From Melioribacteraceae bacterium (GTDB taxonomy: Bacteria > Bacteroidota > Ignavibacteria > Ignavibacteriales > Melioribacteraceae): 64,000 nt of DNA. This document shows, in pieces, positions 1 through 64,000 of the stretch (positions within the stretch are counted from its first letter, which is position 1; the number at the start of each line of letters is the position of its first letter). The DNA is taken from positions 1 through 64,000 of the forward strand of contig JAKIUC010000014.1 in the NCBI GenBank assembly GCA_021647785.1, read 5' to 3'. A program made the position numbers and the translations under genes. Below the pieces are notes generated by a model. The model was not told where the DNA came from. It saw nothing but the letters and a program-made list of their open reading frames with translations, and ran no database searches.

Positions 1-111
1 TTTACTTAATTTATGTAAATGCTAATTCTAAAATAACGCAGATAGGTTATCTATATACTCAATTGTGGACAGTTTACACTTGAGTTTTAACATAACAATG
101 ACAAGATTGAC

Positions 112-129
112 CTTTTAATAGTGGACTCA
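112..129. repeat. single copy of a palindrome arm
   Basis: The sequence here, reading AATAGTGGACTC at its core, resembles the right arm of the inverted-repeat element at 34832-34950. No partner arm is evident in the 1-111 stretch, so this may be a degraded or truncated copy. Nothing else was recognised in bases 1-132. Confidence 0.3.
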
Positions 130-132
130 TTA

Positions 133-678
133 TTAAATTACAATTTCAAATTTACAATCTTTAATTTCACTAACCGCTTCCAATGGAGTTTTACTTTTTA
201 CATCTCGTGCTTTTAAACTCATGCCACCCTTTATTGTTATTGCTGAATTTTCAAACGAAATATTTTCAATCTCAAATCTCATAGCAAAAGAAGTTAAATC
301 CCAAGTTCTCTTGCCTTTTTTTACAAATAGCTCTCCATCAGTAGCATTGTTATTCATTCTAAAACGAAGTTCTTCTTTTTTATCTTTTCTATTATTTATT
401 ACATTTAATAAAAAAGCATCGTACATACTTAAGTCTTTATCATCAGTAGAAAGTTTCTTAAATTCCCATTCTAAACTGAATAATTGTTGAATATCTTCAG
501 TATTCCTTTCTGCTCTAATACTGATTAGAACTTTATTCTCTTTTCGTAAAGAGACAACTTTAATTGGAAGTTCAATTTTTTCATCATTAAATATTAATGA
601 GATTTTTCCTTTGTAATTTTCTTGTGCAGAAACTATTGAACTAAATAGCAGCAATGCTGCAAAGATAATATTTATCAT
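133..678 (-). CDS. secreted protein of unknown function, last gene of the ECF sigma operon
   Basis: I do not recognise this 181-residue protein. Residues 1-18 form a typical signal peptide ending in a small-residue site before Gln (SIVSAQ), so it is likely exported. The rest is polar, alternates charged and hydrophobic residues as beta-rich periplasmic proteins do, and has no second membrane segment. Its start overlaps the end of the upstream gene by four bases (ATGA type), so the two are probably translationally coupled. Position at the end of a sigma/anti-sigma operon suggests an envelope-related role; that is inference. Confidence 0.6.
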   Translation of the reverse strand: MINIIFAALLLFSSIVSAQENYKGKISLIFNDEKIELPIKVVSLRKENKVLISIRAERNTEDIQQLFSLEWEFKKLSTDDKDLSMYDAFLLNVINNRKDKKEELRFRMNNNATDGELFVKKGKRTWDLTSFAMRFEIENISFENSAITIKGGMSLKARDVKSKTPLEAVSEIKDCKFEIVI

Positions 679-1970
679 TTTTGTACCTCTTCGTATGAGA
701 TTGTAATATTAATAAATTCATTTATAAATCTTTCATAATCTGAATAACCATAAATTTCGTACCCTTCACCACCGCGGCTAAAAAATGCACTCCAATTTTC
801 ATTGGGAAATCTGAACATAAAACTAGAATTATAACGGTTTGTATTAATATTATTAGTTTTATCTTTAATTAATTTAATTTTAACTCTTTTATTAATCGGA
901 CTCCATCTTGCAATTCCATCTTCTAAATTTATCTTTTCAATACTTATATACAAATCAGCTACAAGTGAATCATCCTCCAAAAAAATTGGGACAAAATAAA
1001 AATTATATGTTGAGTTAAATATTTCTGGCATTGTTTCATATTTTTTATATTTATCCATCTTTTCATTGTTATAAATTTTAAATGGAGTATTGGCTTGGAC
1101 GTGATAAATATTGTTTCGTAAAACTATTTGTTCAGAATTAAATTTAACTCCCTCATATTTTTCAACATCAACATACACAATGTTACTTTCTGTTTCCCCT
1201 TTTGGCGAGAATAAAATAGTATTATATAAAATTGGATTTGTTAATTTTAATGACTTTGCAAAAAACAAATCAAGTTTTAATTTTTTGTCTATCTTTTTAC
1301 ACTCATTCGTTTTTGATTTAATAGCAGTAAACAGTTTTCTGTTTTCTATCTTAAGTATATCTTGCTGAATATTAGTTTTGCTAAGTTCTATTGTAAATTG
1401 ATATCCACTTAATTTATCATTCATAAGCACTAATTGTACTTCCTTATTTAATGGAACACGAATTAACTTATTATATAAATTTATTTTTGCATTCCAATTA
1501 AAATAATCTGTCTGATTATTATCAAAGTCATACACCACATATTTAATAAACAGACTTGCAGTATCATCTTTTTCATTATCAAACTCTGGCATAATTCTAA
1601 ATGATAAAACTTTATCTGCATCAAAGTCATTTGAAAAAACCTCTAAATCACCACCGGAAAATTTATTTTTAGTTAACTCTTCTCTATTTTTTTTCGACTC
1701 ATAAATTGTTCCCATTCCTGTAAAATCAAGAAAATTAAAAGAACCCTCTTTCATTCCTCCCTGAATCCTATCCATAAAATTTGGGAACACTATGTAACCT
1801 TCATAAAATTCTTCCAAACCCCCACTTGCATAAAGTACAATTTCTCTTTTATCATCTGATGATGTTGCTTTAATGCTCATTCTTAACTTAGTATTTTGAG
1901 CAGCAGAAATTCCACTTAGTAAAATAATTAATAACAATCCGTTAATTATTTTGTTTGATAATAAATTCAT
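675..1970 (-). CDS. secreted protein of unknown function in the ECF sigma operon
   Basis: A protein of about 431 residues with an N-terminal signal peptide (hydrophobic stretch followed by GISAAQ). I chose the ATG at 1970, one base after the stop of the anti-sigma-like gene, over the TTG at 1982. TTGGA just upstream of the ATG can act as ribosome-binding site. No catalytic motif or known domain was recognised; the body is rich in Lys, Asn and aromatic residues and looks like a beta-rich exported protein. It is coupled to its neighbours on both sides, so it is probably made together with them under sigma-factor control. Confidence 0.6.
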   Translation of the reverse strand: MNLLSNKIINGLLLIILLSGISAAQNTKLRMSIKATSSDDKREIVLYASGGLEEFYEGYIVFPNFMDRIQGGMKEGSFNFLDFTGMGTIYESKKNREELTKNKFSGGDLEVFSNDFDADKVLSFRIMPEFDNEKDDTASLFIKYVVYDFDNNQTDYFNWNAKINLYNKLIRVPLNKEVQLVLMNDKLSGYQFTIELSKTNIQQDILKIENRKLFTAIKSKTNECKKIDKKLKLDLFFAKSLKLTNPILYNTILFSPKGETESNIVYVDVEKYEGVKFNSEQIVLRNNIYHVQANTPFKIYNNEKMDKYKKYETMPEIFNSTYNFYFVPIFLEDDSLVADLYISIEKINLEDGIARWSPINKRVKIKLIKDKTNNINTNRYNSSFMFRFPNENWSAFFSRGGEGYEIYGYSDYERFINEFINITISYEEVQK

Positions 1971-1971
1971 A

Positions 1972-2595
1972 TTAATTTCCAATTATTTGTCCACCGAGAA
2001 AATCATTTTTTGTTATTTCAATAATTTGAATATTCTGAAGTGATGCCAACATTCTACCTTGATTTACTGGAGAATAGTTTTTTCCATTCTTGTTTATTGC
2101 TGATTGCAGTATAGTAGATTTATTATCTCGTCCATTTTGTTTTGCAACTTTAGAAGTTTTTAGCTGTTGCGTTCCAATATAGAGTTGATGATTTATTTTA
2201 ATTAAATCTGTTTGCCTTTTTAACACATCACTATAATTTTCTTGCAGTTCAATCATCTCAGTCTGTAGATTTTGATATTTTATTAAGAATGGATTTTCTT
2301 TGAACTGATTAAATAAAAATAAAAAACCAAATAGAATAGCAGCTGCAGTAGAAAAATAAAACATTGCTTTTTGCTTTCTCTCTTTTTTATTCTGTGTAGC
2401 TTTACCAATAGTAACTACTTTCGTATTATTCATTCCAGAATAGAAAGATTTTATTTCTTTTTTTATTTCAATGAAATCAGATAGTACTTCTCTTCCCGCT
2501 TCATTTTCAGCAAGAAATAAAAAAAGTTCTTTCTGCTCGCTTTCTGATAATTCATTATCAACAAATTGACTAATTTTGAATTCGTAGTCTTTCAT
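1972..2595 (-). CDS. anti-sigma-factor-like single-pass membrane protein
   Basis: The first 50 residues (FVDNELSESEQKELFLFL and onward) look like the cytoplasmic domain of Bacteroidota anti-sigma factors, but the His-Cys-Cys zinc ligands of classical zf-HC2 domains are absent. A single membrane helix lies at about residues 78-96. The segment after it, roughly residues 100-135, has the heptad look of a coiled coil and would lie outside the membrane. The start overlaps the ECF sigma gene by four bases. It probably holds the sigma factor at the membrane until an envelope signal arrives; this is inferred from architecture and position. Confidence 0.7.
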   Translation of the reverse strand: MKDYEFKISQFVDNELSESEQKELFLFLAENEAGREVLSDFIEIKKEIKSFYSGMNNTKVVTIGKATQNKKERKQKAMFYFSTAAAILFGFLFLFNQFKENPFLIKYQNLQTEMIELQENYSDVLKRQTDLIKINHQLYIGTQQLKTSKVAKQNGRDNKSTILQSAINKNGKNYSPVNQGRMLASLQNIQIIEITKNDFLGGQIIGN

Positions 2596-3098
2596 TTTAA
2601 TATCTCTCTTAATTTTTTTCTAGCACGGAAAATTTTAATTTTTACATTTTCAAGCGATTGGTCTGTATGTTCAGCAATTTCTTTGTAAGAATAACTTTCG
2701 TACTCTCTTAAAAATATTAGTTCGTTGTCTTCTGAATTTAATTGCAATAACGCTTCTTTTATTGAAATTTCTGTGTCGTAATCTACTTCATAAGTTTTAT
2801 TTATAACTTGCTCTTCAAAGTTAAAATTTTTGAATCCTTTACTCTTAATTCTGTTATAGCAGTAATTACGTGTTAAAACCAATAGCCAAGTTTTGTAGCT
2901 GGAATTTCTTTGGAATGTACTTTCGCTCTCTATATATTTTACAAAAACTTCTTGAACAGCATCCTTAGCTTCATCATTATTTTTTAGAATACTGAATGAA
3001 TATTTGAAGATATCATTTGAATATTTTTCATAAAGTTCTGGAAGCGATATTTTTTCATTTAATTCTTTCAGAGTTGTGCTTTTTATTGGTTTCAACAA
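2592..3098 (-). CDS. ECF-family RNA polymerase sigma factor
   Basis: This 168-residue protein has the two-domain layout of extracytoplasmic-function sigma-70 factors. Sigma region 2 lies near residues 20-90 (YSNDIFKYSFSIL, DAVQEVFVKY, TWLLVLTRNYCYNRI). Region 4 lies near residues 110-166 with a helix-turn-helix (YSYKEIAEHTDQSLENVKIK). Length is usual for the family. It is first in a four-gene operon with the anti-sigma-like gene and two secreted proteins, and the 106-base gap 3099-3204 must carry its promoter. Such operons usually autoregulate; the target genes cannot be read from this window. Confidence 0.9.
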   Translation of the reverse strand: MLKPIKSTTLKELNEKISLPELYEKYSNDIFKYSFSILKNNDEAKDAVQEVFVKYIESESTFQRNSSYKTWLLVLTRNYCYNRIKSKGFKNFNFEEQVINKTYEVDYDTEISIKEALLQLNSEDNELIFLREYESYSYKEIAEHTDQSLENVKIKIFRARKKLREILK

Positions 3099-3204
3099 AT
3101 AGACAAATTAGTTGAGGGAAAGTTACAAATCGGTGAATTATTATTTCAGATTTAGGGTACAATCAAATTTGAAGAATTTTACATCATTGATTATCTAATA
3201 TTAC

Positions 3205-3609
3205 TTATATCCATGTAACATTTACCTTATCTGAAATAGATTCAAACTCCTTATCACCAGTAACAAGATTGGCTTTTTTATTTATTGCAAGCGATACAGC
3301 AAATGCATCTGCATACGACATTTTGTAAAAAGCTTTAATCTCAGCAGACTCCAGTGTGCTTGTTTTACTTACATCAACAATTGTGATAGGATATCTTTCA
3401 ATGGTTTTTAAATATAACTCTGCAGCACGTTTATCTTGTTCCCTAAGAACTGTGTAATAAACTTCACCCCAATTGATAACACTCATAAATATTTCAACTT
3501 TGTTGTTAATTCCACTCTTTAGAATTTCGGCAACTATTTTTGCTCCCCTTTCCCCCTCGATATAACTGAACAAAGCATATGAATCCAAAACGTACTTTTT
3601 GCTTTTCAC
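3205..3609 (-). CDS. PIN-domain ribonuclease toxin (VapC-type)
   Basis: A 134-residue PIN domain. The acidic metal-binding residues are visible: Asp9 in LDSYALF, the Glu in INWGEVYY, the Asp in MSYADAF and the Asp in TGDKEF. VapC toxins cut tRNA or rRNA and are held inactive by the antitoxin made from the same operon. The gene overlaps the AbrB-type antitoxin gene by four bases, antitoxin first, which is the normal order. The domain is complete, so the toxin is probably active. The specific RNA target is unknown. Confidence 0.88.
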   Translation of the reverse strand: MKSKKYVLDSYALFSYIEGERGAKIVAEILKSGINNKVEIFMSVINWGEVYYTVLREQDKRAAELYLKTIERYPITIVDVSKTSTLESAEIKAFYKMSYADAFAVSLAINKKANLVTGDKEFESISDKVNVTWI

Positions 3610-3836
3610 AATTCCCTCTCAATTTTCTTCTCTCGCATAAATGTCTTTAACAACTCTCCTTTTGTACCAAGAAATCCAATATTATTATCAATAGCTTCCT
3701 CAGTAATAGGAAATAATTTTATTTCACCATCTTCTTCTATGAATTGTATTTTTGTGCCAATTTTTATCCCGAACTTTTTTCTGAACTTTGCTGGTATTAC
3801 AACTTGACCTTTGGTTGTTACAACTACTGTGTTCAT
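3606..3836 (-). CDS. AbrB/SpoVT-family antitoxin (VapB-type)
   Basis: A 76-residue protein whose first 45 residues form a swapped-hairpin AbrB DNA-binding domain (VTTKGQVVIPAKFRKKFGI). The C-terminal part (about 50-76) is charged and should wrap the PIN toxin encoded directly downstream. Antitoxins of this kind bind their own promoter; an inverted repeat at 3856-3881, just upstream of the start, is the obvious operator candidate. Confidence 0.88.
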   Translation of the reverse strand: MNTVVVTTKGQVVIPAKFRKKFGIKIGTKIQFIEEDGEIKLFPITEEAIDNNIGFLGTKGELLKTFMREKKIEREL

Positions 3837-3855
3837 CTCATACTCCTCTTGCTAT

Positions 3856-3881
3856 GTAATACTAATATACAAATGTATTAC
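3856..3881. promoter_or_regulatory. inverted repeat, likely VapB/VapBC operator
   Basis: GTAATAC (3856-3862) and GTATTAC (3875-3881) are exact reverse complements separated by 12 bases, about 20 bases upstream of the antitoxin start codon. This is the place where an AbrB-type antitoxin would bind to autoregulate. The role is inferred from symmetry and position. Confidence 0.5.
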
Positions 3882-4039
3882 TTATAGTGCAATGGAATAA
3901 TTGTGATACTTTCTCACACTATTCAATTTATTTTATAAAAGAGTTTCAGTTTAAGTATTCAGCACCCAGAAATTCTTACGAGACAATGCCAATACATTAT
4001 TGACACAACATTAGTGTGGCTCCAAGGGTTATGAATGTT

Positions 4040-4501
4040 TCATATTCTCTTATTCTTAACAGCATTTTTTAATATCGATTTTACAATAATTTTATGAAAG
4101 GGTAAAACAGCAATCATATAAATTTTACCAAAAATATTGTTGTACTGCACAACAGTAGTTACAGTTACCTCGTTGTTTTGCTTTAATACAGATACCCTAA
4201 AGTTTAGATGGTCGTCATCTTCACCTGCAATAATTTCATTCTCTGTAATTTCGTAGATCTTAAATAATCCTACTTTTGAACCTACCCTTACATTTTCTTT
4301 GGTTATTTTTGTAGCTCCTTTGTTATTATCTAATCCAAATACTCCAACTATCTTATTCCGCAATGCAAGAAGGCTATTAATCCACTTGGGGCTATGAGCA
4401 AAGATGCCGATGTAGATATCTTCAATTGAACTATTGGTATCTGAAAGTACTGCCTTGTAAGCATCCTTATAATCTATATTTGATAAGACTACATTACTCA
4501 T
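4040..4501 (-). CDS. DUF2867 family protein
   Basis: A 153-residue protein matching my memory of the DUF2867 family: SPKWINSLLALRNKIV near the N-terminus, the GEDDDHLNFRVSVL segment in the middle, and FGKIYMIAVLPFHKIIV near the C-terminus. No enzymatic function is established for the family as far as I know. It is divergent from a TetR-type regulator starting at 4622, with paired direct repeats between them, so it is probably that regulator's target. Confidence 0.75.
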   Translation of the reverse strand: MSNVVLSNIDYKDAYKAVLSDTNSSIEDIYIGIFAHSPKWINSLLALRNKIVGVFGLDNNKGATKITKENVRVGSKVGLFKIYEITENEIIAGEDDDHLNFRVSVLKQNNEVTVTTVVQYNNIFGKIYMIAVLPFHKIIVKSILKNAVKNKRI

Positions 4502-4557
4502 ACTTGCTCCAACAATGATTGCTCAAAATATTTTACAGTATAGTTACTCTTATTCTT

Positions 4558-4604
4558 TAGGTCAAAGTTACTAATATTATTTTATTAGGTCAAGTTTACT
4601 AAAA
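4558..4604. promoter_or_regulatory. pair of direct repeats between DUF2867 and TetR genes
   Basis: TAGGTCAAAGTTACTAAT at 4558-4575 is repeated with few changes at 4586-4604 (TAGGTCAAGTTTACTAAAA), 28 bases apart start to start. The block lies in the shared upstream region of the two divergent genes. Tandem sites at this spacing suggest two regulator dimers on the same DNA face or nearly so. The TetR-family protein at 4622 is the likely ligand, by position only. Confidence 0.45.
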
Positions 4605-4621
4605 TTATTTATATTGAGAGT

Positions 4622-5236
4622 ATGATTAAAACAAAAGAGAAAATATTAAATAGTTCTCTAAAATTATTTAATAAATATGGATTAGCCAAAGTAACATTGC
4701 GAACTATTGCTAAGGAAGTGGGAATTAGTCAGGGCAACCTAAATTATCATTTCAAAAAACGTGATGAAATTATAGAGGCTTTATATTTTCAATTAGTAAA
4801 AAACATTGATAAAAGTATGGTTGAAATTAAACCGAAAGAGATAAACTTAAAACTGTTATTAGACTTAATAAAATCTATAATGGTTTACTTTTATACCTAC
4901 CGCTTTTTCTTGCTTGATTTTGTGCAAATTATAAAAGAGAATAAAGTAATTAAAAAACACTATTTAGAATTATCTGAATTAAGAGAAAACCAATTTTTGG
5001 AAATGATAACAATTTTAAAAGTAAAAAAAATAATGTGGGAAGAGAAATTACCAAACGAACATAACTACTTATGCAAGCGACTGCAAATATTAAGTGATTT
5101 TTGGATTTCTTCTGCAGAAATAGAGAGTACACAGATTTCTATAAAAACAATTTCCAAATATTCCGATATCATCATTCAAGAAATTTATCCTTACCTAACC
5201 GCAAAAGGGAAAAAAGAATTTCATTCATTGCAGTAG
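4622..5236 (+). CDS. TetR/AcrR-family transcriptional regulator
   Basis: A 204-residue regulator with an N-terminal helix-turn-helix at about residues 20-50 (TLRTIAKEVGISQGNLNYHF). This is the signature of the TetR DNA-binding domain, followed by a helical ligand-binding domain with no recognisable specificity. It is divergent from DUF2867 and shares its upstream region. The gene downstream (5251-6303) is on the other strand and converges with it. Confidence 0.88.
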   Translation: MIKTKEKILNSSLKLFNKYGLAKVTLRTIAKEVGISQGNLNYHFKKRDEIIEALYFQLVKNIDKSMVEIKPKEINLKLLLDLIKSIMVYFYTYRFFLLDFVQIIKENKVIKKHYLELSELRENQFLEMITILKVKKIMWEEKLPNEHNYLCKRLQILSDFWISSAEIESTQISIKTISKYSDIIIQEIYPYLTAKGKKEFHSLQ

Positions 5237-5250
5237 AGTTTGGTTCTATT

Positions 5251-6303
5251 TCAAACCAATCCATCTCTAATTATCTGCTCTGCGTGGTCTAAAACTGTTT
5301 CCTCTATTGGGCGGTACGAAACTCCCAATTCATTTATGCTTTTACTGTTGTCAAATTTGAGAGGTAATCCCATATTGAGTTTTATCTGCTTCCACGAAAA
5401 TCCTTGCATTGGTCCAAAGAGATAAAGCATAATTTTAGGAAGTTTCATTTTAGGTATCTTATATTTCGCAGAATATTTCTTCTTCAAAAATGATGCAAGC
5501 TCTAACATATTTGCAGAGCCAGCGGTTGCAATGTATCTCCCTTCTGCTTTCGGGTTAAATGCAGCAGCAATATGAACATTCGCTAAATCTCTAATATCTA
5601 CAATGCCAAGTGTTAAATCGGGAACGCCTGTTTTATATTTTCCATTTAACATTGAAATCATAAAGTCGATACTTGCTGAATCTCTTCTTCTTGTTAATGA
5701 TGGACCCAACACAAAGCCCGGATGTACAGTAACCAAATCAAATTGGTCTTGTGTTTCTACAATTTTCCATGCCTCCTTTTCTGCAAGCACTTTAGAATAT
5801 GAATAAGGCTTATGCGTTTCGCTACTTGTTGTGTTCCAATCTTTATCGGTGAAAATTCCGTTCTCGGTCTCTTTCATATCAGCAGCATCTCCGTGCATTG
5901 AAACAACACTTGCTGTAAGTACAATTCTCTTAACAGATTGATTTTCTTTTGCACTGTTTAACACATTGCGAGTTCCATCTAATGCAGGTTCAATTAGTTC
6001 TTGTTGTGCATTTTTAATCCCGGATATTTTAAAAGGTGATGCTGTATGAAAAACCAATTCGCAATCTTTCATTGCTTCTTTAAATGAACCCATTTTTAAA
6101 AGATCGGCTTCAAAAATTGTTAATTTTCCAGTAGAGTTTTCAGCGATATCAATTAAGTGTTTATACTTTTCGCTGTTACTTTTGTCTCTTACTGTAGCTC
6201 GCACATCTAAGCCTTTTTCTAATAAATATTTAATTATCCACGATGCAATGTAACCTGTACCGCCTGTTATTAGAATCGGTTTTTGTTGATTTATCTCTTG
6301 CAT
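5251..6303 (-). CDS. NAD(P)-dependent epimerase/reductase of the extended SDR family
   Basis: A 350-residue Rossmann-fold enzyme. The dinucleotide-binding loop GGTGYIASW lies at residues 14-22 and the catalytic Tyr-x-x-x-Lys (YSYSK) near residue 168. The sequence style, with RATVRD after beta-2 and FHTASPF after beta-4, is that of dihydroflavonol-4-reductase-like SDRs, which reduce a carbonyl with NADPH; the substrate here is unknown. A good ribosome-binding site (TAGGAGATAAA) supports the start. It lies 11 bases behind the metallo-beta-lactamase-fold lipoprotein and should be cotranscribed with it and the TetR gene upstream. Confidence 0.85.
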   Translation of the reverse strand: MQEINQQKPILITGGTGYIASWIIKYLLEKGLDVRATVRDKSNSEKYKHLIDIAENSTGKLTIFEADLLKMGSFKEAMKDCELVFHTASPFKISGIKNAQQELIEPALDGTRNVLNSAKENQSVKRIVLTASVVSMHGDAADMKETENGIFTDKDWNTTSSETHKPYSYSKVLAEKEAWKIVETQDQFDLVTVHPGFVLGPSLTRRRDSASIDFMISMLNGKYKTGVPDLTLGIVDIRDLANVHIAAAFNPKAEGRYIATAGSANMLELASFLKKKYSAKYKIPKMKLPKIMLYLFGPMQGFSWKQIKLNMGLPLKFDNSKSINELGVSYRPIEETVLDHAEQIIRDGLV

Positions 6304-6314
6304 TTTATCTCCTA

Positions 6315-7478
6315 TTATTTTTCATTAAGGGCTATATTATTTTCGAGCTCACTACAATTTTCACTCTCTGTAGGAATTTTATGCCACCATTTCATTGATG
6401 GTGCAACACTATTTTTATTTATAATTTCACCAGCTTTAGGAATTATAAAGTTAATGTTTGCTTTTTTACTTGCAACTATCAAACGTTCTGCCGGTTCTGT
6501 CCAACTATGTAAAGCTAAATCGAAAGTACCCCAATGTATTGGGAGTAGCATATCACCATTTAAATTTATATGTGCTTCCACTGCTTCTTCCGGATTCAAA
6601 TGTATAAATGGCCAATTTTCTCCATACGCCCCAATTGGTAAAATTGTAATATCAAACGGTCCATATTTTTCACCAATATCTTTGAACCCTGGAAAGATTC
6701 CTGTATCTCCACCAAAATAGAGACTTCTCTTTTCTCCTTTAATTACCCAAGATGCCCATAAAGTTTTATTTCTATCCAACAATCCACGTCCCGAAAAATG
6801 CCTTGCTGGAGTACAAATTATTTCGATAGAATTGTCTAATTGAAATTTTTCCCACCAATTCCTTTCAATAATTTTTTGCGAATTAATTCCCCATTTTTCA
6901 AGATGAGCACCAATACCTAATGGAACAACAAAATACTTCGTCTTTCCATCCAACTCTTTTATACTTGCTGCATCAAGATGATCATAATGATCGTGTGATA
7001 TTATTATGGCATCTAATTCTGGTAATTCTTCAATTGAAATTGGCGGTTCAAAAAATCTCTTTGGTCCAACAAATGAAAATGGTGAAACTCTTTTACTGAA
7101 CACAGGGTCAGTTAAAATAATTGAGTCATCAATTTTTATTAATATTGTTGCATGTCCCAACCAAACAGCATTAATCTCTTCACTTTCCAGTAACATAAAT
7201 TTATCGATATCCAATTCTTCCGTTACTGGAGTTCTAATGGGAGTTCTAAATTTTGACCCATCTATCATAAATTTCCATGCTGTATTCAGATATGAACCTG
7301 GCATTGTTACTGTTGGAATAGTATTTACAAATATCCCATCTTTATAATTTTTTGATTTTTTTATTTGTGTTAGTCTGTCGCCAGATGCTGATGCACCAAA
7401 GGAGGAGCAGGAGGTTATAGCTATTGTTCCCATAATTATAAATCCCAAAACAGTTGATAAATATTTTCTCTTTTTCAT
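6315..7478 (-). CDS. metallo-beta-lactamase-fold lipoprotein, NAPE-PLD/UlaG-like
   Basis: A 387-residue protein with an N-terminal lipoprotein signal (hydrophobic stretch ending ITSC), so it is probably anchored in the envelope. The zinc-binding HDHYDHLD motif lies near residue 163, with further ligand-type residues in ARHFSGRG, GGDTGIF and LLPIHWGTFDL. This pattern belongs to the MBL-fold branch related to N-acyl-phosphatidylethanolamine phospholipase D and UlaG lactonase. The substrate is not determinable from sequence. It sits between a TetR gene and an SDR reductase, with a perfect palindromic operator in front. Confidence 0.85.
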   Translation of the reverse strand: MKKRKYLSTVLGFIIMGTIAITSCSSFGASASGDRLTQIKKSKNYKDGIFVNTIPTVTMPGSYLNTAWKFMIDGSKFRTPIRTPVTEELDIDKFMLLESEEINAVWLGHATILIKIDDSIILTDPVFSKRVSPFSFVGPKRFFEPPISIEELPELDAIIISHDHYDHLDAASIKELDGKTKYFVVPLGIGAHLEKWGINSQKIIERNWWEKFQLDNSIEIICTPARHFSGRGLLDRNKTLWASWVIKGEKRSLYFGGDTGIFPGFKDIGEKYGPFDITILPIGAYGENWPFIHLNPEEAVEAHINLNGDMLLPIHWGTFDLALHSWTEPAERLIVASKKANINFIIPKAGEIINKNSVAPSMKWWHKIPTESENCSELENNIALNEK

Positions 7479-7512
7479 ATTTTTCTCATCTTTTTATCTT
7501 CACAATACAAAA

Positions 7513-7530
7513 GGAATGAATATTCATTCC
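7513..7530. promoter_or_regulatory. 18-bp perfect palindrome, likely TetR operator
   Basis: GGAATGAATATTCATTCC is a perfect 18-bp palindrome between the TetR gene and the MBL-fold lipoprotein gene, about 35 bases upstream of the latter's start. A near-identical half-site pair occurs upstream of the TetR gene at 8121-8138. Two matching sites flanking a TetR gene strongly suggest its own operators. Confidence 0.65.
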
Positions 7531-7547
7531 TTTGATTGATAAAATTT

Positions 7548-8108
7548 TTATTTTTTCAGTGCATCCCAACACATATTTACGGCAATTTCAATATTCTCAT
7601 CATTTAGATTTATCATTCCATTGCTATGTTTTTTTGCTAATGCTACAGCAGTTTCAAAAGTAAATATTGCAATTATATCAATTGGAACATCTTTGATGAC
7701 TTCTTGGGTAATTGCTTCATTAATAAAATTCGCAACTTTCGAAAAATATTTTTTGTGAATTTCCTCCATAGTGTGATCACAAAAGGGAGAGTTGGTATAT
7801 TGCTCCATATATGCTGTTTTTTGAGGATTATCAATAGAATAATGAACCATATTCTTCCACAAATTATGGAACCTTCCCCGAAATGATAAAGTAGAATCAT
7901 AGTTTGCAAGTAGTACTTCACTAAACTCAATTTTTAATTCTACATATAATTTCGAAAGTAAATCTTCTTTGTTTTCAAAATATCTGTATATAGTACCTGC
8001 ACCAACTTTGGCAATGTCTGCAACCATCTGCATTGATGTTCCGTGAAATCCCCTTTCGGAAATTAATTTTAGTGTAGCTTCTAATATTGCGGTTCTTTTA
8101 TCTTTCAT
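7548..8108 (-). CDS. TetR/AcrR-family transcriptional regulator
   Basis: A 186-residue TetR regulator with a clear N-terminal helix-turn-helix near residues 20-50 (TSMQMVADIAKVGAGTIYRY, then FENKEDLL). The C-terminal domain is helical and of unknown ligand. Matching palindromes lie just upstream of its start (8121-8138) and just downstream of its stop (7513-7530). This predicts autoregulation plus repression of the MBL-fold lipoprotein and SDR genes that follow on the same strand. Confidence 0.9.
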   Translation of the reverse strand: MKDKRTAILEATLKLISERGFHGTSMQMVADIAKVGAGTIYRYFENKEDLLSKLYVELKIEFSEVLLANYDSTLSFRGRFHNLWKNMVHYSIDNPQKTAYMEQYTNSPFCDHTMEEIHKKYFSKVANFINEAITQEVIKDVPIDIIAIFTFETAVALAKKHSNGMINLNDENIEIAVNMCWDALKK

Positions 8109-8120
8109 AAACTATATTAA

Positions 8121-8138
8121 AGAATGAATGTTCATTCC
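8121..8138. promoter_or_regulatory. palindromic operator upstream of TetR gene
   Basis: AGAATGAATGTTCATTCC contains GAATGAA and TTCATTC arms around TG, the same half-sites as the palindrome at 7513-7530. It lies 13 bases upstream of the TetR start codon, a usual position for autorepression. Confidence 0.6.
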
Positions 8139-8219
8139 GAAATTTACTCTAAGTTATTTTTATTTGCAACTTTAAAATTTTTTATATGAAAATGGTGTTA
8201 ATCTTTTCGGAAATAGACT

Positions 8220-8300
8220 AATCCTTCTTTTAGAAGGCTCTGTCCGTGGAACTCTCACAGACAAAGGCTTCTTTTAATCTTATCAGTTTTCAAACTGATT
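8220..8300. repeat. palindromic intergenic block with dispersed CTCTGT...ACAGAC motif
   Basis: The 290-base gap between the TetR gene and adenosine deaminase contains two structures. The first is an imperfect inverted repeat around 8225-8276 (TTAGAAGG... and ...GGCTTCTTTT) whose core 8238-8262 runs from CTCTGT to ACTCTCACAGAC; relatives of this core occur at 32241, 37435, 44513 and 49266. The second is an exact 8-bp hairpin, ATCAGTTT and AAACTGAT, at about 8281-8298. Neither is followed by a clear T-tract. Confidence 0.45.
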
Positions 8301-8398
8301 CTTATCACTACTTTTACAAATTCAACTCAATTTTCACTTCCTCATTGCAATTCCTTATCAAAAAGAATATTTTTTGATATTAAAAAACTGAGGATAAA

Positions 8399-9487
8399 AT
8401 GAAATTAGAAGAAATAATTAGAGAGGTACCTAAGGTGCTTCTTCACGACCATTTAGATGGTGGTTTACGTCCAGAAACTATAATTGAATTAGCCGAGGAA
8501 ATTGGGTATAAAAAACTTCCGACCAAAGACCCTAAAGAACTTGCAGAATGGTTTTTCCGTGGTGCCAATAAGGGAAACCTTGTGGAGTTTTTACAAGGCT
8601 TCGAATATACAATTGCAGTAATGCAGACTAAAGAAAATCTTGAACGCATTGCATACGAAATGATGGAGGATATGCACAAGGATGGAATAGTTTATGTTGA
8701 GACAAGATTTGCACCTGTTTTAAGTCTTGATGGCGGACTTTACTACGATGATGTTATGCACGCTGTACTTGCTGGACTTGAGCGTGGTAAAAAAGATTTT
8801 GGTGTTGGATATGGATTGATACTTTGCTCGCTTCGTAACATGACAAACTCACTTGAAATTGCTGAACTTGCTGTAAACTACAGAGATAAAGGCGTTGTTG
8901 GCTTTGACCTTGCTGGCGAAGAAGGTGGCTACCCTCCTAAAAAACATATTGATGCTTTCCAATTTATTATGCGAGAGAATTTTAATATTACAATACACGC
9001 TGGCGAAGCTTTTGGAAAGGAGTCTATCTGGCAGGCAATTCAATATTGTGGTTCACATCGTATTGGGCATGCTACACGTTTAAAGGAAGATATTGTTTAC
9101 GATGCCAATGGTAAAATTTTGAAACTTGGAGATTTGGCTCAGTATATTTTGGATAAACGCATCCCTCTTGAGATTTGTCTAAACAGCAATGTTCATACTG
9201 GTGCTATCGATAAAATTGAAAATCATCCATTCAAAGAATTGTTTAATTCCAAATTTAGAGTCTTCCTAAATACTGATGATAGGTTAATGAGCAATATTAC
9301 ATTAACTGATGAATATATTACCGCAACAGAGATTTTTGGAATTGACCTTGACGATATTGAAAAACTAAATATAAATGCTATGAAATCTGCATTTATAAAT
9401 CACGATAAAAAATTGGATTATATCTATAATGTTATTAAACCCGGATACCAAAAAATGAGAGAAAAATTGCTCTCATTAAAAGTTTAA
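8399..9487 (+). CDS. add: adenosine deaminase
   Basis: A 362-residue member of the adenosine/AMP deaminase family, which converts adenosine (and deoxyadenosine) to inosine in purine salvage. Zinc ligands and active-site residues are visible: HDHLDGG near residue 17, the HAGE motif with the catalytic Glu near residue 200, SHRIGHAT near 218, and the zinc-binding Asp pair in NTDDRLMS near 298. Length is normal. The ATG at 8399 follows an AGGATAAA ribosome-binding site. A small gene of unknown function follows 15 bases later and is probably cotranscribed. Confidence 0.93.
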   Translation: MKLEEIIREVPKVLLHDHLDGGLRPETIIELAEEIGYKKLPTKDPKELAEWFFRGANKGNLVEFLQGFEYTIAVMQTKENLERIAYEMMEDMHKDGIVYVETRFAPVLSLDGGLYYDDVMHAVLAGLERGKKDFGVGYGLILCSLRNMTNSLEIAELAVNYRDKGVVGFDLAGEEGGYPPKKHIDAFQFIMRENFNITIHAGEAFGKESIWQAIQYCGSHRIGHATRLKEDIVYDANGKILKLGDLAQYILDKRIPLEICLNSNVHTGAIDKIENHPFKELFNSKFRVFLNTDDRLMSNITLTDEYITATEIFGIDLDDIEKLNINAMKSAFINHDKKLDYIYNVIKPGYQKMREKLLSLKV

Positions 9488-9502
9488 AAAAGGATTTTAT
9501 TG

Positions 9503-9838
9503 ATGAAAAAACTATTTAAAAACTACACATATGATTTTGATAAAAATGAGGCGAAACTTATAACAAGTTTTTGCAAAAAAGCTATTGACCAGATGAGTGG
9601 AAATCAAGATTTTTATAAGGATGTAAAAGCATTTGAATCTATCCGCACTAAAATAGCCGATGACCCATTTGCAGTAAAATTAACTAAAGATGAAAAGATA
9701 AGATTAGTCCACCAGTTAACCCAAAATAGAAATCACATAAAAACAACGATGGATAAAAGCGGGTTTATAAAAAAGTGGTTTTATAAATCGATGTTTACTC
9801 AGTACGAGAATTTGTTGGAGAATCATTTCTCGAATTAA
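9503..9838 (+). CDS. small hypothetical protein downstream of adenosine deaminase
   Basis: A 111-residue protein of unrecognised family. The ATG at 9503 is preferred over the TTG one codon earlier because AAAAAGGA sits just upstream at normal spacing. It is lysine-rich, largely helical in appearance, has no signal peptide or membrane segment, and shows no cysteine-pair or nucleotide-binding motif. Its position right behind adenosine deaminase suggests cotranscription but does not give a function. Confidence 0.6.
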   Translation: MKKLFKNYTYDFDKNEAKLITSFCKKAIDQMSGNQDFYKDVKAFESIRTKIADDPFAVKLTKDEKIRLVHQLTQNRNHIKTTMDKSGFIKKWFYKSMFTQYENLLENHFSN

Positions 9839-9851
9839 AAGAAAAGAAAGG

Positions 9852-9970
9852 AAAGAAAGCCGCGAATTCGCGAATAAAAAATATATCAAAAGAGCTTCGC
9901 TCTTCTAATTTTATTTTTTTATTTTATTTAATCTTTTCATTCGTGCATTCTACCATAGGTATCACTTTGT
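9852..9970. repeat. palindromic MITE-like element A
   Basis: The left arm (GCCGCGAATTCGCGAAT and A-rich tail, 9858-9880) is mirrored by the right arm (TTTTCATTCGTGCATTC then CACTTTGT, about 9934-9970). A small hairpin, AAGAGC and GCTCTT, sits in the middle near 9889-9903. A second copy with the same plan lies at 18192-18327. The central hairpin is followed by a T-rich run and might also terminate the transcript from the preceding gene. Confidence 0.55.
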
Positions 9971-10017
9971 GAGCGGCTCTTTGTTTTCTGTGCATTCGCA
10001 ACTTAGGTTTTCTCATT

Positions 10018-10425
10018 ATGACTGATATAATTTATAAAAACGAAAGCTATAAAATTATTGGAATTTGTTTTGAAGTCCATAATAATCTGGGACCTGGTTT
10101 TCTTGAAATTGTTTATAAAGATGCTTTGGAATATGAATTTAAGAAAGCAAATATTCCTTTTGAAAGAGAGAAGCAATACGACATTAACTACAAAGGATTG
10201 ATTCTTCGACATAATTTTTTTGCAGATTTCGTCATTTACAATAAAATAATTCTTGAAGTCAAATCAGTAAAATTTCTTGTTGATGAGTTTACTGCGAGAA
10301 CAATTAATTATTTAAAATGTTCAAGCAATAAATTAGGTTTAATAGTCAACTTTGGAGAACTAAAACTTATTAGTAAAAGAATCGTTTTGGATAAAAAACT
10401 TCAAGAATGGAGAAAAAATGATTAG
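10018..10425 (+). CDS. GxxExxY protein (PD-(D/E)xK nuclease-like)
   Basis: A 135-residue protein of the GxxExxY family, named for the motif seen here as GFLEIVY near residues 28-34. The FADFVIYNKIILEVKSVK segment has the Asp and Glu-x-Lys of a PD-(D/E)xK nuclease fold. The biochemical role is not established. The gene starts right after a palindromic element (9852-9970), and a direct-repeat copy of that element's right end occurs at 11044-11074. Such genes are often found among dispersed repeats, which suggests mobility; that is inference. Confidence 0.8.
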   Translation: MTDIIYKNESYKIIGICFEVHNNLGPGFLEIVYKDALEYEFKKANIPFEREKQYDINYKGLILRHNFFADFVIYNKIILEVKSVKFLVDEFTARTINYLKCSSNKLGLIVNFGELKLISKRIVLDKKLQEWRKND

Positions 10426-10480
10426 CCGTTCGTGTACTAATTTATTTAAAGCTAAGCATTTAAAATGAAGAGTTAATTCT

Positions 10481-11011
10481 ATGAATACTTGTTTTATACA
10501 TTCAGAAAAAGAAGCACTTTCAATTTGTCGTGGTTGTGGAAAGACGTTTTGTGAGTTGTGTTTAGATGAGGGGAAAGAATACTATTTTTGTAAAAACTCC
10601 GAGTGCCAAGAATTACTAAAGAAAGAATTACCATCTTACAAAGTTTCAGAAAGTGTTATATGTACCAAGTGTGAAAGTGAATTAGAGCTTTCGGAAGAGG
10701 AAAGAATTTTTGGTAAAATTCATTGTCCTGAGTGTGATGCAATGATAGACTATACTGAAGTTCCACCAAAATTATTAGATAGAGAGCATTACACAGAAAT
10801 ACTATCATCATTAAATCAGGGTGATATTGCTTTAATAAAATCTATTCTTGAAGATGGTAAAGTTGACTATTATATTTTAGGTGAATTGTTTTTAAGTATT
10901 CGTCCACTTCTGGAACCAGTGAGAGTATTTGTAAATGAAAACCATGTTGAAAAAGCAAAAATGTTATTAGAAAATTTTGATTTAAATATATTTGGAATTT
11001 CAACAAAGTAA
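10481..11011 (+). CDS. zinc-finger protein with a DUF2007-like C-terminal domain
   Basis: A 176-residue protein in three parts. Residues 1-45 have B-box-like spacing of Cys and His (CFIH, CRGCGKTFCELC, CKNSEC). Residues about 60-85 form a zinc ribbon with two CxxC pairs (CTKCESE and CPECDAM). The last 75 residues (ALIKSILEDGKVDYYILGE and onward) resemble DUF2007, a small domain tied to signalling or protein binding. The combination is known in Bacteroidota-type genomes, but its function is not known to me. It stands alone between the GxxExxY gene and urocanate hydratase. Confidence 0.65.
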   Translation: MNTCFIHSEKEALSICRGCGKTFCELCLDEGKEYYFCKNSECQELLKKELPSYKVSESVICTKCESELELSEEERIFGKIHCPECDAMIDYTEVPPKLLDREHYTEILSSLNQGDIALIKSILEDGKVDYYILGELFLSIRPLLEPVRVFVNENHVEKAKMLLENFDLNIFGISTK

Positions 11012-11043
11012 GTTATATTACTTTTAATTGATGAATTTAGCCC

Positions 11044-11074
11044 AAGGTGTCACTATGCGAACGGCTACTTTGTT
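11044..11074 (+). repeat. direct-repeat copy of the right end of element A
   Basis: AAGGTGTCACTATGCGAACG followed by GCTACTTTGTTTT resembles 9956-9986 (TAGGTATCACTTTGTGAGCG then GCTCTTTGTTTT) in the same orientation. The two copies flank the GxxExxY and zinc-finger genes. It lies just in front of urocanate hydratase. Confidence 0.45.
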
Positions 11075-11096
11075 TTAATATTAAAAGGAAATTAAA

Positions 11097-12746
11097 ATGA
11101 TAACAAACATTCAAGCCCCCAAAGGGACAGACCTATCCTGCAAAGGTTGGATTCAAGAAGCAGCAATGCGAATGCTGATGAACAATTTAAATCCGGAAGT
11201 TGCTGAAGACCCAGATAATTTAATTGTTTATGGTGGCTCTGGTAAAGCAGCCCGCAATTGGGAATCATACGAAGCAATAATTGATACGTTAAAAAATCTT
11301 GAGAATGATGAGACAATGCTCGTTCAATCAGGAAAGCCAGTAGCCGTTTTTAGAACTCACGAAAATGCCCCACGTGTAATTATTTCAAACTCGATGCTTG
11401 TTCCTGACTGGGCAAACTGGGAAGAGTTCCGCAAACTTGAAGCCAAAGGTTTAACAATGTATGGGCAAATGACTGCAGGGAGTTGGATATACATTGGAAG
11501 TCAAGGAATTGTGCAAGGCACATACGAAACATTTGCAGAATGTGCTAACCAACATTTTGATGGAACACTTGCCGGTAAATTCCTTCTCACTGCTGGGCTT
11601 GGAGGTATGGGCGGTGCTCAACCCCTTGCTGCTACAATGAATGGTGCCGTATGCCTTGGAATTGATGTTAACAAAAGCAGAATTCAAAAAAGGATTGATA
11701 CTGGTTATGTTGATGTACTAACAGATAATTTAGATGAAGCACTCGAATTAGTACTTAAAGCCAAAGAAGAAAAAAAAGCACTCTCCGTGGGGCTTGTTGG
11801 AAATGCTGGTGAAATTCTTCCGCAAATATTATCAAAAAATATTTTGCCAGATATAGTTACAGACCAGACTTCTGCACACGATGTTTTACAAGGATACGTT
11901 CCAATGGGAATGAGTTTTGATGAAGCACTGCAGCTACGCAAGGATAACCCAGATGAATATATTAAGAAATCGAGAGCTACAATTGTAACACACGTAACAG
12001 CAATGTTGGAATTCCAAAAACGTGGCTCTATAGTATTTGATTATGGAAACAACATTCGTGGTGAAGCAAAAGAGAATGGTCTCGAAAATGCTTTCGATTT
12101 TCCAGGGTTTGTTCCTGCTTACATTCGTCCTCTCTTTAATGATGGTAAAGGTCCATTCCGTTGGGCTGCACTTTCTGGCGACCCGGAGGATATTTACGTA
12201 ACGGATAAGGCAGTAATGGAAGCATTCCCAGATGATAAAGCATTAATACGTTGGATTAAATTAGCACAAGAGAAAATCCATTTTCAAGGAATGCCTACAC
12301 GGATTTGCTGGCTCGGTTATGGCGACCGCGCCAAGTTAGGAAAAATATTTAATAAACTTGTTGCAAATGGAAAAGTTAAAGCTCCCATAGTTATTGGACG
12401 AGACCACCTTGATTGCGGCTCTGTAGCCTCTCCCTATCGCGAAACAGAAGCAATGAAAGATGGAAGTGATGCAATTGCAGATTGGCCAATACTTAACGCA
12501 CTGTTAAATACTATTGGTGGTGCAAGTTGGGTCTCTGTTCATCATGGTGGCGGAGTTGGAATTGGTAAATCAATCCATGCAGGAATGGTTATAGTTGCAG
12601 ATGGCACAAAGGAGGCAGAGAAACGATTAGACCGTGTACTTACTTACGACCCTGGGATGGGGATTGTCCGACACGCTGATGCTGGTTACGAAAGAGCAAT
12701 TAAAAATGCGAAAGAAAAGGGTGTTAAAATGCCTATGTTGAAATAG
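11097..12746 (+). CDS. hutU: urocanate hydratase
   Basis: A 549-residue protein matching urocanase over its length. This enzyme uses tightly bound NAD+ to convert urocanate to 4-imidazolone-5-propionate, the second step of histidine degradation. Recognisable segments include [13 protein letters not shown], the glycine-rich [19 protein letters not shown] (NAD-binding region), and [20 protein letters not shown] and [15 protein letters not shown] near the C-terminus. The length is normal. AAAGGAAATTAAA upstream supports the start. No hutH, hutI or hutG gene lies in the window. Confidence 0.95.
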
Positions 12747-12812
12747 TATTCATAATAAATGATTAACACCACTTATTTATAAACTAATTTTCAAAAGAAA
12801 GTATTTAATATA

Positions 12813-12871
12813 AATTGTTTCATTGCTCAATTGTTAAATTGTTGTTTTAATTTTCAAACAATGAAACAATT
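12813..12871. repeat. short inverted repeat
   Basis: AATTGTTTCATTG (12813-12825) and CAATGAAACAATT (12859-12871) are exact 13-base reverse complements around an AT-rich loop. The block lies between urocanate hydratase and the dehydrogenase gene. There is no T-tract directly after it, so it is not a typical terminator. Confidence 0.45.
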
Positions 12872-12935
12872 AAAGCTATTGGTCTTGATATCAATAAAAT
12901 AAAATTTTTAACTATAAAAAGTATTGAGGAAAAAC

Positions 12936-13856
12936 ATGAAAGTATTAGTAGCAACAGAAAAACCATTTGCTCCGGCAGCAGTAAATGAAATTAGAACAGT
13001 AATTGAAAATGCCAATTACGAATTAGTTCTTTTAGAAAAATATTCGGACAATTCAGAATTACTTGGTGCCGTTGCAAATGCAGATGCAATGATTATCCGT
13101 AGTGATAAAGCAACAAAAGAAGTTATTGACGCAGCAAAGAATCTGAAAATAATTGTTAGAGCTGGTGCTGGTTATGACAATATTGACTTAGAAGCTGCAT
13201 CAGCAAAGAACATTGTTGCAATGAACACTCCAGGACAAAACTCGAACGCTGTTGCAGAGTTGGCAATTGGAATGATGATATACATTGCTCGTGGTTTATT
13301 CAATGGTAAAGCCGGCTCAGAGCTTAAAGGGAAAACTATCGGCATCCACGCTTACGGAAATGTTGGCAAATTGGTTGGCAATATTGCAAAAGGTTTTGGA
13401 ATGAGTGTAGCAGCATTCGACCCATTTGTTTCTGCAGAAGCAATTGAAGCAGATGGAGTAACAGTTTATAATTCCGCAGAAGAACTTTATGCAAACAGCC
13501 AATATATTTCGTTACACATCCCTGCAAACAATGAAACTAAAAACTCAATCAATTATGAGCTTTTAAATAAAATGCCAAAAGGTGCAACCCTTGTAAACAC
13601 TGCACGAAAAGAGGTTGTTAACGAAGAAGAGTTAGTTAAATTGATGAACGATAGAAATGATTTCAAATATGTTTCTGATATTGCTCCGAACAATGCTGCG
13701 GAATTAGAAGATAAATTTGAAGGTAGAGTTTATTTCACTCCAAAGAAAATGGGTGCTCAAACATCGGAAGCTAATATAAATGCTGGCATTGCGGCTGCAA
13801 CTCAAATTGTTAATTTTCTTGAGAATGGCGATACAACTTTTCAAGTTAATAAATAG
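12936..13856 (+). CDS. D-3-phosphoglycerate dehydrogenase-like D-2-hydroxyacid dehydrogenase
   Basis: A 306-residue member of the D-isomer-specific 2-hydroxyacid dehydrogenase family, most like the short SerA type that makes 3-phosphohydroxypyruvate for serine synthesis. The NAD-binding loop is present as GIHAYGNVGKLVGNIAKGF. AGAGYDNIDLEAA and LVNTARKEVVNEEEL carry conserved substrate and cofactor contacts. The usual catalytic His segment is replaced by YFTPKKMGAQTSEA, so the chemistry is not fully certain. I start at the ATG at 12936 (TTGAGGA in front) rather than the TTG at 12924. No ACT domain is present. Confidence 0.82.
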   Translation: MKVLVATEKPFAPAAVNEIRTVIENANYELVLLEKYSDNSELLGAVANADAMIIRSDKATKEVIDAAKNLKIIVRAGAGYDNIDLEAASAKNIVAMNTPGQNSNAVAELAIGMMIYIARGLFNGKAGSELKGKTIGIHAYGNVGKLVGNIAKGFGMSVAAFDPFVSAEAIEADGVTVYNSAEELYANSQYISLHIPANNETKNSINYELLNKMPKGATLVNTARKEVVNEEELVKLMNDRNDFKYVSDIAPNNAAELEDKFEGRVYFTPKKMGAQTSEANINAGIAAATQIVNFLENGDTTFQVNK

Positions 13857-14065
13857 GGCTAAGTTCTAATTATGACAGCAAATAATGTCGTGCCGATGGC
13901 ACTATTACGTCTAACTTGTAGTGATATTACCATAATGCACTCCTCTGGAGTTTTTAGTATCGTAGATACGAAATTATGGTAAATAAACATCTAAGCCAAT
14001 AAAACAAGTGCCATAGGTACGATACTTCTCTATTTATACATTGCTGTCATAATTAGAACTTAGCC
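13857..14065. repeat. 209-bp element with 25-bp perfect terminal inverted repeats
   Basis: The first 25 bases (beginning GGCTAAGTTCTAATTATGAC) and the last 25 (14041-14065, ending in the reverse complement) match perfectly. Inside is a second nested inverted repeat, TACCATAAT and ATTATGGTA, enclosing hairpins. The interior also has GTGCCGATGGCAC near the left and AAGTGCCATAGGTAC near the right. The left end abuts the stop codon of the dehydrogenase gene. It has the look of a miniature inverted-repeat element; no ORF lies inside. The remaining 14066-14164 stretch shows nothing I recognise. Confidence 0.7.
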
Positions 14066-14164
14066 ATAAATAGTATTCACTTCAGGATAACTGACTATGG
14101 TTACCCATAGTTAGTTGTCTTAAATTACTCTACACTTTTTATTGATGCTTTTGTTAGCTTGCTT

Positions 14165-14476
14165 TTATGCCAACTTGTTTGTGGTATAAATATCACTTTC
14201 ACTTAACAATTGACTAAAATTACGAATTGTAAGTATTGTGATTCTGTTTTTCTCTCTCTTATAAATTATTCTGTAATTACCTTCAATCAATTCTCGAATA
14301 TCATTTCTTCCAATTTCTGGAACAATTCTACCAAGTTCAGGAAATATATTTAATTTATTTACTGATTTCTGAATACTTACCACCCAGTTTTTAGCAGATG
14401 ATTGATTATCAATTGCAATATAATCTGCAATCTCTTCAAGTTTTTCTACTGAAAGTTCAGTCCATGCTGTTTTCAT
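14165..14476 (-). CDS. ParE/RelE-family toxin
   Basis: A 103-residue toxin with the ParE/RelE fold signature: WTELSVEKLEEIADYI at the N-terminus, FPELGRIVPEIGRNDIREL in the middle and YRIIYKREKNRITILTI near the C-terminus. Family members inhibit gyrase (ParE) or cut ribosome-bound mRNA (RelE); the sequence resembles the ParE side more, but the target cannot be assigned. It overlaps the antitoxin gene upstream by four bases. Confidence 0.88.
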   Translation of the reverse strand: MKTAWTELSVEKLEEIADYIAIDNQSSAKNWVVSIQKSVNKLNIFPELGRIVPEIGRNDIRELIEGNYRIIYKREKNRITILTIRNFSQLLSESDIYTTNKLA

Positions 14477-14754
14477 AGATTATATCTTTGCGAAAGTCGC
14501 CTTTCAACTTGTTCAGCAGTTAATGTTTTTCCATCAACAATTTGTTGTTCAGCTATTTGTAGCTCTTGAAATAATTCAATTTTATCAACCATTGCTTGAT
14601 ATTCAGCCACATCAATTAGAATAGCTGAACTTTTTCCGTGTTGCGTTAAAATAATTGGGCGTTTTGATTCACGAACTTGATCAACAAAGTCCTTTGCATT
14701 GGCTCTAAATTCTGTTAATGGCTTAATATCGCTCTGATAATTTATTTTTTGCAT
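14473..14754 (-). CDS. Phd/YefM-family antitoxin
   Basis: A 93-residue antitoxin. The N-terminal half (KPLTEFRANAKDFVDQVRES and PIILTQHGKSSAILID) is the Phd/YefM DNA-binding domain. The C-terminal half is charged and would bind the toxin. I use the ATG at 14754, preceded by AAAAGGTGA at good spacing, instead of the upstream in-frame start at 14802, which would add a non-homologous leader. It comes first in the operon and overlaps the toxin gene. Confidence 0.88.
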   Translation of the reverse strand: MQKINYQSDIKPLTEFRANAKDFVDQVRESKRPIILTQHGKSSAILIDVAEYQAMVDKIELFQELQIAEQQIVDGKTLTAEQVERRLSQRYNL

Positions 14755-14919
14755 AAAATCACCTTTTAATTTGTATCTTTTGTTGTATTCTTTAAGATAC
14801 ATAATGGTTTATTCAAAAACAAAACGAATTAGGATAATCACTTTTCAAAGCTTCTACATATAACTGACATTGTCCTCAATTGAATTTTTATAACTATGCA
14901 AAATACTGCATTATACTTA

Positions 14920-15498
14920 TCAGCCTAACAAATCCTTCAAAGTATTAAATGCAATAGCTCTATGGCTTATTTCATTTTTATCTTCACTTGAAAATTGAGC
15001 TAAGGTTCTGCTGCTTCCTTCCGGAACAAATATTGGGTCGTATCCAAAACCATTTGTACCTTTAAACTCAGAAATTATATAACCACGTAATTCTCCAAAT
15101 GCTCTTGTAATATTTTTGCCATCATAAAAAACTGCCGAACAAACAAACTTTGCTTTATGGGGAGTTGGGAATGACTTTAACTCATCCAATATTTTTTTGT
15201 TGTTATCAGCGTACGTACAATTCTCACCGGCATAGCGTGCAGAATAGACTCCGGGTTTGCCATTTAACTGCTCAACAGAAAGTCCAGAATCATCAGCAAT
15301 AACGGGCGTTTTGTGGATTTCATAAATTGCTTTAGCTTTAATTAGTGCATTAGCTTCGTATGTATCTCCATCTTCAATAATTTCGGGAACCTCTCCTAAA
15401 TCGTAGAGAGAAATTATTTCGTAATTAGTATTTTCAAAAATCTCTTTAACTTCTTTTAGCTTACCTTTATTCCCAGTTGCAAATATTAGTTTATTCAT
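14920..15498 (-). CDS. rdgB: RdgB/HAM1-family non-canonical purine NTP pyrophosphatase
   Basis: A 192-residue enzyme that hydrolyses dITP, XTP and related bases to monophosphates, keeping them out of DNA. Diagnostic motifs are the N-terminal ATGNKGKLKEVKEIF (substrate loop), PVIADDSGLSVEQLNGKPGV with the metal-binding acidic pair, YSARYAGENC, and GFGYDPIFVPEG and SHRAIAF near the C-terminus. It starts three bases after the amidohydrolase gene, so the two form an operon of purine clean-up enzymes. Confidence 0.93.
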   Translation of the reverse strand: MNKLIFATGNKGKLKEVKEIFENTNYEIISLYDLGEVPEIIEDGDTYEANALIKAKAIYEIHKTPVIADDSGLSVEQLNGKPGVYSARYAGENCTYADNNKKILDELKSFPTPHKAKFVCSAVFYDGKNITRAFGELRGYIISEFKGTNGFGYDPIFVPEGSSRTLAQFSSEDKNEISHRAIAFNTLKDLLG

Positions 15499-15501
15499 AC
15501 A

Positions 15502-16851
15502 TCAATCTATTTTTGCTCTATTTAATAATTTTGTTAATTCTGCTCTACCATTTGTAATCATTTCTGATTCATCATAAACAAGGTTTACTCCATTCCTAAC
15601 AACCCACTCCCCTTCTACCATTACTGAAGTTACATCCGATTTATCAGCAGCATAAACAATTGATGAATACAAATTTTCATCATCATCTAACATAGAGTGA
15701 TTTGCTTTCTCCAAATTAAGTAATTGCAAATCAGCTTTTTTTCCAACTTCAATACTTCCAATTTCTTTTGATAGATGTAATGCTTTAGCTCCTTCAATTG
15801 TTGCGAGCCTTACCATCAGTTCTGCATCCATAACAGTTGGGTTATAAATTGGCTTTTGGATAAGTGAGGCTATTCTCATCTCTGTAAACATATTCAAATT
15901 ATTATTGCACGGTGCCCCATCTGCACCTATTGAAACAGATATACCCTCATTTATATATCTTGGTATCTCGGCTATTCCGGAACCCAATTTCATATTTGAT
16001 GAAGGGCAGTGAGCTACACGTGTTCCTGAAGTTTTTAATAACTCAACTTCTTTATCGTTTATATGTATTGCATGAGCTAAAATTGTTTTTTCAGATAAAA
16101 CATTAATCGAGTTAAAATACTCTATGTTCTCCTTTCCATATTTTTTTCTTACCGCTTCAATTTCACCTTTGTTTTCTGATGAATGCGTATGGTAAAGTGA
16201 CCCATCAAAATCATTCATTATGTTTGATGTCTCTTTCATCAAGCCCTCACTGCACGAAAGGACAAAGCGAGGAGCAAATCCATATTTAATTCTTCCATTT
16301 TCACTATTATGAAATGACTTAGCTAAATCAATTGTTGAATTCAAACTCGCTTCTGTAGATTCCTTAAATGTTGGGAATAAATCATTTTCGTCAATCATAC
16401 ACTTGCCCGAGAAGCCACGAATACCAGATTTAATCATCTCCTCGAAAACAACTTCTTGGTGGTGCATCGTTCCCATATCTAAAAGTGTTGTTGTTCCACT
16501 CATAAATAATTCACTTATTCCAAGTTTTGCAGAAATTCTAAGTGACTCTTTGTTGTGATTATTTTCATACGGAAATATTCGTTTCTGCAGCCAATCTAAC
16601 AATTGCATATCATCAGCCAATCCGCGAAACAGAGTCTGGCAAAGGTGAATGTGTGTTTGAACAAACCCTGGCATCAAGGTTAAATTAGGATATTTATAAA
16701 CTTCACCTTCATAATTATTTAATTCAATACTTTTAAGACTATCAATTCTAATGATAATTCCGTCTTCAATTTCAATAAAAGAATTTCGGTGAATTTCCAT
16801 TGCAGAGTTAACAGTAATAATCTCTTTCGGAATAACAATTTTTCTATTCAT
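15502..16851 (-). CDS. amidohydrolase, 5'-deoxyadenosine/S-adenosylhomocysteine deaminase-like
   Basis: A 449-residue metal-dependent amidohydrolase of the MtaD/DadD group. The metal ligands appear as QTHIHLCQTLFRG near residue 65, HTHSSE near 215, AHAIHIND near 250, and the Asp in SIGADGAPCNNNLNMF near 310. Relatives deaminate adenosine moieties of S-adenosylhomocysteine, methylthioadenosine or 5'-deoxyadenosine, or chlorinated triazines; the exact substrate cannot be read. Pairing with RdgB in one operon fits a purine-nucleoside role. It is divergent from the PagL-like barrel gene. Confidence 0.85.
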   Translation of the reverse strand: MNRKIVIPKEIITVNSAMEIHRNSFIEIEDGIIIRIDSLKSIELNNYEGEVYKYPNLTLMPGFVQTHIHLCQTLFRGLADDMQLLDWLQKRIFPYENNHNKESLRISAKLGISELFMSGTTTLLDMGTMHHQEVVFEEMIKSGIRGFSGKCMIDENDLFPTFKESTEASLNSTIDLAKSFHNSENGRIKYGFAPRFVLSCSEGLMKETSNIMNDFDGSLYHTHSSENKGEIEAVRKKYGKENIEYFNSINVLSEKTILAHAIHINDKEVELLKTSGTRVAHCPSSNMKLGSGIAEIPRYINEGISVSIGADGAPCNNNLNMFTEMRIASLIQKPIYNPTVMDAELMVRLATIEGAKALHLSKEIGSIEVGKKADLQLLNLEKANHSMLDDDENLYSSIVYAADKSDVTSVMVEGEWVVRNGVNLVYDESEMITNGRAELTKLLNRAKID

Positions 16852-16870
16852 AAGTCCAGGCTTTTTTTAT

Positions 16871-16922
16871 AATTCTACTACCAAAATTTAGTAAAAAATA
16901 GAGATAATTTTTTAGTAGAATT
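16871..16922. promoter_or_regulatory. inverted repeat in a divergent promoter region
   Basis: AATTCTACTA (16871-16880) and TAGTAGAATT (16913-16922) are exact 10-base reverse complements, 32 bases apart, between the divergent amidohydrolase and PagL-like genes. The same decamer also appears near 20323-20333, just upstream of the sensor kinase start. It could be a regulator site; no protein can be assigned. Confidence 0.35.
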
Positions 16923-16977
16923 TGATAAAGATTCTTTATTTTTAGGCTACTTAAAAAACTAAAAATAGAAGGAAAAA

Positions 16978-18156
16978 ATGAAGAGAATAATTTTGTTTAT
17001 TTTGATTGCTTCAATAGTTATTGCACAAGAAGCTAATACCCCAAAAGATAAAGCACACACATTTTTAAGAGTTGGATATCAAGCAGGGGCTGTACTTCAA
17101 ACATCTGAATTTCTTCAAGGGGAAAATGCTACAGGAACTCCAGTAGATTATTTTCAATCTGCACGTTTAGAATTTGGATGGCAGACAAGCGGAAGCGCTG
17201 ATTGGCATCAAGTATTTAACAATCCGAGTTATGGTGTTGGACTTTATGGTGCTAACTTTTTTAATACTACAGAGATAGGTACTCCTTCTGCTATTTATGG
17301 ATTTTTTGATTGGCCATTTAAGCGTTATGAACAATCTGCAATTAGTGCCGAGTTTGGTTTTGGTATTGCTTACGATTGGCAGCCATTTGACCCAGATTCA
17401 AATCCATATAATTTAGTTATTGGTGCTGGTAGATCTGTTTACATTGATGTTGGTTTAAAATACACGTACCAAATTTCTCAACACCTTGATATCAGTGGTC
17501 AAATTTCATTTTCACACTTTTCAAATGGCTCAACTCAGCAGCCAAATGCCGGCATAAATTTGCTTTCGCCAAGGATTAACTTAGCATATAATTTTCAAGA
17601 TGAGCGTCCAATCTTTATCAAGCGTGAACTTCCTGAATTTATAACAGAATATGAGTTTACAACATCCCTTACATACGGTAGTAAAAGTCAAGTTTATAAT
17701 GTAATAAATCCACCCTCTAACTCTACTAAATTTGATAGTCTTAAAAGAGAATCGTTTGATGTTTTTGCATTTATTGCAACACTTAATAAACAAGTATCGT
17801 ATAACAGTAAGCTCGGACTTGGTGCAGAGGTTGAATATGACCCATCCTTAGGAGTAGAGTATGAATATAAAAATGGTGAAAAGAAAATAATTGATTCTGA
17901 CACTTCCGAGAAGGTTCGTATTGGAATTTTCGCACAATATTCATTAGTAATTAGTAAACTTGAAGGACTTATTGGAATGGGTTATTATGTAATGGGTGAA
18001 ACTTCAGGTTCAATAAAAAAGATGTACCAAAGACTTGGTGCTCGTTATTATATTTTTGATAATTTTTCTGCCGGATTAAATTTGCGATTCTATGATTTCT
18101 CTCGTGCTGACAATATGGAATTTAATATTGGATATAGATTTGATTTAGGTTTGTAA
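16978..18156 (+). CDS. outer-membrane beta-barrel, PagL-like acyloxyacyl hydrolase
   Basis: A 392-residue exported protein with a signal peptide (to about residue 16, ending IVIAQ). The middle contains SHFSNGSTQQPNAGINL, which matches the His-Ser-Asn active-site region of PagL lipid A 3-O-deacylases. The C-terminal half consists of alternating beta strands with aromatic girdles and ends in a hydrophobic strand (FNIGYRFDLGL), typical of barrels. It probably trims acyl chains from lipid A. It is longer than classical PagL, with an extra barrel-like C-terminal region of unknown role. Confidence 0.75.
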   Translation: MKRIILFILIASIVIAQEANTPKDKAHTFLRVGYQAGAVLQTSEFLQGENATGTPVDYFQSARLEFGWQTSGSADWHQVFNNPSYGVGLYGANFFNTTEIGTPSAIYGFFDWPFKRYEQSAISAEFGFGIAYDWQPFDPDSNPYNLVIGAGRSVYIDVGLKYTYQISQHLDISGQISFSHFSNGSTQQPNAGINLLSPRINLAYNFQDERPIFIKRELPEFITEYEFTTSLTYGSKSQVYNVINPPSNSTKFDSLKRESFDVFAFIATLNKQVSYNSKLGLGAEVEYDPSLGVEYEYKNGEKKIIDSDTSEKVRIGIFAQYSLVISKLEGLIGMGYYVMGETSGSIKKMYQRLGARYYIFDNFSAGLNLRFYDFSRADNMEFNIGYRFDLGL

Positions 18157-18191
18157 TTAATAATTGCGAACGAATAGATTTTAAAGATAAA

Positions 18192-18327
18192 ACAAAGTGC
18201 CGCGAATGCACGAATGAAAAGAGTAAAACTTTGGTAAACTCAACTCACTATACAATAAATCAAGAGAACGAAGTTCTCTTGATTTATATTTTTTCATTTG
18301 TGAATTCTACCATTGGCATCACTTTGT
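18192..18327. repeat. palindromic MITE-like element B
   Basis: Outer ends ACAAAGTG and CACTTTGT are inverted. Next inward come GCGAATGCACGAATGAAAA and the mirrored TTTTCATTTGTGAATTC. The centre is a 13-bp perfect stem at 18257-18285 (AAATCAAGAGAAC and GTTCTCTTGATTT around GAA). The plan is the same as element A at 9852-9970, which precedes the GxxExxY gene. It occupies the gap between the convergent PagL-like and kinase genes. Confidence 0.6.
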
Positions 18328-18359
18328 GAGAGGATTTCTTTTCTCTCTCTCATTCTTAC

Positions 18360-20321
18360 CTAATTAAAAATCACCCTAAATGTAGAACCAATTCCTTTTT
18401 CACTTTCAACTTCTATCACTGCTTTATTTAAATCGCAATAACTTTTTACTAAGGATAGTCCAATACCATTTCCATCAAACCTCCTTGTATATCCCATCTC
18501 TTCTTGAGTAAAGGGAATAAATAAATCATTAAAATATGCTTTCTCTATTCCAACCCCTGTATCCTTAATTTCAACAATTAATTTATTAGCCCTATTTCTA
18601 CGAATTGTTAAATTGATTTCACCTTTTTCGGTAAAAAGAATAGCATTATCTAATAGTTGTTGAAATATTTGCTCTACCGTATATATATCTGCAACAATAG
18701 AAGGGTTTTGAGTATTTAAATTAACTACAAAAGAAATTTTCTTAGCCTCTGCTCTTTTTTTATAATCAAGAATCAGCACACAAAGTATATCTGCAAAAAG
18801 ATCAAGCTTTTCTGGTGAGGGTTCATAAGTTCCCGCTTGTATTTCAGAAAGGTTAAGAAGCAAATCGATTGTTCGTGTAATTCTATTACCTGATTTGTTA
18901 ATTAATTCGAAGTAACTTAACTCTTCTTCATTCCATCTTTCTTCAACTTCCATTTGAAGAAGAGATGAAATACTTAACATTACATTAATGGGGGTGCGAA
19001 TTTCGTGAGACATCTGTGCTAAAAATATCGATTTAAGTTTATCAGCATTTTCAGCTTGCTCTTTAGAATTTAATAATGCTTTTTCTGCATCTTTCAAAAT
19101 TGTGATATCTGTAAAACTTATTAGATAATGCTCAACTCCATTTATTTCAAGCGGCACAGCAGTTTTTAGAATTGGAATCATTCCTCCATCTGAAGTTTGC
19201 AGATAGCATTCAGATAAAAGCCCATCCTTTAATTCTGTTTCTTCAATTGGAGATTGCTCACTATTATCAGTGCTAATAAAATGATGTAAATTTTTACCAA
19301 GAACAGATTCCGGCGGTAATTTAATCATTCTATTTGCTGCGGGGTTACATTCAATAATTTTAAAATTATCTTTTCGTACTAAAAGAACTCCAGAGTGAAT
19401 TGAATTCCACATTGATACTAATCTGTGTTCACTCATAGCAAGAGCATCTTCAGCTATTTTTTTCTCTGCTATCTCTTGAGTTAGCAGTGCATTTGTTGCC
19501 TCAAGTTCTTCAAAAGCTATTCTTATTTCCTGCTTTGCAGATAATAGTTGAGAATTTATTCTATTTATTTTTCTAACGATTATTAGTGATAAAATAATTG
19601 TTGTAAGTGTTATGGAAATCAAGAAAACCCATTCCATAAATCCATAGTATTCTTTACTCTCTTCAATCTCTAATTCAATTTTTTGTAAATTTATATACCC
19701 TTTAGAAAATGCCCCATTCACACTTTCTCTTATCCTTTTAAAACTTGGTTCTACTCTTTCAGAGAGAGAGAGTATATTCCTTTTTACTTCTTCTAACCCT
19801 TTAAGATTATTTTTATTTCTGAACAACCTATCTTTTTCATTAGATAAATAGAGAGCTTCAGATTCTAATTTTTGAATTTCTACAAGCTCAAGTTGTAATT
19901 CAACTAATTCTATGAAGTCAGAATCATCATTCCTATAATACTCAAACACCTTTATAAATTTATCATCTCCTGCCAAATTAAAATATGAATTAACAGTTAA
20001 AACTCCACTATTTTCAAGAACATCTATTGCATTAAAAATAGTTTGATAATATTTTTTTGTGCCATTATAATTTTGGTGTTGGCTTAACTCTACTTTTGGA
20101 ACAAAGAGATGATAAAGATTATTTTCAATCAAGTTAATATTTTCAAATATTACTTCACCAATCTCTATTCTATTTCTTTCATTTTTCTTTTGCTTATCTA
20201 AATTATCTAAAAATAAATGTGATACTTGATGGGTAACTATAAATAGCATAATCCCTACAAATAATACAAATGAGAGTGCATAGAAATATTTTTTAATATT
20301 TTTAGTTTCAGTATTCATCAA
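18360..20321 (-). CDS. membrane sensor histidine kinase with PAS domain
   Basis: A 653-residue sensor kinase. Membrane helices lie at about 12-34 and 228-250 with a helical sensor domain between them outside the membrane. A coiled coil (about 255-295) leads to a PAS domain (about 300-410), then HisKA with the phosphorylated His in MSHEIRTPINVM near residue 437. The HATPase domain shows an N box (QLLDNAILF), DTGVGIE and GNGIGLSLVKSY. No response regulator is next to it, so its partner must lie elsewhere. The catalytic parts look complete. Confidence 0.9.
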   Translation of the reverse strand: MMNTETKNIKKYFYALSFVLFVGIMLFIVTHQVSHLFLDNLDKQKKNERNRIEIGEVIFENINLIENNLYHLFVPKVELSQHQNYNGTKKYYQTIFNAIDVLENSGVLTVNSYFNLAGDDKFIKVFEYYRNDDSDFIELVELQLELVEIQKLESEALYLSNEKDRLFRNKNNLKGLEEVKRNILSLSERVEPSFKRIRESVNGAFSKGYINLQKIELEIEESKEYYGFMEWVFLISITLTTIILSLIIVRKINRINSQLLSAKQEIRIAFEELEATNALLTQEIAEKKIAEDALAMSEHRLVSMWNSIHSGVLLVRKDNFKIIECNPAANRMIKLPPESVLGKNLHHFISTDNSEQSPIEETELKDGLLSECYLQTSDGGMIPILKTAVPLEINGVEHYLISFTDITILKDAEKALLNSKEQAENADKLKSIFLAQMSHEIRTPINVMLSISSLLQMEVEERWNEEELSYFELINKSGNRITRTIDLLLNLSEIQAGTYEPSPEKLDLFADILCVLILDYKKRAEAKKISFVVNLNTQNPSIVADIYTVEQIFQQLLDNAILFTEKGEINLTIRRNRANKLIVEIKDTGVGIEKAYFNDLFIPFTQEEMGYTRRFDGNGIGLSLVKSYCDLNKAVIEVESEKGIGSTFRVIFN

Positions 20322-20691
20322 ATTCTACTATTCCAAATCTTAAATTTTTAAGTATTGCCGTACAATTTTTTTTTGACATTCTATAATTGTATTAACAAGT
20401 GTTCATTCTATTTTTAGAAATTTTCAACTGGTAAAGAAATTTATATTCTGTAGTTAAACCCAATTAAATACTAATTCAAAATTGCCCTCTCGTATAAGTT
20501 AAATTAGTAACACTACTTTAAAAGAAGTTTACTTTTTCAAGTTTATTGTAACTTGATAGAAAAATAATGGAGATATAAAGTTTTATTTTTAATACTCATG
20601 AAATATCCTGTAATAGATTTAAAATAATAGTATAATTTAAGATTAAAGTATGAAAATTTGTAGTTTATTATTTATTTTTTTTTAATATTTA
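20322..20691. other. 370-base AT-rich intergenic region
   Basis: This gap lies between the start of the sensor kinase and the stop of uvrA, both on the minus strand, and should contain the kinase promoter. It is very AT-rich with A and T runs. I saw no ORF with a convincing start, no strong hairpin and no known RNA motif. Confidence 0.4.
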
Positions 20692-23541
20692 TTAAGTTGA
20701 AAAGTTAGCAGTAAGTCGGTTCAGTTCTGTTAACAAATATTTACCAGTAAGACTATCTTTATTTTGTGAAACTCTTTCCGGAGTTCCTTCAGCAATTATA
20801 TCTCCACCATGCTCTCCGCCTCCGGGTCCTAAATCAATAACATAATCGGCTACTTTTATTACATCTAAATTATGCTCAACAATAATAACTGTATTTCCTT
20901 TATCAACAAGTTTATTCAATACACCAAGTAAAATCCGTACATCTTCAAAATGCAACCCTGTAGTTGGTTCATCTAATACGTAGAGTGTTTTACCAGTACT
21001 GACCTTACTTAGTTCTGTAGCAAGTTTAACTCGCTGGGCTTCGCCTCCAGAAAGAGTTGTTGCTTGCTGCCCTAATCTTAAATAACCTAATCCAACATCA
21101 TTAAGTCCCTTTACCTTTCTTAAAATTCTTGGGTGGTCACAGAAGAATTCCACTGCTTCTTCAATTCTCATTTCAAGAATATCATTTATCGATTTTGTTT
21201 TAAATAGTATCTCCAAAGTTTCGTGATTGTATCTTTTCCCTTTGCAGACTTCACATTCAACATAAACATCAGGAAGAAAATTCATCTCAATTTTTTTTAG
21301 ACCTGCACCTTGGCATTCTTCACAACGTCCGGCTTTTACATTAAAACTAAAGCGTCCGGCTTTATACCCGCGCACTTTTGCTTCAGGAAGTTCTGTAAAT
21401 AAATCGCGAATAAATGTGAATAAACCTGTATAAGTTGCTGAGTTAGAACGTGGTGTTCTTCCAATTGGCGACTGATCAATTTCAATTATTTTATCAATAT
21501 TCTCTAATCCTTTAGCTGAGTCATATTCTAACGGAACTACTTTGGAATGATATATTTTCTTCATTAGAATTCGTACAAGCGTGCTATTTATTAGAGAAGA
21601 TTTACCCGACCCGCTAACTCCAGTTACAACTGTAAATAAACCCAACGGAATTTTAAGTGTAACAGAGTTTAGATTATTCCCCTTTGCCCCAGTAATAACA
21701 AGGTGTTTTTCGTTTTCCACTCTACGCTGCAAAGGAAGTTCTATTCTCTTTTTATTTTTGATATAATCTAAAGTTAAGGAATCACACTTCGATTTATGAG
21801 TTAGTAAATTAGCAGCTATTTCAGATATACAAACTTCCCCTCCATGCTCGCCAGCTCTTGGACCTAAATCAACAATAAAATCAGCGCTCTCAATTGTTTC
21901 TCTATCGTGCTCTACTACAATTACAGTATTACCAAGGTCTCTTAATTTTTTTAATGAATTTATCAATTTTATATTATCACTTTGATGAAGCCCAATGCTG
22001 GGTTCATCCAACACATAAAGTACACCAGCAAGCTGAGTACCAATCTGTGTTGCTAATCTAATACGCTGCGACTCTCCGCCAGATAGAGTACGTGCTGAAC
22101 GTGAGAGTGTTAAATAGTTTAGCCCAACATTCAGAAGAAAACTTACTCTTTCATTTATCTCTTTTAAAATTGGAGTTGCAATTAATAATTCTCTATTGGT
22201 GAACTTCAAATTCAAAAAGAATTCTTTCACCCTTTCTATTGATAAAGCAGTAATTTCACTTATATTTTTGCCACCAATCAAAACAGCGAGCGATTCTTTT
22301 CTTAAGCGACCACCATTACACGAATCACACTTCTTTGTGGTCATATATGCTTCAGCCCATTCACGAATTTTATTAGAGGAAGTTTTATCGAAGTAGTGAT
22401 TTATATAATTTAAAACTCCCGAAAATTTATGTTTGTAAGTAACACTTTTGCCACCTCCATAGGTGTATTGAAAAGAAATTTTCTCTTTTGAACCAGTAAG
22501 TAAAACGTCTAATTGTTCTTCGCTAAGCTTGTTTAACGGAGTATCGTAATCAAAATTGAAACGATTAGCTACACCTTTCACTTGATTAAAAAACCAGATA
22601 TTACGCGGTTTGCCAAGTGCTTCAATACCACCCTCATTAATGGACTTACTCCAATCAGGGATTACCAAATTAACATCTAATTTTTTCTTTTCACCAAGTC
22701 CTTCACACTCTTTGCACGAGCCGTACGGCGAATTGAATGAGAAAGAGTTCGGAGCTAATTCTTGATAACTAATTCCGCAATGGTGACACGAAAGCTCGCG
22801 ACTAAAAAGCACGTCCTCTTTATCAACAGCAATAGTAACAACACCGTTACCATAATTTAATGCTACTTCTATCGATTCACTTATTCTTGAACGAGATTTC
22901 TGAGATATTTTAATTCTATCCACTAATATTTCAATAGTATGAATTTTATATCTATCAACTTTTAATCCTTTCTCTATCTCAGTTACTTCACCATCAATAC
23001 GTACTCGAAGAAAACCATCACGCAAAATTTCTTCAAATAATTCTCTGTAATGCCCTTTTCTTCCTCTCACAACCGGAGCAAATATTTGAATTTTTTTATC
23101 CTGATAATTACCAAATATTGTATCAATTATCTGTTCCGATGATTGCTTTTCCACCGGTCTGCCGCAGCTATAACAATGCGGCAGCCCTGCACGAGCAAAT
23201 AGAAGCCGCATAAAATCATATATTTCTGTTACAGTTCCTACAGTTGAACGTGGGTTACCCGATGTAACTTTCTGTTCAATTGAAATTGCCGGGCTTAATC
23301 CTTCAATCAAATCAACATCCGGTTTTTCCAATTGTCCTAAAAACTGGCGTGCATAAGCTGAGAGTGATTCGATGTATCTTCTTTGCCCTTCAGCATAAAT
23401 TGTATCGAAAGCAAGAGACGACTTACCTGAACCAGAAAGCCCTGTAATTACGGTAAGAGTATCTCGCGGAATTATTAGATCTATATTTTTTAAGTTGTGC
23501 TCTCTTGCACCTTTTATAACAATTTTATTATCAGAATACAT
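20692..23541 (-). CDS. uvrA: excinuclease ABC subunit A
   Basis: A 949-residue UvrA, the damage-recognising ATPase of nucleotide excision repair. Two ABC modules are present: Walker A motifs GLSGSGKS at residues 34-41 and GVSGSGKS near 643, and signature motifs in [12 protein letters not shown] and [12 protein letters not shown]. The zinc fingers appear as CHHCG with CKECEG and as CEECQG with CEVCKG. The start is the ATG at 23541, one codon after a TTG. It lies downstream of the ribonucleotide reductase gene on the same strand, with about 130 bases between, so cotranscription is possible. Confidence 0.97.
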
Positions 23542-23675
23542 CAAATCTTTTCAAGAATTTAAAAAAGGAATTTTAACCAATGTTATTGGGAAAAGCAATT
23601 TTTGAAGGGATTAAAATTTTGTTTTTGTGTGGTTCAATTAAAGGGGTAAATAAATACCCCTTTATATTTTGGAGA

Positions 23676-26600
23676 CTAACTACAACCAGTAGTAGCACCG
23701 CAAGTATTACATTTAAGGCAAGTTCCATTTCTTACCATAGTCATGCTTCCACACTCAGGACAGATATCACCAGTATAACCTTGCTGTTTTGCTTGAATTC
23801 TTTCGCGAGCTTCCGTACTAATTCCGCTTTGCAGAGATACTTTTCCCTTTTCTGGTTTATGAGCATCTTTGCGTACACCATCATCTCTATCTAAAATAAT
23901 AGTTCTTTCACTAATAACTTCTTCACTTTCAAAATCTGGTATAACAGTTAAATGATCGCTGCTTGTTTTTGTTGCTACTGCTTCATCAATATGAGCTAAA
24001 TCATCTCTTGAGAGGTACGAAACTGCAAGTTCTCTAAAAATATAATCAATAACAGATGTTGACATTTTAATCCGTTTGTGTCCGGATACTGGACCAGATG
24101 GTTCGAAGCGTGTAAAAATAAAGGCATCTACAAATTCTTCCAAAGGCACTCCGTGCTGGAGACCGAGAGAGATAGCAATTGCAAAATTATTAAGAAGGCT
24201 TCTGTAAGCCGCCCCTTCCTTTGCCATATCAATAAATATTTCGCCAAGTTCGCCATTCTCATAATCACCAGTTCGTAAATAAACTGTCTGGCCATTTATT
24301 TTAACTTTTTGAGTATATCCTTCTCTTCTATCAGGCAATTTCCGTCTCTTGGCAATATATCTGTGGATAATCTTTTCGGCAACTTTAACTATATCACTAA
24401 CTTCTCTTTTCTCAATAATCTCTTCAATAATGTCATCTTCACCAACAGAATTAAGAGGTTGCGAAAGTTTAGAACCATCACGATAAAGTGCATTTGCCTT
24501 TAATCCAAATTTCCAAGAAGTTATGTAGGCTTCTTTTACATCTTCAATTGATGCCTCATATGGAAAGTTTATAGTTTTTGATATTGCCCCTGAAAGGAAA
24601 GGCTGTGCATTTGCCATTATATGAATGTGTGCATCAGCAGCAATATATCTTGTTCCATTTTTTCCACATTTATTCGCACAATCAAAAACAGGATAATCGT
24701 CATGCTTCAAGAATGGAGCACCTTCAATAGTCATAGTTCCGCAAACATAATCACTGGCAAAAGAAATTTCTTCTTTTGAAAAACCTAAATGCTCTAACAG
24801 ATTAAAATCGAAATCGTTTAACTCTTTCTCTGTTAAACCAAGTGTTCCTTTCACAAAATCATCACCAAGTGAAAACCGATTAAAAGCAAAACCAATTTCA
24901 AATACAGATGGAAGCACTACCTCAACTTTTTCAATTAAATCATCATTAAATCCGCGAGCTTTGAGAGATTCGGGATTAATGTGAGGGCAGCCTTGAAGTG
25001 TTCCCGCACCTTTTGCAAACTTTACAATTTCATTAATCTGTTCTTTATTATATCCAAGCCTTGCCAAAGCCGGAGGTATTGATTGGTTGATTATCTTAAA
25101 GTAACCACCACCCGCTAATTTTTTGAACTTCACTAATGCAAAGTCAGGTTCAATTCCGGTAGTATCGCAATCCATTACCAAACCAATTGTACCTGTAGGG
25201 GCAAGTACTGTTACTTGTGCATTTCTGAATCCATATTTCTTTCCTAACTCAACAGCTCTATCTGCATCTTCACGAGCAGCTTTCAACAAATCGGAAGGGC
25301 AATACTTTGGATTTATTCCCTTAGGAAAAATTGTTAAACCTTCATACTCCTCTCTTGGTACGTTATAAGCTGCACGTTGATGGTTGCGAACTACACGAAT
25401 CATATTATCTTTGTTCTTTTCGTGCATAGCAAAAGTGCCAAGTTCTTTTGCCATAAGTGCAGAAGATGAATAAGCAGTCATGTGCATTATTGCTGTAATT
25501 GCACCAGTAATAGAACCAGCTTCCTTACTATCGTAGGGAATTCCCTGCCGCATTAATAGTGAGCCGATATTTGCATATCCAAGCCCAAGAGTTCTAAAAT
25601 CGTAACTATTTTGTGCTACTTCTTTACTCGGATATTGAGCCATCATTACACTGATTTCTAAAACAACCGTCCATAGGTGTGATGCATGTCTAAAATTATT
25701 TATTAAAAATTCTTCTTTTTCATCATCATAAAATTTAACAAGATTAAGTGAGGCTAAGTTACATGCTGTATCGTCAAGAAACATATACTCGCTACATGGG
25801 TTAGATGCACGAATCTCACCACTCTCAATACAGGTATGCCATTCGTTAATTGTTGTGTGGTATTGTAAGCCAGGGTCAGCCGAAGACCACGCCGCATAAC
25901 CGATATCATTCCACAAATCGTTTGCCCGCAAAGTTTTCATTGCTTCTGGTTTTCTATTTTCAACTTTTGCTTTTTTCTTTTCAACTCTGGCAACCAAATC
26001 CCAATCTGTATCATTAACTACAGCATTCATAAATTCGTTTGTAACACGAATTGAATTGTTAGAGTTTTGTCCTGAAACTGTTGCATAGGCTTCTGAAGTC
26101 CAGTCTGTATCGTATGTTGGGAACTCAATAGACTTAAAACCAGCTTGGGCTAACTGAATTGCTCTCTCAATATAATTCTCAGATATTCTAACTCTACGGG
26201 CTTCAATTACCGCTTTACGAAGATGTTTATTTGCACTCTTACTAAACCTATCATTTTCCGGATGTTCTTTGAAACAAGCTGACATAATATTGTTTAAATG
26301 AATATTATTTAAATGAGAACCTGTAACCATCGATGCAACTTTTTGCTCTTCAACAACTTTCCAATTAATGTACTCCTCAATATCGGGATGATCGATATCA
26401 AGCGTTACCATTTTTGCAGCACGGCGAGTTGTTCCGCCAGATTTAATTGCCCCGGCTGCTTTATCGCCAATTTTAAGGAATGACATAAGCCCGGATGATT
26501 TTCCACCACCGCTTAATGGTTCTTCTGAACCACGAACATTTGAAAAGTTAGTACCAGTTCCAGAACCATATTTGAAAAGGCGTGCTTCGCGAGTCCATAA

Positions 26601-27248
26601 ATCCATTATTCCACCCTCATTCACTAAATCATCATTAACTGATTGAATGAAACATGCATGCGGCTGAGGATGAGTATATGCATCTGCTGATTGAGTTAAT
26701 TTTCCAGTTTTAAAATCAACATAAGAATGACCTTGTGCTGGACCATTAATTCCATAAGCCCAATGTAAACCAGTATTGAACCATTGTGGTGAGTTTGGTG
26801 CTGCCATTTGATTTGCAAGCATAAAAATATGCTCGTCATAAAACGCCTTTGCATCCTCTTCAGAATCAAAATAATTTGCTTTCCAACCCCAATAAGTCCA
26901 AGTGCCAGCCAATCTATGAAATACTTGACGTGAATCATTCTCTGCTGAAAACCTCTCCTTTTCAGGAAGTGCTGCTAATCTTTCAATATCAGGAACAGAA
27001 GGCTGCAGCCATTTAGGTACACCTTTTTCATGCAGTTTTTTTGTTAATCTTGGAACTCCTGCTTTTCTAAAATATTTTTGAGCAATAATGTCGGTAGCCA
27101 CTTGTGACCACCCTTTTGGGATTTCAACATCATCCATTTTGAAAACAACTGAGCCATTTGGGTTTTTTATTTCTGAGGTTCTAGTAACAAATTCCATTAA
27201 ATCGAAGGGACTAACTTTCGGATTAGTAAAACGTCTTTTTATTTTCAT
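23676..27248 (-). CDS. nrdJ: adenosylcobalamin-dependent (class II) ribonucleotide reductase
   Basis: A 1190-residue class II reductase of the large bacterial type, which makes deoxyribonucleotides with a B12-derived radical and needs no oxygen. The active-site Cys region appears as [21 protein letters not shown]-type sequence near residue 485, and [19 protein letters not shown] near 690 is characteristic. The C-terminus carries a Cys-rich tail ([18 protein letters not shown]), which relays reducing power. Length fits the family. No cobalamin riboswitch was recognised upstream. The enzyme lets the cell copy DNA under anoxic conditions and makes it depend on cobalamin. Confidence 0.95.
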
Positions 27249-27537
27249 TAAATACCCCTAGAATTAAAGATTTTTATAAACATATCTCTGTAACTTATTG
27301 TATATTAACGAGTTATGAACTTGGTGAGTGTTGAAAACTTGCTAATTAATTGAACTTCAAAATAAGAATATTATTTTTATAAAGCAAAATTTAAAGCAAT
27401 ATATTTATTTATCAGCTATAATATAGAGCATACTATGTATAGAATATCTTTGAAATCTAACTGGAATCTTACTATTTGCTATGCAATTTTTTTTTCTTAT
27501 TTTGAGCATCAAATTATAGAAATGAATTAGGATTTTT

Positions 27538-29031
27538 ATGAAATACAAACGCTCTGCAGGAATACTTTTACATCCAACCTCTTTACCAGGTAAATATGGG
27601 ATTGGAGAGCTTGGAAATGAAGCAATTACTTTCATTAATTTTCTCCACAATAGTGGTCAGAAACTTTGGCAAATTTTTCCGTTAGGACCAACTGGATATG
27701 GAGATTCACCATATCAAAGTTTTTCTACATTTGCTGGAAATCCATATTTAATTAGTCTCGAAAAATTGCATGAAGAAGGTTTGCTTTCAAAATTTGATTT
27801 AAATTTAATGCCTCATTCAAATCCACATCAAATCGATTTTGGGTCTATTTTCAAAAATAAGTTAGAAGTATTACGGATTGCTTACGAAAATCTTAAAAAT
27901 AGCGGAAAATTGATAGTTGATGAATGTGCAAGTTTCTGTGATGATAATAAAGATTGGCTTGAGGATTATGCCCTTTTTATGGCTGTAAAAAATTATCACA
28001 ACGGAGTACATTGGAAAGAGTGGGAAAGCGAAATTGCATTTAGAAAGGATGATGCTGTTAACAAATGGAAAAATAAGTTATTAGATGAAGTAGGTTTCCA
28101 GAAATTTCTGCAATATAAATTTGCTGCTCATTGGAATGTTGTAAAAAGTTATGCAAATAAAAAGGGAATTCAGATAATTGGTGATCTTCCAATTTTTGTA
28201 GCTTACGATAGCTCGGATGTTTGGGCAAATAAAAATCTTTTTACTGTTGATGAAGAAGGAAATCAGGAAACTGTGGCAGGAGTACCACCCGATTATTTTA
28301 GTAAAACCGGACAGTTATGGGGCAACCCCCTTTATAAGTGGGACGAAATGGAAAAGAACAATTTTAGCTGGTGGCAAAAACGAATTACAAAAATGTATGA
28401 ATTAGTTGATATTGTTCGTATCGATCACTTTCGAGGGTTAGAAGCATTTTGGGAAATACCAGGGGATGCCGAAACAGCGATTAATGGAAAATGGGTAAAA
28501 GCACCTGGGCAGAAACTATTTGAAACATTCAAAGAAGTGTTTGGAGATGTTAAAATTTTAGCGGAAGATTTGGGTGTAATAACTCCGGAAGTGGAAGAGC
28601 TTAGAGACCAATTTGAATTACCAGGTATGAAGATTCTTCAATTTGGTTTTGGAGAGGATGGAGATGAAAAATTTCTACCTCATAATCATATCCGGAATTG
28701 CTGCGTATATACTGGCTCTCACGATAATGATACAACAAAAGGATTTTTTGATAACGAACGTAAATCGAAATCGGGCATTTATGAATGGGCTCAAAAATAT
28801 CTAAATTATTATGGTGATGATATTTGTACAGCATTAATAATTGAAGCATACAAATCTGTTGCTAATATTGTTATTATTCCTATGCAGGATATTCTAAATT
28901 TTGGTACAGATGCACGAATGAACTTTCCTGGAAAACTTGGCGGCAACTGGGCTTGGCGGTTTAGCTGGGATCAAATACCAAGTGGGTTAAGTGAACGATA
29001 CAAAAAGATGTCGAAGATGTATGAACGATAA
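27538..29031 (+). CDS. malQ: 4-alpha-glucanotransferase (amylomaltase)
   Basis: A 497-residue GH77 enzyme that transfers alpha-1,4-glucan segments between maltodextrins. The N-terminal RSAGILLHPTSLPGKYGIG and PLGPTGYGDSPYQSFS are family hallmarks. The catalytic Asp is in VRIDHFRG near residue 294, the acid/base Glu in AEDLGVITPE near 341, and the third acidic residue in SHDNDTTKG near 394. Length is normal for the short form. No other glycogen or maltose gene is adjacent. Confidence 0.95.
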   Translation: MKYKRSAGILLHPTSLPGKYGIGELGNEAITFINFLHNSGQKLWQIFPLGPTGYGDSPYQSFSTFAGNPYLISLEKLHEEGLLSKFDLNLMPHSNPHQIDFGSIFKNKLEVLRIAYENLKNSGKLIVDECASFCDDNKDWLEDYALFMAVKNYHNGVHWKEWESEIAFRKDDAVNKWKNKLLDEVGFQKFLQYKFAAHWNVVKSYANKKGIQIIGDLPIFVAYDSSDVWANKNLFTVDEEGNQETVAGVPPDYFSKTGQLWGNPLYKWDEMEKNNFSWWQKRITKMYELVDIVRIDHFRGLEAFWEIPGDAETAINGKWVKAPGQKLFETFKEVFGDVKILAEDLGVITPEVEELRDQFELPGMKILQFGFGEDGDEKFLPHNHIRNCCVYTGSHDNDTTKGFFDNERKSKSGIYEWAQKYLNYYGDDICTALIIEAYKSVANIVIIPMQDILNFGTDARMNFPGKLGGNWAWRFSWDQIPSGLSERYKKMSKMYER

Positions 29032-29059
29032 TTAATAATTTAAAATATTGGAGAAATAA

Positions 29060-29812
29060 ATGTTACTTAAAAAAATGAATATGATAACATTAATTAAAGT
29101 AATTGTTGTAATTATAATATTAAGTAGTTGCAGCGATAATAAAGTTGGACAAACAACATCAGTAATAAGTAATGTTGATGCAAAAACATTTAAAGAACTT
29201 ATTGATGCAGAGAAAGGAATTATTCTTGATGTAAGAACCCCAAGTGAGGTTGCAGAGGGATATATAAATAACGCAAGTATCATCAATATTTATGATGAAG
29301 ATTTTATTTCAAAAATTAACCTTATGCAGAAAGATAACGAAATATATGTCTATTGCAGATCGGGCAGCAGAAGCTCTAAAGCAGCAGAATTACTGAAGGA
29401 AAACGGTTTCGGCAAAATTTATAATTTAAAGGGTGGAATTTCTGCATGGAAAAATAGCGGTTACCCCATTGTTAAACCAGATGGAAAAGTTGACGAGAAT
29501 ATTCAGCAAGTAACTTTAACTGATTTCAAAACAATGCTTCAAACCGATAAGCCTGTGTTAGTTGACTTTCACACCGTATGGTGTTTTCCGTGCAGAAAAA
29601 TGGCTCCAATTGTTGATGAAATTGAAGAAGAATATAAAGAGAAAGCTGTAGTAATAAGAGTTGATGTGGATAAAAGTAAGGAGGTTGCGAACGCCTACCA
29701 AATAACAGGGGTTCCCGTATTTATTCTTTTTAAAAATGGGAAAGAGATGTGGAAACATAATGGAATTATTTTAAAAGAAGATTTAATAAAACAAATTGAA
29801 TCTAATTTATAA
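29060..29812 (+). CDS. rhodanese-thioredoxin fusion lipoprotein
   Basis: A 250-residue protein with a lipoprotein signal peptide (ILSSC near residues 21-25), so it is expected in the periplasm on a membrane. Residues about 35-130 form a rhodanese domain with the sulfur-carrying Cys in YCRSGSRS near residue 98. Residues about 145-250 form a thioredoxin domain whose active site is WCFPCRK near 173, instead of the common WCGPC. The fusion suggests sulfur transfer coupled to thiol reduction in the envelope. It follows malQ by 28 bases but a functional link is not evident. Confidence 0.85.
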   Translation: MLLKKMNMITLIKVIVVIIILSSCSDNKVGQTTSVISNVDAKTFKELIDAEKGIILDVRTPSEVAEGYINNASIINIYDEDFISKINLMQKDNEIYVYCRSGSRSSKAAELLKENGFGKIYNLKGGISAWKNSGYPIVKPDGKVDENIQQVTLTDFKTMLQTDKPVLVDFHTVWCFPCRKMAPIVDEIEEEYKEKAVVIRVDVDKSKEVANAYQITGVPVFILFKNGKEMWKHNGIILKEDLIKQIESNL

Positions 29813-29897
29813 CCTAAATTAAGCGATTTCTTTTTGCAATCAAATCTTATTTACCTAAAAGTTAAATGAATTATTTTATAATTAAAAGTGTGGTACT

Positions 29898-30362
29898 ATG
29901 TTAGGATTTATTAAGAGTTTAATTTCGAATAATGATTTATCAAATGATAGTGAAGTATCAAATAAATACAATTCGGAAACTAAACTACAGATAGCAACTT
30001 GTGCACTATTCCTTGAGATAGCAAACTCGGATGATGATTTTTCAATTGAAGAAAAAATCTTCATTGAAAAAACAATGAGAGAGGAATTTAATCTTGATGA
30101 TGAGTTAGTAACGGAACTCCTTGCCCTTGCTGAAGAGCAAACAGATGAGAGCATTAGTCTGTATGAGTTTACTGAGGTTATTAACAAACAATATGGCAGA
30201 GATGCAAAACTAATTATCCTAAAAAACCTTTGGCGATTGGTTTTTGCCGATGGTACACTCGATAAATATGAAGAGTATTTTATGCGAACAATCAGTAAAA
30301 ATCTGCACCTCGAACATTCTGATATGATTGCTGCAAAATTAGAAGCTAAGGGAGAGAAATAG
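29898..30362 (+). CDS. TerB-family protein
   Basis: A 154-residue acidic helical protein of the TerB-like family (tellurite resistance B domain, also found in DjlA-type proteins). Recognisable features are ATCALFLEIANSDDDFSIEE near residue 35 and WRLVFADGTLDKYEEYF near 115, the two Asp/Glu-rich metal-binding helices. Only this TerB domain is present and no other ter gene is near, so a link to tellurite should not be assumed. Confidence 0.8.
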   Translation: MLGFIKSLISNNDLSNDSEVSNKYNSETKLQIATCALFLEIANSDDDFSIEEKIFIEKTMREEFNLDDELVTELLALAEEQTDESISLYEFTEVINKQYGRDAKLIILKNLWRLVFADGTLDKYEEYFMRTISKNLHLEHSDMIAAKLEAKGEK

Positions 30363-30404
30363 TACGCAGATTTGAACAGATAGGTTTAATAAATTGCATA
30401 AAAA

Positions 30405-30427
30405 AAGACGTTCCGGTGGAACGTCTT
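30405..30427 (-). terminator. intrinsic terminator of the DEAD-box helicase gene
   Basis: AAGACGTTCC and GGAACGTCTT form a 10-bp stem around GGT. On the minus strand the stem is followed by a run of T (complement of 30399-30406). It lies between the convergent TerB and helicase genes and acts for the helicase. Confidence 0.8.
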
Positions 30428-30454
30428 AAAAATTTATCAGACCCCAAAATGTAT

Positions 30455-32044
30455 TTATTTCTTTACCCCTCCACTCGTATTACTATTAGGCTTGCTTTGT
30501 GATCGTTGGGGTCTTTCAGAATTTCTATTTTTGCTACCACCCCTATTTCTATTAGAATTATTTTGTTTATATTTTCTTTTGGCGGGCTCTGGTTTACTAC
30601 TATCTTTAATTTCTTTTAGTGTTTTTTTCGCTGGAGGAAGTTCTTTAAATAGTTCATCATCAGGGTAACTTAGTTCAAGTTTTCGCTTCATAAATTTTTC
30701 AATATTTGGGATGTTGAATGAATCATCCTCACAAGCAAAACTGATTGAAATACCCTCCGCACCCGCACGTCCGGTACGCCCAATTCTGTGTACGTAATCT
30801 TCCGCATCAACTGGTAAATTAAAATTTATTACATGGCTTACACCTTCAATGTGTATTCCCCTTCCGGCAACGTCAGTAGCTACAAGTACTTTATACTTAC
30901 CTTGTTTGAAATTTTCCAATCTATTCATCCTCTTACGTTGGTCTATATCACCACTTAGTAAAGTTGCAGATATTTCATACTGCTGCATTTTCATATACAA
31001 ATCTTTTGCAATATCTTTCCTGTTACAGAAAAGTAATACTTTAGTAGCATTTTCTTTTTCGAGCAAATTAAAAAGTAGTTTGAACTTATCATCAGCTTCA
31101 ACAATATAATTGATTTGCTCTACTGTATCTGCTGCAATAGTCTCCGGTTCAATTTCTACAGTTACTGCATCGGTAGTCCAGTTAGAAGCAATTCTTTTAA
31201 TACTATCGGGGAATGTTGCACTAAAGAACAATGTTTGCCGCTTCTCCTTTTGTGGAGTTGCTCTTTCAATTTTTTTCATATCGAGAATAAAACCCATATC
31301 AAGCATTCTATCAGCTTCATCAAGAATTAGGATTTCAACATTATTTAAATGTACAATTTTTTGATTCATAAAATCGATTAAACGACCTGGAGTTGCAACC
31401 ATAATATCAATATAGTGTCCCTTAATTTTATAGATCTGTTTTTTATAATCCATACCGCCAAATACTGAAACTACTTTAATTGGCTGATACTTTACCAACT
31501 CTAAAGCATCTTTTTCAATTTGTTGAACAAGCTCACGTGTTGGAGCTAAAATTAGTACGCGAGGATTTCCTTTAAAACGTCTTTTGTTATTATCTCTTTT
31601 AATTAATTTTGCAATTGCAATAATTAAGAATGCGGCTGTTTTACCAGTCCCAGTCTGTGCACGCCCAATTGCGTCTTTCCCATCCAGAGTGCTTTTTAAA
31701 ATTCCTGCTTGAATTGGCGTACAATACTTGAAGCCAAGATCTGCAACAGCATGTAGAATTCCATTAGATAATTTGAAATCATAAAACCTCGTCTTCCCAA
31801 CTGCTTCGGCAACGGGAAAATCTTTTGGAGCCCATTTCTTTTCTGGTTTAGCTGTACTTTTTCCAACAACTCGCTGGTGGGGTGGCTTATCTTTACTATA
31901 AGTTTTTTTTTGGGAGGGTTTACTTTTTTTATACTCTGCATTGTTTCTTTTTTTATTACTACTTGCCTCTTTTTTTGTTTTATTAAGTGGTGGAGCTTTT
32001 GTAACAACCTTCTTTTTAAAAAGGTTCAATATTTTTTTAAACAT
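30455..32044 (-). CDS. DEAD-box RNA helicase (RhlE/CshA type)
   Basis: A 529-residue ATP-dependent RNA helicase. It has a basic N-terminal extension (about 1-75), then the core: Q-motif region, AQTGTGKT near residue 133, PTRELV, LDEADRMLDMG near 243, SATFP, and the second RecA domain with VATDVAGRGIHIEGV and HRIGRTGRAG. The C-terminal tail (about 470-529) is rich in Arg, Asn, Ser and Lys and should bind RNA. Such helicases remodel rRNA or mRNA, often in the cold. An unexplained terminator-like hairpin lies about 130 bases upstream of the start. Confidence 0.93.
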   Translation of the reverse strand: MFKKILNLFKKKVVTKAPPLNKTKKEASSNKKRNNAEYKKSKPSQKKTYSKDKPPHQRVVGKSTAKPEKKWAPKDFPVAEAVGKTRFYDFKLSNGILHAVADLGFKYCTPIQAGILKSTLDGKDAIGRAQTGTGKTAAFLIIAIAKLIKRDNNKRRFKGNPRVLILAPTRELVQQIEKDALELVKYQPIKVVSVFGGMDYKKQIYKIKGHYIDIMVATPGRLIDFMNQKIVHLNNVEILILDEADRMLDMGFILDMKKIERATPQKEKRQTLFFSATFPDSIKRIASNWTTDAVTVEIEPETIAADTVEQINYIVEADDKFKLLFNLLEKENATKVLLFCNRKDIAKDLYMKMQQYEISATLLSGDIDQRKRMNRLENFKQGKYKVLVATDVAGRGIHIEGVSHVINFNLPVDAEDYVHRIGRTGRAGAEGISISFACEDDSFNIPNIEKFMKRKLELSYPDDELFKELPPAKKTLKEIKDSSKPEPAKRKYKQNNSNRNRGGSKNRNSERPQRSQSKPNSNTSGGVKK

Positions 32045-32580
32045 AAATTTCTCTTTATAACTTTAAATTGTAAATAACTTGGGAGATATTTCTTTTTGTA
32101 GGAATGTTCACACTTCAAATCATTTTTTGAATTGTAAAGTTACTCATTGCTTTAATGATTAACAATTTAATAAAAAACCCCTCCAAATAGTTGGAGGGGT
32201 TTAATAAATTCTGTATTATACCGACAACAAAGTGGTTATCGTCTGTGAGACTCCTTTTATGATTAACAAAACAGTAGTTGCATTATGCCGCTGGAAGTTC
32301 ATTAAATATGCCGAGTATGCCGGGGCGGACTGGCTAACACTTCCCGCTCTAAAGTAATTAAACTAAATCTCCAAAGTTGATCTTGGTAACTTATATAAGC
32401 AAAATCATCAATTAATTGAGCGATATGTGATAGCATTTTTTTTGGAGTTAAATTACCACGATATTTAAACGTAAAAAGTACTCCCTCGCGGTAGATTAAT
32501 TTTTAAAGTTGCCCTACTTAAAAACATTTACTATTTTATAATCAGAATAAAAATTCCTAATAACAAAATGGAGACTCATT
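32045..32580. other. 536-base intergenic region between divergent helicase and cytochrome genes
   Basis: The region holds a strong terminator-like hairpin (32175-32202), a TATACCGACAA sequence with the dispersed motif GTCTGTGAGACTCC (32241-32254), and CG-richer stretches at 32290-32350. AT-rich sequence then leads to the cytochrome start. No ORF of convincing quality was seen. Promoters for both divergent genes must lie here. Confidence 0.5.
32175..32202 (-). terminator. terminator-like hairpin upstream of the helicase
   Basis: AAACCCCTCC and GGAGGGGTTT form a strong stem around AAATAGTT, followed on the minus strand by T residues (complement of 32172-32177). No minus-strand gene ends here; the helicase starts 130 bases further on. 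It may be a transcriptional attenuator in a long helicase leader, or the end of an unseen small RNA. Confidence 0.6.
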
Positions 32581-33813
32581 ATGAAAAAAATGTTTTTATT
32601 TCTACTAATTCTCTTCATCGGTGTTTACACACTTCAAGCCCAAAATTGTATCGAATGTCATTCCAAAACATCCCCACAAATTGTTGTGGATTGGGAGTTA
32701 AGTGAACACTCGAAAAATGATGTTGGCTGTGCAGATTGCCATGGTGAAGAACACACAACAGCAGAGGATTTTGCTAAAGCTGAATTGCCAAACCATGAAA
32801 CTTGTTCTAGTTGTCACGATACTCAAGTTCAACAATTTTTGAAAGGGAAACACGCACTTGCATGGGCGGCTTACAAAGCAATGCCAACCACTCATGCACT
32901 ACCTGTACAATTAACCGAAGGTATGAAAGGATGTGGTGGATGCCACAAGATTGGTATAAAATCGGAAGAAGATCTTAAAATGATTAAAGAGCACGGTTCC
33001 GGATATGGAAATGGTTCGTGCGATGCTTGCCATACACGACACACATTTTCAAAGAAAGAAGCACAGCAGCCACAAGCATGTCAAACTTGCCACATGGGTT
33101 TTGACCATCCGCAATGGGAAATGTATTCAAGTTCAAAACATGGTGTTAGAGCTTTGTTGAAACAAAACGGAATTTTACCCGAGAGTACACCTGCACCAAC
33201 ATGCCAAACTTGCCACATGAGTGAAGGCAATCATGAAGTTAGAACCGCATGGGGATTTTTAGCTGTTAAGTTACCACTCCCCGAAGACCCACAATGGAAA
33301 GCTGACCAGATTACAATACTTCAAGCACTTGGTGTACTTGACCCTGAAGGTAACCCAACAGCAAGGTTAGACGTAATTAAAGCCGCTGATGTTGCAAGAC
33401 TTACTCAAGAGGCATTTGATACTGAACGGAATAAGATGATTGATATATGTGCAGACTGCCACTCGAAATCTTTTGCAATAGCTGAGATGAAAAAAGGTGA
33501 TGATTTAATAAGGGAGGTTGACCATCTTTTGGCTGAAGCAATTCACATTATTGCCGACCTTTACAAAGATGGAATTTTAGAAAAACCCGAAAGTTATGCA
33601 TATAATTTTCCGGATCTTTTAACTTTCCACGATGCACCTACAGTAATTGAGCAGACACTTTTTGAAATGCACTTAAAGCATAGAATGCGTGCGTTCCAAG
33701 GTGCTTTTCATATGAACCCTGATTATTCACTTTGGTATGGCTGGAGTGAAATGATACGAGACCTTGCCGAAATAAAACACATGGCAGCAGATATGAGAAG
33801 TAAAGCTCATTGA
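32581..33813 (+). CDS. octaheme cytochrome c, hydroxylamine-oxidoreductase-like
   Basis: A 410-residue exported protein with a signal peptide ending TLQAQ. It contains eight CxxCH heme-binding motifs: CIECH, CADCH, CSSCH, CGGCH, CDACH, CQTCH twice, and CADCH. Heme number, spacing and the C-terminal AFHMNPDYSLWYGWSEM segment match the octaheme hydroxylamine oxidoreductase (HAO) family. In non-nitrifiers such proteins are often thought to reduce nitrite or hydroxylamine rather than oxidise. Whether the cross-linking Tyr is present cannot be settled by eye. No partner quinol cytochrome is adjacent. A strong terminator follows. Confidence 0.85.
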   Translation: MKKMFLFLLILFIGVYTLQAQNCIECHSKTSPQIVVDWELSEHSKNDVGCADCHGEEHTTAEDFAKAELPNHETCSSCHDTQVQQFLKGKHALAWAAYKAMPTTHALPVQLTEGMKGCGGCHKIGIKSEEDLKMIKEHGSGYGNGSCDACHTRHTFSKKEAQQPQACQTCHMGFDHPQWEMYSSSKHGVRALLKQNGILPESTPAPTCQTCHMSEGNHEVRTAWGFLAVKLPLPEDPQWKADQITILQALGVLDPEGNPTARLDVIKAADVARLTQEAFDTERNKMIDICADCHSKSFAIAEMKKGDDLIREVDHLLAEAIHIIADLYKDGILEKPESYAYNFPDLLTFHDAPTVIEQTLFEMHLKHRMRAFQGAFHMNPDYSLWYGWSEMIRDLAEIKHMAADMRSKAH

Positions 33814-33828
33814 TAATCTAATTTTATT

Positions 33829-33855
33829 AAGCCCGGTGTAAGTCGGGCTTTTTTT
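33829..33855 (+). terminator. intrinsic terminator of the octaheme cytochrome gene
   Basis: AAGCCCG and CGGGCTT form the stem, followed by TTTTT, 16 bases after the stop codon. Confidence 0.85.
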
Positions 33856-34053
33856 ATACTTACATTTCAATCAAGTTGTAAACATGATATTTTTACAGAG
33901 TTATTACAAACCACTTACATGACAATTGTAGGGCAATTTGCACAATATTTTATTACTTTCACACTCTTTGTTTACCCCAACAATGATAATGGACAAGCTC
34001 ACTATTTTTACAACAGTATAGTTTTAACTTTTTATCAATTACTTGAGGAGTTT

Positions 34054-34833
34054 ATGAAATACATTACATATCTATTCGTTCTATTTTTTTACATTGTATC
34101 ATCAATTACTGCTCAACCAAAATTAGTCGATTTAACATATAGCTTCGATGAAAACACTATATACTGGCCAACAGCAGATGGATTCCATTTAATAAATGAA
34201 TCTCATGGAATGACAGAAAATGGGTATTACTATTCATCAAATAAATTTTCAACTGCTGAACATGGCGGTACGCACCTTGATGCACCTATTCATTTTTATA
34301 AAGATGGAATTACTACAGAAAATATTCCGCTCGAAAATTTATACGGAAACGCAGTTGTTATTGATGCTTCGGAAGTGTGTGATACTAATAGAGATTATCT
34401 TTTTAACGTTGCAGATTTTGAGCTTTGGGAAAAAAAATATGGTACTATAGCTGAAGGTTCAATCATACTTTTAAAAAGTGGGTATGGTAAATATTGGCCC
34501 GACCGCAAAAGCTATATGGGCACTGCCGAAATAGGTTCAGATGCGGTTGCCAATCTACATTTTCCTGGGCTTCATGAAGATGGTGCAAAATGGTTGGTTG
34601 AAAAGCGTAAAATAAAAGCAATTGGAATTGACACACCAAGTATTGATTTTGGACAATCTAAATTATTTAAAGCACACGTGGTTTTGGCAAGTAATAATAT
34701 TCCTATTTTTGAAAATGTTGCAAACTTAAACGAGTTGCCAGTTAGTGGATTTAAAGTAATTGCACTTCCTATGAAAATAAAAGGAGGCAGCGGTGGACCG
34801 GCAAGAATAATTGCTATTTTTGATAATGAATGA
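34054..34833 (+). CDS. secreted cyclase-family hydrolase (kynurenine formamidase-like)
   Basis: A 259-residue protein of the cyclase superfamily. The motif HGGTHLDAPIHF (near residue 70) is the metal-binding signature shared with kynurenine formamidase and isatin hydrolase. The C-terminal LPMKIKGGSGGPARIIA is also typical. I start at the ATG at 34054, which has GAGGAG directly upstream and begins a clean signal peptide (ending SSITAQ), and not at 33919. It is therefore exported, unusual for a tryptophan-degradation enzyme, so the substrate is open. Confidence 0.85.
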   Translation: MKYITYLFVLFFYIVSSITAQPKLVDLTYSFDENTIYWPTADGFHLINESHGMTENGYYYSSNKFSTAEHGGTHLDAPIHFYKDGITTENIPLENLYGNAVVIDASEVCDTNRDYLFNVADFELWEKKYGTIAEGSIILLKSGYGKYWPDRKSYMGTAEIGSDAVANLHFPGLHEDGAKWLVEKRKIKAIGIDTPSIDFGQSKLFKAHVVLASNNIPIFENVANLNELPVSGFKVIALPMKIKGGSGGPARIIAIFDNE

Positions 34834-34950
34834 GTCCACTATAAAAAGATAATATTTCATTAACCCCACGTTTTAACGTGGGGATTACGAACTAAAAACA
34901 AACTTTCCCGAACGGACTTTAGTCCGTGAGGGGCTTTTTAGAGTGGACTC
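34832..34950. repeat. 119-bp inverted-repeat element overlapping a stop codon
   Basis: GAGTCCACTATAAAAAG (34832-34848) and CTTTTTAGAGTGGACTC (34934-34950) are inverted with one mismatch. Inside are two perfect hairpins, 34864-34883 (CCCCACGTTTTAACGTGGGG) and 34912-34927 (ACGGACTTTAGTCCGT). The left arm includes the GA of the cyclase TGA stop. A related arm occurs at 112-129. Confidence 0.65.
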
Positions 34951-35162
34951 GAATAATATAATTGCTTTTTAAAGCAGACACAAATTTCACGTGCATTATT
35001 GAAACCCATCAACATTTGAGTTGCAAACCCATTTACCTCTTATTTTCCATACTTGAAACTTGGATATAATTCTTTTATATTATTATCAGTTAACTCAATA
35101 GAGTTAAGAGTTTCTTTGTACTCGATTTTTATTATTAATTTTATTTCATTTGGTGGCATGTT

Positions 35163-35330
35163 ATGAGATACTTAGTGTTAATAATTAGTTTTATTCTATT
35201 TCTTGCAATTGGTTTATTATTAAGTGAAATTTTTGTAGTATTACATTACGCCTACTTCTTTATTGGTTTCCTTATTTATGGTAGTTGGCTATTTCAAAAA
35301 TTTGATTTTTACTTTGGTAAAGATTTATAA
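35163..35330 (+). CDS. possible 55-residue two-helix membrane protein
   Basis: ATG at 35163 opens a 55-codon frame ending at TAA (35328-35330). The product would have two hydrophobic helices, about residues 4-20 (LVLIISFILFLAIGLLL) and 23-45 (IFVVLHYAYFFIGFLIYGSW), then a short polar tail (FDFYFGKDL). GGTGG lies seven bases upstream. It is flanked by AT-rich noncoding DNA and lies 145 bases before the CRISPR array. Codon-like composition is weak evidence, so it may be a chance ORF. Confidence 0.4.
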   Translation: MRYLVLIISFILFLAIGLLLSEIFVVLHYAYFFIGFLIYGSWLFQKFDFYFGKDL

Positions 35331-35474
35331 CTTAACTTTGTAGTTTTTCTATCTCCGCAACATAATATTTTATTTTGTTTAACTCTCTAACTCTACTCAT
35401 ATATATTGCCAACTCATACAACTATTCACCCATTCATTTCGGATAGTTTCGGTCTTGCTTAAATCGCCATCTGT
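35331..35474 (+). other. left flank of the CRISPR array (candidate leader)
   Basis: This 144-base AT-rich stretch directly precedes the first repeat in the crRNA-sense direction. No extra degenerate repeat was found 30 bases before the first one. Its position makes it one of two candidate leaders; the other flank (37309-37400) lies next to cas2. Confidence 0.35.
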
Positions 35475-35567
35475 TTTGTGATTTGCTTTTCCTTTGAGGA
35501 TACCTTTGGTGCTAATTGTTATCCCGCTAAAAAAGAGCGGGACAGGTTTGATATTTTTAAAAACAGT
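35475..35567 (+). repeat. enlarged CRISPR repeat 1 (93 bp, two insertions)
   Basis: Compared with the 46-bp unit, 22 bp are inserted after position 15 (tandem mini-hairpins TCCTTTGAGGA and TACCTTTGGTG). A further 25 bp are inserted after position 26 (stem CCCGCT and AGCGGG around an A-rich loop, then ACAGGT). The flanking repeat parts are unchanged except for the first base. Confidence 0.9.
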
Positions 35568-35597
35568 CTTTTATGTTATAAACCAATTAATTGTTGC

Positions 35598-35689
35598 GTT
35601 GTGATTTGCTTTTCCTTTGAGGATACCTTTGGTGCTAATTGTTATCCCGCTAAAAAGAGCGGGACAGGTTTGATATTTTTAAAAACAGT
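35598..35689 (+). repeat. enlarged CRISPR repeat 2 (92 bp, two insertions)
   Basis: It carries the same two insertions at the same positions as repeat 1, with one A fewer in the hairpin loop of the second. This repeat supplies the tracrRNA-pairing handle for spacer 1 (35568-35597). Confidence 0.9.
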
Positions 35690-35720
35690 TTCACGGTTTT
35701 GTGGTACCCCGAAGTACTTG

Positions 35721-35788
35721 GTTGTGATTTGCTTTTCCTTTGAGGATACCTTTGGTGCTAATTGTTATTTGATATTTTTAAAAACAGT
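35721..35788 (+). repeat. enlarged CRISPR repeat 3 (68 bp, first insertion only)
   Basis: It carries only the 22-bp insertion after position 15 and is otherwise a standard repeat. It supplies the handle for spacer 2 (35690-35720) and is intermediate between repeats 1-2 and the 46-bp units that follow. Confidence 0.9.
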
Positions 35789-37308
35789 TCGCCAGGCTTT
35801 ACTAACTTAGCAACAACAGTTGTGATTTGCTTTCTAATTGTTATTTGATATTTTTAAAAACAGTCGCACATATTTTTTCAACCAACCTAAAGTTGTTGTG
35901 ATTTGCTTTCTAATTGTTATTTGATATTTTTAAAAACAGTGTACTCTATTTTATCCCACTGCAATTCTGTGTTGTGATTTGCTTTCTAATTGTTATTTGA
36001 TATTTTTAAAAACAGTAATTTGTTTAACGAGACTAATTCATCCTTAGTTGTGATTTGCTTTCTAATTGTTATTTGATATTTTTAAAAACAGTATCATTTG
36101 TTTTTATTGCATTTCTTAATATGTTGTGATTTGCTTTCTAATTGTTATTTGATATTTTTAAAAACAGTTTATCGCTGAACGATGTATAACTAAGGAGTGT
36201 TGTGATTTGCTTTCTAATTGTTATTTGATATTTTTAAAAACAGTTGCTTTGAAGGATATAAACGATACGTCTGTGTTGTGATTTGCTTTCTAATTGTTAT
36301 TTGATATTTTTAAAAACAGTTTTTTTTATCGGAGTATTTGTAGGCTATGTGTTGTGATTTGCTTTCTAATTGTTATTTGATATTTTTAAAAACAGTGCCC
36401 CAACCAAAAGCCAACTCACCATCATAGTTGTGATTTGCTTTCTAATTGTTATTTGATATTTTTAAAAACAGTGGCTCACGGTAATAACCTAATATCTTAT
36501 CTGTTGTGATTTGCTTTCTAATTGTTATTTGATATTTTTAAAAACAGTATTAGCTGTTGTGATTGATAGCTCTATGTCGTTGTGATTTGCTTTCTAATTG
36601 TTATTTGATATTTTTAAAAACAGTTATGGTTGATTTTGGTATTGAAAGTGGGTCGTTGTGATTTGCTTTCTAATTGTTATTTGATATTTTTAAAAACAGT
36701 AAGTTCATTCAGAATCAACGGCACTTGACAGTTGTGATTTGCTTTCTAATTGTTATTTGATATTTTTAAAAACAGTAAGTAGGTAATTAGCTACCATTTG
36801 TCAAGTGTTGTGATTTGCTTTCTAATTGTTATTTGATATTTTTAAAAACAGTTGTCTTAGTAATGTTAAGAAGTTGTTTAACGTTGTGATTTGCTTTCTA
36901 ATTGTTATTTGATATTTTTAAAAACAGTCCAATCGCTACAACAGACATCTCGTTTCAGGTTGTGATTTGCTTTCTAATTGTTATTTGTTATTTTTAAAAA
37001 CAGTAGCAGCCGTATTGGTATAACCTTCGCTGTGGTTGTGATTTGCTTTCTAATTGTTATTTGATATTTTTAAAAACAGTTCAGATCAACAACTTCCCAT
37101 TCGCCAATGTGTTGTGATTTGCTTTCTAATTGTTATTTGATATTTTTAAAAACAGTTGGGGCTCCTTACATGACTTCGAGCATCAGGTTGTGATTTGCTT
37201 TCTAATTGTTATTTGATATTTTTAAAAACAGTATTGCTACGAGAGAGACCTCTTTAAGTGCCGTTGTGATTTGCTTTCTAATTGTTATTTGATATTTTTA
37301 AAAACAGT

Positions 37309-37537
37309 AGACCCCTTGTTAAGCCCTTGTTTTATAAGGTGTTAGCTTGTTTTTAGGATTCAAAAAATGAAGCAATTTTCTAACTAAGATCTTTACTCAA
37401 ACTGTTTTTGGAACTCACACTTTCCTTAGGAATTCTCTGTAAGAGTCTCACAGACCTTTGGGAAAATCCCTCTCTTAAAAAGAGAGGGACTTTTGAGCTT
37501 CTGTTTTTGGAAAGAGTGCGGATTTTGGAATTATATT
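37309..37537. other. gap between CRISPR array and cas2
   Basis: The gap contains the dispersed motif CTCTGTAAGAGTCTCACAGA (37435-37454) and a CT-rich hairpin (37467-37489, TCCCTCTCTT with AAGAGAGGGA). The first 90 bases beside the last repeat are AT-rich and could be a leader. No ORF was recognised. Confidence 0.45.
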
Positions 37538-37911
<374 letters not shown>

Positions 37912-37919
37912 GTTTTAAA

Positions 37920-38297
37920 TTATTGTAAACATTTTAAGATGCTATTTTTTACATTAGCCAAATTATTTTCCACTTCCTTATTTGTAAAACGAATAACTTT
38001 TATTCCAAGTAGATTTACAATTTCTGTTCTTAGTTCATCATAATTCTTCTGTCGTTCATGGTAACCGCCATCTACTTCAATTACTAATTTCTTTTGATGA
38101 CAATAAAAATCAGCTATGTAAAATTTTTCCATACCTTCTAAATCATAAAATATTGGGAATTGTCTATTAATTTTTCTACCGTTTAATTTTCTATTTCTTA
38201 CAACTTCCCACATTATTTTTTCTGAATGAGTTGCATTTTTACGAAGTTCTCTGCAAAGTGTTTTTGCAATAAATCTTAGTTTATTATTTAAACTCAT
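37920..38297 (-). CDS. DUF559 nuclease-like protein inserted between cas1 and cas2
   Basis: A 125-residue DUF559 protein, related to the very-short-patch-repair/restriction-endonuclease-like fold. N-terminal LRKNATHSEKIMWEVVRNRK is the family hallmark. Catalytic-type residues appear in YIADFYCHQKKLVIEVDGG (Asp and Glu-x-Asp). C-terminal GIKVIRFTNKEVENN completes the fold. It is not a cas gene. It lies between CT-rich palindromes inside the cas operon, and a truncated second copy lies between cas1 and cas9, so it looks like a mobile passenger. Function is unknown. Confidence 0.85.
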   Translation of the reverse strand: MSLNNKLRFIAKTLCRELRKNATHSEKIMWEVVRNRKLNGRKINRQFPIFYDLEGMEKFYIADFYCHQKKLVIEVDGGYHERQKNYDELRTEIVNLLGIKVIRFTNKEVENNLANVKNSILKCLQ

Positions 38298-38310
38298 TAT
38301 TTCCTCTCCC

Positions 38311-38407
38311 TCACCCCAACCCCTCTCCCAAAGGGAGAGGGGCTTTATTACTCCCCTCTCTTTTTAAGCCTGTCCCGACTTTGCGGGGAGAGGGGCTCTG
38401 GGGGTGA
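38311..38407. repeat. double CT-rich palindrome between DUF559 gene and cas1
   Basis: TCACCCC at the left and GGGGGTGA at the right are inverted ends. Between them are CCCCTCTCCC with GGGAGAGGGG, and CCCCTCTCTTTTTAAGCCTG with a GTCCCGACTTTGCGGGGAG hairpin. The block reaches to the stop codon of cas1. Confidence 0.65.
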
Positions 38408-38408
38408 G

Positions 38409-39317
38409 TCAAATTATTGGGTATAATACTTTTCTCTCTTCCCCTTGAAAACACTTAGCCAACGAAGCAGTAGTACGCTGCATAGCCACCATTAGCGGTC
38501 CGCATTTATCACCAACAGTTACATCCACAGTTGCAATAGATAATAACTGCTTTTTAATTGATGTGGACATTTCAGAAAAATCTTCACCACTCTCAACTAT
38601 TTCAACTACAATAGAATCAACAAAAGGTCTGTATGGTTCCATAATATCATCAGCAAGGCAGTAGGCATTGTATTTATTATGATGATGAATTCCAAGAGTT
38701 GGCAAAAGACCAGAGCCAACAAGGGAGCGAGCAACAATAGCACGTAGAATTGCATATCCATAGTTCAACAAATTGTTTGGTTCTGCTTCTTCTCTGCCAC
38801 GTTTAAAATCTGGGATATCGATAAAAATATTTGCCCAAAAATATGCTGCTGCACGTGCTTCGTAATTATCGGGGTCGCCAGAACGGACTTTCCTTGCCCA
38901 AGTTTTCATATTCCTTACTGCAACATCTCTATTGGTGAGTAGTGCTGCTTGATTTTTAATCTTAGCAGTAATTGTCTGCTTCCACAATTGTTTTTTTAAA
39001 GGAAACGATGCATTAATTTGAGCATTAAATTTTTCGCTCTGCAATGTGTTGCCATCCAGATTTAAGAGCAGACCATTTGGGTGATGAGTTCTATCGGATG
39101 TAATAACTGCAACATTATTTTCAAGGAGGGTAGATAGTAATGAATGTGAAATTGTTATTTGCGGATTCTCTAAAATCACAATTCCTATATCTTCTATTGG
39201 AATTGTGATAACCTCTTTCTCCTCTTCCCCTTTTTTTATTGGAAATTTTATAGTTAGCTGATTATCCTTTTTGCTCAAGTAAGCAGGATTGCTAAAGTTC
39301 AATGTGCGTTTAATCAT
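38409..39317 (-). CDS. cas1: CRISPR-associated integrase Cas1
   Basis: A 302-residue Cas1 of the type II style. The N-terminal beta domain includes EDIGIVILENPQITIS and LLENNVAVITSD. The C-terminal helical domain carries the metal-binding residues in YGYAILRAIVARSLV, the His of LGIHHHNKYN and the Asp/Glu of LADDIMEPYRPFVD. It joins new spacers to the array with Cas2. It comes after cas9 on the minus strand but is separated from it by about 350 bases holding a DUF559 remnant. Confidence 0.95.
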   Translation of the reverse strand: MIKRTLNFSNPAYLSKKDNQLTIKFPIKKGEEEKEVITIPIEDIGIVILENPQITISHSLLSTLLENNVAVITSDRTHHPNGLLLNLDGNTLQSEKFNAQINASFPLKKQLWKQTITAKIKNQAALLTNRDVAVRNMKTWARKVRSGDPDNYEARAAAYFWANIFIDIPDFKRGREEAEPNNLLNYGYAILRAIVARSLVGSGLLPTLGIHHHNKYNAYCLADDIMEPYRPFVDSIVVEIVESGEDFSEMSTSIKKQLLSIATVDVTVGDKCGPLMVAMQRTTASLAKCFQGEERKVLYPII

Positions 39318-39323
39318 TTGTAC

Positions 39324-39572
39324 CTACACTTTTATTATAAATAATTCCAAAATAATACCTCCTCCCCCAACCTTAAAAAAGATTGTTTTTAACTCCCTCT
39401 CCCTTTGGGAGAGGGCTGGGGTGAGGGGCTTTTTTCCAAGACAATATGAACCCTCACCGTGTATCTGCTTTCTACGGAGCGACTGCCAAAGTACCTTTTC
39501 TGTGTAAGTTGGGTTGTTGCGTAACTTTCGTCTTTTTGTCTTTTCTGATTTTTTGTTAAATATTATTGTCAT
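39324..39572 (-). pseudogene. truncated DUF559 gene between cas9 and cas1
   Basis: ATG at 39572 begins a reading frame whose first 45 residues (RRKLRNNPTYTEKVLWQSLR and onward) match the start of DUF559. The frame then runs into a CT-rich palindrome, translated as LTPALSQRERE, and the nuclease core is missing. The remainder is unlike any protein. It is best read as a DUF559 gene cut by a repeat element. Confidence 0.7.
39391..39432. repeat. CT-rich palindrome in the DUF559 remnant
   Basis: CCCTCTCCC and GGGAGAGGG form a stem around TTT, followed by CTGGGGTGAGGGG. It is the reverse-orientation relative of 38311-38340 and marks the point where homology to DUF559 stops. Confidence 0.6.
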
Positions 39573-39664
39573 AATAATTCCTCACCTTCCGAACCCATCC
39601 TCACTCCTTCCATTTACCAAAGGAAAGGAAGTTATTATTACTTCTTAACAAGAATGGTGATTTA

Positions 39665-42600
39665 CTAATATTCCCCAACTTTTACAATTTGTCCTAAATG
39701 GTTTATGCGAACTTTTACTATCCCTTCTAAATCAGGCAAAGCTTTTATTGGGATATAGGTTGTTCTTTTCAAAACTAAATCTTTATTGCTAGATGTATCT
39801 AAATGATGTCGAAAAACGTAATCTCTTATTGCATTACTACCATACACTACTTTTGATAAAGTCTGCACTCTAAACAAATATGGGCTAATCAAAAAAGCAT
39901 TATCCTGATTTTCCAAATCAATTTCATCAGGGTTAAATTCATCTGATGGGAAAACAAAATACTCATTCTGTTTCATTGTAAATAAAAACTCCCAACCATT
40001 TTTGCTTTTATCTATTATAGGTAGGTTTTCTTTTACTCTCCACACAGCTTGGTAAAAAGAAACAACCTCATCTTGTAACTTTCCATCTTCATCTCTGTAT
40101 ATAGCTACATGGTGGTTGTTTCCAGTACTTATAAAATCAACTGGTTGTTTCTCTCCATTTTTATCTAAAATTAATTCTCCAAAATGATTTTTTTTATCAT
40201 GAATAGGTTCTGCGTTGCTAACTCCTTTTATTGTAACTCTTTTTATTGCAATACCCTTATCTTTATTGAGCCAAATAGGGTTTTCATCAAGATTTATAAA
40301 CGCTTTCTTTGCATCGCCACCAAACTCATCTAATCTGTTTTGTAAAATTTGTTGTACACCAACATCTATTACTTTATCAATTTTTATATCAGGTGATATC
40401 CCCTTTCGTATAGTATAGTTAAGCTCACTCCAAACTAATTTTACTTTTTCAGGAAGTTTAATGTTTTTTTCTTTATCAATATAAACAGGATTCTTGCCTG
40501 GTGAATTTACACCACCAAATGCTTTCTTAGGGTTGTTATCAAATTCAGCTAATCTAATTAATAATGCTTCACGATACTTTTTGTTTGCCACTTGCTTAAT
40601 TTTTTCTAAATCGAATTTAGTTCCAACTTTCTCATCTTTGGTTTCGTACTGTGTGATTTTTCCATAAACAGTCTCCTTATGCAATTGACCACGTGGAGTT
40701 AATTCAATCTTTGTTTTGTACTTCTCTTTCCCCTTAATTTTTATTTTATTTTTATTGCGAGTAACAACTTTGTTCTTTGCTTTAAAAGAGACTAAAATAG
40801 AATTAAGATGTTTCTTTGCTTCTTCCCTGAATTCATGCAATGGCATTGGTGGTTTAAATAGTAATTTGTTTTTATCATTTCTATAGAGATATTTTTGTTC
40901 AATTCCATAAACCTCGTGATATTTGTTATGCCTTTCATTTCCACGTGCACTCATATTATTTAAGTACTGAATATGTGCATACGAAGTAAATGCCACAGTT
41001 AAAGCATCCATTGCATGATGCCGATGGTCGTTCCGTTTTGTCCAATCTTTAATTCTTTTTTCTATCTGACCTTGTTTACCTTCGATATCCTCTACTAAAT
41101 CCAACTTTTCATATTTTGGTAAGTTTATTTCTTTCATAACATTTATGATTTGCCAATCTTCACGTAAACGATTCGTTACACTACCAGTAGTGGTATTGAC
41201 TTTCCTAACAACTTCACTTAACATTTGTACAGCTTTTTTTGCAATGTACTGACTGTTCCGCAAATCACGGTCAATAAAACCATCTGGAATTTCGGAATTT
41301 TTCATTTTAAGCTTATTGTATTTAGCTTTACTGATATTCCCTTTTTTGTATAACCTTTCAATTCTTGATAAGTAATTTTCAAATTCCTCTTTGCTTAATT
41401 TTTTTATTAAAAAATCAAATGCGGTTTCATTTCCCTTTTCAATATTAATATCTCTTGCAGATAAGGTTTTGTTCGAGAAAGAATCATCAAATAGTTTTGC
41501 TTGTGGAATTATATGTTCAATATCAAATTTCTTTGAAAAGAGTTCTTCCTTTGGCACATATGTAGATGTGTAGAGTGTTTTGAAACCGTTGCTTTCCAGT
41601 TCTTTCCAAAGTTTATAGCGGATAATATCATTCCGAGTAACTTTGCTAATTCCAAAATCTGTTCTTAAAATTTTTCTAATTTTTTCATGAGCAGCAGTTG
41701 CCTCTCTAATTCCTTTTGTTTTTTCTTCTCTTTCTTTTGCACTCTTTTTTAAATCTCTTGCTAATTCCACCCTTATTTCATCAGGCTTTCCAAGATTTTC
41801 ATCAATAATAATTGCATTTACAACATTTACCATTTGATTTAATATTTTCTCTACAATTGGATTCCGCAAAGAGTTTTTAGGAAGTAATTCTAATTTATCC
41901 ATCAACTCCCTTGTTTCAACTTCCTCTTTTGTTAAAGATTTAGAATGATTGTAGTTAGCTAATGCACATGCTTCATCATAAGTGTTTCCCTCTTTTAAAT
42001 AAGGTAATATTTTACGAATTGCTCTTGCAGAGAGGTTGCCATAACCATCTTGTAATGATATACTTGCAATTAGTTTTGCATATTCTTTTTTGAATCCAAA
42101 TTTTTTCTCCAATTGTTCTATTAATCTATCCTCTTCAATGGCAGAATAGAGCAGGTGCCAAAGTTGCATTATTGGCTGTTTATCAAAATCGTTTCCTTCC
42201 ACATCAGAATAAAAATTTAATATGTCTGTCGATATTCCAATTTGAGTAAATTTTTCTTTAACAATTTCTATTACTTCATTTGTATTCATTTTAGAAAAAT
42301 CATATTCCACACCTTCATATTCAAGAATTTTTTGATATGCTTTAAATAATTCCGAGTTAGTTCTATTGCCTTCAACTTTTTCAAAGTTTAGTTCAAAATC
42401 TTTGGGATTATCTACAATTAATTTTAAAAAATCTTTTTGAGACAATTGTCCTTTTTGATAAAGTTTTTCGAAAGCATGGTCTTTTACTTCCTGTTCAAGA
42501 GAAGCTATCTCTCCTGTAGTTTTATCTGTTAAAATTACATTATTTAAATTTTGCCATATTCTAAACTCTTGAAATAATGGAGAAGATTTTGGAATTACTC

Positions 42601-43807
42601 TATGTCCAATAATTCTTTTTCTTTTCTTTTCAAGTTTATCATCAAAATATTCTTCCTCCCAACTTTCAAATTCACAAAAACTGAGTAGCCCTTTTTGAGA
42701 TTTTAGTGGACGCTGATAAAATATTATCACATCTCTAATTTCTGTTTTTAATTTATCGGTTAATTCAGGATAAAATTCTTTTTGCTTTTCCCAAATAGCC
42801 TCAAATTCATCTAAATAATCTTGCCTGTAAAAAACTTGATTTTTTAACCTTGTATGTGGGTTACTCTCTAATTGCTTAAAAAGATACTCGCCAACTGTCA
42901 ATTTATTAAAATAGAGTTCTTTGCTTCTGTCACTAATTTCTCCAAGATATCCACTTGAATTATTAATTAGTGCATTTATTTCTTGTAAAACTATTGCAAG
43001 TTGTTCTAATTTTAATTTTTCTTTTGTTCCGCTTACTCTCAACCTATATTTTTCAATCTTTTGTTCTTCTCTGTTCCCTTTTATATTAATTCCCTTAATA
43101 CCAAATGGCTTTTCACAAATCTTCCAAGTTGCTCCTTTATTTTTGCCCTTAATATCTTCCTTTAATTTTTCAGTAAGTATTTCCATATAAAACTGTTTTT
43201 GAAACTCCCAAGTTTTATCAAGTTCATTCTGTAAATCTGACCTATAAAATTCTGGGATATATTTTTTCCCTTTCTTTAATAACTCGTACACATATTGTCC
43301 TGGTGTAATATTATTTTCATAGAGTTGCTTTGCAACATCCATTCCATCAATAGCACTTCCTTCATCATCTGATTTTGCTTTTCTACTACTTTTGTACCCA
43401 CGCTTTTTATTAATCTGAAACAAAACTTTTGATAAATCTTCTTTGCTAATTTTTGTGTGTACTGCTATTGCTCTATTTCTGTATGTAGAGAAAGTTGTGT
43501 CTTTCCCAGATTCATTAAGAATGTTTTTTTCTACAATAAAATTACTTTCTCTTAAAATTTTTATTAACGCATCACGTCGTATTTGATATCTGTCAAGATT
43601 ACGTCTTGCCCCACGTTTTAATGTTCTATCTGCATTTATTGATATTGATTTCCCTTTTTGAAAGTCATTCTCCTCATCAGTTGAAATCGGAATTATCCTA
43701 ACACCAAGTTTAACAATAGAAGATTTTTCATCATCATTCTCTGCCTCATTAACAAAAGCCCAACCAATGGATGTTGTACCAATGTCCAATCCCAATATTC
43801 TTTTCAT
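39665..43807 (-). CDS. cas9: CRISPR-associated endonuclease Cas9 (type II-C)
   Basis: A 1380-residue Cas9 with all nuclease parts. RuvC-I LGLDIGTTSIGWAF holds the catalytic Asp8. The Arg-rich bridge helix (RTLKRGARRNLDRYQIRR) is near residues 61-80. RuvC-II (IRVELARDLK) is near 679. The HNH domain has FDIEHIIPQAKLF near 762 and SNKTL. RuvC-III has HHAMDALTVAF near 932. The C-terminal 400 residues should bind the PAM. Size fits the larger Bacteroidota II-C proteins. Only cas1 and cas2 accompany it, with no csn2 or cas4, which makes the locus II-C. AGGAAAAAATATT precedes the ATG. Confidence 0.97.
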   Translation of the reverse strand: MKRILGLDIGTTSIGWAFVNEAENDDEKSSIVKLGVRIIPISTDEENDFQKGKSISINADRTLKRGARRNLDRYQIRRDALIKILRESNFIVEKNILNESGKDTTFSTYRNRAIAVHTKISKEDLSKVLFQINKKRGYKSSRKAKSDDEGSAIDGMDVAKQLYENNITPGQYVYELLKKGKKYIPEFYRSDLQNELDKTWEFQKQFYMEILTEKLKEDIKGKNKGATWKICEKPFGIKGINIKGNREEQKIEKYRLRVSGTKEKLKLEQLAIVLQEINALINNSSGYLGEISDRSKELYFNKLTVGEYLFKQLESNPHTRLKNQVFYRQDYLDEFEAIWEKQKEFYPELTDKLKTEIRDVIIFYQRPLKSQKGLLSFCEFESWEEEYFDDKLEKKRKRIIGHRVIPKSSPLFQEFRIWQNLNNVILTDKTTGEIASLEQEVKDHAFEKLYQKGQLSQKDFLKLIVDNPKDFELNFEKVEGNRTNSELFKAYQKILEYEGVEYDFSKMNTNEVIEIVKEKFTQIGISTDILNFYSDVEGNDFDKQPIMQLWHLLYSAIEEDRLIEQLEKKFGFKKEYAKLIASISLQDGYGNLSARAIRKILPYLKEGNTYDEACALANYNHSKSLTKEEVETRELMDKLELLPKNSLRNPIVEKILNQMVNVVNAIIIDENLGKPDEIRVELARDLKKSAKEREEKTKGIREATAAHEKIRKILRTDFGISKVTRNDIIRYKLWKELESNGFKTLYTSTYVPKEELFSKKFDIEHIIPQAKLFDDSFSNKTLSARDINIEKGNETAFDFLIKKLSKEEFENYLSRIERLYKKGNISKAKYNKLKMKNSEIPDGFIDRDLRNSQYIAKKAVQMLSEVVRKVNTTTGSVTNRLREDWQIINVMKEINLPKYEKLDLVEDIEGKQGQIEKRIKDWTKRNDHRHHAMDALTVAFTSYAHIQYLNNMSARGNERHNKYHEVYGIEQKYLYRNDKNKLLFKPPMPLHEFREEAKKHLNSILVSFKAKNKVVTRNKNKIKIKGKEKYKTKIELTPRGQLHKETVYGKITQYETKDEKVGTKFDLEKIKQVANKKYREALLIRLAEFDNNPKKAFGGVNSPGKNPVYIDKEKNIKLPEKVKLVWSELNYTIRKGISPDIKIDKVIDVGVQQILQNRLDEFGGDAKKAFINLDENPIWLNKDKGIAIKRVTIKGVSNAEPIHDKKNHFGELILDKNGEKQPVDFISTGNNHHVAIYRDEDGKLQDEVVSFYQAVWRVKENLPIIDKSKNGWEFLFTMKQNEYFVFPSDEFNPDEIDLENQDNAFLISPYLFRVQTLSKVVYGSNAIRDYVFRHHLDTSSNKDLVLKRTTYIPIKALPDLEGIVKVRINHLGQIVKVGEY

Positions 43808-44172
43808 AATATTTTTTCCTTTTATTTATTCAATTTATTTTATAGTTTCCTATTAACAATTAGAAGCAAATCACAATAAGGATTATTCCGTTGTGAAAAC
43901 ATTTAAAGCGGTTTATCATTCGATGAATCGCTTTCTTATTTTAAAGTTCTTTTTTTTTGAATAATGTGCAATTTAAAACCCTCATACATTGTTATTTTAT
44001 ATTTTTTAAGTTAAGTAAGTTACTTTCAATTTACAAGCCTTCTATACACAACTCATATTAATAGTTTAATAACCTATTCGCACTACTATAATTAAACCAA
44101 ACATTTAATTTGATTCACTAACAACATTTTTATAACTTCATTTTAACAATAATCAAATTAATAGGAATTAAA
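43808..44172. other. 365-base region between cas9 and the YbjQ gene, holding the tracrRNA
   Basis: The left part contains the tracrRNA (43854-43958), transcribed away from cas9. The right part (43960-44172) is AT-rich without a recognised element, apart from an AGGAATTAAA ribosome-binding site for the YbjQ-family gene. The cas9 promoter must overlap the tracrRNA region on the other strand. Confidence 0.6.
43854..43958 (+). ncRNA. tracrRNA
   Basis: The anti-repeat at 43854-43876 (TAACAATTAGAAGCAAATCA and onward) is complementary to repeat positions 2-25, with one repeat T (of positions 13-15) left as a bulge. It is followed by AAGGATTATTCCGTTGTGAA, the nexus style of Bacteroidota II-C tracrRNAs. 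Then comes a stem-loop (AAAGCGGTTTATC with GATGAATCGCTTT, 43906-43935) and a terminal T run (43950-43958). The RNA is on the strand opposite cas9. The 5' end is estimated from the complementarity. Confidence 0.88.
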
Positions 44173-44493
44173 ATGTTAATGACTACAACTAATAACATTG
44201 AGGGTAAAAAAATTCTCAAGTATCATGGCTTAGTTACAGGTGAAGCAATTCTCGGTGCAAATATTTTTAAGGATTTCTTTGCAGGAATTAGAGATATTGT
44301 TGGCGGGCGTTCTGCTGCTTACGAAAAAGAATTACGCCAAGCTAAAGAGATAGCCTTACAAGAAATGCAAGTTGATGCTACAAACTTAGGTGGTAATGCA
44401 GTTATTGCAATTGATCTCGATTATGAAACAGTTGGGCAAGGTAGTATGTTAATGGTAACAGCATCTGGAACTGCTATTACTCTTGAAGATTGA
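44173..44493 (+). CDS. YbjQ-family protein
   Basis: A 106-residue member of the YbjQ/UPF0145 family, small pentamer-forming proteins annotated as putative heavy-metal binding. Family features are [39 protein letters not shown] and [14 protein letters not shown], then the VTASGTAI ending. The N-terminal [11 protein letters not shown] is also typical. Function is not established. It is not part of the CRISPR system as far as known. AGGAATTAAA supports the start. Confidence 0.88.
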
Positions 44494-44495
44494 TT

Positions 44496-44569
44496 TATAC
44501 CGACAATGAATTGTCTGTGAGACTCTTACAGAGGTTCTCGGAATTCCAAAAGCGAATATTGTCGGTATA
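44496..44569. repeat. inverted-repeat element downstream of the YbjQ gene
   Basis: TATACCGACAAT (44496-44507) and ATTGTCGGTATA (44558-44569) are perfect 12-bp inverted ends. The interior contains GTCTGTGAGACTCTTACAGA (44513-44532), the best copy of a motif dispersed through the window. TATACCGACAA also occurs at about 32219-32228. Confidence 0.65.
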
Positions 44570-44573
44570 TAAC

Positions 44574-44612
44574 AACCAAATTGTCCCGCTTAGCGGGACC
44601 AATTTGGGTTGT
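44574..44612. repeat. near-perfect palindrome with GTCCCGCT core
   Basis: CAACCAAATTG with TCCCGCT and the mirrored AGCGGGA with CCAATTTGGGTTG form a long hairpin. The core TCCCGCT...AGCGGGA is shared with the second insertion in the enlarged CRISPR repeats. It may serve as a terminator region for the YbjQ gene but lacks a clean T-tract. Confidence 0.55.
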
Positions 44613-44642
44613 GTATACTTGGGGATTGGAAAAGATAAGTAA

Positions 44643-45317
44643 TTATTCCAAATATCTAATCTCTATTAATTCAGAATCAATTTCATCATAACCTAATAAT
44701 GCCATAGCAATTTGGACGATACCGCTCCCTTCAATTATGGCTTTCATTTTCACAATTCCAAGTCCCGGTGCAAGCCATTGATAAAGAGTCGTTTTCTCTC
44801 CATCAATTTCTTCAAAGAAGAGTTTTATTTTTAGTGTCTTAAATTTTCCGGCTTGTAACTCAATGGTTTCTTCCGCTATTGCATTTCCCGTTAGTGATAT
44901 TGATGTTGTATCACCATTTTTTATTTGATACCCCGACCAACTCCAAGCATCTCCAATTTGTAGAGGAAAAGGTATCTGCCTAATTGGTTCCGAATATGTT
45001 ATATCGATATCTGCTGAGTATAAAAATATATCAATATTTTGTATTGTTTGAATAATATATATTCCATCATTTTTCATTATAAATTTTTGCGAATAAGTAA
45101 ACTTATCCGATACATTAATTGCTTCGTAAAATTCATCATGCACTTTAATATTTTTTATAGTCTCCCCCATGTTCGAGTCGAACACTAATTCAATCTTTTT
45201 GTTAAAAGGGAAATATTCTTTCCCAAAAACTGTAGTTAAAGAATCGTGTGGCAATTGTGCTAACAACGAACTGCACAATATCATATGTACTATTATATTT
45301 TTCTTCAAGTAACCCAT
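44643..45317 (-). CDS. secreted hypothetical protein
   Basis: A 224-residue protein with a signal peptide (ending CSSLLAQ). The segment FPLQIGDAWSWSGYQIKNGD and the later LQAGKFKTLKIKLFF and YQWLAPGLGIVKMK resemble periplasmic beta-sandwich proteins of the DUF3108/TapB-like kind. In those, a conserved Trp and a Gly-Lys-Phe turn recur. I cannot place it more exactly. It lies downstream of the PFOR gene on the same strand, after a terminator, so it probably has its own promoter. Confidence 0.6.
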   Translation of the reverse strand: MGYLKKNIIVHMILCSSLLAQLPHDSLTTVFGKEYFPFNKKIELVFDSNMGETIKNIKVHDEFYEAINVSDKFTYSQKFIMKNDGIYIIQTIQNIDIFLYSADIDITYSEPIRQIPFPLQIGDAWSWSGYQIKNGDTTSISLTGNAIAEETIELQAGKFKTLKIKLFFEEIDGEKTTLYQWLAPGLGIVKMKAIIEGSGIVQIAMALLGYDEIDSELIEIRYLE

Positions 45318-45375
45318 TTATTTTTTTTACTCAATTTTATAGACAAAAGAATTGATAAAAAGAATATGTAAAAAA

Positions 45376-45398
45376 AAGCCATCCAAATTGGATGGCTT
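45376..45398 (-). terminator. intrinsic terminator of the PFOR gene
   Basis: AAGCCATCC and GGATGGCTT form a 9-bp stem around AAATT, followed on the minus strand by seven T (complement of 45370-45376). It lies 29 bases past the PFOR stop codon. Confidence 0.85.
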
Positions 45399-45426
45399 AA
45401 TATTAAATGAGAAATAATTCTCTTTG

Positions 45427-48400
45427 TTACTCTTCTTTTTTACTACTGAAATCTAAACTTGCCATATGGCTGTAGTCTTCCCAAACAGAATCAACAAATT
45501 CTTGCGATTTCTTAAGAAGAGTTTTAGCACGTTCTGGGTCCATTTTAGTTAACATCTTAAATCTGTTTTCAGTATAAACATATTCTTCAACAGATATTTT
45601 TGGTTTTTTGTAATCCAATGTTAAAGGGTTTTTTCCTTTAACAACATTATCCGGATTAAAACGATATGCTGGCCAGTAGCCAGAATCCACAGCAAGTTTT
45701 TGATGAGTAAAACCATCTTTCATATCGTAACCATGAGCAATACAAGGAGAATTTGCAATAATTAAAGAAACACCATCGTAGGCTTCAGCTTCCATAATTG
45801 CTTTTACAGTTTTCATATCACTATGACCCATTGCAATTTGAGCAACATAAACATTCTTGTAACCCATTGCAATTTTACCGAGGTCCTTTTTGCCTTGTGC
45901 TTTTCCGGCAGCAGCAAACTTAGCAACCGCACCAAGTCCGGTAGCTTTAGATGCCTGTCCGCCAGTGTTAGAGTAAACCTCTGTATCAAGTACCAGAATA
46001 TTAACATTTTCACCAGAAGCAAAAACATGGTCGAGACCGCCAAAGCCAATATCATAAGCCCAGCCGTCGCCACCCATAATCCAAATAGATTTAATTATTA
46101 GGTAATCAGCAACCGATAGTAACTCGGCAGCTAATGGATTTGAAGATGCTTCCAATTTAGATTTTAGTTCTTTAACTCTTGCACGTTGTTCTCTAATGCC
46201 TAACTCATTTTTTTGGTTAGCAGAAAGAATAGCATCAGCAAGTTCAGCACCAACTTCATCTTTAAGTTTAATTAATACTTCTTTTGCATAAGCTTCTTCT
46301 CTATCAACAGATAGTCTCATTCCAAGTCCGAACTCTGCATTATCTTCAAACAACGAGTTGTTCCAAGTAGGACCTTGTCCATCTTTATTTGTTGCCCAAG
46401 GAGTTGTTGGTAAGTTACCACCATAAATAGATGAACAACCAGTAGCATTTGCAATAATTGCTCTATCTCCAAATAATTGAGATACTAATTTAACATAAGG
46501 AGTTTCGCCGCAACCAGAGCACGCACCAGAGAATTCGAATAATGGTTCTAAGAACTGACTACCTGCAACAGTACCAATCTTAAGTTCTGTTCTATCCGCT
46601 TCCGGAATATCGAGGAAGAAACTAAAATTTTCCCTTTCAGTTTCACGCAATGGTAATTGAGGAGCCATGTTAATTGCTTTTCTATTCTCATCTTGCTTAT
46701 CAATGGCAGGGCAAACTTCAACGCAAAGGTAACAACCTGTACAATCTTCAACAGCAACTTGAATTGTGTAACCAACTTCCTCGTTACCTTTTCCTTTAAG
46801 AGTCATTGATTTATATGTTTCAGGTGCATTTTCCAATTCAGATTTATCATATCTCTTAGCTCTAATTGCTGCATGAGGGCAAGCGAATACGCACTTGTTA
46901 CACTGAATGCAAATGTCAGATTCCCATACAGGAACTTCGAGACCAACGTTTCTTTTTTCCCATTTAGCTGTTGCTGTTGGGTATGTACCATCAGCTGGCA
47001 TTTGGCTTACAGGAATATCATCACCCTTACCGGCTATAATCATTCCAAGAGTTTCTTTAACAAAATCTGGAGCAGCATCCGGAATTGGAGCAGAAATTGC
47101 AATTTCACTTGTAACTTCTGTGCCATATTCAACTTGGAAAAGATTTGATAATGACTGATCAACAGCATCATAGTTTTTCTGAACTACATCTTCACCTTTA
47201 ACAATATATGTTTTATGAATTGCATCTTTAATTTTTTGAATTGCTTCATCCTTAGGAAGAATTCCAGAAATAGCAAAGAAACATGTTTGCATAATAGTAT
47301 TTATACGAGCACCCATTCCTGTAGCTTTTGCAACTGGAACTGCATCAATTACATAGAACGAAAGTTTTTTATCAATAATTTGCTTTTGAGTTCTCTTTGG
47401 TAGGTGATCCCAAACTTCTTCTTTACTATATTGTGTGTTAAGTAAGAATGTTCCACCATCCTTAAGTTTAGCGAGCACATCAAAAACATCCATTAATTCA
47501 AATAAGTGAACGCCAACAAAATCGGCTTCTTGAATTAGGTATGTTGATGTAATCTCATTTTTACCAAAACGGAGGTGAGAAATTGTTGTTGAACCAGATT
47601 TTTTAGAATCATAGACAAAATAACCTTGTGCATAATTATCTGTTTCACCACCAATAATTTTAATCGAGTTTTTATTTGCACCAACCGTACCATCGGAACC
47701 AAGACCATAGAACATACATTTTGTAGCTTCTTTATCTTCAGTAATAAATGTAGGGTCAAAATCGAGCGATGTAAATGTTACATCATCAATAATACCAATT
47801 GTGAAATCATTTTTAGGTGTCTCTAATTTTAGGTTATCGTAAACAGCCTTAACCATTGCTGGTGTAAACTCTTTTGATGATAAACCATAACGCCCGCCAA
47901 CAATAATAGGCATTTTTTCAAATGGTTTTTCTGTTGATGCCATTGCTTGGGCAATAGTTGTTACAACATCTAAATAGAGTGGTTCACCAGGAGAGCCTGG
48001 CTCTTTAGTTCTATCCAGGACAGCAATTTTTTGAGCAGTTTTTGGAATTGCTGCAATAAAATCTTTAGCAGAGAATGGTCTGTATAATCTTACAACCAAA
48101 ACACCAACTTTTTCTTCACTTGCTTGAAGTACAGCAATAGTCTCTTTAACAGTTTCACTACCGGAGCCCATAATAACTACAACTCGTGTTGCATCAGAAG
48201 CACCATAATAGTCGAACAAGTTATATTGACGTCCAGTAATTTCCGCAAATTTATCCATAGTTTTTTGAACAATTGCTGGCGTTGCGTTGTAATATTTATT
48301 TACAGTTTCACGTCCCTGAAAATAAACATCAGGGTTTTGAGAGGTACCACGCAATACTGGTTTTTCGGGGTTCATTGCACGACCTCTATGAGCGTGAATA

Positions 48401-48996
48401 GTTTTGGGGTCAATTAGTGCTTTTAAATCTTCATCTGTTATTTCTTCAACTTTTTGAATTTCGTGAGAAGTTCTAAATCCATCAAAGAAATGGATAAAAG
48501 GGATTCGTGATTCAAGAGTTGCTACGTGTGTTATAGCTGCGAGATCTTGAACTTCTTGAACAGAACCAGATGCAAGCAATCCGAAACCAGTTTGGCGTAC
48601 TTGCATAACATCCTGGTGATCGCCAAAAATAGAGAGTGCTTGTGCAGCAAGTGAACGAGCAGAAACATGAAAAACTGCAGGAGTTAACTCACCAGCAATT
48701 TTGTACATGTTGGGTATCATCAACAATAGCCCTTGCGAAGCAGTAAAGGTTGTAGTTAGTGAACCAACTTGTAACGCACCGTGAACAGCACCAGCAGCAC
48801 CACCTTCACTTTGCATTTCGGTAACAGATGGTATTGTGTCCCAAATGTTTTTCTTACCATTTGTAGCCCACTCATCAGATAGTTCGCCCATACCTGAGGA
48901 GGGGGTGATAGGATAGATTGCAATAACTTCGCTGAGCTTATAAGCAACATGAGCAGCAGCATCATTACCATCAATCATAATTTTTTTTCTAGCCAT
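45427..48996 (-). CDS. nifJ: pyruvate:ferredoxin (flavodoxin) oxidoreductase
   Basis: A 1189-residue single-chain PFOR that converts pyruvate and CoA to acetyl-CoA and CO2 while reducing ferredoxin. It has the usual domain order. The N-terminal TPP/pyruvate domain includes YPITPSSGMGELSDEWA. The ferredoxin-like domain has CIQCNKCVFACPHAA and CTGCYLCVEVCPA near residues 690-760, and the proximal cluster has FSGACSGCGETPYVK near 830. The C-terminal TPP-binding GDGWAYDIGFGGLDH and YSNTGGQASKAT follow. The enzyme is oxygen-sensitive in most organisms and fits an anaerobic lifestyle. Confidence 0.96.
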   Translation of the reverse strand: MARKKIMIDGNDAAAHVAYKLSEVIAIYPITPSSGMGELSDEWATNGKKNIWDTIPSVTEMQSEGGAAGAVHGALQVGSLTTTFTASQGLLLMIPNMYKIAGELTPAVFHVSARSLAAQALSIFGDHQDVMQVRQTGFGLLASGSVQEVQDLAAITHVATLESRIPFIHFFDGFRTSHEIQKVEEITDEDLKALIDPKTIHAHRGRAMNPEKPVLRGTSQNPDVYFQGRETVNKYYNATPAIVQKTMDKFAEITGRQYNLFDYYGASDATRVVVIMGSGSETVKETIAVLQASEEKVGVLVVRLYRPFSAKDFIAAIPKTAQKIAVLDRTKEPGSPGEPLYLDVVTTIAQAMASTEKPFEKMPIIVGGRYGLSSKEFTPAMVKAVYDNLKLETPKNDFTIGIIDDVTFTSLDFDPTFITEDKEATKCMFYGLGSDGTVGANKNSIKIIGGETDNYAQGYFVYDSKKSGSTTISHLRFGKNEITSTYLIQEADFVGVHLFELMDVFDVLAKLKDGGTFLLNTQYSKEEVWDHLPKRTQKQIIDKKLSFYVIDAVPVAKATGMGARINTIMQTCFFAISGILPKDEAIQKIKDAIHKTYIVKGEDVVQKNYDAVDQSLSNLFQVEYGTEVTSEIAISAPIPDAAPDFVKETLGMIIAGKGDDIPVSQMPADGTYPTATAKWEKRNVGLEVPVWESDICIQCNKCVFACPHAAIRAKRYDKSELENAPETYKSMTLKGKGNEEVGYTIQVAVEDCTGCYLCVEVCPAIDKQDENRKAINMAPQLPLRETERENFSFFLDIPEADRTELKIGTVAGSQFLEPLFEFSGACSGCGETPYVKLVSQLFGDRAIIANATGCSSIYGGNLPTTPWATNKDGQGPTWNNSLFEDNAEFGLGMRLSVDREEAYAKEVLIKLKDEVGAELADAILSANQKNELGIREQRARVKELKSKLEASSNPLAAELLSVADYLIIKSIWIMGGDGWAYDIGFGGLDHVFASGENVNILVLDTEVYSNTGGQASKATGLGAVAKFAAAGKAQGKKDLGKIAMGYKNVYVAQIAMGHSDMKTVKAIMEAEAYDGVSLIIANSPCIAHGYDMKDGFTHQKLAVDSGYWPAYRFNPDNVVKGKNPLTLDYKKPKISVEEYVYTENRFKMLTKMDPERAKTLLKKSQEFVDSVWEDYSHMASLDFSSKKEE

Positions 48997-49440
48997 AAAA
49001 CAGCCTCAATTCGATTAAGTTATTAAATATTTATTTTATGCTAACAATTACATTGTTAGCTTGCAAATTAAATCTACTTTTGTATTTTGCTTAAAAGAGC
49101 AAAACAACCCTTTCTATTTATGAAATTTCCTACAAAAACTAAGAAATTTACATTTTTCTTGATATAAAATAGAGAACAAACTATTTATTTCAAGATTACA
49201 AAGTTACATATTTTTGAAATAAAATAAAAGACGTCTTTCAGACTCCTTTGATGAATTGTACAAGCCTCTGTTAGAGTTTCACAGATATTTCACTGTTAGT
49301 AGTATATATTTTAAAAACTCAATATTTGATTTAACTTTAAGTATTGTTTATATTTATCTTTTGTTTTAAAATGAAATGGGTGGGATTTTTTATAAGATTC
49401 CATTAATAATTTCATTTACTAATTTAATTACATAAGTGAA
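48997..49440. other. 444-base intergenic region between divergent PFOR and prs
   Basis: The region is AT-rich and must hold promoters for both genes. It contains two relatives of a dispersed motif: GTCTTTCAGACTCCTTTGAT (49233-49252) and CTCTGTTAGAGTTTCACAGA (49266-49285). Otherwise I see no ORF or known RNA. Confidence 0.5.
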
Positions 49441-50397
49441 ATGATTAACCTATTCGATGTATCAGAATTACTGATTTTCTCTGGAAGTTCTAATGTAGAG
49501 CTTACAGATAAAATTTGCGAATACTTAGAAGTTAAAAAGGGTTTGATAAAGCGTCAAGTTTTTAGCGATGGTGAAATTTGGATTAAATTCAAAGAAAATA
49601 TTCGTGGAAGGGATGTTTACTTGGTTCAATCCACAATGCCGCCAGCAGAAAACTTAATGGAACTTTTAATAATGCTTGATGCTGCAAAAAGATCTTCAGC
49701 ACGAAGAGTAACAGCAGTTATTCCGTACTACGGTTATGCCCGTCAAGATAGAAAAGATCAACCAAGAGTTTCTGTAACAGCTAAATTGGTTGCAGATATA
49801 TTAACTAAAGCTGGTGCCGATAAAGTTATTACAATGGATTTACATGCTGCTCAGATTCAAGGATTTTTTGATATTCCACTGGATCACTTATATGCATCTC
49901 CAATTTTCACAGAAGAATTTAAAGATAAGAAAGAGAATCTTGTTGTTGTTTCTCCTGATGTTGGTGGAATTAAAATTGCACGTTCATACGCTAAAAGATT
50001 GAATGCCGATTTAGTTTTGATTGACAAACGACGTCCGGAACCAAACCATGCAGAAGTTATGAATGTAATTGGTGATGTTGAAGGGAAAGATGTGTTAATA
50101 GTTGATGATTTAATTGATACTGGTGGTACTTTTGTTGCTGCTGTTAATGCTCTTAAAAAAAGAGGAGCATTAAAAGTATATGGGGCTATTACGCACCCAT
50201 TATTATCAGGTCCAGCTATTGAGCGGATTGATAATTCAGCAATTGATGAGTTATTTGTGTCAGACACAATTCCTCAAAATTTATTACAAAATTCAAAAAT
50301 AACAGTTAAAACATCTGCAGCATTGTTTGCAGAATCAATTATTAGATCACACCATGGTGAATCTATTAGTTCATTGTTTGAAGTTGATAAAAGTTAA
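49441..50397 (+). CDS. prs: ribose-phosphate pyrophosphokinase
   Basis: A 318-residue PRPP synthetase, which makes phosphoribosyl pyrophosphate from ribose-5-phosphate and ATP for nucleotide, His and Trp synthesis. Hallmarks: FSDGEIWIKFKENIRGRDVY at the N-terminus, the PYYGYARQDRKD ATP loop near residue 98, TMDLHAAQIQGFFDIP near 130, and the PRPP-binding VDDLIDTGGTF near 220. The length is typical. It leads a gene run prs-rplY-pth-hppA with short spacings. Confidence 0.97.
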   Translation: MINLFDVSELLIFSGSSNVELTDKICEYLEVKKGLIKRQVFSDGEIWIKFKENIRGRDVYLVQSTMPPAENLMELLIMLDAAKRSSARRVTAVIPYYGYARQDRKDQPRVSVTAKLVADILTKAGADKVITMDLHAAQIQGFFDIPLDHLYASPIFTEEFKDKKENLVVVSPDVGGIKIARSYAKRLNADLVLIDKRRPEPNHAEVMNVIGDVEGKDVLIVDDLIDTGGTFVAAVNALKKRGALKVYGAITHPLLSGPAIERIDNSAIDELFVSDTIPQNLLQNSKITVKTSAALFAESIIRSHHGESISSLFEVDKS

Positions 50398-50420
50398 GAA
50401 AAAATAAACGGAGAAGTAAA

Positions 50421-51062
50421 ATGGCTGAGAAAATATTAAAGGCTAAGAAAAGAGAAATTAGTACAAAAGGTACTATGAATCAGTTAAGAAGAGATGGATT
50501 TGTTCCGGGTATATACTATGCGAAAGGGAAAGACCAAATTGCATTTTCTGTTGAAGAGATTGCACTTAATAAATATGTATTCACTTCTAAAACAAATATT
50601 CTTCAACTTACTTTTGATGGTGAAGAAGGTATTGGCTGCATTATTAAAGATGTTCAGTTCGATCCGGTTACAGATAAAGTTGTTCACTTCGATGTACTTG
50701 GAGTAACACTTGGGCAGCTTCTACAATTGGAAGTTCCTGTTCGCTTTGTTGGAACTTCAATTGGTGTTAAAGAAGGTGGAATTCTTCAGGAGCAATTCCA
50801 CAGACTTGAAGTTGAATGCTTTCCACGCCATATTCCTGAGCATCTTGAAATTGATATTACAGAATTAAATATTGGTGATTCAATCTCTATTAGAGATTTA
50901 AAATTTGAAAATATAACGTTTTTACAAAGTGCAGATGCTAATGTTGTTTCGGTTGTTGCACCAAGAATTGAAGAAGAGGAAGTTGAAACTGATGAAATTG
51001 ATAGTGATGAACCAGTTCAACCAGAAGTGATTAGTAAAGGTAAAACTGAAGAAGACGAATAG
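50421..51062 (+). CDS. rplY: ribosomal protein bL25 (CTC form)
   Basis: A 213-residue bL25 with the TL5/CTC two-domain layout. The N-terminal 5S-rRNA-binding domain (about 1-90, GTMNQLRRDGFVPGIYY) is followed by the C-terminal domain (about 95-185, including VPVRFVGTSIGVKEGGIL). The last 30 residues form an acidic tail. GGAGAAGTAAA precedes the ATG. The placement between prs and pth is common in many bacteria. Confidence 0.95.
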   Translation: MAEKILKAKKREISTKGTMNQLRRDGFVPGIYYAKGKDQIAFSVEEIALNKYVFTSKTNILQLTFDGEEGIGCIIKDVQFDPVTDKVVHFDVLGVTLGQLLQLEVPVRFVGTSIGVKEGGILQEQFHRLEVECFPRHIPEHLEIDITELNIGDSISIRDLKFENITFLQSADANVVSVVAPRIEEEEVETDEIDSDEPVQPEVISKGKTEEDE

Positions 51063-51068
51063 AAGATA

Positions 51069-51653
51069 TTGAAAGCAATAGTTGGCTTAGGTAACCCCGG
51101 AGCTTTGTATAAAAACACCAGACACAATATTGGTTTTATGGTTTTGGATGCTTTTGCAGAGAAGCATAGACTTAGTTTTACACCGGATAAAGGTGAATAC
51201 TACTCAGTGGGAAGTAATTTAAATACTTCCCATTTTTATTTATACAAGCCAACTACTTTTATGAATTTAAGTGGAAATGCTGTTTTACATATTCTTGAAA
51301 GAAACAATATTGAATTAGATGATTTATTAATTATTGCTGATGATATCAATCTACCTACCGGAAATATAAGGTTTAGAGAATCTGGCGGTGATGGAGGACA
51401 TAATGGACTTAGTTCAATAATATATTCTCTTGAAACCAACAAATTTAATAGATTAAGGTTTGGCGTTGGTAATGAATTTGAAGATGGTAAAATGCCCAAC
51501 TATGTTTTAGATAATTTCTATGAAAATGAAAAAGAAATAATTAGATTTGGAGTCGGATTTTCTATAAAACTTATCGAGAAATTTATTCTCGGAGGTAAAA
51601 AAGAGATGATGAATTATTATAGTAACGAAATTAATAACTTAAAAAAAATATAA
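51069..51653 (+). CDS. pth: peptidyl-tRNA hydrolase
   Basis: A 194-residue Pth that releases tRNA from stalled peptidyl-tRNA. The catalytic His is in NTRHNIGF near residue 20, the Asp in DDINLPTG near 95, and GDGGHNGLSSI near 115 is the tRNA-binding loop. The conserved N-terminus (KAIVGLGNPG) begins at once after a TTG codon at 51069 and there is no ATG nearby, so TTG is the start. It follows rplY by six bases. Confidence 0.94.
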   Translation: MKAIVGLGNPGALYKNTRHNIGFMVLDAFAEKHRLSFTPDKGEYYSVGSNLNTSHFYLYKPTTFMNLSGNAVLHILERNNIELDDLLIIADDINLPTGNIRFRESGGDGGHNGLSSIIYSLETNKFNRLRFGVGNEFEDGKMPNYVLDNFYENEKEIIRFGVGFSIKLIEKFILGGKKEMMNYYSNEINNLKKI

Positions 51654-51680
51654 ATATACAGAAGATTTAGGAGTACAATT

Positions 51681-53747
51681 ATGGCACAATTGATTTACAT
51701 TATTCCCCTTTTTGGCTTAGCTGCATTAATTTATTCTTTTATTAAAAGTAAATGGATTACAAAACAAAGCACTGGTACTGAAAAAATGACTACCATCTCA
51801 AAGTATATTCAAGATGGTGCAATTGAATTTTTGAAAACAGAGTATAGAGTACTATCTGTTTTTGTTGTTGCTGTAGCTATTTTATTAGGTCTTGCAAATA
51901 TGGGACGAGAGGATTCATCTTGGCTTATTTCTGTTTCATTTATTGTTGGAGCAACTACTTCAGCCCTTGCTGGCTGGTTAGGAATGATGGCTGCAACAAA
52001 ATCTAATGTTAGAACTACACAAGCAGCGAGAGAAGGGTTGGCACCAGCACTAAAAATTGCATTCACCGGTGGGTCAATTATGGGTATGAATGTTGTTGGA
52101 CTTGCTGTTTTAGGACTTAGTCTTCTTTTTATTTTCTACTCTAATCTTGATTGGGATGTTTCTAAAGTTATAAATGTACTTGCCGGATTTTCACTTGGTG
52201 CATCTTCTATTGCACTTTTTGCAAGAGTTGGCGGCGGCATTTATACTAAAGCTGCTGATGTTGGAGCCGATTTAGCTGGAAAAATTTATGAAGGAATTCC
52301 AGAGGATGACCCAAGAAACCCAGCTACCATAGCCGATAATGTTGGTGATAATGTTGGTGATGTTGCTGGTATGGGAGCTGACTTATTTGAATCTTATGTT
52401 GGTTCAATAATTGGTACTATGGTACTTGGAGCAGTATTCACAACAGTATTTGCCCCAGAAAATCAACTTGCTGCTGTATTGCTTCCATTAGTTCTGGCTG
52501 CTATCGGAATAGTAGTTTCAATTATTGGAACTTTCTTTGTAAATGTTAAAGAAGGTGGCAATCCGCAAAAAGGGCTTAACCTTGGTGAATTTGGGGCAAG
52601 CGGTATTATGGTTGTAGCTTCCTATTTTATTATTAGAAATATGCTTCCGGAATCTTGGAGTTATGAAGGATTTGATTATACAAGTAATGGTGTTTTTATT
52701 GCTACAATAATTGGTGTGGCTTCCGGAACTATTATTGGACTTATCACTGAATATTATACCGGAACTGAATTTAAACCAGTTCGGCAAATTGCAAGCCAAT
52801 CAATTACAGGAGCAGCTACAAATCTTATCGCCGGTCTTGGTGTTGGTATGATGTCAACAGCTATTCCAATTTTAGTAATTGCATTTGCAATAATTAGTGC
52901 TTACGAGTTTGCAAGTCTTTATGGAATTGCAATTGCAGCTTTCGGAATGCTTTCAACAACTGGAATTCAACTTGCGGTTGATGCTTACGGTCCTATTGCA
53001 GATAACGCTGGCGGAATTGCTGAAATGGCTGAACTTCCAAAAGAAGTTCGTGAAAGAACCGATAAGTTAGATGCCGTAGGAAACACTACTGCTGCAATTG
53101 GGAAAGGATTTGCAATTGGCTCTGCAGCTTTAACTGCTTTAGCCCTCTTTGCAGCATTTAGATTGCAAGCAGATATTGATTCAATTGATTTAGCCAAACC
53201 GATAATTATGGGTGGATTGTTAATTGGATCAATGCTTCCATTTGTATTTTCTGCCCTTTCAATGAATGCAGTTGGACGTGCAGCTAAAGAGATGATTATT
53301 GAAGTGGGTCGGCAGTTTAGAGAAATTAAAGGCTTACGGGAAGGTACTGCAGAAGCTGAATATTCAAAATGTGTTCAAATTTCAACAAAAGCTGCAATTA
53401 GAGAAATGGTACTCCCTGGCTTAATGGCTATCACTGTTCCAGTAATTGTTGGTTTTGTTAGTAAAGATATGCTTGCAGGACTCTTAGCCGGTGTAACGGC
53501 AAGTGGGGTACTTATGGCTATCTTCCAATCGAATGCAGGTGGTGCTTGGGATAATGCAAAAAAACTTATTGAAAGTGGATTTGAAAGTGAAGGATTTACT
53601 TATACAAAAGGATCCGATGCTCACAAAGCAGCTGTTGTTGGCGATACTGTAGGAGATCCTTTCAAAGATACATCTGGACCATCATTAAATATTTTGATTA
53701 AACTTATGGCGGTGGTTTCTCTAGTTATTGCACCACTAATTAAATAA
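51681..53747 (+). CDS. hppA: membrane-bound ion-pumping pyrophosphatase
   Basis: A 688-residue integral membrane pyrophosphatase with about 16 hydrophobic helices that couples PPi hydrolysis to H+ or Na+ export. Substrate-binding acidic motifs are present: [19 protein letters not shown] near residue 210, [16 protein letters not shown] near 435, and the last one in [13 protein letters not shown] near 655. [16 protein letters not shown] has Ala where K+-independent enzymes have Lys, which points to the K+-dependent group, including Na+ pumps. The ion itself cannot be assigned by eye. Confidence 0.95.
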
Positions 53748-53778
53748 TGTTATATTTGTAAGTTATATTTTTTATTAA

Positions 53779-53830
53779 CCCTGCTTTCCACAAAACAAAC
53801 TTAAATGGAAGGCCAAAGACCATAGGGAGG
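53779..53830 (+). promoter_or_regulatory. structured leader of rpsF, candidate S6:S18 autoregulatory element
   Basis: CCCT (53779-53782) can pair with AGGG (53824-53827) and CTTTCCA (53784-53790) with TGGAAGG (53806-53812). This leaves a bulged CCAAAGACCAT segment on the 3' side. The outer stem takes in part of the GGGAGG ribosome-binding site of rpsF. Leaders of this layout bind the S6-S18 pair in many bacteria and shut off translation. The assignment rests on the structure and position. Confidence 0.5.
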
Positions 53831-53839
53831 TTTACTCTA

Positions 53840-54373
53840 ATGAAGACAAATCATTATGAGAGTGTTATTATATTAAATGCCACGCTCGAAGACTCACAGG
53901 TTGACTCAATTCTTGCTTCTCTCGAAGAACAAATGTCTGCAAATGGTGTAGAAATAACAGACATCGAGAAATTGGGACGTAAACGTCTAGCATATCAAAT
54001 CCAAAAAGGTAAAAGCGGATATTATGTTATTTATCGCTTTACCTCACCCCGCGAATACATCACTAAATTTGAAAGAGCTTTACGACTTGATGAAAATATT
54101 ATCCGATTCTTAACTATTAAATTAGAACGAAAAGATTTGGAATTTATTGCTAAGAAAAAAGCAGAGAAGGCAGAAGAAGCCGAAAAAGTTGAAGAAGCAA
54201 AAACAGCAGAAAAGGATGATAAAGTAGAAACTGAAACGGCTGCTGAACTTGATGACAAAGTAGAAACTGAAACAATTGTAGAAACTGACGAAAACGAAGA
54301 AACTAAAACAGTTGTAGAGACCGATACTAAAGCAGAAACTACTGAAGAAGAAAGCAAGGAAAGCAACGAATAA
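53840..54373 (+). CDS. rpsF: ribosomal protein bS6 with a long acidic C-terminal tail
   Basis: A 177-residue S6. Residues 1-100 are the normal bS6 domain (YESVIILNATLEDSQVDSI, KLGRKRLAYQIQKGKSGYY, YRFTSPREYITKFERALRL). Residues about 105-177 form an unusual low-complexity acidic tail built of near-repeats such as KVETET and VETD. Normal S6 stops near residue 100-135, so the tail is long. GGGAGG upstream is the ribosome-binding site. First gene of rpsF-ssb-rpsR-rplI. Confidence 0.94.
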   Translation: MKTNHYESVIILNATLEDSQVDSILASLEEQMSANGVEITDIEKLGRKRLAYQIQKGKSGYYVIYRFTSPREYITKFERALRLDENIIRFLTIKLERKDLEFIAKKKAEKAEEAEKVEEAKTAEKDDKVETETAAELDDKVETETIVETDENEETKTVVETDTKAETTEEESKESNE

Positions 54374-54399
54374 GATGAGTTATGCATGGAGAAGATATA

Positions 54400-54867
54400 A
54401 TGGCTGAATTAAAAATGCCGGAAATCAATAGCGTAGCAATTGTTGGGAACTTAACAAAAGACCCTATTTTTAGAGAAACTTCAAAAAATACACATGTTGT
54501 TAATTTTCACATAGCAGTTAATAGACGTTATAAAGATAGTAACAGTTTATGGCAAGAAGATGTTTGCTATGTTGGTGTTGTTGCTTGGAATAAACTGGCA
54601 GATAGCTGTAAAGATCGACTTAAAAAAGGGAGTGCAGTTTTAATTGATGGCGAATTACAAAGCAGAACTTTTAAAACTGATGATAACAGAAACAGAACTA
54701 TTGTAGAAATAAAAGCAAAAAGAGTCCAATTTCTAAATAAACTTTCAAGAAATAATGAAAGTAATAAAGATAAGAGTATTGGCATTGATGATGGTTTGAA
54801 TTTCGCAGATAGTTCATTTGATAAATTCTTAACTGATGAGGAATCTAACCTCATAAATGAAGATTAA
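54400..54867 (+). CDS. ssb: single-stranded DNA-binding protein
   Basis: A 155-residue SSB. The OB fold is seen as NSVAIVGNLTKDPIFRET, VVNFHIAVNRRYKD, VCYVGVVAWNKLADSC and GSAVLIDGELQSRTF (to about residue 105). The C-terminal tail is acidic (FLTDEESNLINED) but lacks the classical DDxPF tip. I start at the ATG at 54400, which has GGAGAAGATATA in front, and not at 54382. Position between rpsF and rpsR is the classical arrangement. Confidence 0.92.
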   Translation: MAELKMPEINSVAIVGNLTKDPIFRETSKNTHVVNFHIAVNRRYKDSNSLWQEDVCYVGVVAWNKLADSCKDRLKKGSAVLIDGELQSRTFKTDDNRNRTIVEIKAKRVQFLNKLSRNNESNKDKSIGIDDGLNFADSSFDKFLTDEESNLINED

Positions 54868-54888
54868 ATAAGTTTGAGGATATAAGAA

Positions 54889-55149
54889 ATGAGAACAACA
54901 AATAGAACTTCAAATAGGTCAACTAATAGAAGAACAAACACAAATACTAAGAGAGCAAAGAGAGTAATTACAGAATATATTGATTACAAAGATGCTAAAC
55001 AGCTTCAAAAGTTTGTAAATGATCAGGGAAAAATTATTCCACGTAGAGTTACCGGATTAAGTGCAAAGCAACACAGAGAATTAGTTAGAGCTATTAAACG
55101 TGCACGTCAGATAGCAATTATGCCTTTTGTTTCAGAAGCAGTTAAATAG
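54889..55149 (+). CDS. rpsR: ribosomal protein bS18
   Basis: An 86-residue bS18. The core [20 protein letters not shown] and [20 protein letters not shown] is the RNA-binding domain. The N-terminal 25 residues are an Arg/Thr/Asn-rich extension. GAGGATATAAGAA precedes the start. Confidence 0.96.
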
Positions 55150-55159
55150 GAGATAAGAG

Positions 55160-55603
55160 ATGAAAGTTATATTAAGAAAAAACTTTAACCAATTAGGCAA
55201 AATTGGTGATATTGTAAATGTTAAAGATGGTTTCGCAAGAAACTACCTTTTCCCGAGACAAATTGCTTTTGTTGCTAACAATAGTAATTTAAGAGTTCTG
55301 GAAGAAGAGAAAAAACAAGTTGCTAAAAAAGATGCAAAGAGTTTAGAACTTGCAAATAACTTAAGTAGTAAACTTGAAAAAGTTTCAGTAACAATTCCTG
55401 TAACAGTTGGTGAAGATGATAAAATCTTTGGTGCTGTAACTACTAAAATGATTTCAGATGCACTTACGGAGAAAGGTTACGAAATAGACCATAGAAAAAT
55501 TGAAATTGAAGAACCCATTAAAGCACTTGGTATTTATGATGTGAAAATTAAAGTACATACTGATATCACTGCTTCAGTGAAAACTTGGGTTGTACGCGAT
55601 TAA
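55160..55603 (+). CDS. rplI: ribosomal protein bL9
   Basis: A 147-residue bL9. The N-terminal domain (MKVILRKNFNQLGKIGDIV, VKDGFARNYLFP) and the C-terminal domain (EDDKIFGAVTTKMISDAL) are linked by the usual long helix (about residues 42-75). It starts 10 bases after rpsR and ends the ribosomal operon. A 84-base AT-rich gap then precedes secD. Confidence 0.96.
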   Translation: MKVILRKNFNQLGKIGDIVNVKDGFARNYLFPRQIAFVANNSNLRVLEEEKKQVAKKDAKSLELANNLSSKLEKVSVTIPVTVGEDDKIFGAVTTKMISDALTEKGYEIDHRKIEIEEPIKALGIYDVKIKVHTDITASVKTWVVRD

Positions 55604-55687
55604 TTTTTTTTCAAAAACAAAAAATGAGTAATTGTCCCCTCTTTTTTTGTTCAATTATTTTTTTGATAACTAAACTTAAGATGAAAA

Positions 55688-57577
55688 ATGAAAGAATTTA
55701 GATTTAGAATTTTCATGATAATTGGAGTTTTGGCACTTAGCATCTACCTCTTATTCCCAACATTTGCTGATGTACAAAACACTAATAGAATCGAACAGGA
55801 ATTATCTATCCTGTCAGAAAACTTACAAAAGTCTAATCCTACTATTTCCGAATCTCAGCTTAATGATTTTCTACTTCTAAAAGAAGATAGTTTAATGATA
55901 GCTGACCCTTCAATTCGTGAAAATAGAGAGAAACGGATGAAGTTAGGATTAGACCTTCAAGGTGGTATGTACTTGGTTATGGAAGTAAATACTGCTAAAC
56001 TTTTAGAGAAACTTGTTAAAAATCCGGATGATGATTTTAAGGCATTGTTAAAAGCTGCTGGAGATGAAGCTAAACTTTCTGACGAAGAAGTTGTTTCAAT
56101 TTTGGCTAATAAAATTCAAGCCTCCGGAAAAAGACTTAGCAGATATTTTGGCTCAATTAGAGAAGATGATGATGAAATAATTTCTCGTCTTAAAGAGCAA
56201 GAAGCTGATGCTGTTACTCGTGCAATAGAAATTATCAACAATAGAGTAAACCAATATGGTGTCTCCGAACCAAGTATTCAACAACAAGGTTCCCGCCGTA
56301 TTATTGTTGAGCTTCCGGGCATTGCAAAAAAAGAAGAAGCTAAACGCCTATTACAGGGTAGTGCTCTGCTTGAATTCAAATTAGTTAAAGAGGCTAGTTT
56401 CACATATCCTATTATGAATAGAATTGATGAAGTTCTTGCAGCTCAATTTGGGGATAAAAGCGATTCTTCACTTTTTGCTGATTCAACAAATATTGGTGAT
56501 TTATCGAAAGATGAAATTGCAAGAAAACATCCCTTCTTTGCCGTAGCTTTAATTAGCGGTCAATCGCAAGATGCAGATGCTTATGTGAAAGAGAGTAATA
56601 AAGATAAAGTATTGGCATATTTAAGAAGACCAGAAGTTAAAAATGTAATTCCCGACAATGTTGAATTTTTATTTAGTGCGAAACCAATTACAACACAAGA
56701 TGATGAAAATATTTTCAAACTCTATTTGGTAAATAAAGAAGCTGAACTTACTGGCGGTGTAATTGTTGACGCAATGGCAAACATTGACCCGCAAACAACA
56801 GAGCCAATTGTAACTATGCAAATGAATAGTGAAGGTGCAAGAGAATGGGCAAGAATTACAGGCTCAAATATTAATACAAGATGTGCAATTGTTCTCGATG
56901 CAGCGGTCTATTCTGCTCCTGTAATTCAAGGAAAAATTCCTGGCGGTAGTTCTCGAATCTCCGGAATGGGTAATATGAGCGAAGCCAAATTGCTTCAAAT
57001 TGTACTTAAAGCTGGTGCATTACCCGCTCCGGTCGATATTATTGAAGAGAGAACTGTTGGACCATCACTTGGGCAAGATTCAATTAATAAAGGGTTTAAT
57101 TCTACAATGATTGGATTATTTTTGGTTGCTATATTTATGATTTTCTATTATAAAAAATCTGGAGTTATTTCGGACCTTTCTTTATTCTTTACTGTAATTA
57201 TGATTATTGGAATTCTTGCTGGTTTCCATGCAACATTAACACTACCTGGTATTGCTGGTATTATACTTACCATTGGTATGGCAGTGGATGCCAACGTTCT
57301 AATTTTTGAACGTATAAGAGAGGAGCTTGTAACTGGGAAAACCCCAAAAGCTGCAGTTGAAAGTGGATACGCAAATTCATATTCAGCAATTCTTGATTCT
57401 AACATTACAACATTTTTTATTGGAATTATACTTTATCAATTTGGTGCAGGTCCTGTTCAAGGTTTTGCTTTAACACTTATGATAGGTATTGTGGCAAGTT
57501 TGTTCAGTGCATTTGTTGTAACAAGATTAATTTTTGATATGATGGTTGCTAAAGGCACCAAAATAAATATAGGTTAA
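55688..57577 (+). CDS. secD: protein translocase subunit SecD
   Basis: A 629-residue SecD. A first membrane helix (about 7-25) is followed by a large periplasmic part with LGLDLQGGMYLVMEV near residue 95 and RVNQYGVSEPSIQQQGSRRI near 190. Five helices lie in the C-terminal third, with VGPSLGQDSI and GMAVDANVLIFERIREE near 540. SecDF uses the ion gradient to pull proteins across the inner membrane after SecA. It is followed 21 bases later by secF. Confidence 0.96.
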   Translation: MKEFRFRIFMIIGVLALSIYLLFPTFADVQNTNRIEQELSILSENLQKSNPTISESQLNDFLLLKEDSLMIADPSIRENREKRMKLGLDLQGGMYLVMEVNTAKLLEKLVKNPDDDFKALLKAAGDEAKLSDEEVVSILANKIQASGKRLSRYFGSIREDDDEIISRLKEQEADAVTRAIEIINNRVNQYGVSEPSIQQQGSRRIIVELPGIAKKEEAKRLLQGSALLEFKLVKEASFTYPIMNRIDEVLAAQFGDKSDSSLFADSTNIGDLSKDEIARKHPFFAVALISGQSQDADAYVKESNKDKVLAYLRRPEVKNVIPDNVEFLFSAKPITTQDDENIFKLYLVNKEAELTGGVIVDAMANIDPQTTEPIVTMQMNSEGAREWARITGSNINTRCAIVLDAAVYSAPVIQGKIPGGSSRISGMGNMSEAKLLQIVLKAGALPAPVDIIEERTVGPSLGQDSINKGFNSTMIGLFLVAIFMIFYYKKSGVISDLSLFFTVIMIIGILAGFHATLTLPGIAGIILTIGMAVDANVLIFERIREELVTGKTPKAAVESGYANSYSAILDSNITTFFIGIILYQFGAGPVQGFALTLMIGIVASLFSAFVVTRLIFDMMVAKGTKINIG

Positions 57578-57598
57578 ATTAAAGGAGAAAATTAAAAA

Positions 57599-58726
57599 AT
57601 GAGAATTTTAGATAATCTAAATATTGATTTTATCTCTAAAAGGAAAATTGCCTATACTATTTCAGGTAGCTTAATTCTTTTAGGATTATTAAGTCTTGCA
57701 TTCCGCGGTCTCGAACTTGGAATAGATTTCAAGGGTGGAACAGACATTGCATTAAAATTTGAGAACCCAATTGATATTTCTGAAATTAGAACAGAATTGG
57801 ATGCTTTGGAGCTTGGGAATATTGAAGTTAAAACTTTTGGTGGTGAATCCGGTATTTTAGTTAGAACTGAATTACAGGCTGTTCCTCCAGAAATATATTC
57901 CTTAGTTATCAATTCAATTCAAAAATCTATTTTGAAATATGAACCAAATGCAAATCCAACAATTTCTGATTCAACTGCAAAATCGGTTACTTTTAATTTT
58001 GCAGATTTAAAAATAATTGAAAGTGTCGATTCAAAATTACAATATGATGGATATCAAACAAGCAGATTAGATGATAATCATTTAATAGTTCGTGTTGGTA
58101 TTGCTGATTGGATTGAAGATGCACTAAGAAGCAAAATGCCGAACAACCATTTTATTGTTCAAAAAGAAGACCACGTTGGACCAAAAATTGGTGGCGAGTT
58201 AAAACAGGATTCTATTATTTCTGTTATTCTTGCCTTAGCTGCAATTTTAATTTATCTCGGATTCCGATTTAAATTTGTTTTTGCACTTGGTGCCGTTGTT
58301 GCTCTATTTCACGATGTGCTTATTACACTTGGTGTTTTTGCACTTCTGCATGGAGTTGTTCCAGGATTAAACTTAGAAATTTCAATTAGTGTTGTTGCCG
58401 CATTTTTAACTATTGTGGGTTATTCTATTAACGATACTGTTGTTGTGTTTGATAGAGTTAGGGAAAATATTAAAATTCATAAAACCGCCCCACTTATTGA
58501 TAATATGAATAATGCCATTAACAAAACAATGAGAAGAACACTTATTACAAGTTTAACAACACTATTTGTTGTTACTGTACTTCTTATATTTGGCGGCGAT
58601 GTTCTTAGAGGTTTTGCTTTTGCATTAACTTTTGGAATTTTAGTTGGAACTTATTCATCAGTATTTGTTGCAACACCTTTCGTTTACGAATATGTTAAAC
58701 GTACAGAAAAGAAAATTCAGTTTTAA
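57599..58726 (+). CDS. secF: protein translocase subunit SecF
   Basis: A 375-residue SecF with six membrane helices. Typical motifs: LEIGIDFKGGTDIALKF-type segment (here LELGIDFKGGTDIALKF) near residue 40, VGPKIGGELKQDSI near 200, and GYSINDTVVVFDRVREN near 285. The periplasmic segment between helix 1 and 2 is longer than in many SecF proteins. AAAGGAGAAAATTAAAA supports the start. A terminator follows directly. Confidence 0.96.
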   Translation: MRILDNLNIDFISKRKIAYTISGSLILLGLLSLAFRGLELGIDFKGGTDIALKFENPIDISEIRTELDALELGNIEVKTFGGESGILVRTELQAVPPEIYSLVINSIQKSILKYEPNANPTISDSTAKSVTFNFADLKIIESVDSKLQYDGYQTSRLDDNHLIVRVGIADWIEDALRSKMPNNHFIVQKEDHVGPKIGGELKQDSIISVILALAAILIYLGFRFKFVFALGAVVALFHDVLITLGVFALLHGVVPGLNLEISISVVAAFLTIVGYSINDTVVVFDRVRENIKIHKTAPLIDNMNNAINKTMRRTLITSLTTLFVVTVLLIFGGDVLRGFAFALTFGILVGTYSSVFVATPFVYEYVKRTEKKIQF

Positions 58727-58756
58727 CAAAATTCTAAAATAGAATTTCTTAGTTTC

Positions 58757-60178
58757 TTAAAGCCTTCCTTTTGGGAAGGCTTTTTTGATTTCCATACTTT
58801 TTGCTGCAAGCCCAATAATGTGAATAATAACTGCAACTAACATTCCAATAATCATAGGTTCAATTTCAGCGAGTATTATATTTTCTGAAAAATATGGACG
58901 TAAGAATAACCATGTTAGGCTTGATAATACTGCTGTAACACTCTCGATGAGTGCATATCTATTGCTTATTCTGAGTCTCTCAATGTATCCACTTATAACA
59001 AGCAGCACAATTCCAGGAATAACAATGCTGCCAATAGTGTACCATATTTCAACAACTGAAGTAAATTGATATGCAAGTAGAATTGAAACTATTGATGAAA
59101 CAATTAACCCAAGTCGTGTATATTTAATTAAATTATTTTCATCAACTTCCCCTTTTAATTTAAATACAAAATCTCGTCCAAATGTAGTTGCACTTAAAAA
59201 GAGAAAGCTATTAAGTGTTGATAATATTGTGGCAAACAACGCTGCATAGAATAATCCCTTTACACCACTACCAAGTATGGACTCTGCAAGTAATGGGAAA
59301 GAGAGAACAGGATTTTCCATATTTGGAATTAATGCACGAGCATAAAGTCCTGTTGCAGTAGTAAGAAAATCGAACAGCATCCAAAAAAAGACTGATATAA
59401 TTATTCCATACTTTGCTACATTTTCACTTTTTGCTGAGTAACAACGTTGATGAAATCCAGGGTCAGCAAAAGTCCAGAGAGCAATTAAAAACCAAACTAA
59501 CATAAAGGTTGGCGATGCACCTCCGGATAATGTTAAATGAGTTTTCGGTAAATTAGATTCAAGAAATTCAAACCCGCCAAGTGAAAAAGAAGCAACAGAG
59601 AGAATTACAATAAACCCAATGAACATCACAAAAAACTGAAATGCATCTGTAAGGATATTAGCTTTGTAGCCACCACGGAATAAATAAATAGTAGATAGAA
59701 ATACTCCTATAAACATGGATAATAAAATATCAATTCCAAAAATTAAATTAAGCAGGCTGGCAATCATCAGTAAGTATGGGGCAGGAGAGATAAGAATAAA
59801 AACAAGGAGTGATGAAAGCAAGCCAACCTTACGCCCATAGACTTCTTCAAGTTTATCTGGAATTGTAAAGAGTGATGCTTTTCTAATTTTTCCTGCAAAG
59901 AAAAAAGCAAAAAGAATTGCAAAAATATAGTATGGTAAGCCTTGAGTTACCCAACTTAACAATCCGAAATGAAATGTGAACTCCCCCACACCAAGAATGC
60001 CACCATACCAAGTTGCTACATTTGTAAGTACAAAGAGGAACAATCCTACATTACGGTTAGAAAGCAAATAACTATCGGCATTGCCTCCCTCTTTCAATTT
60101 TGGAATGAAACCAAGAAAGACTACAGTTGTAAAGAAGAGAAGAATTATTATATAATCAAGATTTGAAAATGAGACCAT
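58757..60178 (-). CDS. sodium:solute symporter family protein, likely thiamine-related
   Basis: A 473-residue transporter of the SSS family with about 12-13 hydrophobic helices. Features: LSNRNVGLFLFVLTNVATWY near residue 42, the FRGGYKANILTDAFQFFVM segment near 170, and ADPGFHQRCYSAKS near 245. The gene overlaps thiN by 23 bases and is third in the operon behind the TPP riboswitch. This points to inner-membrane uptake of thiamine or a precursor. The substrate is inferred from context only. Confidence 0.85.
   Translation of the reverse strand: MVSFSNLDYIIILLFFTTVVFLGFIPKLKEGGNADSYLLSNRNVGLFLFVLTNVATWYGGILGVGEFTFHFGLLSWVTQGLPYYIFAILFAFFFAGKIRKASLFTIPDKLEEVYGRKVGLLSSLLVFILISPAPYLLMIASLLNLIFGIDILLSMFIGVFLSTIYLFRGGYKANILTDAFQFFVMFIGFIVILSVASFSLGGFEFLESNLPKTHLTLSGGASPTFMLVWFLIALWTFADPGFHQRCYSAKSENVAKYGIIISVFFWMLFDFLTTATGLYARALIPNMENPVLSFPLLAESILGSGVKGLFYAALFATILSTLNSFLFLSATTFGRDFVFKLKGEVDENNLIKYTRLGLIVSSIVSILLAYQFTSVVEIWYTIGSIVIPGIVLLVISGYIERLRISNRYALIESVTAVLSSLTWLFLRPYFSENIILAEIEPMIIGMLVAVIIHIIGLAAKSMEIKKAFPKGRL
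58760..58787 (+). terminator. terminator of secF inside the symporter coding end
   Basis: AAGCCTTCC and GGAAGGCTT form a 9-bp stem followed by TTTTTT on the plus strand. The stem is also the last codons of the convergent symporter gene (its C-terminal KAFPKGRL). It is preceded by AA on the other side, so it may act on both strands. Confidence 0.8.
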
Positions 60179-60818
60179 TTTTCAGCATTACTTTTAATTT
60201 TCGAATTACAAAAATAATACCTTCATTTACTTTCAGATTTACCTCATTACCCAATGCTGCATTGCTCGTACTCTCATTCTTTCCGAAGCGAAGTTTGGCA
60301 TTTGTTAGCTGGTATTTTAAACCTTCCGAAGTTATTCTTGTTTTATCATCAAAGGCATATAAAGAAATTGTTTCCCCTGCTATTGTTTCTAAAGTAACAT
60401 CTTTAGAATATGGATGAAGTATGGTCTTTCCGTGTAGTAAAATAATTCTAATTCTATTAAAATATTTCAATACTATTCCAAGATTGCAGATTGAATGGTC
60501 CATCCTATCCCCAGTGCCACCAAGCAAATAAACAGTTTCGTATTTCATTTTAATTGCAAGCTCCAATGCCTTTTCCACATCAGTATTATCTTGCCTTTCA
60601 TTCTTAATTATTTCTGATTTATCCGAGAAGTACACTTTTACTTTTGGTTTTATCGAATCGAAATCTCCAATGATGCAATTTGGAGTAATCCCTAATTTAT
60701 AAGCAGAGTTTGCACCACCATCCACAGCAATTATATACTCGGCTCCATTCTCTTTAAGATATTTTACAACTTTAGATTTTGGAGATTTTCCGTTTGCAAT
60801 TATAATACATGATTTCAT
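60156..60818 (-). CDS. thiN: thiamine pyrophosphokinase
   Basis: A 220-residue enzyme that converts thiamine to thiamine diphosphate with ATP. Catalytic-domain motifs: IIAVDGGANSAYKLGI near residue 32, GDFDSIKP near 51, RQDNTDVEKALELAI near 80 and LLGGTGDRMDHSICNLGI near 97. The C-terminal beta domain binds thiamine. It is second in the TPP-riboswitch operon, which agrees with salvage of imported thiamine. Confidence 0.93.
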   Translation of the reverse strand: MKSCIIIANGKSPKSKVVKYLKENGAEYIIAVDGGANSAYKLGITPNCIIGDFDSIKPKVKVYFSDKSEIIKNERQDNTDVEKALELAIKMKYETVYLLGGTGDRMDHSICNLGIVLKYFNRIRIILLHGKTILHPYSKDVTLETIAGETISLYAFDDKTRITSEGLKYQLTNAKLRFGKNESTSNAALGNEVNLKVNEGIIFVIRKLKVMLKNGLIFKS

Positions 60819-60838
60819 ATTTTAACTCAGCCACTAAT

Positions 60839-60944
60839 AATAGAGGAATAGCACACGGATAGAACGGATAAAACAGATTTGGACTAATTGAATTTTATAT
60901 CTTTTCTTATCCATTAAATCTGTTAAATCCGCGTTCCTATTTCT
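60839..60944. repeat. imperfect palindromic element between the TonB receptor gene and thiN
   Basis: AATAGAGGAATAGC...AACAGATTT (60839-60880) is mirrored by AAATCTGTT...GTTCCTATTTCTT (60916-60945). The inner 9 bases of each arm match exactly. It lies inside the thiamine operon, in the mRNA between its first and second genes, so it could act on RNA processing or stability. Confidence 0.5.
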
Positions 60945-60948
60945 TGTT

Positions 60949-63399
60949 TTACAATTCTATTTTAATACCACCATTAATATATCTCTCTGCACCTGGAAAG
61001 AATTCCTTTCCACTTCCATACGCAGCATACAAATTATCAAAAATATTATTTACTTGAAGAAATAATTTTACATTGCTAAATATTGGGTTTGCCTTAAACT
61101 GATAACTTACAATAATATTCGAGACAAAGTATGCATCAACTTTATTATCATAATCTGTTAATCCGGAAATGTTACCATAATTATCTGTATAAAACCCGCC
61201 CACATATTTAAGCCAAAGTTGTGCGAACAATCCGCTATAGTTAAATCTTACAATTCCATTAGCTGTTATGTCTGGGAAACCACTGATGCTATTACCTTCT
61301 AAGCTAACTTTGTTATTTTCCCCTTGATAATAGTAGCCCTCAGCAATTTTATTTTTACTGTAAGTTCCGTTTAATGAAATATCGAAATGTCTGTTAAATT
61401 TATAAGTACCGCTCAATTCAATTCCTACGTGTGTTGTTTCATCCATATTGCCAGTAATAGGTTGACCAAATCTATCAAGCTGTCCACTCTTTACAATTTC
61501 ATCAGTGAACATCATATAAAAAAGATTGAGATTAAAATTCATTCTTCTTGTGTTATAACTTGTTCCAATTTCAAAATTGTTCATAGTTTCAGGGTTTACA
61601 AGTGGTCTGCTGTAATCATAGTTCCCATTTGCATCAAGCTCAAATTGAGGTACTTTCCCACCACTTGCTTCTGCAGCATCATAATAATCTTTAAGTCGTG
61701 GTTCACGAGTAACACGAGCAAATGAAAAGTATGAACTTAAATCTTGAGTAAATTTATAATTCAATCCAACTCTTGGGTTTAAATATAATCCATTTACTGA
61801 AAAATCATTTCCAACATATTTTTCGTTAAAAATTTTATACTTGTGATATGCAAGCTGCAACTCAGCTAATCCATTTAGTTTATCAGTTATTTGATACTGC
61901 TCATTAACAAAAAAATTGATAATATCCTTTCCACCATTGTAATAATAGTATTCGTAATTTGCAGGCACTCCATCTGGAATATTCTCTGCAAAATTAATAT
62001 TCCCAAAATGATTTGAGCGATGAATCCGGAACTCACCACCAACGATTAAATTACCATTATTATGCTTGATGCTCATACGTGGAATCCAACCCCATTGTGT
62101 GTTCTCTACCGTTGCTCTTATTAACGCATTGGTCGGAATCTTTGTTGAGTCATATCCATTTTCAATAAGTCTAAAGTAATCATCGTAATAGATTGACCAT
62201 GAGCCATCGTAATCAAAAAATCCATCGCCAAGTACTAAGAATAGAGCAGAGTTAAAAGTTACATTTTTGCTAAACTTAACTTCATTTAATACCTCATAAT
62301 GTGGTTGCGAAAAGTTTTCTATTTCTGTTGCTCTTCGCTTTACAGACCACGGCTGAAATTGATTCTTCTCTTTATCCCAATCCCAGTATGAGTAATTTGC
62401 CTTTCGCAGTTCTCTATTTTTCATCACTTCCTTCGGAAGACCATTATAGACTAAGCCATCAGAGATTGGACCACCATATATATTTATCTGTGTTGTAATA
62501 TTTTCATCATAGCGAACAGCAGAAACATAAAAGGAATTTAAATCGACCCAACTTAAATCGCGATAGCCATCACTCATAGTTTTTGATAAATTTACATAAA
62601 TAGAATATTTATCATCAATCAAACCACTGCCAAAGGATGCAGAGTATTTACGCGTATTGTAGCTCCCAACATTAGCTCCAATTTCAAAGCGTGGTTTATC
62701 CGAAAAATTGGAAGTGATAATATTTATTGAACCACCAATTGCGGGGTATCCGATAACTCCACCACCGGCACCACGCTGTACTTGTATTAAACCAACACTC
62801 GATAAAATATTTGGCATATCGTGCCAATAGACGTTGTTATCCTCTGGGTCATTCTGCGGAATTCCATTTACAGAAATTGCAATTCTACGCTGGTCAAAAC
62901 CACGAATAGAGAGATAGTTATATCCAATTCCATTTCCACCTTCTGAGTAGAATGTTGTTGATGGTAAATAACTTAAAAACTCTGGTATATCTTGATGAAC
63001 GTAACTCTCTGCAATTTCCTTCTGCGTAACTTTAGCAAAAGCTATTGGCGTAACTCCCTCTTCACCAATGCTGCCTTGAACAAGAACGGTTTGACTTGTA
63101 AAAGGAATTTTTTTAAGCTCAATTAAATTAGGCTTGTTCATATTTAACAGAGCAATATTTAACTTGGTTGATTTATAACCAACATAGCTAACAACAATTA
63201 TATCTCCACTATCAAATTCTGCTGTTAAATTAAATTCTCCTTTCTCGTTTGTTACCACTCCAATATTAGAATTTAACAAAACTACATTTGCGAGATTTAG
63301 CGGGTTCCCATCTTCATCAGTAACCTTTCCATTAAGTTTTTGATTTTGGGCAATAATTAGTGAGGTAAATAGTAATGCAAAAAATAATAAGTATTTCAT
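60949..63399 (-). CDS. TonB-dependent outer-membrane receptor, probably for thiamine
   Basis: An 816-residue TonB-dependent receptor. A signal peptide (to about 17, LIIAQ) is followed by a CarboxypepD-regulatory-like domain (about 20-95, LNGKVTDEDGNPLNLANVVL). The plug lies at about 110-230 (SIRGFDQRRIAISVNGIPQN, VQVQRGAGG-type motif). A 22-strand barrel ends in a terminal aromatic/hydrophobic strand (YINGGIKIEL). A TPP riboswitch with a terminator sits in its leader and thiN plus a symporter follow, so the substrate is most likely thiamine or a phosphorylated form. Confidence 0.9.
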   Translation of the reverse strand: MKYLLFFALLFTSLIIAQNQKLNGKVTDEDGNPLNLANVVLLNSNIGVVTNEKGEFNLTAEFDSGDIIVVSYVGYKSTKLNIALLNMNKPNLIELKKIPFTSQTVLVQGSIGEEGVTPIAFAKVTQKEIAESYVHQDIPEFLSYLPSTTFYSEGGNGIGYNYLSIRGFDQRRIAISVNGIPQNDPEDNNVYWHDMPNILSSVGLIQVQRGAGGGVIGYPAIGGSINIITSNFSDKPRFEIGANVGSYNTRKYSASFGSGLIDDKYSIYVNLSKTMSDGYRDLSWVDLNSFYVSAVRYDENITTQINIYGGPISDGLVYNGLPKEVMKNRELRKANYSYWDWDKEKNQFQPWSVKRRATEIENFSQPHYEVLNEVKFSKNVTFNSALFLVLGDGFFDYDGSWSIYYDDYFRLIENGYDSTKIPTNALIRATVENTQWGWIPRMSIKHNNGNLIVGGEFRIHRSNHFGNINFAENIPDGVPANYEYYYYNGGKDIINFFVNEQYQITDKLNGLAELQLAYHKYKIFNEKYVGNDFSVNGLYLNPRVGLNYKFTQDLSSYFSFARVTREPRLKDYYDAAEASGGKVPQFELDANGNYDYSRPLVNPETMNNFEIGTSYNTRRMNFNLNLFYMMFTDEIVKSGQLDRFGQPITGNMDETTHVGIELSGTYKFNRHFDISLNGTYSKNKIAEGYYYQGENNKVSLEGNSISGFPDITANGIVRFNYSGLFAQLWLKYVGGFYTDNYGNISGLTDYDNKVDAYFVSNIIVSYQFKANPIFSNVKLFLQVNNIFDNLYAAYGSGKEFFPGAERYINGGIKIEL

Positions 63400-63434
63400 C
63401 TTTAACTCCTTATAAATAATAGTTATTTAAAATG

Positions 63435-63458
63435 AAAAAACCGTTTTGGAAAACGGTT
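63435..63458 (-). terminator. terminator controlled by the TPP riboswitch
   Basis: On the minus strand AACCGTTTT and AAAACGGTT form a perfect 9-bp stem around CC, followed by a T run (complement of 63435-63440). It lies between the TPP aptamer and the TonB receptor start, so ligand binding probably stops transcription. Confidence 0.85.
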
Positions 63459-63474
63459 AGCACTTATTACTTTA

Positions 63475-63553
63475 GCCATTTCCCTACGCCGGCATTATCC
63501 GGATCAGGTTAAAGGGTTTACTCTCAGTCTCGCAAAAAGCGAAACACCCCTAA
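63475..63553 (-). promoter_or_regulatory. TPP riboswitch (thi box)
   Basis: On the minus strand the aptamer runs from TTAGGGGTG through CTGAGAGT and ACCCTTTAACCTGATCCGG to ATAATGCCGGCGTAGGGA. These are the conserved thi-box segments in the right order. It controls the receptor-thiN-symporter operon through the terminator 17 bases downstream. Confidence 0.97.
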
Positions 63554-63630
63554 CAGTTTTTTCAAAATGTATTTTAAATTTAGTTAATGTTTCTTTTAGT
63601 TCAAAAGGATAAGTTTTAGAAAGACGGAGT

Positions 63631-63789
63631 AGCCACGAATGCACGAATAGAAATCATTTAAAACCATTCGCGAATTAGCGGCTAAGGGGGTGGAATAAAA
63701 TAACTCGGCGAATTAAAAGTTGTATAGTTAACAAAAACAATAAGTTAGAAATTCTAAATCAAGGACTTATTCTATTCCACCCCCTAAGC
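63631..63789. repeat. two overlapping palindromic elements
   Basis: The first: AGCCACGAATGCACGAAT (63631-63648) and ATTCGCGAATTAGCGGCT (63666-63683), a relative of the arms of elements A and B. The second: arms at 63681-63703 and 63767-63789 (GCTAAGGGGGTGGAATAAAA at the left) are inverted with two mismatches in 23. The interior has the palindrome TTAGAAATTCTAA. The last bases of the first overlap the first bases of the second. Confidence 0.6.
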
Positions 63790-63912
63790 TCTTTTTCCTA
63801 AATACTATTATTATTCACAATTTTCTATGCTTTTTTACATATAGTTGTACTAATTGTAAAATAAGAATATTGGTTTTAGAAAAATTATTCCTTAGAAGAA
63901 AGGAAAGGTTGA

Positions 63913-64000
63913 CTAATTTAAAATCTTCAAATCAATACCAGGTTTAATTTTGTCATCTTCTAAATCATTCCATTCCATAATATCTTTCACATGAATATCG
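63913..64000 (-). CDS. C-terminal fragment of a LysM-domain protein (runs off the window)
   Basis: Read on the minus strand, the last 28 codons are visible, ending with TAG at 63913-63915. The sequence IHVKDIMEWNDLEDDKIKPG followed by IDLKIL is the second half of a LysM peptidoglycan-binding domain. The full protein could be a lytic transglycosylase, peptidase or other cell-wall protein; its main domain lies beyond the window. Confidence 0.75.
   Translation of the reverse strand, partial: DIHVKDIMEWNDLEDDKIKPGIDLKILN

Follow-up and report, generated by a model that had tools for sequence, protein, structure and literature searches.

The CRISPR array of the window (the whole stretch of 64,000 nucleotides from a Melioribacteraceae contig) begins with three long repeats of stepwise decreasing length, which looks like an alteration of the oldest repeats in an ordinary type II-C array, not like a repeat growing in use. 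We consider it probable that palindromic elements were inserted into old-end repeats after the acquisition of these repeats and were then copied from one repeat to another. Different inserts, most of them able to form hairpins, occur at the same few sites in at least seven related arrays, which argues for a recurrent change at the old end.

An earlier note on this DNA had described twenty 46-bp repeats preceded, at the cas-distal end, by repeats of 93, 92 and 68 bp, and spacers of 30-31 bp; both descriptions proved correct. The spacer length is 30 bp in 21 of 22 cases, S2 (35690-35720), which lies between the enlarged R2 and R3, being 31 bp. We inferred the plus strand as the crRNA orientation, in which the GTTGTG end of the repeat comes first and pairs with the tracrRNA anti-repeat. 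The features of the locus are the following.

35475..37308, plus strand: CRISPR array, type II-C, 23 repeats and 22 spacers
35475..35567, plus strand: R1, 93 bp, with both inserts and first base T, taken as the oldest (extra) repeat
35490..35511, plus strand: insert 1 in R1 (alignment, folding), 22 bp, foldable as two tandem 11-nt mini-hairpins
35522..35546, plus strand: insert 2 in R1 (alignment, folding), 25 bp, hairpin CCCGCT...AGCGGG plus ACAGG
35598..35689, plus strand: R2, 92 bp, with both inserts (35613-35634 and 35645-35668)
35721..35788, plus strand: R3, 68 bp, with insert 1 only (35736-35757)
35819..37308, plus strand: R4-R23, twenty repeats of 46 bp
37309..37380, plus strand: leader beside cas2, with the motif TTAGGATTCAAAAAA at 37353-37367, 44 bp from the last repeat; the leader end given is provisional
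37538..37873, minus strand: cas2
38409..39317, minus strand: cas1, type II (cas1_NMENI)
39665..43807, minus strand: cas9, 1380 aa
43854..43959, plus strand: predicted tracrRNA upstream of cas9, ends estimated by eye, anti-repeat at 43854-43877

The altered repeats of the window are restricted to the leader-distal end (R1-R3 of 23), as is typical of degenerate terminal repeats, and a single base is substituted in one of the twenty 46-bp repeats (36959). The first nucleotide is T in R1 and G in R2 and R3; the outermost repeat of the related genome G004 shares this T (35475 in the window) in place of G. The locus was assigned to type II-C by the presence of cas9, cas1 and cas2 without csn2 or cas4 among the five locus proteins scanned, small ORFs overlapping cas9 on the opposite strand having been left aside, and by a predicted tracrRNA with an anti-repeat near cas9. 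A gene for a DUF559 protein resides between cas1 and cas2 (37920-38297), and a DUF559 fragment just below the Pfam cut-off lies between cas9 and cas1 (39324-39572).

Conservation and gene order place the leader on the side of cas2, downstream of the repeats in the sense of their transcription, as in other type II-C systems. Of 28 arrays flagged as having a readable 3' flank, G114 was set aside because its fetched piece ends inside the array; in 20 of the other 27 the motif TTAGGATTAAAAAAA, with at most three substitutions, follows the last repeat at a distance of 43-45 bp. In the 28 pieces with upstream sequence, the same scan never placed it ahead of the array. The seven readable leaders in which it was not found are all outside the order of the window; a looser scan flagged one upstream flank, that of G093. 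Gene order agrees, as cas2 stands just past the last repeat on the opposite strand in all 23 pieces with a tblastn match, the remaining 8 of the 31 array pieces searched having none. The cas2-side flank is similar in the window and in its congeners G001 and G004 (AGACCCCTTGTTAAG...), and the cas-distal flank of the window has almost nothing in common with theirs. Repeats with point mutations occur at the end opposite cas2 and the leader in G134, G023, G077 and G209, and the first repeat is shortened to 37 bp in G134, 31 bp in G123 and 33 bp in G205. Excerpts of two published studies point the same way: new spacers of the II-C system of Riemerella, a member of the Bacteroidota, enter between cas2 and the array (PMC6008519), and the II-C arrays of F. 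columnare are transcribed towards their variable end (PMC8092290).

With the leader motif and cas2 on the other side, and with spacer insertion on the cas2 side in Riemerella, R1-R3 would be the oldest repeats of the array, a conclusion drawn from sequence and from analogy. The earlier note had favoured a leader at the cas-distal end. Flank conservation, gene order and the acquisition published for other II-C systems all speak against that placement, and it is rejected; the point-mutated or shortened terminal repeats of relatives are cas-distal as well. The idea built upon it, that the inserts were inherited by later acquisitions while the repeat remained in use, finds no support, since the long repeats appear to be the oldest ones. 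The proposal to find old spacers shared with relatives did not help either, because none of the 22 window spacers is common to G001 or G004 at up to four substitutions.

The same note's view that the long repeats grew from 46 bp by insertion is borne out. Both congeners, G001 with 23 repeats and G004 with 20 repeats on two contigs, contain 46-bp repeats only, identical to that of the window but for the last base. Since both are uniformly 46 bp and the tracrRNA matches the uninterrupted form, the available sequences support 46 bp as the ancestral form and the changes as insertions. Sequential losses, the fallback of the note, are not favoured, as they would need two exact, scar-free excisions to the sequence of the congeners. 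In G001 (G001:C74), Cas1 and Cas2 are about 80% identical to those of the window and the Cas9 match reaches only 37% over part of its length, as if cas9 had been exchanged while the 46-bp repeat (but for its last base) and the leader stayed common to both. A 45-mer of the plain repeat matched genome contigs only in records of G001 and G004, and an exact 37-mer across insert 1 matched none, own-genome records possibly being left out of both searches. Viral contigs gave no match to the plain 45-mer, to an exact 30-mer across insert 1 or to exact 25-mers of S1-S3.

Alignment shows insert 1 as 22 bp after repeat nt 15, identical across R1, R2 and R3, and insert 2 as 25 bp in R1 and 24 bp in R2 after nt 25, the difference being one A in an A-run. 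The 19-base core of insert 1 has three copies in the 4.25-Mb genome at up to two mismatches, all of them within R1-R3, which excludes chance as the origin of the long repeats. A dispersed repeat or REP family was considered for insert 1 and ruled out, as its core has no further genomic copy. Insert 2 is a member of a dispersed family whose pattern has 33 matches in the window genome, against 0 for a control pattern. Both array copies have a private T that occurs in none of the other 31 family matches. Members of this family have ACAGG at their end (CCTGT on the opposite strand, where insert 2 begins CCTGTCCCG), and neither end of insert 2 carries the GTAG or CGTC tag by which REP elements are recognized. 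Among 30 copies read, a T precedes the element in 25, including both array copies, and no clear target motif surrounds them. Across the phylum, GTTGTGATTTGCTTTCCS was found in 2 of 395 genomes, both previously known.

On folding, 11 of 18 inserts surpassed at least 95% of 300 mononucleotide shuffles in stability. The other seven include insert 1 of the window (fraction 0.25), whose description as palindromic therefore depends on its position and its two mini-hairpins. Y1 transposases of the REP/IS200 type (PF01797) were found in 14 of 14 genomes tested and in 5 of 14 control genomes, with 6 matches, fragments included, in the window genome. In G023 (G023:C52, contig 17370-17717), a PF01797 match and the leader end of the array are some 660 bp apart.

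The anti-repeat is predicted to pair with nt 1-25 of the uninterrupted 46-bp repeat at -30.3 kcal/mol. Insert site 1 coincides with the single unpaired repeat nucleotide of this predicted duplex (nt 13-15, depending on the fold), and insert site 2 with its distal end. When insert 1 is left unpaired, the predicted duplex weakens to -25.4 kcal/mol; when it is folded on itself, the predicted complex, at -30.9 kcal/mol, is as stable as without the insert. Nine of the 13 tracrRNAs recognised by eye are one base short for pairing the GCTTT of the repeat. The predicted duplex leaves repeat nt 13 unpaired in seven of these nine (G000, G004, G115, G134, G055, G056 and G095) and nt 16 in G113, and in G012 pairing ends at nt 15. 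The gap is absent in the other four (G001, G023, G107 and G008). The repeat consensuses of G064 and G113 in this comparison were borrowed from relatives. The repeat may also contain a promoter of the Bacteroidota type, with TTTG at nt 8-11 and TATTTTT at nt 31-37. Inserts at sites 1 and 2 would then divide it; insert 1 carries a TTTG of its own, 18 nt ahead of TATTTTT.

We searched for related arrays with the 16-mer GTTGTGATTTGCTTTC in 391 genomes sampled across the class, of which 41 matched and 32, including the window's own, were fetched. The nine left out of fetching were G213, G237, G249, G255, G260, G357, G363, G384 and G430, so that the large arrays of G249 and G255 are outside the survey. 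A Cas9 search of 164 genomes of the order matched 20. The repeat survey comprised 35 array pieces and 560 repeats (a hand sum), with G114 counted in part (46 repeat starts in its piece) and G034, with one truncated repeat, outside it; one long repeat each in G117 and G015 proved to be a run of N and was dropped. Different old-end inserts occur in seven further arrays of the class (G115, G114, G093, G012, G015, G271 and G273), so that, by hand tally and counting that of the window, 8 of the 27 arrays whose old end can be seen have such inserts. In G115, R1 carries a 28-bp insert and R2 a different 29-bp insert at the same site. R1 of G114 contains three inserts, the middle of which, CCCGTAAAAAGCACGGGACAAG before TTTGATA, corresponds in kind, orientation and place to insert 2 of the window. 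Two inserts are found in R1 of G093, two in G012 and one in G015, where the inserts of the last two arrays are degenerate and have ambiguous borders. G271 has two inserts in R1 and one of those two in R2, a nested staircase built of inserts unrelated to those of the window.

G273 carries several inserts and differs in their arrangement. With R1 taken as the first repeat whose start is intact (beyond it are two degenerate repeats that also bear inserts), R1 and R4 contain an identical 53-bp insert that is missing from R2 and R3, and its genome holds exactly two copies at up to three mismatches, both in the array. R1 and R4 retain their own flanking variants, TTGTTC and TTTTTC, which indicates that only a short tract moved. 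Enlarged repeats scattered without order, which according to the earlier note would refute its stepwise series, are thus present in a relative of the same class, not in a related strain. The outermost G273 repeat contains a diverged relative of the 53-bp insert with paired changes that, by eye, preserve the stems, hinting at structure-preserving divergence.

Counting copies once, 15 insertion events fall at nt 14-16 (nine), before or at TTTGA (four) and near nt 36 (two). The binomial probability of at least nine of 15 in a given 3-nt window is P ~9e-8, for a 3-nt window chosen after the fact. Outside these events, the two outermost G273 repeats, the outermost G056 repeat and a solitary G152 repeat seem by eye to bear inserts. 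Every anchored long repeat holds the first, second or third place in its array, and in the relatives the first or second, with the exception of one G273 repeat, the fifth of 12. Spacers adjoining insert-bearing repeats are mostly about 30 bp long, S1 of G114 measuring 86 bp.

We propose that short, mostly palindromic, REP-like elements would have entered the R1-R3 region after those repeats had been made, presumably insert 1 at nt 15 first and insert 2 at nt 25 second. Copying to neighbours, which we infer to be short-tract gene conversion or template switching between near-identical repeats, would leave both inserts in R1 and R2, one in R3 and none from R4 on. A single insertion followed by copying is favoured by the G273 pair, by the confinement of the insert 1 core to the array and by the private T of insert 2. 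The identical insert in non-adjacent repeats of G273 also means that inheritance through acquisition is not a general explanation. In the window, the copied tract would have excluded the repeat end, given the T at nt 1 of R1 and the G in R2 and R3. As to the source of mobility, REP-type transposases are our guess. The effect at the old end would presumably be near-neutral, possibly with less crRNA or extraneous crRNA made from R1-R3. A more far-reaching version, which we put forward tentatively and do not expect to hold in full, is that palindromic elements repeatedly colonise II-C repeats at fixed sites (the duplex bulge at nt 13-15 and the duplex end), fold out of the duplex and spread along the old end as repeat-specific parasites that are tolerated or as hairpins retained for silencing the extraneous crRNA and the oldest crRNAs.

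The perfect nesting of inserts from the oldest repeat inward, in the window and in G271, would be matched equally by polar inheritance, in which a founding repeat with both inserts later lost insert 2 and then insert 1 exactly. The leader adjoining cas2 fits this course, as do the old-end blocks of common point variants in related arrays (neighbouring old repeats share them in G023 and G134), a pattern usually made by acquisition. We nevertheless regard it as unlikely, because both inserts would have to be gained and then excised again without a scar, back to the 46 bp of the congeners, no short direct repeats flanking the inserts were seen by eye, and neither the skipped repeats of G273 nor the differing R1 and R2 inserts of G115 fit. 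The growth envisaged in the earlier note could be transferred to a secondary site at the old end, where Cas1-Cas2 would have duplicated R1 with a new spacer after it gained insert 1, and duplicated it a second time after it gained insert 2. Such ectopic acquisition would yield the exact order observed, and the sole 31-bp spacer of the 22 lies between R2 and R3. However, a 31-bp spacer was also among the 24 unique new ones of ordinary acquisition in Riemerella (PMC6008519). A duplicate of R1 should keep the first base T, except where duplication begins at nt 2, the window has hardly any cas-distal flank sequence in common with G001 and G004, and the G273 pattern stays unexplained, so that we deem this course quite improbable. 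Taken alone, the window leaves room for both.

Independent entry of one element into each repeat at a shared hotspot, with no copying, would agree with the strong site preference and with the Y1 transposases of the genomes tested, which are also present in some controls. The insert 1 core and the 53-bp insert of G273 have no copy outside arrays, and the array copies of insert 2 share their private T, all of which makes it very doubtful. An assembly artefact might be suspected in a draft genome of 99 contigs and 4.25 Mb. It is scarcely credible, since unique spacers lie on both sides of every long repeat and old-end repeats of a similar kind are present in seven further genomes, of which G012 is a single-contig assembly. 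A selected function, with hairpins that block extraneous crRNA or insulate or silence the oldest spacers, concerns why the inserts persist, and could coexist with insertion and copying. The first II-C repeat is the source of extraneous crRNA and, in the excerpted text of PMC12080349, is mutated in 60% of arrays, and insert 1, if unpaired, splits the repeat:tracrRNA duplex at the energetic cost given above. Yet the self-folded insert leaves the predicted complex as stable as before, and R2 and R3 serve real spacers; we consider selection possible, on balance not probable.

CRISPR arrays are read as dated records, and changes in their repeats are taken to mark the order of acquisition. The stepwise variants at the old end described here arose, most likely, through insertion and exchange between repeats, and repeat variants of this origin can mislead the dating of arrays and the calling of their direction. 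Fixed sites, differing sequences and recurrence in several families raise the question whether DNA targeting or the crRNA:tracrRNA structure decides where inserts are tolerated. If the colonisation of repeats by palindromes is real, mobile palindromes would edit a CRISPR array without spacer acquisition.

Palindromic elements of Rickettsia insert into functional sequence, where they may be tolerated by folding out; here it is CRISPR repeats that are entered, at sites that recur. The open-licence PMC literature gave no description of this pattern of insertions or palindromes in CRISPR repeats, and within the open literature searched the nearest known case is the mutated extra repeat of II-C arrays, site-specific and mostly palindromic inserts common to several repeats appearing to be undescribed. 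REP elements with REP-associated tyrosine transposases, as outlined in sections of PMC3733652, are short dispersed palindromes, some of them within other palindromes. Insert 2 resembles them in belonging to a dispersed family in a genome with Y1 transposases, and differs in its missing tag and in being known here from sequence alone. CRISPRDetect, in the relevant passage of its description, notes insertions in CRISPR repeats propagated by duplication (PMC4869251), whereas acquisition cannot explain propagation in general here, as G273 shows, and the inserts are site-specific and mostly hairpin-forming. The closest likeness is to the mutated extra (oldest) repeats of II-C arrays and their control of extraneous crRNA (Feussner et al., 2025; PMC12080349), cited here from portions of the article: the subtype and the array end are the same, and the standard repeat:tracrRNA pairing is lost in the oldest repeat. 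The first repeat of C. jejuni has a changed first nucleotide, A, where the window and G004 have T. Mutations, terminators and guide hairpins are treated in those portions, and the arrays described here add inserts of 15-95 bp at fixed sites, with copies in several repeats.
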